Shown piece after piece: positions 1-57,641 of a stretch of DNA of 57,641 bases. The position numbers were made by a program, and so were the translations under genes. How positions within the stretch are numbered: position 1 is the first letter of the stretch; each line of letters opens with the position of its first letter. Under the pieces are notes generated by a model. That model made no database searches. It was not told the DNA's origin and saw only the letters and a list, made by a program, of their open reading frames with translations. Where the stretch lies: the NCBI GenBank assembly GCA_026390935.1, contig JAPLEZ010000106.1:1-57641 (forward strand), in the 5' to 3' direction. The stretch is from Bacteroidota bacterium. Lineage in GTDB: Bacteria; Bacteroidota; Bacteroidia; Flavobacteriales_C; GCA-002722245.

Positions 1-4
1 ATCT

Positions 5-50
5 GAAGAGTATGGTTCACATTTGTCATCCTGAACTTGTTTCAGGATCT
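5..50. repeat. Dispersed palindromic repeat, copy 1
   Basis: The core at 25-50 reads GTCATCCTGAACTTG followed by TTTCAGGATCT, with CCTGAA and TTCAGG arms that pair. The same core occurs at 45542-45567 and, inverted, at 45477-45502. The flank GAAGAGT..GGTTCAC is also shared with 45523-45541. It is a dispersed intergenic palindrome with no coding potential. Confidence 0.8.
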
Positions 51-124
51 AGGACTAATCAGTAGCTTTATTGCTTTTGTCCCTGATGGTATATAATTCC
101 CAATTGCTCGAAGGGATTTTTTTT

Positions 125-223
125 GTCTGAACCTTGATTCACTTGATTAAAGGATTCAAGGATGCAGAGTGTTTTGGATTGGCGATCTTTTAATCCTTTA
201 ATCAAGTGAATCAAGGTTCAGAC
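125..223. repeat. Long inverted repeat with 32-bp arms beside a stop codon
   Basis: The arms lie at 125-156 (GTCTGAACCTTGATTCACTT...) and 192-223 and are exact reverse complements, separated by 35 bp. The right arm's last base is the first base of the stop codon of the OmpH-like gene. The left arm follows a run of eight T. Related arms occur at 24034-24065, 24294-24383 and, degenerate, near 26520-26548. As RNA it would be a very stable hairpin at the 3' end of the minus-strand transcript, and it may end or protect that transcript. Confidence 0.85.
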
Positions 224-708
224 TACTTATTAATAAACTCAATCACTTCATGCGTTATATTCATCGCTGAATCAGCATACAGCGTAGTGCTCAAAGGAAA
301 TATAAACGTGTATTCATGCTCTTTACCAAAAGCTAATATTTGTTTGTCCATTTCCTGAACCACTTGTTTGTCGTAGGAAGCGGTAGAATCCTGAATGGCT
401 TTCATTGCAACTTCAAGTCTCCAGTACAAATGATTTCTTTTTTCTTTTAACTCATTCATATAATCGGCTTCCTGAATTTTACTGTTGGCTATTTCTGCCT
501 TCACGCTTTCCAGCTCATTAGATATGTAGTTGATTTCTGGTTGCTTTTTACTTTTCATGTCGGCCAATTTTGTATCGAAAGCCTGCTTCATCTTCATTTT
601 TTCTACAACGTGTGCCGTATTTACATAGCCTGTTTTTTCTCCGGTAGACGAAGTTTGACAAGCGGCGAGCAGCAAAATAGGAGCGATTTTAAATAGAGGG
701 TGCATCAT
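223..708 (-). CDS. OmpH/Skp-like periplasmic chaperone, predicted lipoprotein
   Basis: The 161-residue product starts with a short hydrophobic signal and a lipobox (LLAAC, Cys about residue 17), so it is probably a lipoprotein. After the YVNTAHVVEKM stretch comes a long, charged, helical segment (about residues 40-120) and a C-terminal region resembling the OmpH/Skp fold. In that family N- and C-terminal strands form a small body and the helices form tentacles that hold unfolded outer-membrane proteins. A lipobox is unusual for classical Skp, which is soluble, and the similarity is weak, so this is a family-level call. Two ATG codons occur in tandem (708 and 705). It is divergent from aroC with an 82-bp gap. 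Confidence 0.6.
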   Translation of the reverse strand: MMHPLFKIAPILLLAACQTSSTGEKTGYVNTAHVVEKMKMKQAFDTKLADMKSKKQPEINYISNELESVKAEIANSKIQEADYMNELKEKRNHLYWRLEVAMKAIQDSTASYDKQVVQEMDKQILAFGKEHEYTFIFPLSTTLYADSAMNITHEVIEFINK

Positions 709-790
709 AAAATGTTTTATCGAATAAATTTAATGCAATTTTAATCAGTTTCGCACGAGATTCAGCTAAAATTAGTAATTTTCCTCCCCT

Positions 791-1870
791 ATGGCTGCAA
801 ATACTTTTGGCGAAATATTCAGGATAACAACCTTTGGCGAATCTCACGGAATAGCACTGGGTGGCGTTATCGACGGTTGTCCTGCCGGATTAGAGATTGA
901 TTTTGAATTCATTCAACAGGAGCTGGACCGGAGAAAACCCGGACAATCGAAAATTGTTACCCAACGCAAAGAACCCGATACCGTTGAGTTCTTGTCGGGA
1001 ATTTTTGAAGGGAAATCTACCGGAGTTCCGATAGGTTTCATCATTAAAAACGACAATCAGAGATCAAAAGATTACGATCATATCAAAAATTCTTTCCGAC
1101 CGTCGCATGCCGATTTCACTTATGAAGAAAAGTATGGCAATCGCGATTACCGTGGTGGTGGAAGAAGCTCGGCACGTGAAACCGTTGCCAGAGTAGTGGG
1201 AGGTGCCATTGCAAAATTACTTCTTAAAAAACTGGGCGTAAATGTTCAGGCTTATGTTTCTCAGGTTGGAAGTCTGAAACTCACAAAAACTTATTCTCAA
1301 CTCAATTTAAAGAAAACAGAAAGCAATATCGTGCGTTGTCCTGATGGACCAATGGCCGAAAAAATGATCACATTAATTGACTCTGTAAGAAAAAAAGGCG
1401 ACACCATAGGTGGTGTGGTAAGTGCTGTAGCTACCGGTGTTCCTGTAGGTTGGGGGGCGCCAGTGTTTGATAAATTACATGCCGACTTAGGCAAAGCCAT
1501 GCTGAGCATCAACGCCGTTAAAGGTTTTGAATACGGATCGGGCTTTGAAGGAGTAGCCTTAAAAGGCAGTGAACACAATGACGCATTCTATTCCTCTAAA
1601 GGAAAAATAAAAACCAAAACCAATCACTCAGGAGGAATTCAGGGTGGAATTTCCAATGGCGAGGACATCTTTTTTTCTGTTGCATTTAAACCTGTTGCTA
1701 CCATTATGATGGAACAGGATTCTGTAGATAAAAACGGAAAAAAAGCGCTAGTCACCGGCAAGGGAAGGCATGATCCTTGCGTGTTGCCACGTGCAGTGCC
1801 AATTGTAGAAGCAATGGCCGCACTGGTACTTGTTGATCATTATTTAAGAGCCCGTACAAACAAAATTTAA
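791..1870 (+). CDS. aroC: Chorismate synthase
   Basis: This 359-residue protein has full family length and catalyses the last shikimate step, the anti-1,4-elimination of phosphate from EPSP to give chorismate, using reduced FMN. The signatures are plain: GESHG near residue 17, the [17 protein letters not shown] segment, [11 protein letters not shown] around residue 120, and [19 protein letters not shown] near the C-terminus. The ATG at 791 gives the expected N-terminus ([17 protein letters not shown]). It is the first gene of a tight plus-strand run, with the AsmA-like gene starting 12 bp after its stop. No frame damage is seen. Confidence 0.97.
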
Positions 1871-1882
1871 TATCCGTTTTTT

Positions 1883-4591
1883 ATGTTGAAGAAAATTATC
1901 GTCGGACTCCTGATAACCGTTGTGGTATTGATAGGAGCACTTATCGCAATTCCTTACTTTTTTAAAGATGAAATTGTAGCCAAGGTAAAAGAAATGGCCA
2001 ATGAGGAGCTGAACGTCTCGGTAGATTTTGGCGATTTCGACTTGTCGATATTTTCTACTTTCCCCAACTTGTTGTTTGAAATCCATGAAGTGAAAATCAT
2101 TGGCAAAGGTGCTTTTGATAAGGATACTATCGTCTATGCGAAGGATCTTAACCTTGAGCTAGATATCAATTCTGTCATTGATGGCGAGCAATACAAAATC
2201 AATTCTTTTGATGTGGACGGCTTAGTGCTCAATGCGCTATGGACCAAAGAAAATGCATTCAGTTTGGATTTGATGAAACCGTCAACCGAAAAGGAAGATT
2301 CTACCGAAACCGATACCGACACCGGTGGTGTTTTTAAATTGGATGTAGAGGAATATTCTATTAAAAATTCTCGCATTGTTTACGATGATCCTACTATTCC
2401 GTACCGCATGGAACTTATCAATATGAACCATTCTGGAAAATATGAACTCATTGGTGAGGAGCACATAATGAAAACGCTCACAGATGTGGACGCTTTATCA
2501 ATGGATTTTGATGGCACCAAAATGATGAACAAAGTGAAATCGAATATTGTTGCCGATGTCATCATGGATCTCGCCAACTGGAAATTCACCTTCAAAGAAA
2601 ATGTGTTTAAACTCAACAACCTTACTTTAGGGTTGGATGGCTGGCTGACTATGCCTGATGAAGGTTTTGGAATGGATTTGAAGTTCAAACAAAGCAATGC
2701 CGAGTTTAAGGATTTGTTTTCTATGCTCCCTTCTGATTATACCGCCGATCTGGCCGATGTTAAAACTACAGGGAAATTTGAATTCAATGGTTTCATGAAA
2801 GGGATGTTCATTAGTGATAAAGATATTTATCCTGCTTTCGGCCTCAATTTGAAAGTACAAGATGCAAGCTTCCAATATCCCGATTTACCTAAAGCGGTGA
2901 AAAATATTCAATTGGATTTAGCAGTGGCAAATCCCGATGGAAATTTGGATCATACCAAAACCGACATTAATAAATTCCACATGGAAATGGGGGGCAATCC
3001 TGTAGATATTAAATTGCAATTGCGCACTCCAATTTCTGATGCATACATCGCCGGAAATATTAAAGCGCAGTTGAATCTTGCTGTGATTGGTGAGGTAATG
3101 CCTCTCGATAAAGGGGAAGAATACCACGGTAATATTAAAGTAGATATCAATTTGAAAGGAAATTATTCCTCTATTGAAAAAGAAGAATATGAAAAATTTG
3201 AAGCCAATGGTTCTTTAGATATGACGGATTTGATTTATAAAACCGAAGGGATGCCAACGGTTAACATCAGCAAAGCGAATTTATTGTTTACTCCGCAAGC
3301 ACTCGATTTAACTGCGTTTGAAAGCAAAATTGGCAATAGCGATTTAAGTGCTCACGGAAAAATTGAAAATTATTTAGCTTACGCCTTAAAAGATGAAACG
3401 GTGAAAGGGGCTTTCAGTATTTCTTCTTCTTATTTTGATGTAAATCAGTTCATGGGTGATGATGCTGCTGATACTACTGCTGCAGCAGAAGATACTGCTT
3501 CTTCTGATGGTGCGATAGAAATTCCTAAAAATGTGGATTTCGTGCTGACTTCCGATTTGAAAAAAATTAAGTACGATACTTACGATATTCAAAATTTTGC
3601 CGGACAATTGGTGATGAAAGATGGTGTGTTGAAATTTGTAGACAATACTTTTAAATTGCTGGATGCCGATTTTAAACTCGCCGGACAGTATAACGCGCTG
3701 GATGCGAAAAAGCCATACTCCAACTTACAGTTTGAAGTGAAAAATTTGGATATTCCTAAAGCATACGCCAACTTCAATTCTATTAAAAAACTGGCGCCAA
3801 TTTGTGAAAACACTGAAGGTAAACTGAACTTAGGTTTAAATATTGAAACCTATTTCACGTCGGCTATGGATGTGGATTACAACTCCATTAGCGGTAAAGG
3901 AAATCTCTTCATTCAAAATGCAAAAATTAAGGATTCAAAATTCACTAAGGGTTTAACTGAAGTGATCAAAAGCGATAAATTCAAAACTTTTGAATTGAAA
4001 GATCTAAAAATTTATTTCGTCATTAATAATGGAAAAGTGAGCGTGGAGCCTTTCGATATTAAAATTAGCAAGTCGAAAGCAAAAGTAAGTGGATGGAATT
4101 CTGTTGATATGAAAATGGATTATACCATGGCTACCAGCATTCATAAAGATGAGTTCGGTGGTGCGGCCAATCAGCAAGCGCAACAATTATTGAGCTTGGT
4201 GAATCAAAAAACTGGAGCATCTGTTGCAATGCCCGAATACATCAATGCCGATATTAAAATTACTGGTGATGTAACTAATCCGAAATTTAGCATTCATCCT
4301 AAAGGAGCAAGTGGTGATGGTGGTAAAAGTGTTGCTGATCAAGCAAAAGCCGAATTGGAAAAAAGAGCGCGCGAAGAAGCAGAAAAGTTGAAAAAACAAG
4401 CGGAAGAGGAAGTGAGAAAAAAAGCGGATGAATTGAAACAGCAAGGTGAAGCTGAATTGCAAAAACAAAAACAAGCTGCAGAAGAAAAACTGAAGCAGGA
4501 AGCAGATAAAGCTAAAAAAGAAGCCGAGCAAAAACTGAAACAACAAGGCGAACAAAAGGCTAAAGACGCATTAAAAAAATTCGGATTTTAA
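1883..4591 (+). CDS. AsmA-like envelope protein with C-terminal coiled coil
   Basis: The 902-residue protein has one N-terminal membrane helix (about residues 4-27) followed by a long periplasmic region rich in beta strands. The N-terminal part (VSVDFGDFDLSIFSTFP..., then ...IVYAKDLNLELDI) matches the AsmA N-terminal family, and a second AsmA-type strand region lies at about residues 600-790. AsmA-like proteins are thought to form long grooves or bridges that carry lipids across the envelope. The last ~85 residues (about 816-902) are nearly all K, E, A and Q in heptads, a coiled-coil tail that typical AsmA proteins lack. It lies 12 bp after aroC and 4 bp before the OmpA-like gene, so it is probably co-transcribed with both. 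Confidence 0.85.
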   Translation: MLKKIIVGLLITVVVLIGALIAIPYFFKDEIVAKVKEMANEELNVSVDFGDFDLSIFSTFPNLLFEIHEVKIIGKGAFDKDTIVYAKDLNLELDINSVIDGEQYKINSFDVDGLVLNALWTKENAFSLDLMKPSTEKEDSTETDTDTGGVFKLDVEEYSIKNSRIVYDDPTIPYRMELINMNHSGKYELIGEEHIMKTLTDVDALSMDFDGTKMMNKVKSNIVADVIMDLANWKFTFKENVFKLNNLTLGLDGWLTMPDEGFGMDLKFKQSNAEFKDLFSMLPSDYTADLADVKTTGKFEFNGFMKGMFISDKDIYPAFGLNLKVQDASFQYPDLPKAVKNIQLDLAVANPDGNLDHTKTDINKFHMEMGGNPVDIKLQLRTPISDAYIAGNIKAQLNLAVIGEVMPLDKGEEYHGNIKVDINLKGNYSSIEKEEYEKFEANGSLDMTDLIYKTEGMPTVNISKANLLFTPQALDLTAFESKIGNSDLSAHGKIENYLAYALKDETVKGAFSISSSYFDVNQFMGDDAADTTAAAEDTASSDGAIEIPKNVDFVLTSDLKKIKYDTYDIQNFAGQLVMKDGVLKFVDNTFKLLDADFKLAGQYNALDAKKPYSNLQFEVKNLDIPKAYANFNSIKKLAPICENTEGKLNLGLNIETYFTSAMDVDYNSISGKGNLFIQNAKIKDSKFTKGLTEVIKSDKFKTFELKDLKIYFVINNGKVSVEPFDIKISKSKAKVSGWNSVDMKMDYTMATSIHKDEFGGAANQQAQQLLSLVNQKTGASVAMPEYINADIKITGDVTNPKFSIHPKGASGDGGKSVADQAKAELEKRAREEAEKLKKQAEEEVRKKADELKQQGEAELQKQKQAAEEKLKQEADKAKKEAEQKLKQQGEQKAKDALKKFGF

Positions 4592-4595
4592 TTCA

Positions 4596-6929
4596 ATGAG
4601 AGTTCTATTTCTATTATCAATTGTTTTCTGTTCTTCTGTCGCTGTGGCCCAGAGTGAAGGAAATTGCGACCATAAGCCGGCGAAAAAAATCACTAAAAAA
4701 TATGAGCAGGCGCTGAAGTTATATTCCACCGGACAAAAACCAGAAGGGGTAACTATGATGAAGGAAATCACTGAGCTGGATCCTTTGTTCGTTAATCCTT
4801 ATTTTTTCTTGGGCCGACATTATTTCAAAACTGTTTTTCCGGAGAGCATGAACTCTGCGGAAAAATTAACCAACGATCAGGAAAAATCCTTTAAAGAAAA
4901 AGCTAAGTTTTATTACGAGGAGTCGAATAAAATTTGTCCGGCTTTCAGCGGTCATCTTGCTAGTTACTATTTGGGAACCCTAAGTCACATGGCAAAGGAG
5001 TATGAAAAATCTGCTGAGTATTTAAAGTATTATCTCGACAATGAAGGTGAGGTTTTAACCGAAGATGGTAAAGTGGCCAAGCGCTTGTACAAAGAAAGCA
5101 AAACTGTGAGCGATCTTCTCAAGCATCCTGTGCCTTATGATCCTCAATTGGTGAAAGGCTTGAATACAAAGGACGATGAATATGTGCCAATGTTATCTCC
5201 CGACAATGAGCAATTGTATTTTACCCGTCAGCTGGTAGGTTCTACCGATCCTACAAAAACAGGAGGTGCTGGTAACGACAAACGTGAATATTTTTCTGTG
5301 GCAAGTAAATTATCGGTGGATTCATTCAGTTCAGGAATTCCTCTTCCTTTTCCTTTCAACGATTTTTTAGGTCAGGTAAATGGCGAAGATATTTGGGGTC
5401 AAGGTGCTGCTTGCATCACTCCCGACAATAAAAGAATGTATTTAACGGTGGTGACTAAAACTGTTTTAAGAGAAGGTCCTGCGCCCAATGCAAGCATTTA
5501 TTATTCTGATTTGATAGCAGGCAACTGGACGCCTCTAAAAAGCATTGGCAGAAACATCAATGATGAAGGTGGCAATCCAACCTGGGAAGGTCAGCCTACC
5601 ATTTCATCAGATGGCAAAATGATTATTTTCGCCAGCGTTCGTGAAACGTGCATGAGTTCGCCAACTCCGGTGGGGAATAAATTAAGCATGGATCTTTTCA
5701 TGATCAATAAAAATAAAGACGGATCATGGTCGGCTCCAAAATCTTTGGGCGATGTCATCAATACCAAAGGCGATGAAAAAACTCCTTTCTTGCATACCGA
5801 TAGTCGTACTTTATATTTCAGTTCCAATGGTCATCCGGGTGTAGGCGGTACTGATATTTTTTATACTCGTATGGACGATTATGGCAATTGGATGACGCCG
5901 GTAAATTTAGGTGCGCCAATAAATACTGCTGTTGCTGATCATGGTTTCATGGTGAGTTTGGATGGACAATATGGTTTCCTTTCTTCTGGCGCAAAAGGTG
6001 ATGCCAATGGCGGATTGCAAATTATTCATTTTCCATTGTATGCTCAGGCACGACCGGAAAATGTGGTTTTGGTAAAAGGAAAATTGACCGACGAAAAAGG
6101 GGCTGTGTTGAAGGACGGAAAAGTAGAAATTAAAAATGCGAAAACCGGACAAATTACAGAGGGCTTAGTCGACAAGCAAACCGGAGAGTACGTGGTGGCT
6201 TTAACCACTCCTGATCCAGAGCGCAACAAAGAAGAAAAAAGAAAAGTGGTACTTACCGTTGAAGGTGAAAAAGTGGAAGCCGATTTTGGCAGTCACGTTG
6301 AAAAAGTAAACGGTAAAGAAAAAATTATTGAACCAGGCGCAAAAGTAGATTCTATAAAAGGGGTGCAAGTGATTATTCCCGCCGATCACAAAAAAGTAAA
6401 AGTTGATGGAGAGGAAATGATAGTGGCTTTAACTCCCGAAGAAAAAAGTGCTCCAGCTGGTGAGTTTGTAATCACCGCAAAGGCAGAAGGGAAAGCATTC
6501 TCCAGTAAAATCATTGAAGTTGATCCTAAAAAACCAGCCAAAATTATTCGCAGCGGTGCAGTGGCGGTGGAAGCTCTTGAAGTTAAAAAACCTATCCGAC
6601 TCAACGATATCGTATTCGGCAACGACTCCTACGAACTCACCCGAAAATCAAAATTGATTTTGGATCAGCTTTACGATTTCTTAATTGCCAATGGAAAAAT
6701 TGATGTGGCCATTCATGGTCACACCGATAACGTGGGCGACGATGCTAAAAATCTTTTGCTATCAAAAAACAGAGCGAAAGCCTGCATGGAATATTTAATC
6801 AGCAGAGGAATTTCCGCCAAGCGACTGTCATCCGAAGGCTACGGCGAAACCAAACCTAAAACAGTAAACACTACAGAGGAAGGCAGAGCTGCCAATCGTA
6901 GGGTGGAATTTGTGATATTGAAGATGTGA
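4596..6929 (+). CDS. TPR / beta-propeller / OmpA outer-membrane protein (PorE-like architecture)
   Basis: The 777-residue protein has a signal peptide (about residues 1-18) and a TPR-like helical region (about 30-165). PD40 propeller blades follow (LSPDNEQLYFTR ~198, ITPDNKRMYL ~272, ISSDGKMIIF ~334, DSRTLYFSSNG ~402, SLDGQYGFLSS ~452). Then comes a carboxypeptidase-regulatory-like beta domain (~486-560) and an OmpA C-terminal peptidoglycan-binding domain (~667-777, with HGHTDNVG and ANRRVEF). The order TPR-propeller-CRD-OmpA is that of PorE of the type IX secretion system, which links the secretion ring to peptidoglycan. Unlike PorE it has no lipobox. Bacteroidota carry many paralogues, so a T9SS role is an inference. 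Confidence 0.85.
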   Translation: MRVLFLLSIVFCSSVAVAQSEGNCDHKPAKKITKKYEQALKLYSTGQKPEGVTMMKEITELDPLFVNPYFFLGRHYFKTVFPESMNSAEKLTNDQEKSFKEKAKFYYEESNKICPAFSGHLASYYLGTLSHMAKEYEKSAEYLKYYLDNEGEVLTEDGKVAKRLYKESKTVSDLLKHPVPYDPQLVKGLNTKDDEYVPMLSPDNEQLYFTRQLVGSTDPTKTGGAGNDKREYFSVASKLSVDSFSSGIPLPFPFNDFLGQVNGEDIWGQGAACITPDNKRMYLTVVTKTVLREGPAPNASIYYSDLIAGNWTPLKSIGRNINDEGGNPTWEGQPTISSDGKMIIFASVRETCMSSPTPVGNKLSMDLFMINKNKDGSWSAPKSLGDVINTKGDEKTPFLHTDSRTLYFSSNGHPGVGGTDIFYTRMDDYGNWMTPVNLGAPINTAVADHGFMVSLDGQYGFLSSGAKGDANGGLQIIHFPLYAQARPENVVLVKGKLTDEKGAVLKDGKVEIKNAKTGQITEGLVDKQTGEYVVALTTPDPERNKEEKRKVVLTVEGEKVEADFGSHVEKVNGKEKIIEPGAKVDSIKGVQVIIPADHKKVKVDGEEMIVALTPEEKSAPAGEFVITAKAEGKAFSSKIIEVDPKKPAKIIRSGAVAVEALEVKKPIRLNDIVFGNDSYELTRKSKLILDQLYDFLIANGKIDVAIHGHTDNVGDDAKNLLLSKNRAKACMEYLISRGISAKRLSSEGYGETKPKTVNTTEEGRAANRRVEFVILKM

Positions 6930-6975
6930 TTTTAAAGGGATTGAAATTTATTATTTAAATAATGCAAACCAAGCC

Positions 6976-7863
6976 ATGAGAGGTTTTTTAGTAACAGTAT
7001 CTTTTTCTTTATTGATATTCGGTTTATTTGGTCAAGTAGATATTAAAAAGGATTTAGAATATGTTGGTGGAGTGTGGGTCAAAAAAGGAACTTCGCAACC
7101 TTTTACTGGAGAATATATTGATAAAAATGAATCAGGAAAAATTATTGGTACCGGTTTCTTCAAAAATGGAATTGCTGATGGAAAGAGAATGAGATATTAC
7201 GATAATGGAAATAAATTTGTAGATAAGACATACAACATGGGAGTGGCAGTTGGTCTTTCTCAGGAGTATTATGAAAATGGGAATCTGAAACAATCCGGTA
7301 TTTTTGTTGGGGGTAAAGAGGAGGGAGTTTGGACTCTTTATTATGAAACGGGTGAAATTCACGTTACAAGTGCTTATACTTTGGGAGTGCAAAATGGGGA
7401 TTATGTGGAGTATTCGCTAGAAGGAAAGATCTTAGAAAAAGCATATTTCAATAATGGCGAAGTTGGAATTTCACCTGACTTTTTTACATATGCTAAAAAT
7501 GGAGATCTATTAGCCGATTCTTCAAAACATAAAGAAGCCATTGAGCAATACAATAAAGCGATCGAGATAAATCCAAATGTCCCTATGGTTTTTGTTAACA
7601 GAGCAGTAAGTAAACAAAATATTTTAGATTTTGAAGGTGCTGTAAAAGACTTGGATATTGCCAATTCGTTGAAGCCCTATTCTTCCCTGATTTTAGCCTA
7701 TCGAGGAAATTCTAAAATCAATATTTATACTTCAAAGGGAAATTTATTTCCATCAATTGAAGAAACTAAAAGTGCTTGTGTCGATCTTAAGACCGCGGTC
7801 ATTCTTGGTGATACGTCTCCATTAACTAAAGCCTTGATTAATCAGCATTGTAGTGGAAAATAA
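6976..7863 (+). CDS. MORN-repeat (YwqK-like) plus TPR protein
   Basis: The 295-residue protein begins with a signal peptide (about 1-20). Residues ~40-165 hold MORN-type repeats (GTGFFKNGIADGKRMRYYDNG, then YYENGNLKQSGIF, YYETGEIHVTSAY, YSLEGKILEKAYF), the pattern of the family often labelled YwqK antitoxin. A TPR region follows (about 180-290; EAIEQYNKAIEINPNVPMVFVNRA). The family label says nothing firm about function; these are usually secreted or periplasmic binding scaffolds. The last 31 bp of the gene and the DNA after it are copied identically at 9126-9266. It lies 46 bp after the OmpA-like gene. Confidence 0.75.
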   Translation: MRGFLVTVSFSLLIFGLFGQVDIKKDLEYVGGVWVKKGTSQPFTGEYIDKNESGKIIGTGFFKNGIADGKRMRYYDNGNKFVDKTYNMGVAVGLSQEYYENGNLKQSGIFVGGKEEGVWTLYYETGEIHVTSAYTLGVQNGDYVEYSLEGKILEKAYFNNGEVGISPDFFTYAKNGDLLADSSKHKEAIEQYNKAIEINPNVPMVFVNRAVSKQNILDFEGAVKDLDIANSLKPYSSLILAYRGNSKINIYTSKGNLFPSIEETKSACVDLKTAVILGDTSPLTKALINQHCSGK

Positions 7864-7905
7864 TACTCAAGATTTAATTGGGTTGAATTTAGTTAACATT
7901 GTTTT

Positions 7906-8410
7906 TCAGGAAATGCCAGCTAACTAACTCTCCTCCTTTTTTCAAGGAGGAGTACCCGAAGGGGGAGGTGGTTTGGATAAATTATTTAATAAAAAATCTC
8001 TCAAAGAAATTCGAAGATCGCTGAGGAATGACATGACTCCTGCGGAAGCTATCTTTTGGAATATTATTAAAAACAATCAATTAGGTGTTAAGTTCAGAAG
8101 GCAGCACAGTATTGGGAATTTTGTTGCCGATTTTTATTGTGCTCAATTGAAATTAGTAGTTGAGGTGGATGGAGGAATGCATGAGGATATAATCAATAAG
8201 ATGAATGATGAAAGAAGAGAAGATTATTTGAATGAGTTGGGGTTAACAGTTGTGCGTTTTTTGAATGAGGAAATATATCAAAGTGAAGAAAGAGTGAAGG
8301 AGGAGTTGCAGGGAGCGGTGGATGAGTTGAAAAATCAATTGAATTTATAAATATTAACCACCTCGCCCTGCGGGCACTCCTCCTTGAAAAAAGGAGGAGA
8401 GTTAGTTAGT
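7906..8410 (+). mobile_element. Putative DUF559 element 1: endonuclease gene between terminal inverted repeats
   Basis: The left end is at 7921-7972 and the right end at 8356-8409. They are inverted copies of each other: AACCACCTC, a small hairpin, ACTCCTCCTTGAAA..., then GGAGGAGAGTTAGTTAG. Each end is itself a hairpin (CTCCTCCTT/AAGGAGGAG) plus a second small CCC/GGG hairpin whose sequence differs between the ends (ACCCGAAGGGG and GCCCTGCGGGC). A further motif, CAGGAAATGCCAGC (7907-7920), precedes the left end and recurs beside the other copies. The enclosed gene fills nearly all the space between the ends. No transposase is present. Confidence 0.65.
7973..8350 (+). CDS. DUF559 endonuclease-domain protein, copy 1
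   Basis: The 125-residue protein belongs to the DUF559 family, a Vsr-related PD-(D/E)xK nuclease fold. Visible motifs are FRRQHSIGNFVADFYC (Asp53) and LVVEVDGGMH (Glu64, Asp66), which fit the catalytic acidic residues. The start is a TTG at 7973. It is supported by alignment with copy 2, which begins with ATG and the same M-D-K, and no ATG lies nearby. The inverted repeat supplies a GGAGGT sequence a few bases before this TTG, a purine-rich leader that is rare among the neighbours. Nuclease activity is a family inference; the substrate is unknown. Confidence 0.8.
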   Translation: MDKLFNKKSLKEIRRSLRNDMTPAEAIFWNIIKNNQLGVKFRRQHSIGNFVADFYCAQLKLVVEVDGGMHEDIINKMNDERREDYLNELGLTVVRFLNEEIYQSEERVKEELQGAVDELKNQLNL

Positions 8411-8507
8411 GACCATCTCCTTAAATACTTGCGCCTACTAATGATCCTTTTGCAGAAGGCAAAGGTTTTTCTTGATTTGTTTATATTCGTGTCCTTAACT
8501 TATTTTT

Positions 8508-8990
8508 ATGAAAAAACTCAATGGATTATTATTACTGTTATTTGTTATTACAATAAGCAAAGGTTATTCGCAAATCGGATTTACAGCGTATAGAAATTGG
8601 GCTATCGGAATTAACTCAAGCACGAGCAAAAAAGTTAGTGTTGATGTAAAGTTTTTTTTAAATAACGCTCTGAAATCGACACCCACAGAATTGAATTTGA
8701 TGTATAATTTAGCTCCTAAAACCTACCACAGAATTTCTTTTGGATTGGGTTTGAATTTCACTCCACTAAGAGGTTACGATGAGATAAACTTCTTTGCAGT
8801 TCCCATTCTTCTTGAATTTTATCCTTTACAAAAATTCAAACAACTATCGTTAGCACTTGAATTTGCTCCGGTGTTTTTAGATTCTGACAATGCGGCTATT
8901 CGCTATATGGCAGGACTGAGGTATACATTCAGTCCACTTTCTGTTAAAGGAAAAAAAGACGGAGGAACTATGCAAGGAGAGAAGAATTGA
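8508..8990 (+). CDS. Small secreted protein, probable outer-membrane beta-barrel
   Basis: The 160-residue product has a clear signal peptide (about 1-21, ending KGYSQ). After it come alternating polar and aromatic strands (SVDVKFFLNN, RISFGLGLNFTP, FFAVPILLEFYP, LSLALEFAPVF, IRYMAGLRYTFSP). This is the pattern of a short outer-membrane beta-barrel. I do not recognise a specific family. It sits between the two DUF559 elements in a rearranged patch, about 100 bp after element 1. The tail is polar (KGKKDGGTMQGEKN) rather than an aromatic barrel end, so the gene may have lost its original 3' end. Confidence 0.55.
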   Translation: MKKLNGLLLLLFVITISKGYSQIGFTAYRNWAIGINSSTSKKVSVDVKFFLNNALKSTPTELNLMYNLAPKTYHRISFGLGLNFTPLRGYDEINFFAVPILLEFYPLQKFKQLSLALEFAPVFLDSDNAAIRYMAGLRYTFSPLSVKGKKDGGTMQGEKN

Positions 8991-8998
8991 TGTTTTTT

Positions 8999-9128
8999 CT
9001 TGATAAAAATGAGAACAGGGTAGAGGAGTCTTTCCTTACAGGAGGTGTAATTGCGAAGGAATGGGACGAAATGAGCGCTTTCGATAATGTGTTTTTACAG
9101 GAGTAAAATGAGTCGCTAATGCAGTCTT
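8999..9128 (+). pseudogene. Fragment of the downstream alpha/beta-hydrolase gene
   Basis: The frame from 8999 reads LDKNENRVEES..GGVIAKEWDEMSAFDNVFLQE and then stops at 9104-9106. It matches the intact hydrolase at about 10170-10204 and 10286-10378 (LDKNENRVEEP and GGVIAKEWDEMNAFDNVFLREYDESLMQ), with the roughly 80 bp between them lost. A TAC codon has become TAA. Several silent and replacement changes show that it is older than the adjoining 141-bp duplication. It has no start codon, no upstream domain and no downstream domain. Confidence 0.85.
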
Positions 9129-9266
9129 GATTAATCAGCATTGTAGTGGAAAATAATACTCAAGATTTAATTGGGTTGAATTTAGTTAACATTGTTTTTC
9201 AGGAAATGCCAGCTAACTAACTCTCCTCCTTTTTTCAAGGAGGAGTACCCGAAGGGGGAGGTGGTT
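9126..9266. repeat. 141-bp duplication of 7833-7973 (MORN/TPR gene tail plus element left end)
   Basis: Read base by base, 9126-9266 matches 7833-7973 without a difference that I can see. It contains the last codons of the MORN/TPR gene (INQHCSGK and stop), its 3' flank and the left terminal repeat of element 1. It joins the hydrolase fragment at a shared CTTG, which looks like a microhomology junction. An 18-bp piece (CCGAAGGGGGAGGTGGTT) is then repeated in tandem at 9249-9266 and 9267-9284. Confidence 0.9.
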
Positions 9267-9717
9267 CCGAAGGGGGAGGTGGTTAAATTTCTTTTTTCTT
9301 TTGTAATTCAATAATTTCTATCAACTCTTCAATCACTCTCTCTTCGTTGGTGAATAGTTCAAGATTCGAAAAACGAATGACTTTTATTCGTTTTGAAAGC
9401 AAATAATTGTCTCTTGTTTCATCATACATCATCGAACTTATTTCATTGTGTATTCCACCGTCCATTTCAATTGCTATACGTAGTTCCGGACAATAGAAAT
9501 CGGCTACGTAATTTCCAATGCTATGTTGTCTTCTGAACTTAACACCCAGTTGCTTGTTTTTAATTAAATTCCAAAGCATTGCTTCTGCGGAAGTCATATT
9601 ATTCCGTAAGGATAGCCTTATGTTTTTTAAGTATGATTTATTATGAATTTTATCCATTTTATATTAATTAACCACCTCGCCCTGCGGGCACTCCTCCTTG
9701 AAAAAAGGAGGAGAGTT
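9199..9717 (-). mobile_element. Putative DUF559 element 2, gene in opposite orientation to its ends
   Basis: The left end (about 9218-9284) and the right end (9670-9717) are nearly identical to those of element 1, including the same two small hairpins (ACCCGAAGGGG left, GCCCTGCGGGC right). The enclosed gene runs on the minus strand, so the end that lies upstream of the gene in element 1 lies downstream here. The outer GTTAGTTAG of the right end is missing, and the left end carries an extra 18-bp tandem unit. The genes of the two elements differ at almost half of their residues although the ends are almost the same. Confidence 0.65.
9283..9657 (-). CDS. DUF559 endonuclease-domain protein, copy 2
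   Basis: The 124-residue protein is of the same family and length as copy 1, starting at ATG 9657 with M-D-K. It keeps FRRQHSIGNYVADFYC and IAIEMDGGIH, so the predicted metal-binding acidic residues are present and the gene looks intact. By eye a little over half of its residues equal those of copy 1. The stop codon (9283-9285) overlaps the second tandem unit of the left terminal repeat. Function beyond a predicted nuclease fold cannot be read from the sequence. Confidence 0.8.
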   Translation of the reverse strand: MDKIHNKSYLKNIRLSLRNNMTSAEAMLWNLIKNKQLGVKFRRQHSIGNYVADFYCPELRIAIEMDGGIHNEISSMMYDETRDNYLLSKRIKVIRFSNLELFTNEERVIEELIEIIELQKKKEI

Positions 9718-9795
9718 GAAATGTGAACCATTGTTTGTTAAGCTGGGTTCAAATTTAAAAACTTCTTTTCTTATTTTCGTGGAATAAACATTCCT

Positions 9796-9912
9796 GTGAA
9801 AAAAGTCCTGTTTGCCTTTTTATTTTTTGCTTTCACTTTCTCCATCGGAGAAATTCCTTCGGAAATCATCGCTGCTGCCAAAGACGGAGATCTCGGCCGT
9901 AAAACGAATTGA
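9796..9912 (+). pseudogene. Remnant N-terminus of a DUF4783-like secreted protein
   Basis: From a GTG at 9796 the frame encodes 38 residues: a signal peptide (KKVLFAFLFFAFTFSIG) and IPSEIIAAAKDGDLGRKTN, then TGA. The start resembles the beginning of DUF4783 proteins, where IPxEIIxALKxGD follows the signal peptide, but those continue for about 100 residues. The frame ends where the hydrolase start (ATG 9914) begins, so the hydrolase was probably joined to a cut-off gene. The family name is from memory and is tentative. Confidence 0.45.
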
Positions 9913-9913
9913 T

Positions 9914-10963
9914 ATGTTCAAAAAAATAATTTACATATTTCTTTGCCTCTTGTTTCTTGGATTTTTTATCCCTTCGCATTCTCTGGTTTTTAAGAGCTTT
10001 CTTCTTTCTTGTATGTCAATAACTACACTTTTGTTTTTTCCTTTTTTAAAAAAGAACAAAAATACGGTTCGTTGGATTTCGGGAGGTATTAGCGCTTTGA
10101 GTCTGGTTTTTCTCATTTTGTTTTTTCCTTCCCGTAAGGAGAACGAAACATCTCCTGAAAGTTTATTTCTGGATAAAAATGAAAACAGGGTAGAGGAGCC
10201 CTTGCCCTCTTATCTATGCAATTTTATTACAGAAGCTGATGTGGTAAGACTTTCTACTTTTTATTCAGCTCTTTTGCCTTTACCCGCAGGAGGCGTGATT
10301 GCGAAGGAATGGGACGAAATGAATGCTTTTGATAATGTGTTTTTACGAGAATACGATGAGTCGCTAATGCAGCCTTGCGTGAGTCAGGTTACGCCTTTTC
10401 AGGCTTTTCAGGATTTGGGTTGCTATAAAGATATGCGTCATTTTTATTGTTATATCCCAAAGCATTTGCCCAATGCGAAAGCCATGCGGGTGGTGGTTTT
10501 TCTGCATGGGTACATGGGGAATTTTCAGTTTTATTTAAACTATTTCAGACGATTGGAAAACACGGTGGTGCTGGCTCCGTCAACATCGGATTTGAATGGT
10601 AAATGGACAAATAGTGATTTGATGGACATTGTAAAATTATATTTGCCAATGGTGAACAATCAGGTAAAGCTGGATTTTAGTGATATTCATTTGATCGGAC
10701 TTTCTAACGGAGGAAGCGGAGTGAATGTAGCAATCAATAATTTCAGTAAACATTTTATTAGCTTCACTTTTATTTCCGCTTATCCCGAGGCCTATACTTC
10801 TAAAAAAATCACTTTGATTTGTGGGATGAAGGATAGCTTTGCCAATAAAAACAAAGAGTACGCGCAGGAACATCCTTCAGTTCAACATCTGTTTTTTAGC
10901 GAAGAGCGACATTTCTCTTTTTTGAACAAGAAGGCAGAGATATTGAATTTTATAGACCAATAA
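9914..10963 (+). CDS. Membrane-anchored alpha/beta hydrolase (lipase/esterase-like)
   Basis: The 349-residue product has three N-terminal hydrophobic segments (about residues 1-75), then a soluble alpha/beta hydrolase domain. The oxyanion motif HGYMGN is at about 198, the nucleophile elbow GLSNGG at about 262-267 (Ser264), an acidic GMKDSF loop at about 312, and the catalytic His in ERHFSF at about 333. I chose ATG 9914 (MFKKIIYIF); the frame extends further 5' but that part overlaps the DUF4783-like remnant and lacks coding character. A broken copy lies at 8999-9128. The substrate is unknown. The breakpoint just upstream suggests that it now relies on a foreign leader. Confidence 0.7.
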   Translation: MFKKIIYIFLCLLFLGFFIPSHSLVFKSFLLSCMSITTLLFFPFLKKNKNTVRWISGGISALSLVFLILFFPSRKENETSPESLFLDKNENRVEEPLPSYLCNFITEADVVRLSTFYSALLPLPAGGVIAKEWDEMNAFDNVFLREYDESLMQPCVSQVTPFQAFQDLGCYKDMRHFYCYIPKHLPNAKAMRVVVFLHGYMGNFQFYLNYFRRLENTVVLAPSTSDLNGKWTNSDLMDIVKLYLPMVNNQVKLDFSDIHLIGLSNGGSGVNVAINNFSKHFISFTFISAYPEAYTSKKITLICGMKDSFANKNKEYAQEHPSVQHLFFSEERHFSFLNKKAEILNFIDQ

Positions 10964-11185
10964 TATTCAATTGCATCACTAATATTTCAAGCTATAATGG
11001 CTTAATTGTAAGTGAAACTTCTTATATTAAGCTTGATTTTTAACTTACCATCACCTAACTTCAAAGAAATCACACAAGGATTTTATTTTCATGCAACTAT
11101 TGATAGTTTGCAGAATGATGCGTGTTACTAGACCATTGCATCCTAAATTTTTGTGATTAGTTATTTAATTAAATCAAATTTTAAG

Positions 11186-13771
11186 ATGAGAAAGATTTTT
11201 CTTTTTGCAATGCTAGTTGTGTTGTCGGTATTGGCGCACGCGCAAACTGGAGTTTATGAAAATTTTAACGACAATCAATTGGCGGCAGGTTGGGTAATGC
11301 CAGCATCGGGTGTTGTTGCAATAGAATCCAATGCCGAACTGAATCTCAATGTTACCAGCATTTCTGGCTACAACAATGTGAGTTATACTTTTGCTTCGGT
11401 GGATATTTCAGGAAATCAAACAGTACAACTAAAGGTGAAATCAAATCAAGCTTTCACGCTGCGTATAGATTTAGTTGACAACAGCGGCAATTCGACCAAT
11501 TTTTCAGCCAGCACTCAGGCGATTACAGCAAGCAATACCTATACTAATTACACCTTTAATTTTTCTGGAAAATTCAAGCAGTCGTCCCCGGTTTCTGCAA
11601 CCGTGAACAACAAAAGTATTGTGAAGGCTGTGTTCTTTTTCAATGCCGGAGCAACGTTCAGTGGTAATGTATATTTTGACGATTTAATTATTGGCGATCA
11701 GATTGCTATTTTTCCTGGAACCATCCGTAAAAATCAAATTGGCTACGAAGCGGCAGCCAATAAAATTGCTTTAATAGAAAGCAATAGCAACAGTGCTGTG
11801 TATACAGATTTTTCTATTTGTACTTTGAATGATAGTGTGAAGTTTAGCGGATTGGTGGGTGCTTGGAAGCAAGTTGCTGGTTGGTCGGGTAGATATTTCC
11901 GAGCCATGGATTTCAGCGCTTTTAAAATACCAGGCACTTATAAATTGCTAATTGATAATGCTTACGCTGGTAATATTGTTATTGCTAAAGGTGCATTGTT
12001 TTCAAGTACTGCTCCATCAGTAATTTCCTTTTTTAAAGGGATGCGCAGTACTAATATTGTCGATCATACTTTGTCGTTTAACGGTCCGCGCAATGATGCA
12101 GTGGATGTGTATGGAGGATGGATTGATGCAACGGGAGATCCTGGAAAACACTTTTCGCATTTGTCGTATGCCAATCATTTTAATCCGCAACAAATACCAA
12201 TGGTGGCGTGGAGTATGATGAAATCTTATGAAATGGATAGCACAGCATTTTTATCTTTTAAAACAGAGACCAATGATGAAATAGTTTGGGGAACCGATTA
12301 TTTGGTGAGGAGTTTAGACAATGCTGGGTATTTCTATTTGTCGGTATTTGACGATTGGGGTGGCAGTCCCAGCTCTCGTGAAATTTGCGAATGGAGTGGT
12401 TCTGCAGGAACACGTTCGGCCAATTACCAATGTGCCATGCGTGAAGGTGCAGGGATGGCCATAGCTGCTTTGGCACGGGCGTCATATATGCATTATAAGG
12501 GGACTTACACTTCGCAGCAATATTTGAATGCGGCCATAAAAGCTTATGCTCATTTGAAATCGGCAGGCAATGGTTATGCCACTAAAAATTTGGAATATTG
12601 TAATGATCATGCAGAAAACATCATTGATGATTATTGCGGATTGTTGGCTGCTGTTGAGTTGTACAAAGCAAGCGGCACAGCATCGTATTTAACTGATGCC
12701 ACTGCCTTTTACAATTCTTTGGTTGCGAAACAACAAAGTGAAGGTTGGTTTTCTTCGGATGTGGCCGGTAATCGTCCGTTTTATCACGCTGCCGATGAGG
12801 GCTTGCCAGTTGTTGCTATTGTTGAATATTCAAAAGTTGTAGCAAATGCTGCCGCAATAAAAACGGTTTTAAATAAATGGATTTCGTGGTATATAAAAAT
12901 TTCAAAGGAAGTGGAGAATCCCTTTTCTTATGTTCGGCAATATCAAAAAGCTTATGCTAATTCGTCGTTACAAGCTGCTAAAAAAGCATTTTTTTTACCG
13001 CATCAAAATGAAACGGGATATTGGTGGCAAGGTGAAAATGCTCGTTTGGCATCTATGTCGACTGCTTTTTTAAGTGCGTCGCGTGTGGTGAATCCTTCTT
13101 ACAATATGGGCAGTGATTCATTGTCGTTGTATGCTGTTTCACAATTGGATTGGATAGTGGGTAAAAATCCTTTTGGTATTTGTATGGTGACTGGCTTTGG
13201 TGAAAGAACCTATGCTGGCTACATTGGCAAAACAAATGTTAAGGGTGGAATTTGCAATGGCATAGCTGCTGATACTGCCGATAATGGAAATGTGAGTTTC
13301 ATGCCTTACGCAGTAAGCGATTGGCACAATTGGCGATGGATAGAGCAATGGTTACCTCACGACAGTTGGTATTTATTAGCGATAAGTTCGGTGAGTGCTT
13401 TGGCCAATCATACATCTATTGCCGATTGTAATGGCGAAGTAGGAGGTGCAGCTTTTATGGATAGCTGTTCTGTATGTGCTGGAGGAACAACAGGTAATAT
13501 TCCTATTGTTGATCCCAAAGCTTGTACAACAGGTTTATCACCGGCTTATGAAGTGGTGGTGCGCATTTTTCCAAATCCCACCAACTCAATATTGAGAGTT
13601 GATGCGCAAAATATAATTCAAGTAAGTGTGTACAATTCCTTAGGTGATCTATTGCTCGAGGCCAATTCAAATGTTGTTGATTTGAGCGCTGTCGACAATG
13701 GTTTGTATTTAGTGAAAGTGCAAACTGCCTCTGGTGTTGCAATAGAAAAGGTGATGAAAATGAAGGAGTAA
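11186..13771 (+). CDS. Secreted glycoside hydrolase family 9 protein with T9SS type A sorting domain
   Basis: The 862-residue protein has a signal peptide (MRKIFLFAMLVVLSVLAHAQ) and a carbohydrate-binding-like beta-sandwich (about 25-165). A CelD-type Ig domain (~179-260, IRKNQIGYEAAANKIAL) precedes a GH9 (alpha/alpha)6 catalytic domain (~273-745). GGWIDATGDPGKH (~311) corresponds to the GH9 DAGD motif with one inserted residue, and GKNPFG is also typical. The C-terminus (~793-862; IFPNPTNSILRV...GLYLVKV) is a type A sorting domain, so export by the type IX system is expected. GH9 enzymes cleave beta-1,4-glucans and related chains; the real substrate is not shown. I prefer ATG 11186 because it begins the signal peptide. 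Confidence 0.9.
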   Translation: MRKIFLFAMLVVLSVLAHAQTGVYENFNDNQLAAGWVMPASGVVAIESNAELNLNVTSISGYNNVSYTFASVDISGNQTVQLKVKSNQAFTLRIDLVDNSGNSTNFSASTQAITASNTYTNYTFNFSGKFKQSSPVSATVNNKSIVKAVFFFNAGATFSGNVYFDDLIIGDQIAIFPGTIRKNQIGYEAAANKIALIESNSNSAVYTDFSICTLNDSVKFSGLVGAWKQVAGWSGRYFRAMDFSAFKIPGTYKLLIDNAYAGNIVIAKGALFSSTAPSVISFFKGMRSTNIVDHTLSFNGPRNDAVDVYGGWIDATGDPGKHFSHLSYANHFNPQQIPMVAWSMMKSYEMDSTAFLSFKTETNDEIVWGTDYLVRSLDNAGYFYLSVFDDWGGSPSSREICEWSGSAGTRSANYQCAMREGAGMAIAALARASYMHYKGTYTSQQYLNAAIKAYAHLKSAGNGYATKNLEYCNDHAENIIDDYCGLLAAVELYKASGTASYLTDATAFYNSLVAKQQSEGWFSSDVAGNRPFYHAADEGLPVVAIVEYSKVVANAAAIKTVLNKWISWYIKISKEVENPFSYVRQYQKAYANSSLQAAKKAFFLPHQNETGYWWQGENARLASMSTAFLSASRVVNPSYNMGSDSLSLYAVSQLDWIVGKNPFGICMVTGFGERTYAGYIGKTNVKGGICNGIAADTADNGNVSFMPYAVSDWHNWRWIEQWLPHDSWYLLAISSVSALANHTSIADCNGEVGGAAFMDSCSVCAGGTTGNIPIVDPKACTTGLSPAYEVVVRIFPNPTNSILRVDAQNIIQVSVYNSLGDLLLEANSNVVDLSAVDNGLYLVKVQTASGVAIEKVMKMKE

Positions 13772-13822
13772 TTATTGGGAAGAAAGCGATTTTCTTATAC
13801 TTTCGCGACTCAAATTTTATTC

Positions 13823-14794
13823 ATGAAAAAAATCATCTTGTATTCTTTGCTTGCGATAGTTGTAATAATTATCTCCTTGATCTCTTATGTCAAAACTGCT
13901 TTGCCAAACGTTGGTGATCCCGAAGATTTAAAAATTGAATACACACAAAAAAGAATAGAAAGAGGAAACTATTTGGCTAATTCTGTAGCGGCTTGTATGG
14001 ACTGCCACTCAACGCGCAACTGGAGCTTATTCGCTGGTCCGCTGGTGGAAGGTACTTTAGGAAAAGGTGGTGAAGAGTTTACTCAGGATTTTGGTTTTCC
14101 CGGACATTATTACGCTAGAAATATCACACCTTACGGAATTGGAAACTGGACAGACGGTGAGTTGTTTCGAGCAATTACTTCTGGAGTGAACAAAGACGGA
14201 AAGGCGTTGTTTCCTGTGATGCCTCATCCTAGTTATGGAAAACTAGACAGAGAAGATATTTATTCTATCATCGCTTATCTTAGAACGCTGGCGCCAATTA
14301 CCAACGATTTGCCTGAAGCAGAATCTGATTTCCCAATGAATATCATCATCAATACTATTCCTAAAAAAGCAGAGTTTTCTACTATTCCTAAAGAAGAAGA
14401 TCAATTGGCTTACGGAAAATATTTGTTTACCATGGCGAGTTGCACCGAGTGCCATACCCAACAAGAAAAAGGAACTCCTGTTGAAGGAATGGAAATGGCC
14501 GGAGGTTTTGAGTTTCCAATGTTTACTGGTGGGGTAGTACGTTCGGCAAACATCACTCCCGACAAAGAAACAGGAATTGGAAATTGGACCGAAGAACATT
14601 TTGTGCGTCGCTTTAAAATGTATACTGATTCTTCCTACGTATCTTCTAAAGTTGAAAAAAATCAATTTCAAACCGTTATGCCATGGATGATGTACGGAAC
14701 TATGAAAGAGTCGGATTTAAAGGCGATGTTTGCGTATATAAAAACTTTGAAGCCGATAAAAAATGAGGTGGTGAAGTTTACGGCGGGGAAGTAA
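13823..14794 (+). CDS. Dihaem c-type cytochrome
   Basis: The 323-residue protein has an N-terminal membrane anchor or uncleaved signal (about residues 3-23) and two cytochrome c domains. The haem sites are CMDCH at residues 58-62 and CTECH at 207-211, each followed by methionine-containing loops that may give the sixth ligand (VMPHPS, VMPWMM). The architecture is common in periplasmic electron-transfer subunits that serve alcohol, aldehyde or thiosulfate dehydrogenases; no such partner is adjacent. ATG 13823 is chosen because it begins the hydrophobic anchor. The gene starts about 50 bp after the GH9 stop. Confidence 0.9.
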   Translation: MKKIILYSLLAIVVIIISLISYVKTALPNVGDPEDLKIEYTQKRIERGNYLANSVAACMDCHSTRNWSLFAGPLVEGTLGKGGEEFTQDFGFPGHYYARNITPYGIGNWTDGELFRAITSGVNKDGKALFPVMPHPSYGKLDREDIYSIIAYLRTLAPITNDLPEAESDFPMNIIINTIPKKAEFSTIPKEEDQLAYGKYLFTMASCTECHTQQEKGTPVEGMEMAGGFEFPMFTGGVVRSANITPDKETGIGNWTEEHFVRRFKMYTDSSYVSSKVEKNQFQTVMPWMMYGTMKESDLKAMFAYIKTLKPIKNEVVKFTAGK

Positions 14795-14835
14795 GATTTT
14801 ATTATACGAATTTGGTTTCTACAGGTAAACGGTTT

Positions 14836-14914
14836 TTGTAGAGACGCAAAATTTTGCGTCTCAGGTAAAGCACATCAAACATTATTTGAGACGCAAAATT
14901 TTGCGTCTCTACAA
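14836..14914. repeat. Pair of GAGACGCAAAA palindromes in inverted arrangement
   Basis: Each unit (14841-14862 and 14888-14909) is a perfect 22-bp palindrome: GAGACGCAAAA followed by its reverse complement. The outer flanks TTGTA and TACAA make the whole block symmetrical too. A decayed unit occurs just after dnaK (about 23964-23986, TTGTAGAGGCGCAAAATTTTG). Either level of pairing could form a hairpin after the cytochrome gene. Confidence 0.85.
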
Positions 14915-14934
14915 GAAAATTCATTGTTGTAATT

Positions 14935-14988
14935 GGAAGCTGAAAGCTTCAAGAAAAAATTCCGCTAAGATGGAAATCTTAGCGGAGG
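14935..14988. repeat. Twin-hairpin repeat (GAAGCTGAAAGCTTC + CCGCTAAG)
   Basis: The first hairpin is GAAGCTGAAAGCTTC at 14936-14950 and the second is CCGCTAAG/CTTAGCGG at 14964-14987, with AAGAAAA between them. The same two-part unit recurs at 48906-48956 with a C-to-T change compensated on the other arm. The first hairpin alone recurs near 35260-35275. It lies between two convergent genes and might act as a bidirectional transcript end. Confidence 0.75.
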
Positions 14989-15014
14989 GATGGGGATATA
15001 TCAAAAGGTAGGAA

Positions 15015-17381
15015 TTAGTGGGCTCCCTCAGCAATTCCACAAGGAAAGACCGCCAGGAAAATTTTCATTCTTAATTCTTCCATTTTTTTATTATCCTTCT
15101 GTCTCTTTTCATTTTCTGCTTTAAATACTCCGAATTTTAAATCTTCCAGAATATCTTTTTGTTTTGAATGCTGGGTTAATCCATGTAAGGCTTCTTGCAA
15201 AACGCCTTGAGTCACTGGAGATAAATTAGCAACAGTGGTTCCACCTTCTTTTGGCAAGGCTTTTTGCTGGAAATAAAAAATGCTGTCTCCTTTGTATGCA
15301 ACAACAGCCAAATTGTAAGTCATGAATCCATTTAGTTTTTCTTTGAAACCGTTAGTGGTGTCATTCATGCGTTGAAAGCTATATAGTTCTTCGGTGAGCA
15401 AGTAGCTGTAAACTCTGTCGTACTGACTTTTGTTTTTTACTTCAACATTGATAGGACTGTACGTTATTGTTGCAGTTTTTCCATTGTAAGTGATTTCGGT
15501 TGAAGTTCTAGTTGCAGTAGCTTCAAAAACATATTTGTCAACGTTGTTCCAGCCGGTGTTTGTGATGCTGGTGGTATAGGAGAGTTTTGCAATTCTACTT
15601 GTTTTTATCCCCAGTTTTTTATTAACCTCATCTAAGTTTTTTTCATATTCTGCATTGAAGTTTTTGTTGAGAGCATCATAATCTTTCATCACTTTTTCTC
15701 CAGACTTTTGATAATATTTTGCATCCAGCTTATGTTGTTCCTTCCTGAATTTCTCCTGAGTTTCTTTTGCTGCTTGCTGACAAGCAAGAGTTTTTGCTCT
15801 GTAATATTTGCTGAGAGCTTTTACTTGAGCATCATTTATTTTTACTTTTCCGTCTTTGCGTTTTGCAAATTCAAGGAATGGATTTAAACCTCCGTACCAA
15901 TCGTATTTTTTCGCAGCCATGGAGTCAATCTCCCATAAATTTTTGTCAATATTATCTACATATAAATCCAGTATTCTGTAGTCGCAAGTATTAAAAATAA
16001 CTTTTAGTCTTTCTTCAAATTCTTTAGTTGCCAGCAAAGTATTGTTGAATTTACTATTCCAGATGGCTTTGATTTTAGCAGGGTTGATGCTATTGTATGT
16101 GTAGTATTGCACTGAACCAAATGAGTCAGAGTAATAGGTTTCACCTATATTTACCACTTTGTTTGTTAAAGGAGAGTTAGAAGAAGGACCTTGATGTAAA
16201 AATGAAATTAAATCCTTCATTTCTTTTTCTGAAAAATTAAATTGAGGCATTGCACCTCCATTTTCTGCATACATTTTATTTGAATACACATCCCCGCTAG
16301 CCCTTACTTTGCTATTGTCTCTGATAAAAGCATCGAGCCATGAATCAACATCTCCGTATTTTCCGGGTTGTATTCTATTGACAACTCCTTTTAATGCTGG
16401 AGCGGTTAATCTGCGATCCCAATCATGACAAGGTGAACAGTAGGATTTAAATATTTTTTCACCGTTGTTGTTTATTAAATTGCTCGTGTCACAGTTCGAT
16501 ATATACGCGAACGAATAATACATACTATCCTTCCAAGCCTTATTTTTATCTCCATATCCTTCTCTGGCTAACGTCGGTTCATAATCCTTCGGATAAAAAT
16601 CCAGCGAAGTAATTTCCACAGGAACCAACCATTTTTCCAGTGGTTTAGGATTCACCCAATTGATTCTTCCATCAGCTGTTTTTTCTCCGCTGAAGAGCAT
16701 CATGCCTGGTTTTACTTCATCGGTAGGAACTTGTGCGTAGATGGCTTTTTTGATTTTTAGTTCTTTGCTGTTGGCAAAAGCGTTCACATAAAACATCCCG
16801 CCTGTTTCAAGTAATTTACCGTTGGCGGTAGTGGAGAGTCCGGCCGAAATAATTTCACTGGCTGACAAAGCTTCTTTCACTACTAATTCAATTTCGCCAT
16901 CAATCACATTTCCATCTGCATCGGTGAATCCTCCTGCCGGAATAGAAAGTACAATTCCTCCATCAGTCTCCACTACTGTGTCTTTAGCGGTGTTGATGCT
17001 GAAGTGTTGAATTTTAAGATGCGTTTCATCGGCAGATAAACTATCGGCAGCCATTACATTTTCGATTTTATTTTGCGCATCGCCATTGCTGATGTTTACA
17101 GATAAAGGAATGATCACTCCAAGCGCCAAAACCGTAAGGGCCCCACCAATTCCCCATTGCCACAACTTCTTTGTGAACTTGTATTTTTTATAAGCTTTAG
17201 AGGACACATCCTTAAAAGCTTGTTTGTTTATTCCGTCCATCAGTTGTTTTTGTTGTTCTACTTCTTTTTTAAAAGACGGATCTTTTTCCATTTCCCACTC
17301 CATCTGTTGCAATTCTTCTGCATCCAATTGTTTGAGAAGATATTTTTCTATGAGTTCTATTTTTTCTAGTTCAGTACGCAT
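15015..17381 (-). CDS. Anti-sigma-like membrane protein with a cytochrome c domain
   Basis: The 788-residue protein begins with a cytoplasmic stretch like Bacteroidota anti-sigma factors (LIEKYLLKQLDAEELQQMEWEMEKDPSF, residues ~9-37). One membrane helix follows (about 73-95), then a large periplasmic part. Residues ~135-260 form a beta domain (IPAGGFTDADGNVIDGEIEL). A cytochrome c domain follows (~305-400), with the haem motif CSPCH at 315-319 and a likely Met ligand in AMPQF at 378. The rest (~400-788) is mostly helical and unrecognised. The gene follows an ECF sigma factor by 11 bp, so the pair is probably one operon. I infer an anti-sigma factor whose outer part senses redox state or a haem ligand. 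Confidence 0.7.
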   Translation of the reverse strand: MRTELEKIELIEKYLLKQLDAEELQQMEWEMEKDPSFKKEVEQQKQLMDGINKQAFKDVSSKAYKKYKFTKKLWQWGIGGALTVLALGVIIPLSVNISNGDAQNKIENVMAADSLSADETHLKIQHFSINTAKDTVVETDGGIVLSIPAGGFTDADGNVIDGEIELVVKEALSASEIISAGLSTTANGKLLETGGMFYVNAFANSKELKIKKAIYAQVPTDEVKPGMMLFSGEKTADGRINWVNPKPLEKWLVPVEITSLDFYPKDYEPTLAREGYGDKNKAWKDSMYYSFAYISNCDTSNLINNNGEKIFKSYCSPCHDWDRRLTAPALKGVVNRIQPGKYGDVDSWLDAFIRDNSKVRASGDVYSNKMYAENGGAMPQFNFSEKEMKDLISFLHQGPSSNSPLTNKVVNIGETYYSDSFGSVQYYTYNSINPAKIKAIWNSKFNNTLLATKEFEERLKVIFNTCDYRILDLYVDNIDKNLWEIDSMAAKKYDWYGGLNPFLEFAKRKDGKVKINDAQVKALSKYYRAKTLACQQAAKETQEKFRKEQHKLDAKYYQKSGEKVMKDYDALNKNFNAEYEKNLDEVNKKLGIKTSRIAKLSYTTSITNTGWNNVDKYVFEATATRTSTEITYNGKTATITYSPINVEVKNKSQYDRVYSYLLTEELYSFQRMNDTTNGFKEKLNGFMTYNLAVVAYKGDSIFYFQQKALPKEGGTTVANLSPVTQGVLQEALHGLTQHSKQKDILEDLKFGVFKAENEKRQKDNKKMEELRMKIFLAVFPCGIAEGAH

Positions 17382-17392
17382 GGCTAATGAGT

Positions 17393-17932
17393 TTAATGAT
17401 TAGTGTTCGCTAATTCGGCATATTTCAACTTCGCTCTTTCCAAGCATTTGTATTTTTGATTTTTCGCTACTTTTTCGGAGCTGAAGCCAAAAACCTGCGC
17501 GATTTTTTCCATGCGCATTCCCTGGTGATAAAAGGCTTTCAAAATCTCGATACATTTTTCTCCGAGATTTTCGAGTGCCTGTTCGGCCATGGTCAATTTG
17601 TTTTCATATTCAGCGATGTTGTTTTGTTCTTCCTCGGGAAGATCGATACTGATGTTGATGGTTTTGCTGTTTTTTGCTTGTTCTTGTTTCCACAGCAATT
17701 TGCAAACGCTATACAAATAGGTGCTCAATTGCGCCGAAAGGGTGAAGTAACCTTCCTTCACTTTTTTGCACAAAATATAAAGTGCATCCTGGTACACGTC
17801 GAGGGCTTCATCTTTAGAAGCTCCGTTATTCATGAGAAAGCGCTGTATGCTTGGATACAGTTTATACAGCTTAACGAGGGCTTTGTCCTCGCGACCTGCT
17901 TTTATTAATTCAATTATTTCGTTGTCGCTCAT
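17393..17932 (-). CDS. ECF-type RNA polymerase sigma factor
   Basis: The 179-residue protein has a sigma-70 region 2 (about residues 15-85; EALDVYQDALYILCKKV is the core contact helix) and a region 4 helix-turn-helix (about 115-170; KCIEILKAFYHQGMRMEKIAQVFGFSSEKVAKNQKYKCLERAK). This is the normal size of an extracytoplasmic-function sigma factor. It is transcribed just ahead of the cytochrome-containing anti-sigma-like gene, whose N-terminus probably binds it. Target promoters cannot be read here. Confidence 0.88.
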   Translation of the reverse strand: MSDNEIIELIKAGREDKALVKLYKLYPSIQRFLMNNGASKDEALDVYQDALYILCKKVKEGYFTLSAQLSTYLYSVCKLLWKQEQAKNSKTINISIDLPEEEQNNIAEYENKLTMAEQALENLGEKCIEILKAFYHQGMRMEKIAQVFGFSSEKVAKNQKYKCLERAKLKYAELANTNH

Positions 17933-18003
17933 TGCTAAAAATTATCGTTGTTTAACCTTAATCAAGGAAAAAGTAAAAGGTCACCTCCGGTTTTAAAAAT
18001 ATT

Positions 18004-19323
18004 TTATTTTTTGTAGATATTGATATCGTGCCGTTTCAAATAGCTAAGCACTTGTTTGATATTCTCTGCAGTTGAAGGGAGGTAGAATTTTTTGAGTCCG
18101 AAGCGGCCGCCGTTGGTGTAATAAATTTCGAGTGATTTTTTTCCAGAGAAGCTGGTTTCCAAATTCGCAGATACAATATTGCTTACTGAAAACTTATGTT
18201 CTTTGCGAATAGAAAAAGGGTTGGTGAAAAGGAGTCCGTTGTCGTAAGCCTTTACCAGTGCTGTTTTTCTGAATATTTTAAAGCTAAGTAGAAAGAGTGC
18301 GAGAGACACTGCCAGACTAAATTCCCACGAAGAAAAACTATCGTAATTGTAGTAGAGGAAGGGGATCAAGAAAATCAATAAATCGAAGCGAACCATCATT
18401 CGAACGAAACGCGAGATTTTGAATTGGGTGTGAAATAGTTCGTTCTGCATTGAAAAATCCACGTTATCCAATGAAGGTATATCGGTGAGTCGGGGAGAAG
18501 TGTGTTTGTCTAGAGGATCCTGATTGAGCAGAATTGCCAACGTGTCGTAAATTTTTGGAAGATTTTGTTTGAACTCTTCGGGGCGTTCAAAAAAATGTTC
18601 AACACATACAGCAAAAAATTCTTGCTCGTTGCTTCCAGCATAATCGCGCAATACAGTATCGTTTTGCTGATTTTGTATGTCTGTGAAAGTTTCCTGAATT
18701 ACGGCCGTCCAACGTGAATAGTAATTTTGAAAAAAGGTATCGGAAGGTTGGTCTTGCAAAGTACCTACATCCAAAGCGTGCGCCATTTCATGCAAGCCGA
18801 GGTTTACTCCTGGTGTGGAAGGATGATATCCTTTTACAAAATCTTCCCACGACAAACGCAAAACGCCATTTTTTCTGTATTCGCCCTTGTAATAAGTTCC
18901 GCCCAATCGCGAGTAATATTTGCTGGGAAAAACTTGAATGAACTCGATATTGTCCAGTAAATATCCTTCTAGTCCGAAAGTCAATTGCACTGCACAAGCC
19001 GCAATGCTTATTTTCACTTCGTCGGTAATAGCAAAGCCCTGCTGTCCGATAAATTCAACATGAGAAATAAAACTGGCGGTGCGCAGTACAAACTTGTTTT
19101 TATCGGATGCAGGCAGATTTTTGTAATACTCAAAAGAGCTGTCTAAATATTTTTGAATGGAGTGGTAGCGGGTGGCGATGACCGGACTTTTTGCGAGTAC
19201 TTCAAAGTCATGTTGCTTGCTAGCGAATTTGGATTGTTTTAAATCCCCGTCGGTATAATAACTGTGTATTCCATAAACAATAGCCGTGAGGAAAGGCAGT
19301 AATATGAAAAGAACGCCAATCAT
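18004..19323 (-). CDS. MtfA-like zinc peptidase (M90) with membrane and PH-like C-terminus
   Basis: The 439-residue protein has an N-terminal membrane helix (about 2-20) and a zinc peptidase domain with HEMAH at 178-182, followed by ALDVG as in MtfA. A downstream Glu in QEFFAVCVEHFF (~245) is the likely third ligand. The C-terminal third (about 310-439) adds two hydrophobic segments and a beta-rich PH-like domain (KEHKFSVSNIVSANLETSF...), which MtfA of Escherichia coli lacks. In that organism MtfA acts in regulating glucose transport by binding Mlc; that role need not apply here. It is the last gene of a four-gene operon, 2 bp after the pseudouridine synthase. Confidence 0.8.
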   Translation of the reverse strand: MIGVLFILLPFLTAIVYGIHSYYTDGDLKQSKFASKQHDFEVLAKSPVIATRYHSIQKYLDSSFEYYKNLPASDKNKFVLRTASFISHVEFIGQQGFAITDEVKISIAACAVQLTFGLEGYLLDNIEFIQVFPSKYYSRLGGTYYKGEYRKNGVLRLSWEDFVKGYHPSTPGVNLGLHEMAHALDVGTLQDQPSDTFFQNYYSRWTAVIQETFTDIQNQQNDTVLRDYAGSNEQEFFAVCVEHFFERPEEFKQNLPKIYDTLAILLNQDPLDKHTSPRLTDIPSLDNVDFSMQNELFHTQFKISRFVRMMVRFDLLIFLIPFLYYNYDSFSSWEFSLAVSLALFLLSFKIFRKTALVKAYDNGLLFTNPFSIRKEHKFSVSNIVSANLETSFSGKKSLEIYYTNGGRFGLKKFYLPSTAENIKQVLSYLKRHDINIYKK

Positions 19324-19325
19324 AA

Positions 19326-19994
19326 TCAGGCAAAGGCCTGCCAGTAAGGGTTGTTGGGAACCGGTGCTTCAATAGTTATTTTTTCGTTGGTCACAGGATG
19401 CTGAAAAGTAAGGTAACGGGCGTGCAAGCAAATGGAGCGATCTTTATTTGGCGTGGGAGCCCCGTACTTGGTGTCGCCTTTGATGATGCAACCAATTTTC
19501 GAAAGTTGCACACGTATTTGATGGTGCCGTCCGGTTTTAGGGTACACTTCCAAAAGGTGCTGGTTGTCTTCTGACTTCAGCCACTTATATGTTAATATGG
19601 CCAGTTTTGAATTTTTTATTTCTTGCTTAAAAGCGAAGGATTTATTTTTTTCGCCATTCTTCACCAAATAATTTTGAAGCGTGTCTTCTTTTAATGGCGG
19701 TGCTTGCACCACTACAGCCCAATAAGTTTTTTGAATGGTTTTTTCCTGGAACATCAGGTTCATTCGCGCTAAAGCTTTGGATGTTTTTGCAAAGAGGACA
19801 ATACCCGTAACCGGACGATCGATGCGGTGCGTGATGCCTAAATAAGCAGCACCTGGCTTGTTGTATTTCACACGAAGAAATTCTTTCACCCTGTCGGCCA
19901 AAGTTTCATCGCCTGTTTTATCGCCCTGCACCAAATCCGAAGAAGCCTTGTTCACGGCAATCAGGTGATTGTCTTCGTATAAAACTTCAACCAT
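19326..19994 (-). CDS. RluA-family pseudouridine synthase
   Basis: The 222-residue protein has the RluA motif HRIDRPVTGIVLFAKT (residues 56-71), with the catalytic Asp at 59, and the second conserved segment EVYPKTGRHHQIRVQLSKIGCIIKGDTKYG. It lacks an N-terminal S4 RNA-binding domain, so it is a single-domain member. These enzymes isomerise uridine to pseudouridine in rRNA or tRNA; the exact site cannot be predicted. The start codon overlaps the panB stop by one base (19994), so translation is probably coupled. Confidence 0.9.
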   Translation of the reverse strand: MVEVLYEDNHLIAVNKASSDLVQGDKTGDETLADRVKEFLRVKYNKPGAAYLGITHRIDRPVTGIVLFAKTSKALARMNLMFQEKTIQKTYWAVVVQAPPLKEDTLQNYLVKNGEKNKSFAFKQEIKNSKLAILTYKWLKSEDNQHLLEVYPKTGRHHQIRVQLSKIGCIIKGDTKYGAPTPNKDRSICLHARYLTFQHPVTNEKITIEAPVPNNPYWQAFA

Positions 19995-20812
19995 TAATAT
20001 TGTTCTTTTTCGCTTGGGAACTTGTTTTCTTGTACATCTTTGATGTAGTTTTTGGTGGCTTTTGTCATCTCATCAAAAAGATGGAGGTAGCGGCGTAAAA
20101 AGCGCGGACTGAATTCTTCGTTCATTCCAAACATATCGTGCGATACCAAAACCTGACCATCCACCCATTTTCCTGCGCCGATGCCAATCACAGGAATGCT
20201 TAATTTTTTTGCAATTTGTTTAGCCAATACAGCAGGAACTTTTTCCAATACCAATGCAAATACGCCTGCTTGCTGCAAAATCAAAGCATCTTCCATTAGT
20301 TTTTTGGCTTCTACTTCTTCTTTGGCTCTCACTTCGTAAGTCCCGAATTTATAGATGGATTGAGGTGTTAAGCCCAAGTGGCCCATCACCGGTATTCCTG
20401 CAGTTAATATTCTTTCTATGGATTCTTTGATTTCTTTTCCACCTTCCAGCTTTACAGAATGTGCACCCGATTCTTTCATGATGCGGATGGCGGAGTTCAA
20501 CGCTTCTTTGGAATTTCCCTGGTAAGATCCAAAGGGAAGATCCACCACCACTAAAGCACGTGATGTAGCGCGAATCACAGAGGCGGCGTGATAAATCATT
20601 TGATCCAATGTGATGGGCAAGGTAGTTTCGTGTCCGGCCATCACGTTAGAAGCAGAGTCGCCCACCAAAATTATATCCGTTCCAGCTCCATCAATAATTT
20701 TCGCCATGGTAAAATCGTAGGCGGTAAGCATAGAGATTTTGTGCTTTTTGCGCTTCATCTCTTGTAGAGTATTGGTGGTTACTCTCTTTATATTGTTGAA
20801 TTCTGCTGCCAT
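19994..20812 (-). CDS. panB: 3-methyl-2-oxobutanoate hydroxymethyltransferase
   Basis: The 272-residue protein has full family length. It makes ketopantoate from alpha-ketoisovalerate and methylene-tetrahydrofolate, the first committed step to pantothenate. Diagnostic segments are [26 protein letters not shown] (metal-binding Asp), [27 protein letters not shown] and [18 protein letters not shown] and [22 protein letters not shown] follow further on. Its start overlaps the stop of the upstream coiled-coil gene by one base and its stop overlaps the next start. No other pantothenate gene is nearby, so the operon is a mixed one. Confidence 0.96.
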
Positions 20813-21831
20813 TATTCGCCTTCTTTTTTCCCGGTTTCTTTATTGATAGGAGTGTTGGTGTTTGCGGGGTTTTGAGGTGCTTCTTCGTTTTTAGTTCCTG
20901 CTTCCAATAGTTCAATAACTTGCAACATGCGTTTGTTTTCGGCTTCCAAACTGTCAATTTTCACCAGCAATTGTTTCACTCCAGCGCCAGTGTTTTGTCC
21001 AGCTTTTTTCTTCAGTAGTGCATTTTCGTTGTTCACGCTTTCCAGTTGTTGCTCTAAAATTTTGATGGCTGCTTCGGCATCCTGAAAGTTGGAAGCTGGT
21101 TTGCCAGCCAATTCCAGTTTTAAGCTGTCATTTTCTTGTCGCAATTTTTCTAGTTCAGAAGCTACCGACTCTTTTTCAACTATTTCGGGCATGCTAGCAT
21201 TGAGGTTGTATACATAGAAAAAATCAACTTTTCCTTTGGCTTCCGGACCGATAAGCACTCCTACATCACCTGTTTTAAAACTGGCATTTTTGAAAGAGAA
21301 ATTGTACACGTCATTTATATATATGTCGAAACTTCCGCCAAACCCTTTGATCACAACCTTATTGAATTCGTTGGCTACTAAGTTTTTCGATTTCAGCCAG
21401 CCATTTTCTCCCTGAGTGATGTATTGTCCGGCAGAAACAATGCCTCTTACACGAAATTGCTGTTTTTTATTGATTTCAAACACAAATCCCCCTGAACCAT
21501 CACTTTGTACCATGAATAAGATGCCTAATGTTTGGGCATCGGTATTTCCTGGCGCCAGTAATATGGCGGTTTTAATCATGAATTTATTGCTGATGCTAGG
21601 GAAAGTGGGCATAATTGCTCGCGATTTTGAGCTTCCCGGTCGCTCCATATAATAAGAGCCTTGCAATACCGTAGCCTTGATATTGGCCTCATTGAGAGTA
21701 GGCCAGTTTTGGGAGTCATCTGTGAAATCGTCGAAATACATTTTTTCCACGGTTTCATTGGTGATCAGCGGCTGCGCCAATAGGGAAGCGGGGAGTAAAA
21801 GAAGAGCAAGAATTTGCGTAAATAATCTCAT
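20812..21831 (-). CDS. Secreted jelly-roll plus coiled-coil protein
   Basis: The 339-residue protein has a signal peptide (about 1-19, ending LLAQ). Residues ~30-215 form a beta-sandwich of concanavalin/LamG type ([11 protein letters not shown]..., [62 protein letters not shown]). Residues ~225-315 are two coiled-coil stretches, and the tail is polar with many Asn, Pro and Thr. I do not recognise a named family; the beta-sandwich suggests sugar or polymer binding. It is the first gene of the operon that continues with panB. Confidence 0.7.
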
Positions 21832-21850
21832 GATAAATGGGTTAATTCGC

Positions 21851-21883
21851 TAAAGGTAAAAAAAATAGGGAATAGGCAGCAAA
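21851..21883 (-). promoter_or_regulatory. Candidate housekeeping promoter for the panB operon
   Basis: On the minus strand TTTG (21880-21883) is followed after 21 bp by TACCTTTA (21851-21858). This fits the Bacteroidota consensus TTTG-N19-21-TAnnTTTG with one mismatch. It would start transcription about 10-15 bp before ATG 21831, giving a very short leader. Confidence 0.4.
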
Positions 21884-22039
21884 CCTGCTGTTTTCTGTTT
21901 GAATGTCGTTTTGTCATGTGAATTCTACAACTTTTAAAATTTGTCTTTATATATAGTGACAAAAGGTGTCAACCTGTCCAGTAAAAACCAATGGCACAGG
22001 CATTGACAATAGCAACCCAAACAATTAAATATTACGAGA

Positions 22040-23959
22040 ATGGCAAAAATTATTGGAATCGACTTAGGAACAACCAACTCATGTGTGGCTGTTATGGAGG
22101 GAAATGAACCTGTTGTAATTTCCAACAGTGAAGGTAAAAGAACAACACCTTCTATTGTTGCGTTTACAGAAAATGGCGAAAGAAAAGTAGGTGATCCTGC
22201 TAAACGTCAGGCAATCACTAATCCAACAAAAACTATATTCTCTATCAAGAGATTTATGGGTGTTACTTTTGATCAAGTAACTGAAGAAATTAAAAGAGTA
22301 CCTTATGCAGTAGTAAGAGGTGACAACAATACTCCAAGAGTAAAAATCGACAATAGAGATTATACCGCTCAGGAAATTTCTGCAATGATCCTTCAAAAAA
22401 TGAAAGGAACTGCGAAAGACTTTTTGGGTACTGATGTAGTGGACGCTGTTATTACAGTACCTGCTTACTTCAACGATGCACAAAGAAAAGCTACTAAAGA
22501 AGCTGGTGAAATTGCTGGTTTGAATGTAAAAAGAATTATCAACGAACCTACTGCTGCAGCGTTAGCGTATGGTTTGGATAAAAAAGGAAAAGATATGAAA
22601 ATTGTTGTGTTCGACTGTGGTGGTGGAACGCATGACGTATCAGTATTGGAATTGGGTGACGGTGTATTTGAAGTAAAATCAACTGACGGTGATACTCACT
22701 TAGGTGGTGACGACTTTGACCACGTGATCATCGACTGGTTGGCTGACGAATTCAATAAAGAAGAAGGTTTGGATTTGAGAAAAGATCCAATGGCTTTGCA
22801 ACGTTTGAAAGATGCTGCTGAAAAAGCGAAAATCGAATTGTCAAGCACAGCTTCTACTGAAATCAACTTGCCTTATATCATGCCAGTAAACGGAATTCCT
22901 AAACACTTAGTGAAAACCTTAACTCGTGCTAAATTTGAGCAATTGGCGGATAGCTTAATCAAAAGAACAATTGAGCCTTGTAAAACAGCTTTGAAAAACT
23001 CTGGTTTTTCAGTAAGTCAAATTGACGAGATCATCTTAGTAGGTGGATCTACTCGTATTCCTGCAATTCAAGATGCAGTAAAAGCTTTCTTCGGAAAAGA
23101 GCCTTCTAAAGGTGTTAACCCTGATGAGGTAGTAGCAATTGGTGCTGCAATCCAAGGTGGTGTATTGACAGGTGAAGTGAAAGACGTATTATTATTAGAC
23201 GTAATTCCTCTTTCTTTTGGTATTGAAACTTTAGGTGGTGTTTTGACTAAAATGGTTGAAGCAAACACAACTATTCCTACCAACAAAAAAGAAGTTTTCT
23301 CTACAGCTGCTGATAACCAACCATCTGTTGAAATTCACGTATTGCAAGGAGAACGCGCAATGGCGAAAGACAACAAATCATTAGGACGTTTCCATTTAGA
23401 TGGCATTCCTCCAATGAGAAGAGGTGAAGCGCAAATTGAAGTTACTTTCGATATTGATGCTAACGGGATCTTAAACGTAAGTGCTAAAGAAAACAAAACT
23501 GGTAAACAACAAAGCATCCGTATCGAGGCTTCTTCTGGATTGTCAAAAGAAGAAATCGAAAAGATGAAACGTGAAGCTGAATTGAATGCCGACTCTGATA
23601 AAGTTGCAAGAGAAAAAGTTGACAAATTGAACCAAGCTGACGCTCTTGTTTTTCAAATTGAAAAACAATTGGAAGAACTAGGTGATAAATTGGCCGACGA
23701 TAAAAAGAAACCTTTGGTTGATGCTTTGAATGCTTTGAAAGCTGCTCACCAATTGCAAGATTTAAGTTTATTGGAATCTGCAACTAAAGGAGTGAATGAT
23801 GCACACCAAGCAATTGCTGCCGATATTCAAGCTGCTTACCAAGCTGGTGCAGGTGCTGCCGGACAGGCGCAAGGTGCTGCTGCAGGTGGTGCTTCTACAG
23901 GGAAAGATCAGGAAGTAACTGATGTTGACTTTGAAGAAGTTGCTGACGAGAAGAAGTAA
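22040..23959 (+). CDS. dnaK: Chaperone DnaK (Hsp70)
   Basis: The 639-residue protein has the complete Hsp70 layout. The ATPase domain occupies about 1-380 ([13 protein letters not shown], then [49 protein letters not shown]). The substrate-binding beta domain covers about 390-505, and the helical lid and disordered Gly/Ala tail end in [14 protein letters not shown], a typical bacterial C-terminus. It prevents aggregation and refolds clients together with DnaJ and GrpE; neither partner gene is adjacent. The phosphate-loop segment reads GGGTHDVSV where GGGTFDVS is usual, a small local change. A TGACA-AAAGG-TGTCA palindrome (21957-21971) lies upstream, but I cannot assign a regulator. Confidence 0.98.
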
Positions 23960-24003
23960 TCTTGTAGAGGCGCAAAATTTTGCGACTTTGATAAAAACAA
24001 AAA

Positions 24004-24033
24004 TGGAGAGTAGAAATACTCTCCATTTTTTTT
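24004..24033 (+). terminator. Intrinsic terminator of dnaK
   Basis: The stem TGGAGAGTA/TACTCTCCA (24004-24012 and 24017-24025) closes a GAAA loop and is followed by eight T. It lies 45 bp after the dnaK stop. Confidence 0.9.
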
Positions 24034-24065
24034 GTCTGAACCTTGATTCACTTGATGAAAGGATT
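24034..24065. repeat. Single arm of the GTCTGAACCTTGATTCACTT repeat
   Basis: This is the same 32-bp arm as at 125-156 with one change (GATGAAAGG for GATTAAAGG). It begins directly after the T-run of the dnaK terminator. No facing arm lies nearby, so this copy looks like half of an inverted repeat. A weak match to the ATTTCAGATTTT repeat follows at about 24079. Confidence 0.75.
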
Positions 24066-24142
24066 GATGAGGATGTAATTTCAGATTTTTAATCATCAGT
24101 CATTGGAAACCTTGCGCATCATATACCAAGGACACACTTTCC

Positions 24143-24253
24143 CTCGCGCGCGTCTGTGACGCGTGCGGATTTATCTTTAACAATTGTATTGTTTCTAATT
24201 CTTGGCATTTCAAATGCCTTAATAAATCCGCACGCGTCACAGACGCGCGCGAG
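24143..24253. repeat. GC-rich 111-bp palindromic repeat, copy A
   Basis: The ends CTCGCGCGCGTCTGTGACGC and its near-complement enclose GTGCGGATTTAT...ATAAATCCGCAC. In the middle are TTAACAATTGTATTGTTTCTA and the hairpin GGCATTTCAAATGCC. The whole block pairs with itself. It recurs with the centre inverted at 26220-26331 and in shorter form at 48965-49047. The ends are far richer in GC than the surrounding DNA, which suggests an imported or mobile palindrome. Confidence 0.85.
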
Positions 24254-24260
24254 TGTGAAA

Positions 24261-24290
24261 AAAGGAGAGTAGCAATACTCTCCTTTTTTA
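24261..24290 (+). terminator. Second GGAGAGTA hairpin with T-run
   Basis: The stem AAAGGAGAGTA/TACTCTCCTTT (24261-24271 and 24276-24286) with a GCAA loop and T-rich tail repeats the dnaK terminator hairpin. It is again followed by TTTGTCTGAACC. The terminator and the repeat arm seem to have been copied together. No plus-strand gene lies between the two hairpins. Confidence 0.7.
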
Positions 24291-24293
24291 TTT

Positions 24294-24383
24294 GTCTGAA
24301 CCTTGATGCACTTGATTAAAGGATCAAATGATTCCAGGGTAATTATCCTTTAATCCTTTCATCAAGTGAATCAAGGTTCAGAC
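24294..24383. repeat. Inverted repeat of the GTCTGAACCTTGATTCACTT family
   Basis: The arms are 24294-24325 and 24352-24383, with a few mismatches between them (GATGCACTT versus GATTCACTT). The right arm ends 3 bp before the stop codon of the minus-strand gene at 24387, as the copy at 192-223 abuts a stop codon. It would fold into a long hairpin at that gene's 3' end. Confidence 0.85.
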
Positions 24384-24386
24384 AAT

Positions 24387-25418
24387 TTACAACTTCATCA
24401 TCTCTTCCAACACCTCCCGCAAATCAATTTTAATTTCATGTAAATCGTAACTGGAAGGTTTGTTTTTCGCAAAAATGATAAGGTAGTCTTCTGTCACCTG
24501 AATATTTTCCATGTAGCGCACATCAGGATATTTGCTTAGTAAAAATTGACGGTTCAACTCTACTATCTTTCCTCTTTTCCAATCAACAATAAATAAATTG
24601 TTTTGAATGGCGGGGTAGGGTTGGTTGAGTACAATGATATAGTCGTGGTAAGTTTTTACATCAATGATGCTTTCCCATTCTAGTTTTTGAATGTTGTTGT
24701 ACAAAGCGCCGTCGCTCACAAATACCCAGGAATACAAAGAATCTTTTTTAATGTAAATGCCGTGAGCCGATTGAAAGAGTTGAAAGTTTTTTGCACTGTC
24801 TAATCTTATGGGATAAACCGCATTCACATCATTTCTGTCTAATGAAATTGCTGAAGTGTGATATTTCCCTAAATATGTGACGTAAGCATTTAGGTTGGTG
24901 TCTTTCACATGATGCGCATCATATAGTCCTTTTAATAATAGGGTGTCGGAAATTAAGAGTCGGTAATTTTTTGGTAGTCGCGGTTTTTGTTTCACCCATG
25001 TTGGCTGAAAGGTGCTGTAACTGCTGAAGTATTTATTGGTCAGTGTTGTTTTGGTAATGTAATTGTCGAGTAACCACAACATGGACAGTTCTGCTTTATT
25101 AGTTGTTGGAATGGAAAACATCAATGAATCAATTTTAGGCAAAGCTTTTTCTCCGGCGGGATTCATGAAGTAAGCCGGAATAGGAGTAACCTTAATCAAA
25201 CTGTGTTTTGTTTCTTGTCGCTGAAAAGGAAGTCGGTATTGCACTTTAGTCGCTCCATCTGTATAGCTTGCATAATCAAGCATTCCTATAAAGTAAGTAA
25301 CAATCAATTCATCGGGAGTTCCATCTTCATTGAAATCAAAAGCATATTTTTTGGTGTCGTCTTGCGCAATCGCAACGAAGCTGAGAAGAAAAAAAAGAAA
25401 AGTAAACTTTAAGTTCAT
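24387..25418 (-). CDS. Secreted protein of unknown function
   Basis: From ATG 25418 the product has 343 residues with a signal peptide (MNLKFTFLFFLLSFVAIAQ). An EF-hand/VCBS-like loop, FDFNEDGTPDELIV, follows at about 27-40 and may bind calcium. The rest alternates short strands and polar loops (VQYRLPFQR, YRLLISDTLLL, YHDYIIVLNQPYP, NLFIVDWKRGKIVELNRQF), which hints at a propeller-like fold. I do not recognise the family. The frame is open upstream to 25589, but that part has no coding character and would bury the signal peptide. No T9SS sorting domain is visible. Confidence 0.7.
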   Translation of the reverse strand: MNLKFTFLFFLLSFVAIAQDDTKKYAFDFNEDGTPDELIVTYFIGMLDYASYTDGATKVQYRLPFQRQETKHSLIKVTPIPAYFMNPAGEKALPKIDSLMFSIPTTNKAELSMLWLLDNYITKTTLTNKYFSSYSTFQPTWVKQKPRLPKNYRLLISDTLLLKGLYDAHHVKDTNLNAYVTYLGKYHTSAISLDRNDVNAVYPIRLDSAKNFQLFQSAHGIYIKKDSLYSWVFVSDGALYNNIQKLEWESIIDVKTYHDYIIVLNQPYPAIQNNLFIVDWKRGKIVELNRQFLLSKYPDVRYMENIQVTEDYLIIFAKNKPSSYDLHEIKIDLREVLEEMMKL

Positions 25419-25488
25419 AGTGCTTCGAAGATAATTTTTTGCAAGCTTCTTCTGTACGAATATTTTCAATTTAGGTTTTCTCATTTTA

Positions 25489-25806
25489 ATGTTGAAAAGA
25501 AATGCACTAATAAATGAACTTACAAAGCGCATGCCGCGTATCAGAAATAAAAAACTTATGACGGTAAAACAATATGCAAAATTGGCCACCGGAGAGAGTT
25601 ATCTCTTATTGAGTCGCCACGGTGTAATGCTCGACGAAGTGACTATATACGGAATGCTTCGTTTGAGATTGTACAGCTTTCATAATTTTTATGTGCAGGT
25701 GCTCTTCAATAAGCACGATCATAAATTATTGGAGGTAAAAGCACTTCAGGATGAAGACGACTGGTCGGCATATTTAGAAACAAAAGATTTGAAATCGCTT
25801 TTTTAA
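25489..25806 (+). CDS. Small conserved-looking hypothetical protein
   Basis: The 105-residue product has no signal peptide or membrane helix. From ATG 25558 it reads MTVKQYAKLATGESYLLLSR..., which could be the true start (82 residues), since the first 23 residues are highly basic and may be untranslated leader. The remainder (MLRLRLYSFHNFYVQVLFN, EVKALQDEDDWSAYLETKDLKSLF) looks like a compact alpha/beta fold. I do not recognise the family. Its stop codon overlaps the convergent stop of the next gene by three bases. Confidence 0.5.
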   Translation: MLKRNALINELTKRMPRIRNKKLMTVKQYAKLATGESYLLLSRHGVMLDEVTIYGMLRLRLYSFHNFYVQVLFNKHDHKLLEVKALQDEDDWSAYLETKDLKSLF

Positions 25807-26024
25807 TTTTTGTTCTCAGTTGCAAAAAAAAGATGATAGCTGTTAACTGCCGAAAGAAATACATTTAAGATAACTACTGGAATACTTCCTATAAAGACGC
25901 CGTACACGGCGAACAATATTGCTCCCGCTAAATTCCAAGCTCGAAGATTTTTTATTTTTTTGAAGGACAAAGATATCCCCACACAGATCATTGCTGTGTA
26001 TCCTATTAGTTCTGTGTATTCCAT
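25803..26024 (-). CDS. Small YgjV-like inner-membrane protein
   Basis: The 73-residue protein has two or three hydrophobic segments (about 6-24, 33-50 and 52-66). The pattern LIGYTAMICVGISLSFKKIKNLRAWNLAGAILFAVYG, followed by PVVILN, is that of YgjV-type small membrane proteins, whose function is unknown. It is convergent with the preceding gene and overlaps its stop. Confidence 0.6.
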   Translation of the reverse strand: MEYTELIGYTAMICVGISLSFKKIKNLRAWNLAGAILFAVYGVFIGSIPVVILNVFLSAVNSYHLFFATENKN

Positions 26025-26061
26025 GAGTGGTATACTTTGAATGGGTGTATATAGTTACTTT

Positions 26062-26205
26062 CTTCTTTTAAAAGAAGCAAATCTCTTTACTTTTTCCTTG
26101 ATGAAAAAGTAACAAAAAATCAAGAGCTAAGAGATGCTGCGGTCGCACGAAAAACCCTCGCTCGCTCGCCTCTTAGCTCTGGCTCTCGCACGAAGTTAGC
26201 GACCA
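26062..26205. repeat. Composite palindromic repeat (TTACTTTTTC hairpin and GAGCTAAGAG arms)
   Basis: The first hairpin is TTACTTTTTC-CTTGAT-GAAAAAGTAA (26087-26112). GAGCTAAGAG (26124-26133) then pairs with CTCTTAGCTC (26170-26179), and GGTCGC (about 26141) with GCGACC (about 26199). Other copies are not present in this window. The gap 26025-26616 holds this repeat, the GC-rich palindrome and shorter repeat pieces; I see no gene in it. Confidence 0.65.
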
Positions 26206-26219
26206 TTCTTTGAAATCCA

Positions 26220-26331
26220 CTCGCGCGCGTCTATGACGCGTGCGGATTTATTAAGGCATTTGAAATGCCAAGAAGTAGAAACAATACAATTGTTAAAGAT
26301 AAATCCGCACGCGTCACAGACGCGCGCGAGG
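26220..26331. repeat. GC-rich 111-bp palindromic repeat, copy B
   Basis: It has the same ends as copy A (CTCGCGCGCGTCTATGACGC with one change). The central GGCATTTGAAATGCC and ACAATACAATTG segments are in the opposite order, so the core is inverted relative to copy A. The shared ends and flipped centre fit either insertion in the other orientation or an inversion between the arms. Confidence 0.85.
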
Positions 26332-26458
26332 GAAAGCTTTGCTTCGTCAATTAAATTATGAAGCGAAGCCACCACATAAATAGATTTCGCGCCTGAAAAG
26401 TCGTGAGTGCGGAGTAAACGTCTTGCTGAATAAGCATTTTAGCTTTCCTTAAAGTTCC

Positions 26459-26486
26459 GAACAGTAATGATTGAAAATCTGAAATT
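26459..26486. repeat. TTTCAGATTTTCAATCAT repeat, single arm
   Basis: The stretch GAACAGTAATGATTGAAAATC and onward to CTGAAA is the exact reverse complement of 48769-48794. There the same sequence forms one arm of an inverted pair. A degenerate GTCTGAACC-type arm follows at about 26520-26548, just beside the terminator of the THX gene. Confidence 0.75.
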
Positions 26487-26559
26487 ACAGAGTTGTGTTT
26501 GCAAGAAAATCCATTGATCGTTTCATCAAGTGAATCATGGTTCTGGCAATTTATCGCAA

Positions 26560-26594
26560 AAAAAAATGACCCGTTTTCACGAGTCATTTTTTTT
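26560..26594 (-). terminator. Terminator of the THX gene
   Basis: A-rich AAAAAAAATGAC (about 26559-26570) pairs with GTCATTTTTTTT (26583-26594). Read on the minus strand it is a hairpin ending in a T-run, 23 bp after the THX stop. The A/T symmetry would let it work in both directions. Confidence 0.8.
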
Positions 26595-26616
26595 AATCTG
26601 CGATTTCTCGCTGAGA

Positions 26617-26901
26617 TTATTTTTTCTTAGCTGGAGCTTTTTTCGCTGGAGCTTTTTTCTCAGCAGCTTCTTTTTTAGGAGCAGCTGTTTTTTTTGCAGG
26701 AGCTTCTTTTTTAGGAGCGGCAGCAACTTTAGCAGGAGCAGCTTTTTTAGGAGCGGCAGCTTTTTTAGTTGAGTCGTCTTTTTTAGCATTTGCAGATTTC
26801 TTAGCAGCTACAGCTGTTTTAGAAGGTTTCGCTGGTCTTGAATTTCCTCTTGATCCTTTGAATCTTTTTCCTTTTGCTGTTTTTTTATCTCCTTTTCCCA
26901 T
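26617..26901 (-). CDS. 30S ribosomal protein THX with Ala/Lys-rich tail
   Basis: From ATG 26901 the 94-residue product begins MGKGDKKTAKGKRFKGSRGNSRP, the signature of the small 30S protein THX (about 25-30 residues in most species). After residue ~25 comes a tail of some 65 residues made almost wholly of Ala, Lys and Pro (PKKAAPAKVAAAPKKE...), like H1 histone tails. The next upstream gene (27065-27286) has the same kind of tail, and the sequences before and after both genes also match. THX sits in the 30S head; the tail would add positive charge for RNA or DNA contact. Confidence 0.8.
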   Translation of the reverse strand: MGKGDKKTAKGKRFKGSRGNSRPAKPSKTAVAAKKSANAKKDDSTKKAAAPKKAAPAKVAAAPKKEAPAKKTAAPKKEAAEKKAPAKKAPAKKK

Positions 26902-27011
26902 GATTAATAATTTATTTTTTATTGGTTGATGATTCAAATGTAGTTAAAATATTTTTTGTGTATGAATAAATAATCACATTCCATTTTATCACAGCGTAAC
27001 GTAAAGCACAA

Positions 27012-27046
27012 AAAAAAGGTTCATGTAAACATGAACCTTTTTTAGT
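27012..27046 (-). terminator. Terminator of the H1-like gene
   Basis: AAAAAAGGTTCATG and CATGAACCTTTTTT form a perfect 14-bp stem around TAAA (27012-27025 and 27030-27043). It lies 21 bp after the gene on the minus strand and is symmetric enough to act both ways. Confidence 0.88.
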
Positions 27047-27064
27047 TGCGATTGCTCGCTTAGA

Positions 27065-27286
27065 CTACTTTTTCTTAGCAGCCGCTTTTTTAGCCGGAGC
27101 TTTTTTAGCAGCAGCTTTTTTAGGAGCAGCTTTCTTAGCAGCTTTCTTAGGAGCAGCTTTTTTAGCAGCAGCTTTCTTAGGAGCAGCAGCTTTTTTTGGA
27201 GCAGCTTTAACAGCTTTTTTCGCAGCACCTACTTTTGTAGTTTTTTTCTTAGCTACTACTTTTTTTGTTTTTGCTTTTGTTGCCAT
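27065..27286 (-). CDS. Histone H1-like Ala/Lys-rich DNA-binding protein
   Basis: The 73-residue protein (MATKAKTKKVVAKKKTTKV...) consists almost entirely of Lys, Ala and Pro in AAPKKAA and AKKAPAKK repeats, the pattern of bacterial H1-like proteins that bind DNA by charge. It has no folded domain. It shares its upstream motif (GGTTGA..TCAAATGTA), its tail and its 3' non-coding stretch (TGCGATT.CTCGCT.AGA) with the THX gene. The two genes probably come from duplication of one transcription unit. Confidence 0.75.
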   Translation of the reverse strand: MATKAKTKKVVAKKKTTKVGAAKKAVKAAPKKAAAPKKAAAKKAAPKKAAKKAAPKKAAAKKAPAKKAAAKKK

Positions 27287-27315
27287 AATATTTAAAATTT
27301 AAATGGTTGATTAGT

Positions 27316-27347
27316 CAAATGTAATTAAATAAAGTAAGCAATGTCAA
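27316..27347 (-). promoter_or_regulatory. Candidate promoter of the H1-like gene
   Basis: On the minus strand TTG (27345-27347) precedes TACATTTG (27316-27323) by 21 bp, matching the Bacteroidota TTTG/TAnnTTTG pattern in its -7 box and in three of four -33 bases. The THX gene has the identical TACATTTG box at 26935-26942 with similar flanks but no clear -33 box. Confidence 0.5.
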
Positions 27348-27352
27348 TTTTA

Positions 27353-28039
27353 TCAACATTCATTTTCATTCAGTTTGTAAAATTCTTTTTCAAGTAATTC
27401 TGGTCTCTTTAAAACTTGTTTTGTCCATTCAAGTAAAATTTCTGTTTTCTCTGCGTTGCTTAATTTATATAGTGTTTCAGAAGAATTTAATTTCCATTTT
27501 AAGTGATGTAAACATATTGCTGCGCTCACTGAAATGTTGAAACTTTCTGTAAATCCAAACATTGGAATGTTAATAAATTCGTCACATTCTTCCATTGCAA
27601 TTTTTGAAAGTCCGGGTTCTTCCGATCCAAAAACAAGTGCGAATTTTCCTTTTGTCACATCGAAATCTTCCAGCGCACAACTTTTTGAATGAGGCGTTGT
27701 TCCTACAATTCTGTAGCCTTCTTTTTTTAAAGTGCGCAAACAATTTACAGTGTTGTTTTTTTCTTCGTTGTATTTTTTTAGTGTAATCCATTTTGTTGAA
27801 CCCATTGCAACATCAGGATTTATCATGTATTCATTTTCATTTTCAATCACGTGAATATCTTGCACACCGAAACAATCACATGAGCGCATCACAGCACTCG
27901 CATTGTGCGATTGAAAAATATCTTCCAACACCACCGTCATGTATTTTGTTCTGTGTTCAATATTTTTTTCAAACAGACTGTTCTTGTTCTCGGAAATAAA
28001 TCCGGAAAGAAATTGTAATAGTTTTTCTTTTTGTTCCAT
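27353..28039 (-). CDS. trmH: TrmH-family tRNA/rRNA 2'-O-methyltransferase
   Basis: The 228-residue protein has the three SPOUT motifs: NASAVMRSCDCFGVQDIHVI (~46-65), FALVFGSEEPGLS (~133-145) and IPMFGFTESFNISVSAAICL (~158-177). The catalytic Arg lies in the first. Length and motif spacing fit TrmH, which methylates the ribose of G18 in tRNA with S-adenosylmethionine. Other SPOUT targets are possible. The protein forms a trefoil knot and should act as a dimer. It lies 66 bp upstream of the H1-like gene on the same strand. Confidence 0.88.
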   Translation of the reverse strand: MEQKEKLLQFLSGFISENKNSLFEKNIEHRTKYMTVVLEDIFQSHNASAVMRSCDCFGVQDIHVIENENEYMINPDVAMGSTKWITLKKYNEEKNNTVNCLRTLKKEGYRIVGTTPHSKSCALEDFDVTKGKFALVFGSEEPGLSKIAMEECDEFINIPMFGFTESFNISVSAAICLHHLKWKLNSSETLYKLSNAEKTEILLEWTKQVLKRPELLEKEFYKLNENEC

Positions 28040-28198
28040 GATGGCTTATTTTTTTTGAGTCTATTTCTTTTAAGTCTCTACTTCTTAATTTTTCGTTGAT
28101 TTTTTCTTTGTGAAAAACAAGATTAATATTTTTTAGGATGCATTGCTAATAGTAAAAAAAAGTTTCTAACTTAACAATGATTTAAAAACAGCACTCAT

Positions 28199-28333
28199 AT
28201 GAGAACCTTAGCAACATCACTTATTTTAGTATCGTGTTTCACTTTGATTCTGAGCTCTTGTAAATCGGGAGGCAGACAAGCGGGTCATCAGGAAAAACTT
28301 GACCACTTCCATATGGAGAAAGAGGTGAAGTAA
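28199..28333 (+). CDS. Tiny predicted lipoprotein (44 residues)
   Basis: The frame begins ATG AGA ACC TTA and encodes a signal segment (ATSLILVSCFTLILSSC) with lipobox LSSC, then KSGGRQAGHQEKLDHFHMEKEVK and TAA. A strong terminator follows 17 bp later, which supports a real transcription unit. Such very small lipoproteins are common in Bacteroidota and often missed. A similar one lies at 45587-45706. No function is known. Confidence 0.6.
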   Translation: MRTLATSLILVSCFTLILSSCKSGGRQAGHQEKLDHFHMEKEVK

Positions 28334-28350
28334 ACTGATAACGAACAAAC

Positions 28351-28386
28351 AAAAAAAAGAGACATCCCCAGATGTCTCTTTTTTTT
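28351..28386. terminator. Bidirectional terminator
   Basis: AAAAGAGACATC and GATGTCTCTTTT pair around CCCA (loop 28367-28370), with an A-run before and a T-run after. It sits between the tiny lipoprotein (plus strand) and the thioredoxin-like gene (minus strand), so it can serve both. Confidence 0.9.
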
Positions 28387-28410
28387 GTGCTTATGTTGTT
28401 ATGTTTTGAA

Positions 28411-29880
28411 TTAATGTTCTTCTTCCTCCTTGCCGTGCTCTTTATTATTGTCACTTTCCTTAAATAATCTTTCTTCCTGTGGAATTTTTAAATCCCAAAT
28501 ACGAATGAGGAAATCGTACAATCCTTCGGGATCCAATCTTTTTGCAATGATCTTTTTGTCTTTATCTAAAAGGTACATTACTGGTGTGGAGTAAATATCA
28601 TAGTAATCTCTGAATCGGGATTCAAAAGTGGTATCGATGACATTAATCCATTTTTCCAATCCGGTTTCTTTCACGAATTTTTTATAGCCCGCAGTTTCAT
28701 TTTCTATGTTGATGGCGTATACTACGATGCTGTCTTTAAAAGGAGCTAAATCTGATATTTGTTTTAGTTTAGGAGTTTGTGCTTTGCAATGACCGCAATC
28801 CGAATCCCAAAACCAAACCACTGTGTAAGGTGATTTCACTTTGCTGAGCTGATGAATTTTATTGTCGAGACCAACCAGTTTTAAATCGCGCGCCACTTGT
28901 CCGCATCCAACATACTGCAAACTTTTAGCGCGTGTTTTCATTTTTACTAATGTAGTTTCATTTACCCACGGACAAGCTTCTTTGCTGTAGTACTTATTTA
29001 CGAGGTGAACGAACACAGCATCAAAACACATGATTTGTGATCTTTCATATTTGCTGGTGATGGTGTGTAAAACGTATTTAAACATTTCGGGATTTGCTTT
29101 TGCCTTCTCTACTAAAAAATCAGATGCCACAATCAACGAATCAAAATCCTGAGGAATTACTTTGTCCAAATAGCGCATCAGTTTAGGATGGAAGAGTGGA
29201 GTGCGAATAAGTCCGCCTTCAGAGAAATCAACATTGTCCCAAAAATGATTTTTATAGTATTGATATTTTACGGTATCGTTTGGAAGATTTTCAGGGATGG
29301 TGACTTCCTGCATCAAAGAAAATATTTTCGATAGCAAATGTGTTGGGTGCTCTTTGATGTAGTTTTTTTGATCCGTTTCTACTTCGGTATTGATTTTTGT
29401 GATTTGTTCTTCAATACTTTTAGCAACATCAGTTTTGTTTTCTTTTCTGGCTGCTTCTAGTAATTTCATGAGTGAGTCTCTTTCTTTTCCTTTTACAGCC
29501 ACCCAACGGTTGTGTTCAAAGAACAAAGTGTTTTCTATTGAACCCTTCACTTTCATGTGTTTTGAATAATCACCGGTGTCGGTAGTTAAAGTGAAATGTT
29601 GCTCGTTGTGAATGATGATGTCGAAATAGCTTTTTTTGTCTTGAGGGACTATCATATAGATACCATACTCCAAAGCGGTATCTTGTTTTACTGTCGCCCA
29701 ACCTTTAATTACCGGAACAGTATCTTTAATAAATTGCTGGTTGCCGTAATAATGGGCCAGGAAAATTAATGAGTCTTTGTAATGATTGATTTTAATTTTT
29801 ATCTCGGCACCTTTTTCATTTTGAGCCGAAAGGGTGAGAGATAATAAAAGTGAGCTAAATAGTACGGCAAACTTCTTCAT
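28411..29880 (-). CDS. TlpA-like thioredoxin-domain protein with N-terminal DUF4369/DUF5106-type region
   Basis: The 489-residue protein has a signal peptide (about 1-19). An N-terminal beta domain of DUF4369 type (KIKINHYKDSLIFLAHYYGNQQ) is followed by a helical DUF5106-like part (~120-300). The C-terminal thioredoxin fold (~325-465) carries WFWDSDCGHCKAQTPKL, with active cysteines at 362 and 365. The cis-proline loop is STPVMYLLD. A charged His/Glu tail ends the protein. These periplasmic proteins reduce or exchange disulfides, often in cytochrome maturation. The neighbours give no partner. The start at 29880 begins the signal peptide. Confidence 0.85.
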   Translation of the reverse strand: MKKFAVLFSSLLLSLTLSAQNEKGAEIKIKINHYKDSLIFLAHYYGNQQFIKDTVPVIKGWATVKQDTALEYGIYMIVPQDKKSYFDIIIHNEQHFTLTTDTGDYSKHMKVKGSIENTLFFEHNRWVAVKGKERDSLMKLLEAARKENKTDVAKSIEEQITKINTEVETDQKNYIKEHPTHLLSKIFSLMQEVTIPENLPNDTVKYQYYKNHFWDNVDFSEGGLIRTPLFHPKLMRYLDKVIPQDFDSLIVASDFLVEKAKANPEMFKYVLHTITSKYERSQIMCFDAVFVHLVNKYYSKEACPWVNETTLVKMKTRAKSLQYVGCGQVARDLKLVGLDNKIHQLSKVKSPYTVVWFWDSDCGHCKAQTPKLKQISDLAPFKDSIVVYAINIENETAGYKKFVKETGLEKWINVIDTTFESRFRDYYDIYSTPVMYLLDKDKKIIAKRLDPEGLYDFLIRIWDLKIPQEERLFKESDNNKEHGKEEEEH

Positions 29881-30095
29881 ATATATATGTATTAAAAATG
29901 AGCTCGGTAAAAGTAAACAAAACTGATGCCACTATAAAAACAATTCACGAAGTTAAAACGTTACTGGCTTTTTCGCAATTAACAAGTCTTTAACAGAGTA
30001 AAACAGAATTTTTTAATTTTTTGCTTTTCCTTCTTACTATGATATAAAAGCACTAAATTTAAAATACGGTTCTTTGACCATAAGATATTTAAGAG

Positions 30096-30258
30096 TGTCC
30101 ACACAGACGTGCTCGAGAAACTTACATTTAATTCCTTTGGAGTAATGCTCATGCGAGCACAGGGCGTGCCTGACTAGTATCAGGATTACCGAATTTCGCG
30201 GCATCTTCATTCGTACCTTTTAAAGTTTCTTCAAGTTAGTTCTGTGTGGATTTTTTTT
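30096..30258 (+). ncRNA. Candidate structured small RNA, possibly 6S-like
   Basis: TCCACACAGA (30098-30107) and TCTGTGTGGA (30241-30250) are perfect 10-bp complements and the second is followed by eight T. The pair would close a transcript of about 160 nt with a terminator. Inside, GAAACTT (30117-30123) can pair with AAGTTTC (30233-30239), leaving an unpaired bubble on both sides as in 6S RNA. There is a hairpin CCTGA/TCAGG (about 30169-30184) and an alternative pairing GTGCTCG/CGAGCAC (about 30109-30158). There is no open frame. The family is not proven; 6S-Flavo is one option. Confidence 0.5.
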
Positions 30259-30320
30259 GTCCCTACTATATATATGTATGAAATTCCGAAATTGGATAAA
30301 AGATGCTTGAAATTCAAGTA

Positions 30321-30336
30321 TTTAGACTAGTCTAAA
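30321..30336. promoter_or_regulatory. Palindromic operator for the DtxR/MntR-type regulator
   Basis: TTTAGACTAGTCTAAA is a perfect 16-bp palindrome 54 bp before the regulator's ATG and 6 bp before its -33 box. DtxR/MntR-family dimers bind such palindromes of TTTAG.../...CTAAA type, so autoregulation of the transporter operon is the likely use. Confidence 0.65.
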
Positions 30337-30342
30337 CATTTC

Positions 30343-30373
30343 TTTGAATTGATCTAATATATTGTTATTTTTG
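30343..30373 (+). promoter_or_regulatory. Promoter of the metal-transport operon
   Basis: TTTG (30343-30346), then 19 bp, then TATTTTTG (30366-30373) matches the Bacteroidota consensus exactly. The start of transcription would be about 30380, giving a leader of about 10 nt before ATG 30390. Confidence 0.65.
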
Positions 30374-30389
30374 ATGGAAAGTGACCAAT

Positions 30390-31061
30390 ATGAACTCATC
30401 AACGGAAGAAGATTATTTAAAAGCAATTTATAAGCTAACTCCTCAGTTTCCTGACGGGGTGCTCACTTCAGCGATTGCAGAGGTGCTGGAAACCAAGGCA
30501 TCATCGGTGACCGACATGCTAAAAAAACTATCAGAAAAAGGCTATATCAATTACGTGAAATACCAAGGGGTGACTTTACAGCCCATTGGTGAGGAAGTAG
30601 CCATCAAAGTAATACGCAAACACCGCTTGTGGGAGGTGTTTCTAGCGGAAAAGCTTGATTTTACCTGGGATGAAATTCATGAAATTGCCGAGCAATTGGA
30701 GCATATTGTGTCTGTAAATTTGATCGACAGATTAGATAAATATTTAGGCTTCCCTAAGTTTGATCCGCATGGGGATCCAATTCCCGACAAAAACGGGAAA
30801 TTTCAAAAAATTAAAGATGTCGCCCTACGAGACTTAAACGTTGGGGATGTGGCTATTTTAGTGGGTGTTCGTGAACACTCCAAAGAGTTTTTGCAATATC
30901 TGGAGAACATTAAATTACTGTTGGGTTCTAAGATAGAAGTGTTGAATAAGTTTGCCTTTGATGAGTCGGTTTTAGTAAAAATCAATGGCAAAAGCGAAAT
31001 AATGTTGTCGAGCTTATTATGTAAAAACATTAGTGTCACCCATGAAAAACCTAAGAAATAG
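30390..31061 (+). CDS. DtxR/MntR-family metal-dependent regulator
   Basis: From ATG 30390 the 223-residue protein has a winged helix (STEEDYLKAIYKL..., LETKASSVTDMLKKLSEKGYI) and the dimerisation and metal domain (KHRLWEVFLAEKL..IHEIAEQLEHIVS), whose His/Glu residues are the usual Mn or Fe ligands. It ends with an FeoA/SH3-like C-terminal domain (ALRDLNVGDVAILVGV). With bound metal such proteins repress metal uptake genes. Here it is the first gene of an operon with a complete ABC importer and probably controls it through the palindrome at 30321. A GTG at 30381 is a less likely start. Manganese, iron and zinc are all possible. Confidence 0.88.
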   Translation: MNSSTEEDYLKAIYKLTPQFPDGVLTSAIAEVLETKASSVTDMLKKLSEKGYINYVKYQGVTLQPIGEEVAIKVIRKHRLWEVFLAEKLDFTWDEIHEIAEQLEHIVSVNLIDRLDKYLGFPKFDPHGDPIPDKNGKFQKIKDVALRDLNVGDVAILVGVREHSKEFLQYLENIKLLLGSKIEVLNKFAFDESVLVKINGKSEIMLSSLLCKNISVTHEKPKK

Positions 31062-31959
31062 CATACTTCTAGGAGTACTTGCTTTTTTGGTTTCATGCGG
31101 AGGGAACAGCAAGCAGCACTCTTCCAAAGTCTATATTGTCACCACCACCGGTATGATTGCCGATGCGGTTAAAAACATTGCTGATACCCTTTTTGAGGTG
31201 GAAGCATTGATGGGCCCTGGTGTTGATCCACATTTATATAAAGCAAAGCAGAGTGATACCAAAAAGCTTTTGGAGGCCGATGTTGTATTTTACAATGGCG
31301 TGCATTTGGAAGGAAAAATGGCTGAATCGCTGGAGAGTTTGGCGCAATCAAAATCGGTATTTGCTGTAGCCGACGGGATTCCGGAGAACATGCTCATCAG
31401 CACCTCTCAGTTTTCAGGAACCCATGATCCACACATCTGGTTTGATGTGAAACTGTGGGTTTATGTGGTGAAACACATCAGTGCTAAATTGCAGGAAAAA
31501 TATCCCGAATACAAGGAGCACTTTCAAAAGAATACGGAGAAATATCTGAAACATCTGGAAGAGTTCAATGGCTGGGTGACAGAAGAAATCAAAAAGATTC
31601 CAGATTCTACCAGGATATTAGTTACCGCGCACGATGCCTTCAGTTATTTTGGCAGAGCTTACGGAATGAAGGTGGAAGGTTTACAAGGAATATCAACGGT
31701 TTCCGAACCAAGCATCAAAGGTGTTACAGATTTGGTGAATCATATTTCGCAATCAAAAGTGAGATCCATTTTTATGGAGTCTTCCGTTTCTGCAAGGTTC
31801 ATCAATGCAGTAGTTGACGGTTGTAAAGAAAAAGGACACGATCTAAAACTCGGTGGTACTTTGTATTCCGACGCGATGGGTGCAGCTGGCACTGATGAAG
31901 GAACTTATATTGGAATGATTCGCCATAATGTGAACACCATCGTTGGTGGCTTAAAATAA
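31042..31959 (+). CDS. Metal-binding lipoprotein of an ABC importer (TroA/ZnuA-type)
   Basis: The 305-residue protein starts at ATG 31042, inside the last 20 bp of the regulator gene, so translation is probably coupled. A signal and lipobox (LAFLVSC) make it a lipoprotein. The TroA fold is shown by VTTTGMIADAVKNIA, MGPGVDPHLYKAKQSD (first His ligand), GTHDPHIWFD (second His), TAHDAFSYFGRAYG (third His) and the late Asp in LYSDAMG. It lacks the His-rich loop typical of zinc-specific ZnuA, which favours manganese or iron. Confidence 0.93.
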   Translation: MKNLRNSILLGVLAFLVSCGGNSKQHSSKVYIVTTTGMIADAVKNIADTLFEVEALMGPGVDPHLYKAKQSDTKKLLEADVVFYNGVHLEGKMAESLESLAQSKSVFAVADGIPENMLISTSQFSGTHDPHIWFDVKLWVYVVKHISAKLQEKYPEYKEHFQKNTEKYLKHLEEFNGWVTEEIKKIPDSTRILVTAHDAFSYFGRAYGMKVEGLQGISTVSEPSIKGVTDLVNHISQSKVRSIFMESSVSARFINAVVDGCKEKGHDLKLGGTLYSDAMGAAGTDEGTYIGMIRHNVNTIVGGLK

Positions 31960-31965
31960 TCTATT

Positions 31966-32754
31966 ATGATCATCCACGCAGAAAATCCTATTATAGAAGT
32001 CCACGATTTAACGGTGAGTTACAACAACAAACCTGTGTTGTGGAATGTTGATTTTACCTTGCCCGCCGGACAAATGATAGGCATCATCGGACCGAATGGC
32101 GCTGGGAAATCAACCCTGTTGAAATCGCTCATGAATCTGGTGCCGAACAGCAGCGGATACATCAAATTGTTCAACGACGATTTGGATAAGGTGCGCCACA
32201 AAATATCGTATGTTCCTCAAAGAGAATCGGTGGATTGGGACTTTCCAGCCAGTGTGATGGATGTGGCGTTGATGGGACGATACAATCCTAAAAATATTTT
32301 CAAACGATTTACCGAAGAAGACAAAGAAATTGCAGCTGATTGCCTCAAAAGGGTGAACATGCTGGATTATGCAAAACGACAAATTTCACAGCTTTCAGGC
32401 GGACAACAACAACGTGCTTTTTTGGCGCGTGCTCTCGCTCAAAAAGCCGATTTGTATTTGATGGACGAACCTTTCGCTGGTGTTGACGCATCTACAGAAA
32501 AAGCCATCATTGAATTGTTTTTATCCATGAAACAAGAAGGCAAAACAATATTGGTAGTGCATCACGATTTACAATCTGCAGCCGATTATTTCAACTGGAT
32601 ACTTTTGATCAATACCCGTTTGGTGGCATCAGGTCCAACCAACCAAATTTTCACTCCCGAAATGCTCCGCGAAACTTATGGCGGAAAATTAACAGTGTTG
32701 ACCAAAGTGGGAGAAATCATTAAAGAAACTCAGTTCCCAATTCGCGAGCAATAA
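31966..32754 (+). CDS. Metal ABC transporter ATPase
   Basis: The 262-residue protein contains Walker A GPNGAGKST, the Q-loop (YVPQRESVDWDFP), the signature LSGGQQQR, Walker B LYLMDEPFAGVD and the switch His in VVHHDL. The VDWDFP stretch after the Q-loop is typical of TroB/MntB-type ATPases. It starts 6 bp after the binding-protein stop, and its last base is the first base of the permease start (32754). Confidence 0.95.
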   Translation: MIIHAENPIIEVHDLTVSYNNKPVLWNVDFTLPAGQMIGIIGPNGAGKSTLLKSLMNLVPNSSGYIKLFNDDLDKVRHKISYVPQRESVDWDFPASVMDVALMGRYNPKNIFKRFTEEDKEIAADCLKRVNMLDYAKRQISQLSGGQQQRAFLARALAQKADLYLMDEPFAGVDASTEKAIIELFLSMKQEGKTILVVHHDLQSAADYFNWILLINTRLVASGPTNQIFTPEMLRETYGGKLTVLTKVGEIIKETQFPIREQ

Positions 32755-34055
32755 TGGTTGATATCCAAAATATCATTGATTTTCTTTCACTGAAAGAAGC
32801 CAACGTCCGCTACGTGGTGTTGGGGACAATACTATTGAGTGTTGCTTCATCGGTGATTGGTTGTTTCGCCTTGTTGCGCAAACGAGCATTGATAGTGGAT
32901 TCTATTTCACATTCGGTTTTGCCGGGAGTGTGTATTGGCTTCATGATATCGGGAACCAAGGATCCTTTGTTCTTGTTAGGTGGAGCGATGCTCACTGGTT
33001 GGTTGTCGATATATTTCATTGACATCATTACGCGTTATTCTAAAATAAAAGCGGATACAGCCATTGGATTAAATCTCTCGGTATTCTTTGCTGTTGGGAT
33101 TTTGCTGCTCACCATAATTCAAAATTCAGGCAATCCGAACCAGTCGGGTTTATCCGATTTTTTATTCGGTAAAGCAGCAACGATGGTAGAGTCGGATATG
33201 CTCACTTTTGGCGGAATGGCCTTGCTGGTGATTTCGGGAGTGGCACTTTTTTACAAGCAGTTCGTGCTGATTTCTTTTGATATGAATTTCGCCAAAACGA
33301 TAGGCTTGAACATTAAATTTTATGAATTTGTTTTATCAATATTAACCGTGATGGCAGTGGCCATTGGTATACAAACAGTAGGAGTGGTGCTGATGGCAGC
33401 GATGCTGATTACGCCTGCTGCAACGGCGCGTTACTGGACCGACAATCTTAGAATGATGTTGTTGATTGCTGCAGTAATTGGTGCGTTTTCAGGAATAGCA
33501 GGTGCTTTTATTTCTTATACTTATGACAACATGCCCACCGGACCGTGGATTGTTATTGTGTTTTCATTGATTGCCATTGCGTCCATGATTTTTGCGCCTC
33601 GCAAAGGAATTGTTGCGAAGTGGTTTCGTCAAAAACAAAACTCATACAAAATTATGGAAGACAATATTCTTAAAGCCTTTTATCATTTGGGAGAAAAAGA
33701 AGGTGATTTCTATAAAAAGAGAACCGTTGAAGATTTAATGAACTTGCGAAAATTTGAAAGAGGCAGATTGCTCAATGGATTGAAATGGCTGAGTGCCGAG
33801 AACACCATTGTGCACATCAACGACACTTATGTTTTGTCAAAAAGAGGAAAAGCTGCGGGCGAAAGAATTGTAAGAATCCATCGTTTGTGGGAGCTCTACC
33901 TAAAAAAATATTTGCGTGTTGCCGACGATCATGTGCACGATGATGCTGAAACCATTGAGCACATCATTACACCTGAACTGGAATTGCAACTGGAGAAATT
34001 ATTGGATTATCCGGAAGAGGATCAACACAACAAAAAAATTCCTTATTCAAAATAG
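32754..34055 (+). CDS. Metal ABC transporter permease fused to a DtxR-like domain
   Basis: The 433-residue protein has a TroC/ZnuB-like permease (residues ~1-285, eight or nine helices, GCFALLRKRALIVDSISHSVLPGV and GVVLMAAMLITPAATARYW). A cytoplasmic winged helix follows (~290-350, RTVEDLMNLRKFERGRLLNGLKWLS), then a DtxR metal domain (~350-425, RIHRLWELYLKKYL, DHVHDDAETIEH). The latter aligns with the separate regulator 30390-31061 (HRLWEVFL, AEQLEHI), including the His/Glu ligand pattern. The extra 150 residues could sense cytoplasmic metal or bind DNA. There is no frameshift and the fusion is within one open frame. Confidence 0.9.
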   Translation: MVDIQNIIDFLSLKEANVRYVVLGTILLSVASSVIGCFALLRKRALIVDSISHSVLPGVCIGFMISGTKDPLFLLGGAMLTGWLSIYFIDIITRYSKIKADTAIGLNLSVFFAVGILLLTIIQNSGNPNQSGLSDFLFGKAATMVESDMLTFGGMALLVISGVALFYKQFVLISFDMNFAKTIGLNIKFYEFVLSILTVMAVAIGIQTVGVVLMAAMLITPAATARYWTDNLRMMLLIAAVIGAFSGIAGAFISYTYDNMPTGPWIVIVFSLIAIASMIFAPRKGIVAKWFRQKQNSYKIMEDNILKAFYHLGEKEGDFYKKRTVEDLMNLRKFERGRLLNGLKWLSAENTIVHINDTYVLSKRGKAAGERIVRIHRLWELYLKKYLRVADDHVHDDAETIEHIITPELELQLEKLLDYPEEDQHNKKIPYSK

Positions 34056-34056
34056 T

Positions 34057-34920
34057 ATGGATTTAATCATCATAATTACCGCTTGTTTGGTTGCTGTTAC
34101 CAGCAGCATCATCGGTTGCTTTTTAATCCTGAGGAAAATGGCAATGGTGGGTGATGCTATTTCACATTCTGTTTTACCAGGAATTGTGATTGCGTTTATG
34201 ATGGGCGGAAAATTGGGCTCGTGGTATTTGTTGGTAGGTGCTGCAGTGTTTGGAATCATCACCACTTTCCTCATTGAGTTCTTCAATAAAAAAGGAGGGA
34301 TGCAACATGATGCTACAATAGGTGTTGTGTTTACTTCACTCTTTGCGCTAGGAATTATTTTGGTCACTGTTTATGCGCGCGATGTGGATATCGATCAGGA
34401 TTGTGTGTTGTATGGAGAGCTGGATCACGTGGCAATTGAAGACGGAGTTCATCTTTCGGGATTAATTATTCCTTATACAGTCATTCGATTATCGGTGATG
34501 TTGTTGTGTGTTATTGCATTGGTGATTATAGGTTATCGCGGATTGTTTCTTACCACTTTCGATGCTGCTTATGCTGCAACAATTGGTATTTCGGTAATGT
34601 CGTGGCATTATATTTTAATGGCAGCGGTTTCACTTTCAACGGTTTTATCTTTCGGTTCGGTGGGTGCTATTTTAGTGGTAGCATTTTTAATCACTCCGCC
34701 TGCAACGGCATATTTGCTCACTGATAAATTAAAGCAGATGATATTCTTGTCGGTGCTTTTTGGCATTACAGGATCTATCATTGGTTATTATTTTGCAACA
34801 GCGATTGATGGCGCGACTTCTGCTGCTATTGCAAGTGTGTTGGGGATGCAGTTTATTGTGGTGTTTGTGTGGAAGGTGGTGGAGAAGAGGTTTTCCAGAA
34901 AAGAAACTGTCGCTCAGTAA
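34057..34920 (+). CDS. Second metal ABC transporter permease
   Basis: The 287-residue protein is of the TroD/MntD type, with the same family motif as the first permease (GCFLILRKMAMVGDAISHSVLPGIV) and GAILVVAFLITPPATAYLL near the end. It starts 1 bp after the stop of the fused permease (ATG 34057). It has no regulatory tail. Two different permeases in one operon suggest a heterodimeric channel. The end is short and polar. Confidence 0.93.
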   Translation: MDLIIIITACLVAVTSSIIGCFLILRKMAMVGDAISHSVLPGIVIAFMMGGKLGSWYLLVGAAVFGIITTFLIEFFNKKGGMQHDATIGVVFTSLFALGIILVTVYARDVDIDQDCVLYGELDHVAIEDGVHLSGLIIPYTVIRLSVMLLCVIALVIIGYRGLFLTTFDAAYAATIGISVMSWHYILMAAVSLSTVLSFGSVGAILVVAFLITPPATAYLLTDKLKQMIFLSVLFGITGSIIGYYFATAIDGATSAAIASVLGMQFIVVFVWKVVEKRFSRKETVAQ

Positions 34921-34927
34921 TCTAAAA

Positions 34928-35272
34928 ATGCAAAAAACTAAAAAAAAGAAATTCGAAATTACGGAAGGGTTTTGCCCTTCATGTAATCGCATTTTGAATT
35001 TAGGTGAATCTTTTTTGTGTGAGATAGATAAACAATATTCCTGTAAATGTGGATGGGCTGGATATTGGATAGGGAAAAGAAAACGATCAACTGGAAAGAT
35101 GATTTATTACTATTCGGTTGAAGAATATCAGAAACACTCCGCCTCGCAAAGTTTAGCGCAGCGAACTTTGCGAAATAGCGCATCTACTTGGAAGTTTTCA
35201 ACTTCCTTTTTCTGCAAGAAAAAACTTGTTGCTTTATGTTCCCCTTGGGGGAAAGAAGCTGAAAGCTTCTAG
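34928..35272 (+). CDS. Small zinc-ribbon-like protein with a repeat-derived C-terminus
   Basis: The 114-residue product begins 7 bp after the permease stop. Residues ~13-45 contain CPSC and C.C pairs (EGFCPSCNRILNLGESFLCEID, YSCKCGWAG), a likely zinc ribbon, followed by a basic patch and YYYSVEEYQKH. From about residue 76 the frame runs through palindromic repeats (35152-35275), giving a tail unlike a folded domain (SLAQRTLRNSAS...SPWGKEAESF). The original end was probably lost when the repeats arrived. I do not recognise the family; the link to metal uptake is only its position. Confidence 0.45.
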   Translation: MQKTKKKKFEITEGFCPSCNRILNLGESFLCEIDKQYSCKCGWAGYWIGKRKRSTGKMIYYYSVEEYQKHSASQSLAQRTLRNSASTWKFSTSFFCKKKLVALCSPWGKEAESF

Positions 35273-35275
35273 GTC
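35152..35275. repeat. Cluster of hairpins at the end of the zinc-ribbon gene
   Basis: GCAAAGTT...AACTTTGC (about 35155-35180) corresponds to the CGCGAAGTT...AACTTCGCG hairpin at 48832-48865. GGAAGTT-TTC-AACTTCC (about 35191-35207) and GAAGCTGAAAGCTTC (about 35262-35276) follow, the last as at 14936 and 48907. Three repeats of separate families lie end to end. Confidence 0.7.
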
Positions 35276-35309
35276 TATTCACGAAATCCTCCTTCCCCTC
35301 GCACATTCA

Positions 35310-36066
35310 ACGCACTCCTCCTTTTCCAAAGGAGGAAGTAAGTTAGCTGGCATTTCCTGAAGATTGTTTTGTAGAAGACTATATTGAATGGATGAGGTAG
35401 CACTTCTCCCTTTGAAAAAAGGGAGAGCGCGGAGGCATTAATGTGTGATGGCAAGAGGGATTTTTTTTATCTTTATCCCGCCAAACTAAACATTTTACTC
35501 AGTGAAAGTCCATTATAAAAACTACCTCAATCGCTATGCGAAGAATTTGAGGAATGCTTCTACTTATTCAGAAATTTTATTGTGGAATGAGTTAAAACAA
35601 AAACAAATTTTGAATGTGCAATTCAATCGTCAAAGACCCATTGGTAATTATATCGCTGATTTTTATTGTGCTAAAGCAAAGTTGATTATTGAATTGGATG
35701 GAATTACGCATCATAGCGAAGAACAATATAATTTGGATATGATCAGACAAGCGGAATTAGAAAATATGGGATATAAAGTTTTGAGATTTCATGATGACGA
35801 GGTAATGAATGATAGACAAAATGTATTGAGGACAATTGAGATAGAGTTGGAAAAACGATTGGGATGAAATCCCTCTTGCCGTCACACAATTCCATCGCAC
35901 AAAGACCGGAAGTCCCTTCCTCCTCTTAATATCAAATCTTTTTCAAAGGGAGAAGCCCATACTCATCCATTTTCAAATTATGTGTTTCAGGAAATGCCAG
36001 CTAACTTACTTCTCCCTTTGAAAAAGGGAGAGTGCGAAGGATTCTTTGCGAGAACAAGAGGGATTT
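35310..36066 (+). mobile_element. Putative DUF559 element 3 with nested repeats
   Basis: The gene lies between TGTGTGATGGCAAGAGGGATTT (35442-35463, one base differs on the other side) and its inverted copy at 35867-35888, so this pair alone encloses the coding frame. Further out, ACTTCTCCCTTTGAAAAA...GGGAGAG occurs at 35402-35427 and again in the same direction at 36008-36033. The motif CAGGAAATGCCAGCTAAC of elements 1 and 2 occurs at about 35989-36005 and, inverted, at 35340-35358. CTCCTCCTTTT...AAGGAGGA hairpins (about 35314-35336) complete the set. The layout is related to elements 1 and 2 but has diverged. Confidence 0.55.
35502..35867 (+). CDS. DUF559 endonuclease-domain protein, copy 3
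   Basis: The 121-residue protein is of the same family but a different branch from copies 1 and 2: FNRQRPIGNYIADFYC and LIIELDGITHHSEEQYNLD carry the same acidic pattern. The start is GTG at 35502; no ATG lies near and the family needs this N-terminus (KNYLNRYAKNLRNASTYSEILLWNELK). The last base of its stop codon lies inside the inner inverted repeat. It looks intact. Substrate and role are unknown. Confidence 0.8.
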   Translation: MKVHYKNYLNRYAKNLRNASTYSEILLWNELKQKQILNVQFNRQRPIGNYIADFYCAKAKLIIELDGITHHSEEQYNLDMIRQAELENMGYKVLRFHDDEVMNDRQNVLRTIEIELEKRLG

Positions 36067-36083
36067 GTTTTAACAAAGAAAAT

Positions 36084-37712
36084 TTATCCCTTCTCCATAA
36101 ACGGATATCGATAATCCTTCGGAGGATTTAAATTTTCTTTGATTGTGCGTGCACTCGTCCAACGCAGGAGGTTGATGAAAGAACCAGCTTTGTCGTTAGT
36201 GCCTGAGCTGCGCGCGCCGCCAAAAGGTTGTTGGTTCACCACAGCACCTGTTGGTTTGTCGTTGATGTAAATATTTCCCGCAGCGTGTTCCAGTATTTTT
36301 AGTGCTTGTAAAATAGCAAATCGGTCTTCAGATATAATGGCGCCGGTAAGTGCGTATTCGCTGGTTTCATCAATGAGTTTTAAAGTGTCTTCATATAGAT
36401 GATCGTCGTATACATATATGGTGAGTACCGGTCCAAAGATTTCTTCACGCATTGTTTTGTATTTCGGATTGGTGGTTAAAACCACTGTAGGTTCAATGAA
36501 ATATCCTTTGGTGCAATTGTAACCACCACCAATTAATATTTCAATATCGGGAGATGATTTGATGTATTCAATATATGTAACAATCCTGTCGTAAGCTTTT
36601 TTATCGATGACTGCGTTGACAAAATTTTCAAAATCTTCAGTGGGTCCTATTTTAAAAGAAGCAACATCTTTTATTAATCCTTCTTTCACTGCTGGCCATA
36701 AAGATTGAGGGATATAGGCACGGGAAGCTGCAGAACATTTTTGACCTTGGTATTCAAAAGCACCACGCGACAATGCTGTAGTTACTATTTGCACATCTGC
36801 AGAAGGATGCGCCATCACAAAATCTTTTCCGCCAGTTTCGCCCACTATGCGCGGGTAGGTTTTGTATTTGTCAATGTTGTTGCCAATGGTTTTCCAAAGT
36901 TGTTTGAATACTTTGGTTGAACCTGTGAAATGCAATCCGGCAAAATCGCGGTCATTAAAAATTACTTCACCAACTTCTGGACCGTCGGCAATCACCATAT
37001 TTATTACGCCATCGGGCAAGCCAGCTTCTTTAAAAATTCCCATCAGAAAATATGCCGAGTAGGCTTGCGCTTCGTTGGGTTTCCAAACCACAGTATTTCC
37101 CATGAGTGCCGGAGCGGCAAATAAATTTCCGGCGATGGCAGTGAAGTTAAATGGAGTGAGGGCAAATACAAATCCTTCTAGCGGACGGTATTCTACTTTG
37201 TTGCTGATTTCAGTGGTAGAAGAAGGTTGGTCGTTGTAAATTTTCTCCATGAAATAAACGTTGAAACGGAGAAAATCGGCGAGTTCGCATGCGGCATCAA
37301 TTTCGGCCTGATAGGCATTTTTCGATTGTCCGAGCATGGTACTTGCCAAAATTTTATAGCGCCATTTTTGTGAAACCAAATCGGCAGCTTTTAAAAATAT
37401 TTGTGCTCTTTCCTGCCACGGAGTTGCGCTCCATTTTGCTTTTGCAGCGAGCGCAGCGTCAATGGCTAGTTGAACATGTTCTTTTGTTCCAACGCTGTAC
37501 GTTCCAATTTTTAATTGTAAATCGTGGGGCGGAAAAATATCTACTTTATGCTTGGTGAAAATTTCTTTTCCTCCAATGTATAGCGGAATATCAATGTGCT
37601 GACTTCTTAATTGCAATAATTCCTCTTGCAGTAATTTTCTTTCTTTGGTGCCGGGAGCGAAGGAATGGGTTATTTCGTTTTCTGGTATCGGAAAGTGAAA
37701 GGAGGTGTTCAT
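36084..37712 (-). CDS. pruA: L-glutamate gamma-semialdehyde (1-pyrroline-5-carboxylate) dehydrogenase
   Basis: The 542-residue protein is of full length for the PruA/RocA aldehyde dehydrogenases. It oxidises the product of proline oxidation to glutamate with NAD. EGFVFALTPFNFTAIAGNL, the catalytic Glu in VGETGGKDF, and Cys326 in YQGQKCSAASR are all present. FGPVLTIYVY and the terminal NQPFGGARSSGTNDKAG are also typical. It is the last gene of a four-gene minus-strand operon and starts 4 bp after apaG. The proline dehydrogenase gene is not in the window. Confidence 0.95.
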   Translation of the reverse strand: MNTSFHFPIPENEITHSFAPGTKERKLLQEELLQLRSQHIDIPLYIGGKEIFTKHKVDIFPPHDLQLKIGTYSVGTKEHVQLAIDAALAAKAKWSATPWQERAQIFLKAADLVSQKWRYKILASTMLGQSKNAYQAEIDAACELADFLRFNVYFMEKIYNDQPSSTTEISNKVEYRPLEGFVFALTPFNFTAIAGNLFAAPALMGNTVVWKPNEAQAYSAYFLMGIFKEAGLPDGVINMVIADGPEVGEVIFNDRDFAGLHFTGSTKVFKQLWKTIGNNIDKYKTYPRIVGETGGKDFVMAHPSADVQIVTTALSRGAFEYQGQKCSAASRAYIPQSLWPAVKEGLIKDVASFKIGPTEDFENFVNAVIDKKAYDRIVTYIEYIKSSPDIEILIGGGYNCTKGYFIEPTVVLTTNPKYKTMREEIFGPVLTIYVYDDHLYEDTLKLIDETSEYALTGAIISEDRFAILQALKILEHAAGNIYINDKPTGAVVNQQPFGGARSSGTNDKAGSFINLLRWTSARTIKENLNPPKDYRYPFMEKG

Positions 37713-37716
37713 GTAT

Positions 37717-38103
37717 TTAATTTAAAACAAATTTAGCCAGTAGTTCAAATTTAGGAATGTACACATCAAATTCTTCGCCGGTGTCCATATTTAAAAAAGT
37801 GTAATGACCTTCCATGGTACCAATTCCTGTTTTTAAATCGGTTCCCGATTCGTAGCGATACACGTCACCCGGATTGAAAACAGGTTGTTGTCCAACTACA
37901 CCTTCGCCTTCTACCTCCAGCTGTTCACCAACAGAGTCGATGATGTACCAAGAGCGAGAAATAAGTTGAACGCGGAATTCTCCCAGGTTGCGAATTGTGA
38001 TTTTGTAAGCGAATACAAAAACGCCTTCGCGGGGCATGGAATGCTTTTCTTGAAAAAGCGATTCCACTGTAACTTCTATATTTTCTGTAATTAGTTTTTC
38101 CAT
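37717..38103 (-). CDS. apaG: ApaG-domain protein
   Basis: The 128-residue protein has the ApaG fold signature: VFAYKITIRNLGEFRVQLISRSWYI, VGQQPVFNPGDVYRYESGTDLKTGIGTMEGHYTF and the late I-P-K-F. ApaG was linked to cobalt and magnesium resistance in enterobacteria; its molecular role is unsettled. It is complete and lies between the T9SS plug-type gene (7 bp) and pruA (4 bp). Confidence 0.93.
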   Translation of the reverse strand: MEKLITENIEVTVESLFQEKHSMPREGVFVFAYKITIRNLGEFRVQLISRSWYIIDSVGEQLEVEGEGVVGQQPVFNPGDVYRYESGTDLKTGIGTMEGHYTFLNMDTGEEFDVYIPKFELLAKFVLN

Positions 38104-38110
38104 ACTACTG

Positions 38111-39403
38111 TCATCTTAACGCACTTTTTACCAAAGAGGTTCCAAGTAACTGATAATAATCTCCAACAACACTTTTGTAATATACTAATATTTGGTAAAC
38201 GTTTTCAGTTTGATAGAAATTGCCTTCGTAAAAACCCTCGTCGGGTTTAGGCTCTTTGTCGCGAAGCACCACGTATTTATAGTTGTAGTAGCCTTGTTTT
38301 AAAAGTAAGGTAGATTCGTAAGCGCGAGCTTCGCTGTTGTATTTCATTTTTGCTTCGGGCAAAAACTCCCAGTTGGTCAATTGTCCGAAAACATACACAT
38401 TTCCGTTGGTGAGGGGCTGGTCGGCATTGAGTTTAAAATGAACAAAGGAGTAATCGGCTTCAATTTCGGCGCGATTGCCTTCCTGGACTTCAATACTGCG
38501 CTCGCCATTAATGTCGCCGTAAAAGCGGTACTGTTTGAAATTACGTTTATCGTCGGGTTTTAACAAAGTGTGATAAATTAGATCGTTTTGTTCGTAGGCC
38601 AAAATTCTTTCGGATTGGAAACGCAGCGAGCGAATATCAAAATATCGCCATTCATTGCCTGCCGGAAAATTATTTTCGCCGTCGTAATTGTAGTTGAGTG
38701 ATTCGGCACTGATGAAGCGCGGTTTTAAACCACTGATAGATTGACTCCAGTTGTAATTTTGCAGCATAACAATTTTGAGTTCCGAGAAGGGATCGGTGAT
38801 ATCTACTCCAGAAGTGATGAGGTTAAAATCCAATTCGTGTTTGTAGTATTGATCTCCGGGAACGCTGGAAGGTCGCAATGTTGGTTGAATTTCAAATTGT
38901 TCATCTGCCACCATAAATCGCATGGTTAGTACAACATTGTCGGGATTGTAATCCTGATAAACCTTTACAATGTAATTTCCCGATTTAGTGAGCTGAAAAT
39001 TTTCGTGTGGGAAAGCGACGGAGTAATGGATGTATTTTTGAAAGGTATTGAAGGAGTATTCGTAGCCCGAAATATTTTCTTCTGTGTAGCCTTTAATATA
39101 GTCGGTAGTGAAGAGGTTGGTGGTTGGTTTCCAGTCGTAAGTACAATGAATAATAGTGTAGGTGTAGTTGTTGATGTTCGGACTCAAATCATCAAAACTC
39201 AACAAAAGTTGTGCGCCAGAATTGAGGGCCAGAAGAGGGGACGAGAGCTGAAAGGATTTAGGATGAAGAAGCGGTGTGCAAATGTTGCTTTTGTAAACAT
39301 GATTGTCGTAACGCAAATACTGATCATTGAAATATCCACTATCTGCCGCTGTTTGAGAAAATAGCCACAGGGGGAAAAACAAGAAGATTAAAAGTATTCG
39401 CAT
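38111..39403 (-). CDS. T9SS plug-family protein (former DUF5103)
   Basis: The 430-residue protein has a signal peptide (about 1-16) and matches the type IX plug family from its N-terminus (DQYLRYDNHVYKSNICTPLLHPKSFQLSSPLLALNSGAQLLLSFDDL) to a C-terminal Ig/CBM48-like region (NGNVYVFGQLTNWEFLPEAKMKYN). In Flavobacterium johnsoniae the plug protein closes the periplasmic end of the SprA translocon. Its presence fits the four T9SS cargo proteins in the window. It lies 28 bp after hemB on the same strand. Confidence 0.85.
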   Translation of the reverse strand: MRILLIFLFFPLWLFSQTAADSGYFNDQYLRYDNHVYKSNICTPLLHPKSFQLSSPLLALNSGAQLLLSFDDLSPNINNYTYTIIHCTYDWKPTTNLFTTDYIKGYTEENISGYEYSFNTFQKYIHYSVAFPHENFQLTKSGNYIVKVYQDYNPDNVVLTMRFMVADEQFEIQPTLRPSSVPGDQYYKHELDFNLITSGVDITDPFSELKIVMLQNYNWSQSISGLKPRFISAESLNYNYDGENNFPAGNEWRYFDIRSLRFQSERILAYEQNDLIYHTLLKPDDKRNFKQYRFYGDINGERSIEVQEGNRAEIEADYSFVHFKLNADQPLTNGNVYVFGQLTNWEFLPEAKMKYNSEARAYESTLLLKQGYYNYKYVVLRDKEPKPDEGFYEGNFYQTENVYQILVYYKSVVGDYYQLLGTSLVKSALR

Positions 39404-39431
39404 TTTAAAAAGTATTCAAAAACCGCACCAA

Positions 39432-40418
39432 TTAGGCCTTGATCAGCTTCGCGTAATCTTTAGCGAAGTAAGTCAGTATCACATCAGCGCCAGCTCTTCT
39501 CATGCTGTACAACGTTTCGGGCATGGCTTTATTAAAATCGAGCCAGCCATTTTTGCAAGCTGCTGTTAACATTGCACATTCGCCACTCACGTGATATGCC
39601 GCTATAGGGATATCAAAATTTTCTTTCAATGTTTTCACCACATCTAAATAATGCAAGGCAGGTTTCACCATTAAAAAATCGGCGCCTTCGCTGTAATCCA
39701 GTTCAGCCTCCAGCATAGCTTCATTGATGTTTCGAGGATCCATTTGATAGCTTTTTTTATCGCCTTTTTTAGGAGCCGAGTTCAAAGCATCGCGGAAGGG
39801 ACCGTAGAAAGCGCTGGCGTATTTGGCGGTATACGACATGATACTGATGTCGGAAAAACCATTGCCATCCAAGGCTTCTCTTAAAAATCCAACTCTGCCA
39901 TCCATCATGTCGGATGGGCCAATGATGTCGATTCCTGCTTCTGCCTGCGCCAAAGCCATGTTGGCGAGGATGGGAAGCGTTTCGTCGTTCACTATTTTAT
40001 CGTCTTTTACCAATCCGTCGTGACCGTCGGAACTGTATGGATCCATCGCTACGTCACTGATCAGGATAATTTGCGGAAAGCGTTTTTTTATTTCTCTGAT
40101 CGCCTTTAAATAAAAGTTTTTGGAGCTATAACTATAGGTAGCTGTTTTGTCTTTGTGCTTGTCTTCAACACTTGGGAAGAGGATGAAGGAGTGCAATCCC
40201 AATTTGACACAGGAGTCGATTTCTCTTAATAAATGTTCAATAGAAAAGCGGTAATTCCCCGGCAAAGAGGCAATTTCCGTTTTCACATTAGTGCCATCTA
40301 CAAGGAAAAGCGGGTATATCAGGTTAGAAAGTTCCAAGCTGGTTTCTTTTACCATTTCACGCATTGGGGCAGATGATCTTCTTCGTCTCGGTCGGATAAG
40401 CATAGCTTCAGTTTTCAA
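39432..40418 (-). CDS. hemB: Delta-aminolevulinic acid dehydratase (porphobilinogen synthase)
   Basis: The 328-residue protein has complete family length. It joins two 5-aminolevulinate molecules into porphobilinogen in haem synthesis. The active-site lysines are Lys199 (SYTAKYASAFYGPFRDA) and Lys252 (FLMVKPALHYLD). The metal region SDVAMDPYSSDGHDG lacks the cysteine triad of zinc-dependent enzymes, so a magnesium-type enzyme is expected. It heads the operon hemB - plug - apaG - pruA. Haem supply fits the c-type cytochromes at 13.8 kb and 15 kb, but there is no link beyond general need. Confidence 0.96.
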   Translation of the reverse strand: MKTEAMLIRPRRRRSSAPMREMVKETSLELSNLIYPLFLVDGTNVKTEIASLPGNYRFSIEHLLREIDSCVKLGLHSFILFPSVEDKHKDKTATYSYSSKNFYLKAIREIKKRFPQIILISDVAMDPYSSDGHDGLVKDDKIVNDETLPILANMALAQAEAGIDIIGPSDMMDGRVGFLREALDGNGFSDISIMSYTAKYASAFYGPFRDALNSAPKKGDKKSYQMDPRNINEAMLEAELDYSEGADFLMVKPALHYLDVVKTLKENFDIPIAAYHVSGECAMLTAACKNGWLDFNKAMPETLYSMRRAGADVILTYFAKDYAKLIKA

Positions 40419-40785
40419 TTCCTAACAATATTAATAAAGAGTTGGCGAATATGAGTCTAAAATTGTCATCAGAATGTAATTCTCGACGAAGTTTTTTTTG
40501 GACTATTACTATTACTTTCTTAAATTGTGCTGCAAGTGAGGCATCCCGAGATGCAACTACGAACTACTACTGACTACTGTTTTTGAATTTTAATGCGAAT
40601 GATTTATTGTAAAAACAAGGGATACGTGATGTAGCGGCAATTTTTTAATTGAGTGCTGTAACTATTGCTCTTCCATATTGTTTTACAATCACTACTTGCT
40701 GTTTTAGCAGATCTTCCTTAGTTTTAAGGATCTCTTTACAGTTGATGCGACGACTACTATTTTTGAATTATATTTTACTACTACA
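40419..40785. other. 367-bp divergent intergenic region
   Basis: No gene is seen here. It separates hemB (minus) from the large T9SS protein (plus). An imperfect direct repeat, GACTACTGTTTTTGAATT at about 40572-40589 and GACTACTATTTTTGAATT at 40752-40769, includes the promoter box of the downstream gene. Confidence 0.6.
40735..40765 (+). promoter_or_regulatory. Candidate promoter of the 1554-residue T9SS protein
   Basis: TTTA (40735-40738), 19 bp, then TATTTTTG (40758-40765). The -7 box is a perfect match to the Bacteroidota consensus and the -33 box has one mismatch. The ATG is 20 bp further on. Confidence 0.5.
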
Positions 40786-43700
40786 ATGGGGGCAAAAAAT
40801 TTCTTTTTAAAGAAGTTAAGAGTATGGAGTGTATTCTCTCTTTTAACTTTATCATCCTTTCAAATATTTGCAGCGGACATTACTCTATCTTTTTGTCCGG
40901 TATCAAAAATCCAGGCCAGTAAAGATTGGTCGGCAACTTTCACTATTCAAAATAATACTGGAGTAGTTTTAGATTTTGTGGCAGGTTCCTTTGATATGAA
41001 TTGGCCTAGTTTGGTGTTGTTGCCTTATCCTTTTGCCAGATACACACAGTCGGGTATCGATTGGAAATTTGGAATTGACGGGGTGTATTCCTGGGATTCA
41101 AAATTACCGGTGGGTGCAACCTACACCAAAGCATTTACAGGAGGTAAGTTTTCGGGTGTTTTGCAGTTTCCAACCAGTGGAACATTTACGCAAAATGGTA
41201 TTACATATACTGTTGCGGTGAGTAATTGCAATACTACTCAGAACTATGAATTGTTTGATGCAACATTTGAATTTAAACGCGATTGCTTTATTAAGTCTCC
41301 CACGAAATTATGTTTAGGTGAAGGTGCATCAGAAGTATGGTTTGGTGAAGGAATTTATGATGCAATGATTCCTAAAAATCGTCCTAGTTGGGCAATAGCA
41401 GTAATGGTTGGCCATCGTTTATTTACCAACTTGTCGGGATTGGACATGGTGTCTCCTAATTTTTGGTTGGCCACTGCATTAAATGAATCCCGCATGACTT
41501 GTGATGGCGCTATAATACCAAATACAATAAGTAATTACGGATTGAATTCAATGCCTCCGCTCCATGTTGGAACAGAAGTGAGATCACCCAATTGCTTTCA
41601 GGTTTTGAATATTGGATATACTCAAATATCTGACAATCAACCCGACTTATTTGCACAAACCAATCAATATGGAACAGCTACATATAGCAATGTTGTTGAT
41701 AATGGAAATTGGGAAACAGGGGCCATTGCAGTTGCATATTATCACTATCAGGATATGAGGTATTGGGATCAAATTTATTGTTTCAATATTCCTAAAACAT
41801 GGAAAGATTCCAAAGATTCATACGCTGTGGAAAAGATTTTTTATCATGCTTACCATGATGGTCCAAATGCCGGGTTAGCATTATTAAACGACATTAAAGG
41901 CAATTACAATGCTGCTGTGAATGCCACTAATATGAACACTGTTATTAGCACAGGTGGTACCTGGAGCAGTATTAATGCAGGAGGAAGCAGTCAGAAAGTA
42001 GGTAATTTCACTAGTTTATTAGATGGAGGAAATGGCAATTTATATCCTGTTACTAAATCGGATAACACTATAAAATATCATGGTTGTTATAATGCGCCTA
42101 TAAAATGGACAGATGTTTTATATTATTTAGATAGGATAAAAATCTTATATCCTAAAGTAAAAACTGCTGCTGTTGAAAATGCAATTAAGGCAGTTTTTGA
42201 TGGAATAAACGGTGGAGCTGATGTGAATTTTGAAGATATGGGAACTGTGATCGATGAAATAGTTTTTCAGCTTGGTGGACATGATCCATCCAAATACATT
42301 GCTACTCAATTTGCAGGTTCAAAAACATGTGGAACTAATGCTTTGGGTGTTTCATTAAGAACCAATGATACTATTTGTCCAGGTACCACCGGTACTTTGC
42401 AAGTGTGGTTGTCGGGAGATAAAAATTTTAAATTCACTTTGAAATATCCTGATGGTTCATTGAATACGTTTTCTAATGTGGACTATTCTCCTTACAATGT
42501 TCCAATTACACAGCCTGGAAAATATGAGGTTACTTATTTTGAAGATAATGATGAAATTGGTGATCCAAATTGTTTATTCAGCAGCATAACAGTGCAAAGT
42601 AAAAATGGAAATGTAGTGACCTGGGACAAAAGTAATGTCACCGGTGTGGGTGCTGCGAAGTGTGCTACAGGCGATTTGATTTTAAAAAATACCGGTCCGA
42701 ATGCAGTCGCCATTACTTATACAAAAGATGGAGGAGCGCCGGTTACGGTGAATTTCTCAGGCGGACAAACAACAAAAACAATAGCGTCTCCGGGACTTCC
42801 CGGACAATATATCATCAAAACAATGACGCCAAATACTTGCGGAACTCCGATCTTGGATACCATTACCATTTGCAATACAGCTTGCACAAAACCAACCGCA
42901 ACAATTAGTGGTGGGGCCACTATTTGCGCTGGTGATAGCACTCAGCTCAGTGTTGCGTTAACTGGTACTTCTCCATGGAAAATAAAATTGAATGACGGCA
43001 CAGTAAAAACTTACAGATCGGGAATTACAACTATTCCTTATACCTTCTATGTGAAAACTGCCGGAGCATATAAAATTGATTCGGTGTGGGATGCAACTTG
43101 TAGCAACATTGGTGTAGTAGCCACGGCAACAGTAGTGGTGAATCCTTTGCCAACCATTGCCATTGCAGGCGATACAAGTATTTGTCCGGGAGGCACTGCG
43201 TCACTCACATTAACGTTAACAGGTACAGCGCCATACTCCATCAAAGCAATAATGGGTATTACTTCGGTGACTTTAAACGCTCCAGGAAATACCTACGTGG
43301 TTCCATTAAGTGTTATCGGAGCATATACTTTAGAAGTGACAGATGCGAAGGGATGTAAGCAAACAAAGCAAGTCACCATCATTAACGAAACACCACCAAC
43401 GGTGAGCATTGGCGATACCATTAAATTTTGTCCGGGTGGAAGCACACCTGTTTCTGTTCCTGCGGGATTTGCGTCTTACTTATGGTCGACGAGCGGAACT
43501 ACAAATTCCATTACGGTAAATGCTGCAACGGTTTCTCCGGTGTGGATTGAAGTAACGGATGCCAACGGTTGCAAGGATCGGGATAGTGCGGTGACGAAAC
43601 AAGGACAATTGTCGGTAAATATCGGTCCGGCAGATACCACCATTTGTTTTGGATCAAGTGTGACTTTGAATGGCGGAACAGGATTTTCAACATATTCATG

Positions 43701-45450
43701 GACGGGCGCAAAAACAGGATCGGGACAAACGATAGTGGCCAATGCTGGCGGCACTTATAACTTAACTGTGACCGATGCGAGTTCATGTTCTGCAACTGAT
43801 GCGATCAATGTGCACATCAATCCGCAAGTGACTTTCAGCTTAGGTAGTTCTGATACTTTGTTTATTTGTCCGGGTGGATCAGTCACCATCACACCAGTTG
43901 TTCCAGCAGGAGCTTTCACCTACTTATGGTCGAATAAAGCAAGCGGAACTGCAACAACTTTTGCAGCAAATACAGAAGGATGGTACACTTTAAAAATTAC
44001 TGATGCGTTGGGTTGCTATGCCAACGATAGCGTGTATGTGAAAGAAAATAGCAAGTTGGTTTTTTCACTATCTGATAAAACAATTTGTGTGGGCGACAGC
44101 ATTGTTTTAAATCCGGGATACTCAGGCGCAGGTTATACTTTTGCCTGGAACACCGGTGATGTTACTCCAACCAAAACAGTGAAAACAGCAGGTGTTTACG
44201 GCTTAGTAGTGACTTATAATGGTAGCTGTTCGGGAAGTGATTCTATGAATTTATTTATGCATCCTTTGGCCGATGTGGATTTGGGTGCCGATAGCATTTT
44301 TATTTGTCCGGGAGCAACTACTTCTATTGATGCAGGTGGAGCTTTTGCTAAGTATGTTTGGTCGAGTTCGGAACAAACAAAAGTGATCAACAATAAAGGC
44401 GCAAACAAATATGTGGTAACAGTGACCGATGCCAATGGATGTGCAGACAAGGATTCGGTGATTGTAAGTGCTCGACCCATAATTGCGGTGAATTTGGGCG
44501 ATGATATTGATACCTGTGCTGGAGTAAATATTACTTTATTAAACAGCTGGTCGCAAAGTGGCGTGACTTACAAATGGACAAAATTAAGCACAGGAAATAC
44601 ATCATTAGGAACATCAGCAACTTTGGCGATTTCGCAAAATGATACCTATACTTTAACTGTCACCGATGCCTACACATGCAGCAACACTGATGTTGTAGTT
44701 GCAAATTTCAGAACCGTGCCAGTGGTGGATTTATGGCCAACAGATACTGCTGTGATTTGTGCTGGGAATTCCTTGGATTTAGATGCTGGAAATGCAGGAT
44801 TAAAATATTCATGGAATACTAACGAAACAACGCAAACCATTTCTGCCAGCGGTGAAGGATTGTATTATGTAACAGTAAGTAATGCGATGTGTAAAGACAA
44901 GGATTCTGTATATGTTCATGAAATTACTTTGCCGCAAAGTGTGTTAAACGATACTTTAAATGCAGTGTTGCCTAACTATTGTTTCGCTGAAGAAAGTGTG
45001 GTGATCTCCGCTGCAAGTATGGACAATATCACATACACTTACTTGTGGAGTACAGGTGAAAGTACGCCGAGTATCATCGCAAGAAAGGAAGCAGTTTATA
45101 GCGTAACTATAAGTGCCGACAATTGTTCGGTGACCGATCAGATAGAGGTGATTGATTATTGTCCAGCTGTTTTTAATCTTCCAAATGCTTTCACTCCAAA
45201 TGGTGATGGAAACAATGAAACATTCTTTGTTGCCGGACAATACCTGGAAGATTTTGAACTATTGATTTTCAATCGTTGGGGTGAATTGATTTACAAAAGC
45301 AACGACTATAAAGCACATTGGGATGGAAATTATCGAGGTAAAAAAGTGGAGCAAGATGTGTATGTATGGAAAGTGCATTATGCCGTAAATCTACCTAATG
45401 GAAATAATCAGGATAGAGATAGAATAGGGCATGTGACGGTGATTTACTAG
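40786..45450 (+). CDS. Large T9SS type B cargo: CBM-like, lysozyme-like and ten Ig/PKD-like modules
   Basis: The 1554-residue protein starts at ATG 40786 with a signal peptide (about 1-29, ending IFAAD). A cellulose-binding-like beta domain follows (~30-160, DITLSFCPVSKIQASKDWSATFTIQN). Residues ~180-400 look like a lysozyme or transglycosylase fold: FWLATALNESRMTC has a possible catalytic Glu at ~234, then LNIGYTQISDNQPDLF. Ten Cys-containing Ig/PKD-like modules come next, marked by TICPGTTG, TICAGDST, SICPGGTA, FCPGGST, TICFGSS, FICPGGSV, TICVGDS, FICPGATT, TCAGVN and VICAGNS. The last ~90 residues (AFTPNGDGNNETFFV...IFNRWGELIYKS...WDGNYRGK) are a gliding-motility type B sorting domain. Confidence 0.88.
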   Translation: MGAKNFFLKKLRVWSVFSLLTLSSFQIFAADITLSFCPVSKIQASKDWSATFTIQNNTGVVLDFVAGSFDMNWPSLVLLPYPFARYTQSGIDWKFGIDGVYSWDSKLPVGATYTKAFTGGKFSGVLQFPTSGTFTQNGITYTVAVSNCNTTQNYELFDATFEFKRDCFIKSPTKLCLGEGASEVWFGEGIYDAMIPKNRPSWAIAVMVGHRLFTNLSGLDMVSPNFWLATALNESRMTCDGAIIPNTISNYGLNSMPPLHVGTEVRSPNCFQVLNIGYTQISDNQPDLFAQTNQYGTATYSNVVDNGNWETGAIAVAYYHYQDMRYWDQIYCFNIPKTWKDSKDSYAVEKIFYHAYHDGPNAGLALLNDIKGNYNAAVNATNMNTVISTGGTWSSINAGGSSQKVGNFTSLLDGGNGNLYPVTKSDNTIKYHGCYNAPIKWTDVLYYLDRIKILYPKVKTAAVENAIKAVFDGINGGADVNFEDMGTVIDEIVFQLGGHDPSKYIATQFAGSKTCGTNALGVSLRTNDTICPGTTGTLQVWLSGDKNFKFTLKYPDGSLNTFSNVDYSPYNVPITQPGKYEVTYFEDNDEIGDPNCLFSSITVQSKNGNVVTWDKSNVTGVGAAKCATGDLILKNTGPNAVAITYTKDGGAPVTVNFSGGQTTKTIASPGLPGQYIIKTMTPNTCGTPILDTITICNTACTKPTATISGGATICAGDSTQLSVALTGTSPWKIKLNDGTVKTYRSGITTIPYTFYVKTAGAYKIDSVWDATCSNIGVVATATVVVNPLPTIAIAGDTSICPGGTASLTLTLTGTAPYSIKAIMGITSVTLNAPGNTYVVPLSVIGAYTLEVTDAKGCKQTKQVTIINETPPTVSIGDTIKFCPGGSTPVSVPAGFASYLWSTSGTTNSITVNAATVSPVWIEVTDANGCKDRDSAVTKQGQLSVNIGPADTTICFGSSVTLNGGTGFSTYSWTGAKTGSGQTIVANAGGTYNLTVTDASSCSATDAINVHINPQVTFSLGSSDTLFICPGGSVTITPVVPAGAFTYLWSNKASGTATTFAANTEGWYTLKITDALGCYANDSVYVKENSKLVFSLSDKTICVGDSIVLNPGYSGAGYTFAWNTGDVTPTKTVKTAGVYGLVVTYNGSCSGSDSMNLFMHPLADVDLGADSIFICPGATTSIDAGGAFAKYVWSSSEQTKVINNKGANKYVVTVTDANGCADKDSVIVSARPIIAVNLGDDIDTCAGVNITLLNSWSQSGVTYKWTKLSTGNTSLGTSATLAISQNDTYTLTVTDAYTCSNTDVVVANFRTVPVVDLWPTDTAVICAGNSLDLDAGNAGLKYSWNTNETTQTISASGEGLYYVTVSNAMCKDKDSVYVHEITLPQSVLNDTLNAVLPNYCFAEESVVISAASMDNITYTYLWSTGESTPSIIARKEAVYSVTISADNCSVTDQIEVIDYCPAVFNLPNAFTPNGDGNNETFFVAGQYLEDFELLIFNRWGELIYKSNDYKAHWDGNYRGKKVEQDVYVWKVHYAVNLPNGNNQDRDRIGHVTVIY

Positions 45451-45476
45451 AAAGTAGAAAACTTTCTTAAAATAAT

Positions 45477-45567
45477 AGATCCTGAAACAAGTTCAGGATG
45501 ACAAATGCGGCCCATTGTGTTTTGAAGAGTGGTTCACTAATGTCATCCTGAACTTGTTTCAGGATCT
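45477..45567. repeat. Dispersed palindromic repeat, copies 2 and 3 face to face
   Basis: The inverted core at 45477-45502 (AGATCCTGAAACAAG, then TTCAGGATGAC) and the direct core at 45542-45567 enclose 39 bp. As RNA the pair would make a 26-bp stem between two convergent genes. The single copy at 5-50 shares the direct core and its left flank. Confidence 0.85.
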
Positions 45568-45586
45568 ATTCTATTTCATGAAAAAA

Positions 45587-45706
45587 TTACCCTTTCACTT
45601 CTTTTTTCACTTCAGCTTTAGTATAAGCCGGACATACTTCATGCGAGCCTGAGCATGAACTAACAATCAATGACAAAGCGAATAAGGTAAGCAATGAGTA
45701 CTTCAT
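45587..45706 (-). CDS. Tiny predicted lipoprotein (39 residues)
   Basis: The frame from ATG 45706 encodes MKYSLLTLFALSLIVSSC, with a lipobox Cys at 18, then SGSHEVCPAYTKAEVKKEVKG and TAA. The Cys-Pro-Ala-Tyr stretch recurs in small Bacteroidota lipoproteins. It sits alone between the facing repeats and the TraB gene. No function can be given. Confidence 0.65.
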   Translation of the reverse strand: MKYSLLTLFALSLIVSSCSGSHEVCPAYTKAEVKKEVKG

Positions 45707-45820
45707 ATTGTTAAGTTTTTAGGTTTAGGTTCTTCTAAAATAAGAATTTAAAATGACTATTATTTTCTCTGCATAATAATTGCTCACGCATAGTTGTTAT
45801 TTTAGCATTAAATTTTTCGC

Positions 45821-46693
45821 ATGCGTTTCTGTTTCATTTTTATTTTATTTTTTGTTTTTTCTTCACTGCACGCGCAAAACAATACATTGTTGTGGGAGGT
45901 GTCGGGAAAGGGTTTGCAAAAACCATCCTATCTTTTTGGAACCATTCATTTGCGCGACAAGCGTGTGTTTTGTTTTCCTGATTCGGTAACTATTGCTTTT
46001 GAAAATAGCGATGTGCTCGCTTTGGAAATTGTGATGGATTTCAATGATCCCAAAGCAGTGCTGGATAAAATCATGATCAAAAATGATAGTCAGTCATTGA
46101 AAAATCTGCTAACAAAACAAGAATATAAAAAGGTGAAAAAAACTGTAGCGAAAAATTTAGATCCAACAATGCTTCTTGTTATGGATAAAGTTTTGCCAGT
46201 TTTGATTGCTGCGGAATTGATGAGCTCTCAAACCGAAAAGGACGAAAAATATCCAATGGATTTGTACTTGCAAAAACAAGCCGAGAAAAAAGGAAAAATG
46301 TTATACTCGCTGGAAAGCATAGAATCACAATACGCAGTGCTTGAAAAAATTTCCATCGAAAAACAAAAAGAGGAATTGCTCGCCGTAGTGGATAGTATGG
46401 CGATGTACAAACAACTTACCGATAGCATGATTGCTTTGTATCAACATCAGGACATTGAAGCTTTGTACTGCATTACCAATTCCTATAATTCTTCGTTTGA
46501 TGAAGCGTGGCAGGAGGAATTACTCGACAAAAGAAATGTGTTGATGGTGGAAAAGCTTAACGAAAAAATGAAAGAGGGAAGTGTTTTTGTGGCTGTTGGT
46601 GCCGGACATTTACCTGGCGCCACCGGACTCATAGTTTTACTAAAAGCACAAGGCTATACGGTTCGTCCTGTTTATTCAAAATGTACAAAATGA
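45821..46693 (+). CDS. TraB/GumN-family protein
   Basis: The 290-residue protein has a signal peptide (about 1-18) and the family motifs GTIHLRD (near residue 45) and a late VAVGAGHLPGATGLI. The central part is helical (FENSDVLALEI, then MDKVLPVLIAAELM). TraB/GumN proteins are distantly related to Tiki-type metalloproteases, with His and Glu residues around GTIH and GxGHLxG that may bind a metal, but no bacterial substrate is known. The stop overlaps the prmC start (ATGA at 46690-46693), so translation of the two genes is probably coupled. Confidence 0.85.
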   Translation: MRFCFIFILFFVFSSLHAQNNTLLWEVSGKGLQKPSYLFGTIHLRDKRVFCFPDSVTIAFENSDVLALEIVMDFNDPKAVLDKIMIKNDSQSLKNLLTKQEYKKVKKTVAKNLDPTMLLVMDKVLPVLIAAELMSSQTEKDEKYPMDLYLQKQAEKKGKMLYSLESIESQYAVLEKISIEKQKEELLAVVDSMAMYKQLTDSMIALYQHQDIEALYCITNSYNSSFDEAWQEELLDKRNVLMVEKLNEKMKEGSVFVAVGAGHLPGATGLIVLLKAQGYTVRPVYSKCTK

Positions 46694-47553
46694 AAATAGC
46701 CGACAATACTATAAAAGCCACCGAAAAATATCTTCATGATACTTTAAAAGATATTTTCAATGAGCGTGAAATCACTTCGCTCGCCGATATTTTATTTGAA
46801 GATTTATTGGGAGTTTCAAAAACAGAAAGAGTTTTAAATTCTGATAAAAGATTGAGTGAATCGGAGCTATTGCAAATCATTTATGCCTGCAAAGATTTAA
46901 AAAAACAAATTCCTGTTCAGCACATTACCGGCAAATCATTTTTTATGGATCTCGTTTTAGAGGTAAACAAAAATGTTTTGATTCCCCGTCCCGAAACAGA
47001 AGAACTGGTGAGTGTCGTTGTTCGTGAAAATAAAAATCCACTAAAAATAATTGATTTCTGCACTGGTAGTGGATGCATTGCTTTGGCCTTGAAACAAGCT
47101 TTTCCGAAGGCTGAGGTAAATGCCATTGATGTTTCGGAAGCAGCGTTGGAAGTAGCAAAAATAAATGCGGAGAAAAATAAATTGGAAGTGAAATTTTTGA
47201 AGGAAGATGTTTTAGCAACATTGAACTTTGAACATTTAACCTTGAACTGTGACATCATTATTTCTAATCCGCCTTATGTCTTAGAAAGCGACAAACTACA
47301 AATGTCGCCCAATGTTTTGAATCACGAACCACATCTCGCGCTATTTGTTCCTGATGAAGATGCGCTGAAATTTTACAAATCCATCACTGAAAAATCTGCC
47401 CATATTTTAAAAAAAGGAGGGAAGCTGTATTTTGAAATTCATGAGGAGAAAGGAAAGGAAGTTGCAGAATTACTAGTGAAAAATGGATTTTCGGAAGTTC
47501 GTATTTTGAAAGATATGTATGAGAAGGATAGGTTTGTGAGTGGGATAAAGTGA
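46690..47553 (+). CDS. prmC: Release-factor glutamine methyltransferase
   Basis: From ATG 46690 the 287-residue protein has the PrmC/HemK layout. A helical N-terminal domain comes first, then a Rossmann fold with IDFCTGSGCIALALKQ (SAM loop) and the catalytic NPPYV at 193-197, which binds the glutamine side chain of release factors. PrmC methylates the GGQ motif of RF1/RF2. The alternative start 46681 would add three residues; 46690 fits the 4-base overlap with the preceding gene. IPVQHITGKSFFMDL is the family's substrate-domain segment. Confidence 0.93.
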   Translation: MKIADNTIKATEKYLHDTLKDIFNEREITSLADILFEDLLGVSKTERVLNSDKRLSESELLQIIYACKDLKKQIPVQHITGKSFFMDLVLEVNKNVLIPRPETEELVSVVVRENKNPLKIIDFCTGSGCIALALKQAFPKAEVNAIDVSEAALEVAKINAEKNKLEVKFLKEDVLATLNFEHLTLNCDIIISNPPYVLESDKLQMSPNVLNHEPHLALFVPDEDALKFYKSITEKSAHILKKGGKLYFEIHEEKGKEVAELLVKNGFSEVRILKDMYEKDRFVSGIK

Positions 47554-47593
47554 TTAATTTTCCTGTAAGACCTTGTTTGTTAAAACTGAAAAT

Positions 47594-47669
47594 ACGGCTC
47601 AAATCAATGGTGATTACGGCTCAAAATTATTTGTTTTTGAGCTGTAAATGGAATATATTTGAGCTGTAT
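47594..47669. promoter_or_regulatory. Four-box operator and promoter of the Fic gene
   Basis: TACGGCTCAAA occurs at 47594-47604 and 47616-47626. Its inverted form TTTGAGCTGTA occurs at 47637-47647 and 47659-47669. The steps are 22, 21 and 22 bp, i.e. two helical turns, so all four boxes face one side of the DNA. TTTG at 47631-47634, 20 bp, then TATATTTG at 47655-47662 is a perfect Bacteroidota promoter. Box 3 lies between the promoter boxes and box 4 overlaps -7. Transcription would begin about 10 nt before ATG 47679. Confidence 0.7.
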
Positions 47670-47678
47670 TTTTAAATC

Positions 47679-48728
47679 ATGTCAAATAAAGATCAAAATA
47701 GGAATAGTTTAATTCTGGATTTTATTAAAGAAAATCCAAACAGTTCTTCAAGTGAAATACATGAAGTTCTGAAAAATAAATTAAGTTATGCCACTGTTAA
47801 AAGAAGTCTGCAACAGTTAAGCGCTCAAAAGCTACTTAGTATATCGGGCAAAGGAAGAGGTACGAAATATTTCATTAGTGAAGCGTATGATATTTTAAGG
47901 CCAATCGATGTAACTGAGTATTTTAAGAAAGAGATTGATGAACGAAAAATAAAAGCGGGTTTTAATTTTACTTTGATTAAAAAGACATTGAGTAAAATCG
48001 ATTTCTTTAGTGATGAGGAATCCAATCAATTAAAGGCATTACAAAATAAATACAAAGAAAACATATCGAAACTGACGAAGGCTGAGTATCAAAAGGAGTT
48101 GGAGCGGTTGGCTATTGATTTAAGTTGGAAATCGTCGCAAATTGAGGGTAATACTTATTCCTTGTTGGAGACTGAGCGCTTGTTGAAGGAAAAAGAAACG
48201 GCATCGGGAAAAACAAAAGATGAAGCCAGTATGTTGTTGAATCACAAAAGTGCTTTGGATTTTATTATTCAACATCCTGATTACGTTAAGCCTTTAACCA
48301 TAAAAAGTGTTGAAGATGTTCATAGTATGTTGGTTGAAGATTTAGGTATTGCTCGAAATATCAGGAAGCGAAGAGTGGGTATTTCAGGCACTAATTATAG
48401 ACCTCTCGACAATGAATTTCAAATTAAAGAAGCATTGGAAGATATGTGTTCGTTGGTGAATAAAGAAAAAAATATCTTCTCGAAAGCATTGATTGTATTA
48501 ATTCTTTTGTCATACATACAAGCCTTTAACGACGGCAATAAAAGAACTGCAAGAATTATTAGTAATGCCATTTTGATGAATAATAATTATTGTCCAATAT
48601 CTTTTAGAACGGTAGATTCTATTGATTACAAAAAAGCGATGTTGGTTTTTTATGAGCAAAACAACATTACGCCGTTTAAGCGAATTTTTATAAATCAGTT
48701 TGCTTTTGCAGTTGAAACATATTTTTAA
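47679..48728 (+). CDS. Fic-family protein with N-terminal winged helix
   Basis: The 349-residue protein starts with a winged helix-turn-helix (~5-70, IHEVLKNKLSYATVKRSLQQLSAQKLLSISGKGRGTKYFIS). The Fic domain carries the inhibitory motif SSQIEGNTYS at 152-161 and the active loop IQAFNDGNKRTARI. There Gln281 stands where typical Fic enzymes have the catalytic His; the same Gln is common in one Fic subgroup. AMP transfer by the usual mechanism is therefore doubtful. The N-terminal helix may bind the four boxes just upstream, making the protein its own repressor. It is a lone gene with no antitoxin partner. Confidence 0.85.
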   Translation: MSNKDQNRNSLILDFIKENPNSSSSEIHEVLKNKLSYATVKRSLQQLSAQKLLSISGKGRGTKYFISEAYDILRPIDVTEYFKKEIDERKIKAGFNFTLIKKTLSKIDFFSDEESNQLKALQNKYKENISKLTKAEYQKELERLAIDLSWKSSQIEGNTYSLLETERLLKEKETASGKTKDEASMLLNHKSALDFIIQHPDYVKPLTIKSVEDVHSMLVEDLGIARNIRKRRVGISGTNYRPLDNEFQIKEALEDMCSLVNKEKNIFSKALIVLILLSYIQAFNDGNKRTARIISNAILMNNNYCPISFRTVDSIDYKKAMLVFYEQNNITPFKRIFINQFAFAVETYF

Positions 48729-48768
48729 ATAGCTTAGAAGATGGAATCCTTTGAGCTATCCTTAGTAG

Positions 48769-48956
48769 TTTCAGATTTTCAATCATTACTGTTCTGAACA
48801 TCAATGATTGAAAATCTGAAATTAAACGCTCTCCGCGAAGTTTAGCGCTAGCGTAACTTCGCGGAATTTTTTCTTGAGGCTTTCAGCCTCTTTTTTGTTT
48901 TTTTAGGAAGCTGAAAGCTTCAAGAAAAGATTCCGTTAAGTTGAAAACTTAACGGA
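48769..48956. repeat. Array of five unlike hairpins
   Basis: The hairpins are: an inverted pair TTTCAGATTTTCAATCAT (48769-48786 and 48804-48821); TCCGCGAAGTT..AACTTCGCGGA (48832-48865); GAGGCTTTCAGCCTC (48876-48890); GAAGCTGAAAGCTTC (48907-48921); and TCCGTTAAGTT..AACTTAACGGA (48932-48956). All but one have partners elsewhere in the window (26459, 35155, 14935). The Fic-argS gap (48729-49055) holds no gene. Confidence 0.8.
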
Positions 48957-48964
48957 GCGGGTGG

Positions 48965-49047
48965 CTCGCGCGCGATTTTATCGCGTGCGGATTTATAGAG
49001 GCATTTAAAATGCCAAGATAAATGGGCACGCGTTACAAACGCGCGCC
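48965..49047. repeat. GC-rich palindromic repeat, short copy C
   Basis: The ends CTCGCGCGCGATTTTATCGC and GCACGCGTTACAAACGCGCG enclose GTGCGGATTTAT and GGCATTTAAAATGCC. It matches copies A and B but lacks about 27 bp of the centre (the ACAATTGTATTG segment) and has more mismatches, so it is an older or internally deleted copy. Confidence 0.75.
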
Positions 49048-49055
49048 TGAGAAAC

Positions 49056-50822
49056 CTACATCCTCTCCGGCATTTCAATCCCCAACAAATTCATCCCTTG
49101 TGCCAAAGTATCGCCAACTGCTTTTGACAAAGCAATTCGGAAATTTTTGGTATTGATTTCTTCTGCTTTTAAAATTTGGTGATCGGCCCAAAAGGCGCTG
49201 TATTCGCGAGCGAGGTCGTAACAGTAATTGGCTAAAATTGCCGGACTGTATAACTTCGCTGCTTCTTTAATGGTAGCCGGGAACTCGGTAATTTTTTTGA
49301 TCAGTTCTTTTTCTTTAGCGCTGATGGTTTGAACCTTCCAGCTTAAGTTTTCACCTGCTGTTTTGCGCAGTAATGATCGAGTGCGTACATATATGTATTG
49401 AATGAACGGACCGGTGTGGCCGTTGAAATCAATGGATTCTTCTGGATTGAACAACATGCTTCTTTTGGGATCCACTTTCACCATGTAATATTTCAATGCG
49501 CCAATGGCGATTTTGCGAATCACATCGTTTTTTTCCTCTAGAGACAATTCGTCCAGCTTTCCTTTTTCTGCTGTGCTTTGCGCTGAGGTGGCAATCATTT
49601 CATCAATCAAATCATCGGCATCTACTACTGTTCCTTCACGCGTTTTCATTCGTCCCGATGGCAGTTCCACCATTCCGTACGACAAGTGGTAAAGTCCTTC
49701 CCAAAAAGAATAACCCAGTTTTTTCAAAATTAAAAACAACACTTTGAAATGGTAATCCTGTTCGTTCATCACGGTGTAAACTATCCCGTCTAATTTGTAA
49801 TCGTTATAGCGATCCACGGCAGTACCAATGTCTTGAGTGATGTACACAGAAGTTCCGTCGGAGCGCAATAATAATTTTTGATCCAAGCCATCGGCAGTCA
49901 AATCTATCCACACTGAGCCATCTTCTTTTTTGAAAAACACACCTTTTGCTAAACCTTCCTCAATTATTTTTTTGCCTAAGATGTAGGTTTGCGATTCGTA
50001 ATAATTTTTTTCAAACCCAACTCCAAATTTTTTGTAAGTAGCATCAAATCCTTCATACACCCAGCTGTTCATGGTTTTCCAAAGTTCAACCGTTTTTGCG
50101 TCGCCGGCTTCCCATTGGCGCAATAGGTTGGAGGCATCCTGAAAAAGAGCGGCTTTTGTTTTGGCGTCTTTTTCCACCATGCCGTCGGCGATTAATACCT
50201 GTTGTTCTTTTTTATAGTGTTGTTCAAATAATACATAATAGCGTCCAACAAAGTGATCGCCTTTTTCACCAGTTGAAGATGGAGTTTCTCCATTTCCCCA
50301 TTTCATCCAAGCGATCATCGACTTGCATATATGAATACCGCGGTCGTTGATGATTTGAGTTTTGATCACTTTATTTCCAGCCGCTTTTAAAATTTCGGCA
50401 ACTGAATCTCCTAAAAAAATATTTCGGGCGTGACCCAAGTGCAATGGTTTGTTGGTGTTGGGGGAAGAATATTCCACCATTAATATTTTGCTGTTTGGAT
50501 TGGCTAGAGGCAATGAGTTGTTTAGTGTTGTAAATGCATTGAGCCAATATTTTTCGCTCACCGATAAATTCAAAAATCCCTTCACCACATTGAAAGTCGA
50601 AATTTCGGGAGCTAATTCCTGAATGGCTGCACCCAAATCTTTAGCCGTTTCTTCAGGTGATTTCTTAGAGATTTTCAACAATGGAAATGTAACGATGGTG
50701 AGGTCGCCTTCAAATTCGGGCTTGGTGTTTTGTACCTGAATTTGCTTGTCGCTTACTTCTGTATTATATAATTGTTTCACCGCTTTAATGGCAGCTTCTA
50801 CAATAATGCTTTCAATGCTCAT
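49056..50822 (-). CDS. argS: Arginyl-tRNA synthetase
   Basis: The 588-residue protein is of full length for class I ArgRS. It has an N-terminal Add1 domain, the HIGH motif as HLGH at 128-131 (SSPNTNKPLHLGHARNIFLGD), and a catalytic core with WIDLTADGLDQKLLLRSDGTSVYITQD. The KMSKS-like loop is GRMKTREGTVVDADDL, and a C-terminal anticodon-binding domain ends DTLAQGMNLLGIEMPERM. It loads arginine on its tRNAs and needs bound tRNA for activation. It runs alone on the minus strand, with a 90-bp gap from the divergent gene. Confidence 0.97.
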   Translation of the reverse strand: MSIESIIVEAAIKAVKQLYNTEVSDKQIQVQNTKPEFEGDLTIVTFPLLKISKKSPEETAKDLGAAIQELAPEISTFNVVKGFLNLSVSEKYWLNAFTTLNNSLPLANPNSKILMVEYSSPNTNKPLHLGHARNIFLGDSVAEILKAAGNKVIKTQIINDRGIHICKSMIAWMKWGNGETPSSTGEKGDHFVGRYYVLFEQHYKKEQQVLIADGMVEKDAKTKAALFQDASNLLRQWEAGDAKTVELWKTMNSWVYEGFDATYKKFGVGFEKNYYESQTYILGKKIIEEGLAKGVFFKKEDGSVWIDLTADGLDQKLLLRSDGTSVYITQDIGTAVDRYNDYKLDGIVYTVMNEQDYHFKVLFLILKKLGYSFWEGLYHLSYGMVELPSGRMKTREGTVVDADDLIDEMIATSAQSTAEKGKLDELSLEEKNDVIRKIAIGALKYYMVKVDPKRSMLFNPEESIDFNGHTGPFIQYIYVRTRSLLRKTAGENLSWKVQTISAKEKELIKKITEFPATIKEAAKLYSPAILANYCYDLAREYSAFWADHQILKAEEINTKNFRIALSKAVGDTLAQGMNLLGIEMPERM

Positions 50823-50963
50823 GATGTTTGTTTTGAAATGCTAAGTTAGAAAAAACATGCGGTCACCCAACCTTTCTTTGTTTGCATCCGTCTTTTTAGG
50901 TAAGAGTTAATTTTGATGGTGATTTTTGCCATTGGGATAACACTAAATATAGATAAGAAGAAG

Positions 50964-52166
50964 ATGATTTTTAGAGGCTTAATGATATTGGTAACGATGC
51001 TGAACGTGTTTCGCGTAAATGCGCAAACAGCATCGAGTCCTATTGTTTATAGCGGAAAATTAAATGTCACCATCGACGGAAAAAAATTCACTTCAGGAAC
51101 CAGCGGTGCGGCCATTACTTTAACAAATTGTTCTAATGTGGTGATTTCTAATTGTGAGTTTTTCTTAACAGGAAGTATTATTGGAGTGAAATTAAGTAAT
51201 TGCAGCAATGTGGAAATTACTGCTTGTTATTTTGAAAATTTTCAATCGGGGGTTTATGCTTTAAACTGTACTGGCGGATTGAATATTCATTGCAATTCTT
51301 TTAAAAATGTGGCGGGAGCTAAGCCTCGCGGACAAGTTGTACAGTTCAATACTTGCTCGGGTGCAGGCAACCGAGTGAACTACAATACGCTGGATCATAC
51401 TTTTGGAAGCGGAACTCCTGAAGATTTAATTAACATGTATGCCTCTTACGGAACTACTTCGGATCCTATCCAAATAATAGGAAACCAGTTGCGCGGTGGG
51501 GGTCCGAGTACTTCCGGCGGTGGCATCATGTTGGGTGATAACGGCAGTCATGATATTCGCTGTGAGGATAATATTTTGGTAGATGTTGGTCAGTACGGAA
51601 TATCTGCTCCGTCGGGATCCAATATTACCATAATTAATAACAAGGTATATGGCGCTAAGCAAACCTGGACCAATGTTGGAATTTATGTTGGATTGCAAAG
51701 TGAAATCACGGCAGGCTTTGCTTGCACGGGAAGCAGCATCCAGGTAAAAAACAATCAAGTGAATTTCACCAATAAAAATGGCGTTTCTAATGGTTGGTAC
51801 AATTGCAGCTGTTGCGCGGTAAGCAATCAAAGTGGCAATAATTTTAAATCGAGTATCACGTCGTCCATCTTACCAACAAATATAATTCTCAATACATCCT
51901 ATTGTGGAAGTATTGCTACTTCTTTGGTTGAAAGCAAATCCATTGATGGTTTCACTGTGTACCCCAACCCGGTGAGCCATCAGTTGATTGTGAGTAATGC
52001 AGGAAAAATTGAAAGCGTTTTGCTTTTTAATTCCATCGGACAAACGATGGCTTTTTCAGAATTTAGTGTAGAAAACACGCAGATGCAAATTGACATGAGT
52101 CAATATCCATCAGGTATTTATTTTATTCAAATTAACAATCAGATGAAGAAATTTGTAAAGCAATAA
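50964..52166 (+). CDS. Secreted right-handed beta-helix protein with T9SS type A sorting domain
   Basis: From ATG 50964 the 400-residue product has a signal peptide (about 1-21, MIFRGLMILVTMLNVFRVNAQ). A parallel beta-helix follows (about 40-300), visible as evenly spaced N-C-x-N-V rungs (ITLTNCSNVVISNCEFF, VKLSNCSNVEITACYFE, GNQLRGGG, DNILVDVGQYGISA). The C-terminus (~326-400; VYPNPVSHQLIVSN...PSGIYFIQI) is a type A sorting domain. Such helices are common in pectate lyases and polysaccharide-binding proteins; no catalytic site can be assigned. Longer starts back to 50913 are possible but bury the signal. Confidence 0.8.
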   Translation: MIFRGLMILVTMLNVFRVNAQTASSPIVYSGKLNVTIDGKKFTSGTSGAAITLTNCSNVVISNCEFFLTGSIIGVKLSNCSNVEITACYFENFQSGVYALNCTGGLNIHCNSFKNVAGAKPRGQVVQFNTCSGAGNRVNYNTLDHTFGSGTPEDLINMYASYGTTSDPIQIIGNQLRGGGPSTSGGGIMLGDNGSHDIRCEDNILVDVGQYGISAPSGSNITIINNKVYGAKQTWTNVGIYVGLQSEITAGFACTGSSIQVKNNQVNFTNKNGVSNGWYNCSCCAVSNQSGNNFKSSITSSILPTNIILNTSYCGSIATSLVESKSIDGFTVYPNPVSHQLIVSNAGKIESVLLFNSIGQTMAFSEFSVENTQMQIDMSQYPSGIYFIQINNQMKKFVKQ

Positions 52167-52496
52167 AAGCAACGATAGATCCATTGGGATCTCCCCGGAA
52201 GATGACTATTCTAATTACCCAGTATATAGTTCATATCGTAAAGTGTCCTAATCACTCTTCCAGTCCCAACAGGGTCTATCGCTTTTAGTAAAAAATTTAG
52301 TAATAAGGAGTTCTTTTTTTGGTGGCTACGGATACCAATTGAATAAGGTTGGGTAAAGAGAAATAAAGATGTTTTTTTTGTTTTTATATTGATCTATGTT
52401 GTAATTTACGACAATGAATCTCTGAGAACGCTAGGGTAATGTTTTCAGAGGTAGATAAATTTAATTGCAATTTCTTCTTTAATATTCATTGGATAC
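52167..52496. other. 330-bp intergenic region with an imperfect inverted repeat
   Basis: ACGATAGATCCATTGGGAT (52172-52190) faces AGTCCCAACAGGGTCTATCG (52262-52281); about three quarters of the bases pair. It lies after the beta-helix gene and could form a long stem. I see no gene here and no clear promoter for the sigma factor. Confidence 0.5.
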
Positions 52497-53060
52497 GTGA
52501 TTACAAACGATTTGATAGATAAGTGCGTGCGCGACGATGTTCGGGCTCAGCTTGAAATGCACGAAGTGTGTTTCAGGATGCTGATGCCTGTGTGTTATAA
52601 GTTTGTTCGCAATGAAGAGATGGCGCGCGAGTTGTACAATCAGGGCTTTTTAAAAATTTTAGATGCACTGAAATATTTCGATAAGAGCAAGGATTTTACG
52701 CAATGGGCTAAAAAAATTATGATGAACAAGCTCATCGATGATTATAGAAGTAAGAAGTCGTTACAGAAATTGATTGATGAAAATTTGGAGCCTGATTTTG
52801 CTTCCAATACCATTCGTTTAAAAGATGAAAATACATATATTGCCAAGGAAGAGGAGGAGAGAGTAGATTATTTGCTGGCAAAACTGCCCGAAACCACCCG
52901 TCGTGTTTTCAGGCTCTTTGCCTTAGAGGGATATTCTCATCAGGAGATCAGCGATTTGATGAAAATGTCCACTGGTACATCAAAGTGGCACGTGTCGAAT
53001 GCGAGAGAAATGTTAAAGCGTTTTGTTACAAAAAACATAAATGTGGTGAGCAATGAGTAG
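52497..53060 (+). CDS. ECF-type RNA polymerase sigma factor
   Basis: The 187-residue protein starts at GTG 52497. Region 2 is at ~20-90 (VCYKFVRNEEMARELYNQGFLKILDALKYFDKSKDFTQWAKKIMMNKLIDDYR) and region 4 at ~120-180 (LLAKLPETTRRVFRLFALEGYSHQEISDLMKMSTGTSKWHVSNAREMLKR). It overlaps the next gene by 8 bp, so the two are translationally coupled. That next gene has a single membrane helix and is the probable anti-sigma factor. The large T9SS protein that follows may be its target. Confidence 0.88.
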   Translation: MITNDLIDKCVRDDVRAQLEMHEVCFRMLMPVCYKFVRNEEMARELYNQGFLKILDALKYFDKSKDFTQWAKKIMMNKLIDDYRSKKSLQKLIDENLEPDFASNTIRLKDENTYIAKEEEERVDYLLAKLPETTRRVFRLFALEGYSHQEISDLMKMSTGTSKWHVSNAREMLKRFVTKNINVVSNE

Positions 53061-54408
53061 AGAGGATAACAACATACCATCTTTTGATTACAAGCCTGAG
53101 TACCGAAAGGAAATGGAAGACATTTTGGTGAAAAGAAAATCCAAGAAGCGTTTTCTGTTCTTTTTTACGTGGACGGTAGGAGCTTTGCTTCTTGCTGCAG
53201 GCTTGTTTTATTTGATGCAAGACGGTAGCGATACCAATAAGCAAGTGCCTGAAGCGGTAAATGCTGGGGTGCCGGAAAAGCAGCAGGATGTGGTTAAAGA
53301 AAATACATCTGTTGTTTCAATTGAGCAACATCAAGAGGCCACTTCTCCTCAGGTTGTAGTTGCAGAAAAACCTGCACAGCAAGAGTTAAAAGCAAAAAAC
53401 AGTGCTGAAAATAGAGTTCAGTTAGAAGTAAAAAATAAAAAATCAACGGCTCGCGAAAATGTTGTTAACACTATACGTCCAGAAGACTTCTCTCAACAAA
53501 AGGTGGAAGAGAAAGAAGTTGTTCAGGAAGAAAAGCAAAGCAATGAGGTGGCTGCGGATGAAGCAGTGAAAAGTGATTCCGCGGTGCAAGCAGAAGCAGC
53601 AGCTGTTTCAGAACCTATTAATACAGAAACAGTTGTTGCATTTGATGAGGTGTTTGCGTTATTGCAAAATGCAGATAGTGCAAGTACTGATACCGTGGCA
53701 AAAGCACAAATGGATTCAATAGCTAAGGCTACAGGACATGAGTGGGTGTTGCACTTTGGAGCTGGTGCAAACACAAGTATTGGAGAGGGAGAGTACAGCA
53801 ATGGCATTGCTCCATCTTTTAAATTGGGAGTGAATTATCTTAAAGATTTCAGTAAAGGAAATTCTTTTGGAATAGGTTTGCAGGCTAAGTTGTATAACGG
53901 GCTATACAGCTGGGGAGGTTACGACACCGTGAAATTGAGCATTGCCAATCCGAACAGTTCGGGTTATGAAAAAATGGAAGCTCGTGTGGTGTCACACAAT
54001 CAAAATAAATACGCAATGGCTTTATCGGTGCCGCTGTATTATCGTCATTCTGCGGCCAAATACAGTGTAGGTGTAGGTGCTAGTATTGATTACTTAATGC
54101 TTAATCAGTATCAGCAAAGCACCGATTCTTCCAAGTACGGTATCAATACTTTTGTTTTGTACACCGAAGTTTTAGTAGATAAAACAAGTGGTGCAAAAAC
54201 AAACAAACAAGATTTTGCAGGTATCAACCGATTGAATTTCGGACCCTTCGTAGAGTTCGATTATCAATTGTTCCCCAACATTTCAATGGGCTTAATGGGA
54301 CAAATGTTGGTTCAGGACATCACGAACAATAATATAGTAAACATTAATAAAAACAATCCGTTATATTCTTTGAATGTAAGTTTGAAATATCATTTCTGTA
54401 AATTGTAA
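53053..54408 (+). CDS. Inner-membrane-anchored protein with C-terminal outer-membrane-like beta-barrel
   Basis: The 451-residue protein has a short cytoplasmic segment (1-33), one membrane helix (~34-55, FLFFFTWTVGALLLAAGLFYLM) and a long low-complexity Glu/Gln/Lys/Val/Ala linker (~60-215). The C-terminal ~220 residues (230-451) are beta-barrel-like (WVLHFGAGANTSIGEGE, FGIGLQAKLYNGLYSW, MALSVPLYYRH, FGPFVEFDYQLFPNISMGLMGQML, LNVSLKYHFCKL ending in aromatic strands). The chain could bridge inner and outer membranes. Its position after the sigma factor, with overlap, suggests an anti-sigma role for the N-terminus, but no conserved anti-sigma motif is clear. Confidence 0.65.
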   Translation: MSREDNNIPSFDYKPEYRKEMEDILVKRKSKKRFLFFFTWTVGALLLAAGLFYLMQDGSDTNKQVPEAVNAGVPEKQQDVVKENTSVVSIEQHQEATSPQVVVAEKPAQQELKAKNSAENRVQLEVKNKKSTARENVVNTIRPEDFSQQKVEEKEVVQEEKQSNEVAADEAVKSDSAVQAEAAAVSEPINTETVVAFDEVFALLQNADSASTDTVAKAQMDSIAKATGHEWVLHFGAGANTSIGEGEYSNGIAPSFKLGVNYLKDFSKGNSFGIGLQAKLYNGLYSWGGYDTVKLSIANPNSSGYEKMEARVVSHNQNKYAMALSVPLYYRHSAAKYSVGVGASIDYLMLNQYQQSTDSSKYGINTFVLYTEVLVDKTSGAKTNKQDFAGINRLNFGPFVEFDYQLFPNISMGLMGQMLVQDITNNNIVNINKNNPLYSLNVSLKYHFCKL

Positions 54409-57400
54409 ATGATGTTTTTGTGTGAGCGCGTATTGGAAAAAGCATATCGTTTTCCAGCAAGATTTCTTGCGTGGTGCTTTATTTTTTTGTGTTCATTGAG
54501 CAGCTATGCTCAACAAGCTAAGCAGGGAGCGGGAGTTATTTCAACAAGCAAAATTGTCAATGAATATGCATACCTCACAGCTGATGCCAAAAAAGGAACT
54601 AGCACTTTGGTTTTAAATGAAGCGCAGTTAAATTCAAATAGTCGCTTTTCCACTAAATTATCCACAGGGGATTTACTATTTATCATACAGGCGCAAGGGG
54701 CAAAAGTGTCCACTGCCAACGATCCCACGTTTGGCGCTGTGCTATCATACAACGGTGCTGGTTCAAATGAGTTTGCGCAAGTGCGGTCTGTTGCTGGAAA
54801 TACAGTCACCATTGATTGTGCTTTGAAAAACGATTACAGTGCCGCTGGCAAAACAATGGTGGTTCGGGTTCCTCGTTACAAATCGCTTTCAATTACCAAT
54901 TCTGGGGTGCTAAGTGCCGATGCCTGGAATGGCAACATGGGAGGAGCGGTGGTGTTGGAAGTTGCAGGAGATATAAAACTCGACGGTAAAATTGATGTTA
55001 GCGCAAAGGGTTTCAGAGGTGGGGCTTACGATAATGGAACTTATAATGTGACAGATGCAATCAATCACAATCTCTTCGTTTGTCCTGATTCCAACGCCAG
55101 TGCCGAGAAAGGAGAAAGTATTGCAGGCTACCAAAGTGATTATGATGTTTTTGGTGGGAGGTATGGAAGGGGAGCTGCAGCCAATGGCGGTGGCGGAGGA
55201 AATACGCATAATGCCGGTGGTGGTGGTGGAGCCAATGGTGGTGATATTTCATCGTGGACTGGTTTGGGAAATCCAAATCACAAGCATCCTAATTGGGTTA
55301 AGGCTTGGAATTTAGAGGGAAGTGCTTTTGCTTTCGCAACTTCGTCGGGTGGAGGAAGAGGTGGTTATTCGTATTCAAAAGTGTTGCAGGATCCCTTGCT
55401 TATTGGTGCTGATTCTTCAATTTGGCAAGGTGATTCCAGAAGGAATATAGGTGGGTATGGTGCCCGACCATTAACTTATGATCCTTCGGGATCATTGGTG
55501 TTTTTTGGCGGCGGCGGCGGTGCTGGCGATTGCAACAATCACGCGGTAGATACTACAGGAGGCAATGGCGGAGGAATGGTGATTATTGTAGCAAAAGGGA
55601 ATGTGTGTGGCAATGGAATTATTCTTGCCGACGGAGAAAAAGGCGGTGATACTAGTCCGAGTAAATCATTGAATGATGGCACAGGTGGCGGTGGTGCAGG
55701 AGGATCTGTAGTGTTAATTTCATCGGGCACAATTTCTGGTTTTAGCATACAGGCCAATGGAGGTGATGGAGGGAGCCAGTACATTGGTGATTTATTGACC
55801 AAACAAAAATATGAGGCGGAAGGAATGGGTGGAGGAGGTGGAGGAGGCTATGTTGCTACTAGCAATAGTTTGCCATCGATTTCTGTGAAGGGCGGAAACA
55901 ATGGTACTACCACGTCAAAGTCGATGCTAAACTTTATTCACAACGGCGCGACTGATGGTGGTGCCGGTTCAACAATGCTTATTGGTGCTGGAGTGTATAA
56001 TCCAGTAAAAGTATTGGTTAAGCACGACACTCTTTGTGTGGGGCAATCGGCAACTTTGACTACAAATCCTATAGGCGGACTGGCTTCTTTGGTGGAGTGG
56101 TATGCTGCACCTTCTGGCGGATTTCCTTTGCATACAGGAGGAACATATTCCTTTATAGCCAACAGCGATGTTTGTTATTATGTGCAATATTGTCCGAACA
56201 TGTATAGAGATACCGTTTGCGCAAAAGTTGTTGCGCCACCAGTTATTGATTTAGGAAAAGATGTTTATTTATGTGCAGGTTTGTCGTTAGAATTGGATGC
56301 TGGAGGTGCAGCAAGTTATACTTGGAACACCGGTGAGCGCAGTCAGAAAATTACAGTAAAAAATGCCGGAAAATATTGGGTGACAGCTAATGTATCTCAA
56401 TGTGGAGTTTCGGATTCTATACAAGTGTACTTATCTCCCAATCCTTTTGATTTAGGGAGCGACGTCAGTGTTTGTGAGGGCAATTTAGCTTTATTAGATG
56501 CGGGCTATTGGAGTTCGTATTTGTGGAGTACTGGTGCGAAAACAAAGACGATTGCAGTGATAAAACCTGGTGTGTACAAAGTTTCGGTGTCATCTGTTTT
56601 TTGTTCAGGACTTGATTCTATAAAGGTAACAATGCTGCCGCTGCCTTCTTTCACCGTAAGTAGCGACACCCTTTGTGAAGGTGGTGAAACGGAGTTGGAG
56701 GTGAAAATTAATGATCCCTTGTTAAATCCTTCCAATTGGATTGTGCAGTGGCAGGGTGGAGGATCAGCGTTAAAAAAAACATTGAGTGCTGAAGGAAAAT
56801 ATTTAGTTAAGGTGACTAACAAAACTACTTTATGCGCTGATACGGCATCGGGTTATGTATTAATTGATCCACCATTTGAAATTGATTTAGGACCCGATCG
56901 CAACATTTGCGATGGAGATTCAGTGTTATTAAAAGTTCCGGCAATATATTCTCAATACCTGTGGAATGGAATAAGTAAAGGTGCTTCACTGCTTGTAAAA
57001 AAAACAGGTGCCTACAATTTAGAGGTAACAAATTCGGTGGGCTGCAGTGCTCAGGACAATGTTCAGGTGAATGTTTTGTCGTTCACCGGATTTACTTTAG
57101 GCGATGATATTGTTGCTTGTATTGGACAAACCGTAAGCATTGGAACAGCAATTGAGACGGCGCAATATTTATGGTCTACTGGTGCAGTGCTGCCACAAAT
57201 AGTAGTGGATCAAGATGGAGATTATATTCTAACTTTAACTAATGAAATTGCTTGCGCTGCAACTGATACGGTCAATGTGCAGTTTTTGCCTTATCCAAAA
57301 GTATATCCCGCAAACGATACCGTCTTGTGTTTTTTAGATGCAAAAGGAGAAGTTGAAATTAGTGCTGAGTTTAAACCAAATCATCATTATTTGTGGAGTA

Positions 57401-57641
57401 CAGGAGACACCACTGCAGCTATCATTATAAAAAATGAAGGAGTTTATTTGTTGAAAATTCAATTGCCTGCTGTGAGTTGTGTTTACAATAAGGCCGTGAA
57501 GGTGGATGATTACTGCGACGCAAACATCTTTTTTCCAAATGCTTTTACACCTAATAGCGATGGAATAAACGATGTTTTTTATACACCAAATTTCGCGCTA
57601 AAATCATACCGATTATTGATTTTTGATCGCTGGGGAAAACA
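54409..57641 (+). CDS. Glycine-rich T9SS type B adhesin-like protein (cut by the window end)
   Basis: ATG 54409 directly follows the previous stop, and the frame stays open to the end (1077 codons). After a signal peptide (ending SLSSYAQQ, ~38) comes a beta domain. A glycine-rich region follows (~255-505, GGGGGNTHNAGGGGGANGG, GGGGGAGD, GGGGAGGSVVLIS). At least six Ig/PKD-like modules are marked by DTLCVGQSATL, VYLCAGLSLELDAG, SVCEGNLALLDAG, DTLCEGGETELEV, NICDGDSVLLK and VACIGQTVSI. The window ends inside a type B sorting domain (PNAFTPNSDGINDVFY...LLIFDRWGK). It is probably a surface adhesin exported by the type IX system. Confidence 0.85.
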   Translation, partial: MMFLCERVLEKAYRFPARFLAWCFIFLCSLSSYAQQAKQGAGVISTSKIVNEYAYLTADAKKGTSTLVLNEAQLNSNSRFSTKLSTGDLLFIIQAQGAKVSTANDPTFGAVLSYNGAGSNEFAQVRSVAGNTVTIDCALKNDYSAAGKTMVVRVPRYKSLSITNSGVLSADAWNGNMGGAVVLEVAGDIKLDGKIDVSAKGFRGGAYDNGTYNVTDAINHNLFVCPDSNASAEKGESIAGYQSDYDVFGGRYGRGAAANGGGGGNTHNAGGGGGANGGDISSWTGLGNPNHKHPNWVKAWNLEGSAFAFATSSGGGRGGYSYSKVLQDPLLIGADSSIWQGDSRRNIGGYGARPLTYDPSGSLVFFGGGGGAGDCNNHAVDTTGGNGGGMVIIVAKGNVCGNGIILADGEKGGDTSPSKSLNDGTGGGGAGGSVVLISSGTISGFSIQANGGDGGSQYIGDLLTKQKYEAEGMGGGGGGGYVATSNSLPSISVKGGNNGTTTSKSMLNFIHNGATDGGAGSTMLIGAGVYNPVKVLVKHDTLCVGQSATLTTNPIGGLASLVEWYAAPSGGFPLHTGGTYSFIANSDVCYYVQYCPNMYRDTVCAKVVAPPVIDLGKDVYLCAGLSLELDAGGAASYTWNTGERSQKITVKNAGKYWVTANVSQCGVSDSIQVYLSPNPFDLGSDVSVCEGNLALLDAGYWSSYLWSTGAKTKTIAVIKPGVYKVSVSSVFCSGLDSIKVTMLPLPSFTVSSDTLCEGGETELEVKINDPLLNPSNWIVQWQGGGSALKKTLSAEGKYLVKVTNKTTLCADTASGYVLIDPPFEIDLGPDRNICDGDSVLLKVPAIYSQYLWNGISKGASLLVKKTGAYNLEVTNSVGCSAQDNVQVNVLSFTGFTLGDDIVACIGQTVSIGTAIETAQYLWSTGAVLPQIVVDQDGDYILTLTNEIACAATDTVNVQFLPYPKVYPANDTVLCFLDAKGEVEISAEFKPNHHYLWSTGDTTAAIIIKNEGVYLLKIQLPAVSCVYNKAVKVDDYCDANIFFPNAFTPNSDGINDVFYTPNFALKSYRLLIFDRWGK

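Follow-up and report, generated by a model that had tools for sequence, protein, structure and literature searches.

Hairpin-ended DUF559 nuclease genes of a Bacteroidota genome as a candidate minimal mobile element with a possible link to the BoxC palindromes of bacteria

REP and REPIN sequences are short multicopy palindromes, frequently arranged as inverted doublets, and the rare nuclease gene that accompanies them (RAYT) is flanked by its own palindrome type; the DUF559 elements described here are organized in the same way. However, the RAYT enzyme is a Y1 HUH transposase, whereas the DUF559 enzyme is a single-domain PD-(D/E)xK nuclease of the Vsr/EDxHD type, and instead of the GTAG/CGTC foot of REPs the DUF559 tails are, by inspection, G-rich (GGTGAGGG, GGAGGTGGTT, GAGGGATTT or GGGAGATGG). 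In-frame insertion into genes also distinguishes the DUF559 elements from the REP/RAYT system. With the EDxHD/Vsr-like homing endonuclease I-Bth0305I they share the protein fold, and a further likeness to homing is a leuS position that is occupied in several families and for which congeners have gene-free alleles. In contrast to homing endonuclease genes, they lie outside introns and inteins, end in hairpins and have gene-less relatives in high copy number. The MITEs of DDE insertion sequences are similar in that terminal inverted repeats are common to gene-bearing and non-autonomous copies, but the DUF559 elements have no transposase gene and no target-site duplication was found among their gene-less units. 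In Rickettsia, the palindromic elements known as RPE are inserted in coding genes. The likeness to RPE, compared by description only, is that palindromic DNA lies in frame in housekeeping genes; the DUF559 element, however, can carry a nuclease gene.

The intrastrand triplex motif of Escherichia coli (TMECO), for which the name BoxC is also used, was treated by Holder et al. in 2015 (PMC4666352). In that study 23 copies were tabulated in E. coli K-12, the motif formed a triplex in vitro, triplex motifs were tied to genome instability in E. coli, and no mobility activities were found around the motif; earlier work cited there had detected neither promoter nor terminator activity of the E. coli motif (PMC4666352). 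BoxC/triplex palindromes, of which this is the main study, occur in hundreds of bacterial genomes.

The window, that is, the whole stretch of DNA analysed (57,641 nucleotides of contig JAPLEZ010000106.1 from a Bacteroidota bacterium, genome G000), contains three DUF559 genes (Table 1). In a profile search of the window's ORFs, genes 1, 2 and 3 matched PF04480 with E-values of 1.4e-30, 6e-29 and 4e-35, respectively, and with scores of 100–121 bits against a gathering cut-off of 20.6. An initial annotation had placed all three genes between inverted repeats. This is the case for genes 1 and 2, whose inverted arms are 48–73 bp long and 86–94% complementary (7901-7973/8356-8428 and 9219-9266/9670-9717), but gene 3 lies between two complete units of another subtype. 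The two-hairpin ends noted there were recovered by folding, the right-hand ends of elements 1 and 2 forming two adjacent hairpins each (z -3.6 and -4.4), and the segment seen beside all three genes proved to be CAGGAAATGCCAGC, which has four exact copies in the window, all adjoining DUF559 genes (7907, 9200, 35346 on the minus strand, and 35988; 0.03 expected at one mismatch). In elements 1 and 2 the tail GGAGGTGGTT faces the gene and CAGGAAATGCCAGC lies outside the left hairpin. The same annotation had reported no transposase in the window, and none was present among the ORFs scanned, which are part of the window's ORFs. No Rfam family matched in the window.

Table 1. Positions of the DUF559 genes and their hairpin-forming ends in the window
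Feature	Position	Strand	Description
Element 1 left end	7907..7973	+	CAGGAAATGCCAGC segment, 9-bp-stem hairpin CTCCTCCTT/AAGGAGGAG (7930-7952), gene-facing tail ACCCGAAGGGGGAGGTGGTT
DUF559 gene 1	7973-8350	+	TTG start, 125 aa, Vsr-type nuclease, E/D/ExD/H residues retained
Element 1 right end	8356..8410	+	Tail AACCACCTC, small hairpin GCCC/GGGC, main hairpin CTCCTCCTT/AAGGAGGAG, AGTTAGTTAG
Element 2 left end	9200..9284	+	GGTGGTT tail block present in duplicate
DUF559 gene 2	9283-9657	-	124 aa; opposite orientation to gene 1, ends near-identical
Element 2 right end	9670..9717	+	Inverted-repeat arm and hairpins
Element 3 upstream double-hairpin unit	35284..35463	+	AAATCCTCC...GAGGGATTT; of one family with the ~165-bp gene-less units at other sites of the genome
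DUF559 gene 3	35502-35867	+	121 aa
Element 3 downstream double-hairpin unit	35867..36066	+	In inverse orientation to the upstream unit

The left end of element 2, together with about 80 bp of upstream host DNA, is 99% identical to its counterpart at element 1. Because this copy of host DNA accompanies genes 1 and 2, whose proteins are 56% identical and which sit oppositely between near-identical ends, recombination at these ends probably took place here and left a scar at the repeats.

The units that flank gene 3 are each about 180–200 bp long and represent a second repeat subtype (tips AAATCC...GGATTT); the inverted arms of element 3 (51 nt, 90%) overlap the CAGGAAATGCCAGC segment. An orthologue of gene 3 with 92% protein identity occupies the syntenic locus in the congeneric genome G007. 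The congener G009 was considered as a clean empty site for gene 3 and rejected, because an RNA helicase gene occupies the locus. The fourth DUF559 gene of the genome is located on another contig and has a third repeat subtype, CCCTCTC-loop-GAGAGGG, with the tails GGGAGATGGA. The sequence AAAGACCGGAAGTCCCTTCCTCCTCTTAATATCAAATCTTT is nested within one hairpin of the type II units, both in G007 (L240) and in the window (35898-35940), and is possibly a smaller element inside the element.

For every gene, the two flanking sequences were compared for their best-scoring inverted repeat, with a threshold Smith-Waterman score of at least 16. Of 168 DUF559 loci from many phyla, 93 (55%) are flanked by repeats that reach this score, against one (0.7%) of 140 short ORFs taken from these loci as controls, relatedness being uncorrected; at this score such repeats are absent from about 45% of the 168. 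The comparison with chance in Bacteroidota that the initial annotation had proposed gave 51/101 DUF559 loci against 0/193 decoy intervals in the same loci (cross-pairs, 2.9%), in a set drawn nearly entirely from sampled Bacteroidota genomes and the window's own genus and uncorrected for relatedness. The corresponding figures are 55/78 and 1/140 in a mixed-phylum set (Proteobacteria, Chloroflexota, Cyanobacteria, Planctomycetes and others), which is a non-random sample taken from the best 80 matches to one query and is likewise uncorrected. The association between inverted repeats and DUF559 genes is general and far above chance. Most often the gene is enclosed by tails and these in turn by hairpins, with 24 loci against two of the opposite layout; this order is not uniform, since tails that point outward occur in leuS and at a small number of further loci.

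Within the genus, the type of repeat follows the clade of the nuclease. Over 12 DUF559 genes from five congeneric genomes, the similarity of the ends tracks that of the proteins (Spearman 0.63, 0/5000 permutations; phylogeny uncorrected), and co-inheritance of repeat and gene can contribute to this correlation.

Pattern searches of the window's genome revealed 25 palindromes of the first two subtypes compared with four DUF559 genes. Repeats that occur as often without the gene and never move between strains had been regarded in the initial annotation as the mark of an accidental link, yet the numerical excess is expected for a MITE- or REPIN-like system. The third subtype, that of the fourth DUF559 gene, is represented by 67 hairpins (reversed-pattern control, 0), mostly paired about 100 bp apart to form units of about 160 bp. 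From these, 21 distinct gene-less units were extracted. Their outer sequence (AAGCCCATACCCGAAA...), hairpin and inward-facing tail are shared with the locus of the fourth gene, and a short spacer takes the place of the gene; no target-site duplication was detected over the 21 units. To judge from these shared termini, the gene-less units are probably related to the locus of the fourth gene as MITEs are to an autonomous element.

Syntenic comparisons within the genus revealed gene-less units that are present in one genome and absent from another. The unit L014 is found in G000 but is missing from G007, L026 is found in G000 and G007 but is missing from G009, and L005 and L025 are found in G000 but are missing from G009. 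The clearest gene-bearing case is the leuS gene of the congener G008, which contains an in-frame DUF559 cassette of about 460 bp bounded by GGCCTCACCCC...GGGGTGAGGCC; the cassette and its repeats are missing in four congeners (G000, G006, G007 and G009). This insertion is not perfectly clean, since it replaced variable host sequence of about 20 bp. The search for empty sites suggested in the initial annotation thus yielded both gene-free leuS alleles and repeat-free sites in related genomes.

In about 20 of the 101 loci, DUF559 lies in frame within a long ORF. The in-frame hosts among those scanned are leuS (two sites), metH, recG, hsdR and methylase-type genes, and the palindromes are translated there into peptides such as SPQPSPxGRG and LPLGEDLGEGK. 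One leuS insertion site is common to copies from three families. In the tree, the leuS, metH and recG copies make up one 13-member clade (support 93/100). The nearest neighbours of the G008 leuS copy are L117, an intergenic copy from another family, and a leuS copy from a further family; the remaining DUF559 genes of its own genus are distant from it. This grouping is the trace that horizontal, site-preferring movement would be expected to leave.

The AlphaFold model of the DUF559 protein has a pLDDT of 90. Its best structure match is 3HRL, itself a DUF559 protein, followed by the homing endonuclease I-Bth0305I (E 1e-5) and, more weakly, by Vsr; a sequence profile search returned the same order (3R3P, E=1e-6). 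The Vsr-related fold stated in the initial annotation is borne out by these matches. A profile of YcjD had previously been reported to detect Vsr within the PD-(D/E)XK superfamily (PMC1189080). The residues E24, D53, E64, D66 and H70 do not vary among 28 diverse DUF559 members, so that the copies look active. The closeness of the homing-endonuclease fold, the in-frame insertions and the link to the BoxC/triplex motif are new relative to the initial annotation.

We consider that the DUF559 gene and its hairpin-plus-tail repeats constitute a minimal selfish mobile element, the scattered gene-less hairpin pairs being its non-autonomous copies, and we assign this reading a probability of roughly 70%. 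The best reading of its organization would be a division of labour like that of REP and RAYT, with a homing-type nuclease in place of the HUH transposase. A minimal mobile element of REP/RAYT-like organization had been proposed in the initial annotation; the association, the gene-less copies, the empty sites and the clade-specific repeats favour it, and overall the proposal is partly supported. As a mechanism, the nuclease would recognize the folded hairpin/tail end or the target site and nick or cut there, after which host replication and repair would fill the break with a copy of the element in the manner of homing, by which no target duplication is expected. One and the same nuclease would act in cis on the copy that encodes it and could mobilize the gene-less units in trans.

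Alternatively, DUF559 may be a homing endonuclease gene that lands in pre-existing palindromes, the repeats having spread by other means, as with insertion sequences in REPs. The closest solved relative beyond DUF559 is indeed a homing endonuclease, gene-less repeats are many, some genomes have repeats without the gene, and insertion sequences that target REPs are known (PMC1525189). However, the gene-less units have the termini and a short spacer like internal-deletion MITEs of the gene-bearing locus, the repeat type tracks the nuclease clade, and the leuS, metH and recG insertions carried their own repeats into coding DNA, in the case of leuS at a position where the relatives are repeat-free. 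We regard this alternative as unlikely.

The window's genome also contains three Y1_Tnp genes, and it might be supposed that an unlinked transposase, of the RAYT/IS200 type or the DDE type, moves the repeats, and that DUF559 is a passenger in one copy. However, two of the Y1_Tnp genes are flanked by another inverted-repeat family (CGCAAAGTTTAGCG...GAAGCTTTCAGCTTC) and the third by a short unrelated one, and the DUF559-type ends score at or near the shuffled level beside all three. RAYT as the mobilizer of the DUF559 repeats was accordingly rejected, because the Y1 genes of this genome bear a different repeat. The recurrence of the gene–repeat pairing across unrelated phyla, and the lack of a DDE-typical target-site duplication over the 21 gene-less units, also argue against an unlinked transposase, which we consider very improbable.

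Equally improbable is the explanation that small dispensable genes, DUF559 among them, accumulate by general recombination at hairpins that are ordinary terminators or instability hot spots prone to triplex formation. The association of triplex motifs with genome instability in E. coli (PMC4666352) is in its favour, and similar palindromes of Enterobacter 638 have been termed presumed terminators (PMC2869309). Against it, the other short ORFs of the same loci are so flanked in the single case among 140, the symmetric orientation of the ends and the in-frame insertions into leuS, metH and recG would not be expected, and the E. coli motif lacked promoter and terminator activity in the work cited above (PMC4666352). 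That DUF559 is a stand-alone restriction-type defence nuclease, with repeats that regulate its expression, is hardly credible: a weak profile similarity to DpdF and to a methyl-directed restriction enzyme model and the insertions within hsdR and methylase genes point that way, but PADLOC scores are low, and the leuS/metH/recG copies, the gene-less repeat populations and the homing fold better fit a selfish element.

In many phyla the DUF559 ends have the form CCCTCTCCC-loop-GGGAGAGGG-NN-GGGGTGAGGG, which is that of BoxC/PIT/TM palindromes, i.e. CCCTCTCCC-loop-GGGAGAGGG with a GG(G)GTGAGGG tail. The ends in the window are diverged variants with the same layout. The BoxC/TM motif was described without a mobility gene, whereas the repeat is linked here with a nuclease gene. 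A strict pattern for the motif, a hairpin with a mirrored purine tail (CCTCNCC..GGNGAGG..GGTGAGG), was found in 36 of 148 Bacteroidota genomes, with 241 copies (reversed control, 1). It is present in 27/62 Bacteroidota genomes with a strong DUF559 match compared with 9/85 without (p=6e-6; phylogeny uncorrected), and its presence in the nine DUF559-less genomes is possibly the result of gene loss. For 19 of the 146 copies listed, the distance to a DUF559 gene is at most 500 bp, against an expectation of 0.12. In DUF559-bearing genomes of the mixed-phylum sample, taken from the best 80 matches, the pattern occurs in 30 of 34, with up to 287 copies and none for the reversed-pattern control. In the window's genome, where the tails have diverged, the literal pattern has no exact match.

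The DUF559 gene of E. coli K-12 is ycjD, and some 170 bp separate it from copy no. 9 in the list of Holder et al. In E. coli strain KE47 an intact inverted repeat pair lies just past ycjD. E. coli strains vary in the carriage of this gene; ycjD was nonetheless rejected as a clean empty-site case, because the strains that lack it have the eef operon there. A PF04480 family search of an E. coli control genome gave no match although K-12 has ycjD, which may reflect this variation among strains or be a false negative. In a Neisseria gonorrhoeae record (L250, 1360-2060), a DUF559 gene whose product closely matches 3HRL lies between two TM-like hairpins in direct orientation.

The DUF559 elements look like mobile DNA of a kind that has received little notice, and some of the repeats known for a long time, among them BoxC of E. 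coli, may originate from them. More specifically, they could be bacterial transposable elements of a class of their own, in which a single Vsr/homing-type nuclease acts on hairpin-triplex ends, and which is the source of the BoxC/PIT/TM palindromes across phyla, E. coli included, with ycjD as a resident relic; we put this forward tentatively, at somewhat short of even odds. No earlier link of DUF559 or ycjD to repeats, REPs, homing or BoxC was found in the open-licence literature. With the BoxC/triplex repeats tied to a small conserved nuclease, their origin becomes directly testable in E. coli K-12 through ycjD, and in other laboratory strains. If the reading is correct, the REP/RAYT way of life has two or more evolutionary origins, based on unrelated enzymes, and the odd in-frame peptides (SPQPSPxGRG, LPLGExLGEG) of bacterial leuS, metH and recG would be explained.

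The window also harbours other repeats. A second palindromic family, GCAAAGTTTAGCG / GAAGCTGAAAGCTTC, is located at 14936-14969, 35134-35270 and 48857-48890; since it flanks RAYT-type Y1_Tnp genes elsewhere in the genome (L150 and L151), a classical REP/RAYT-like system coexists with the DUF559 elements. Two 119-bp inverted repeats (24137-24255 and 26218-26336), 98% complementary and 1.96 kb apart, contain the hairpins CTCGCGCGCGTC and have relatives at 48965-49049. An inverted-repeat family, TTGTCTGAACCTTGATTCACTTGATTAAAGG, is paired with short spacers at 117-229, 24026-24392 and 26509-26553. Finally, long runs of imperfect 15–18 bp repeats (TTTCTTAGCAGCAGC...) extend over 26590-27283 and are probably alanine/lysine-rich coding sequence.
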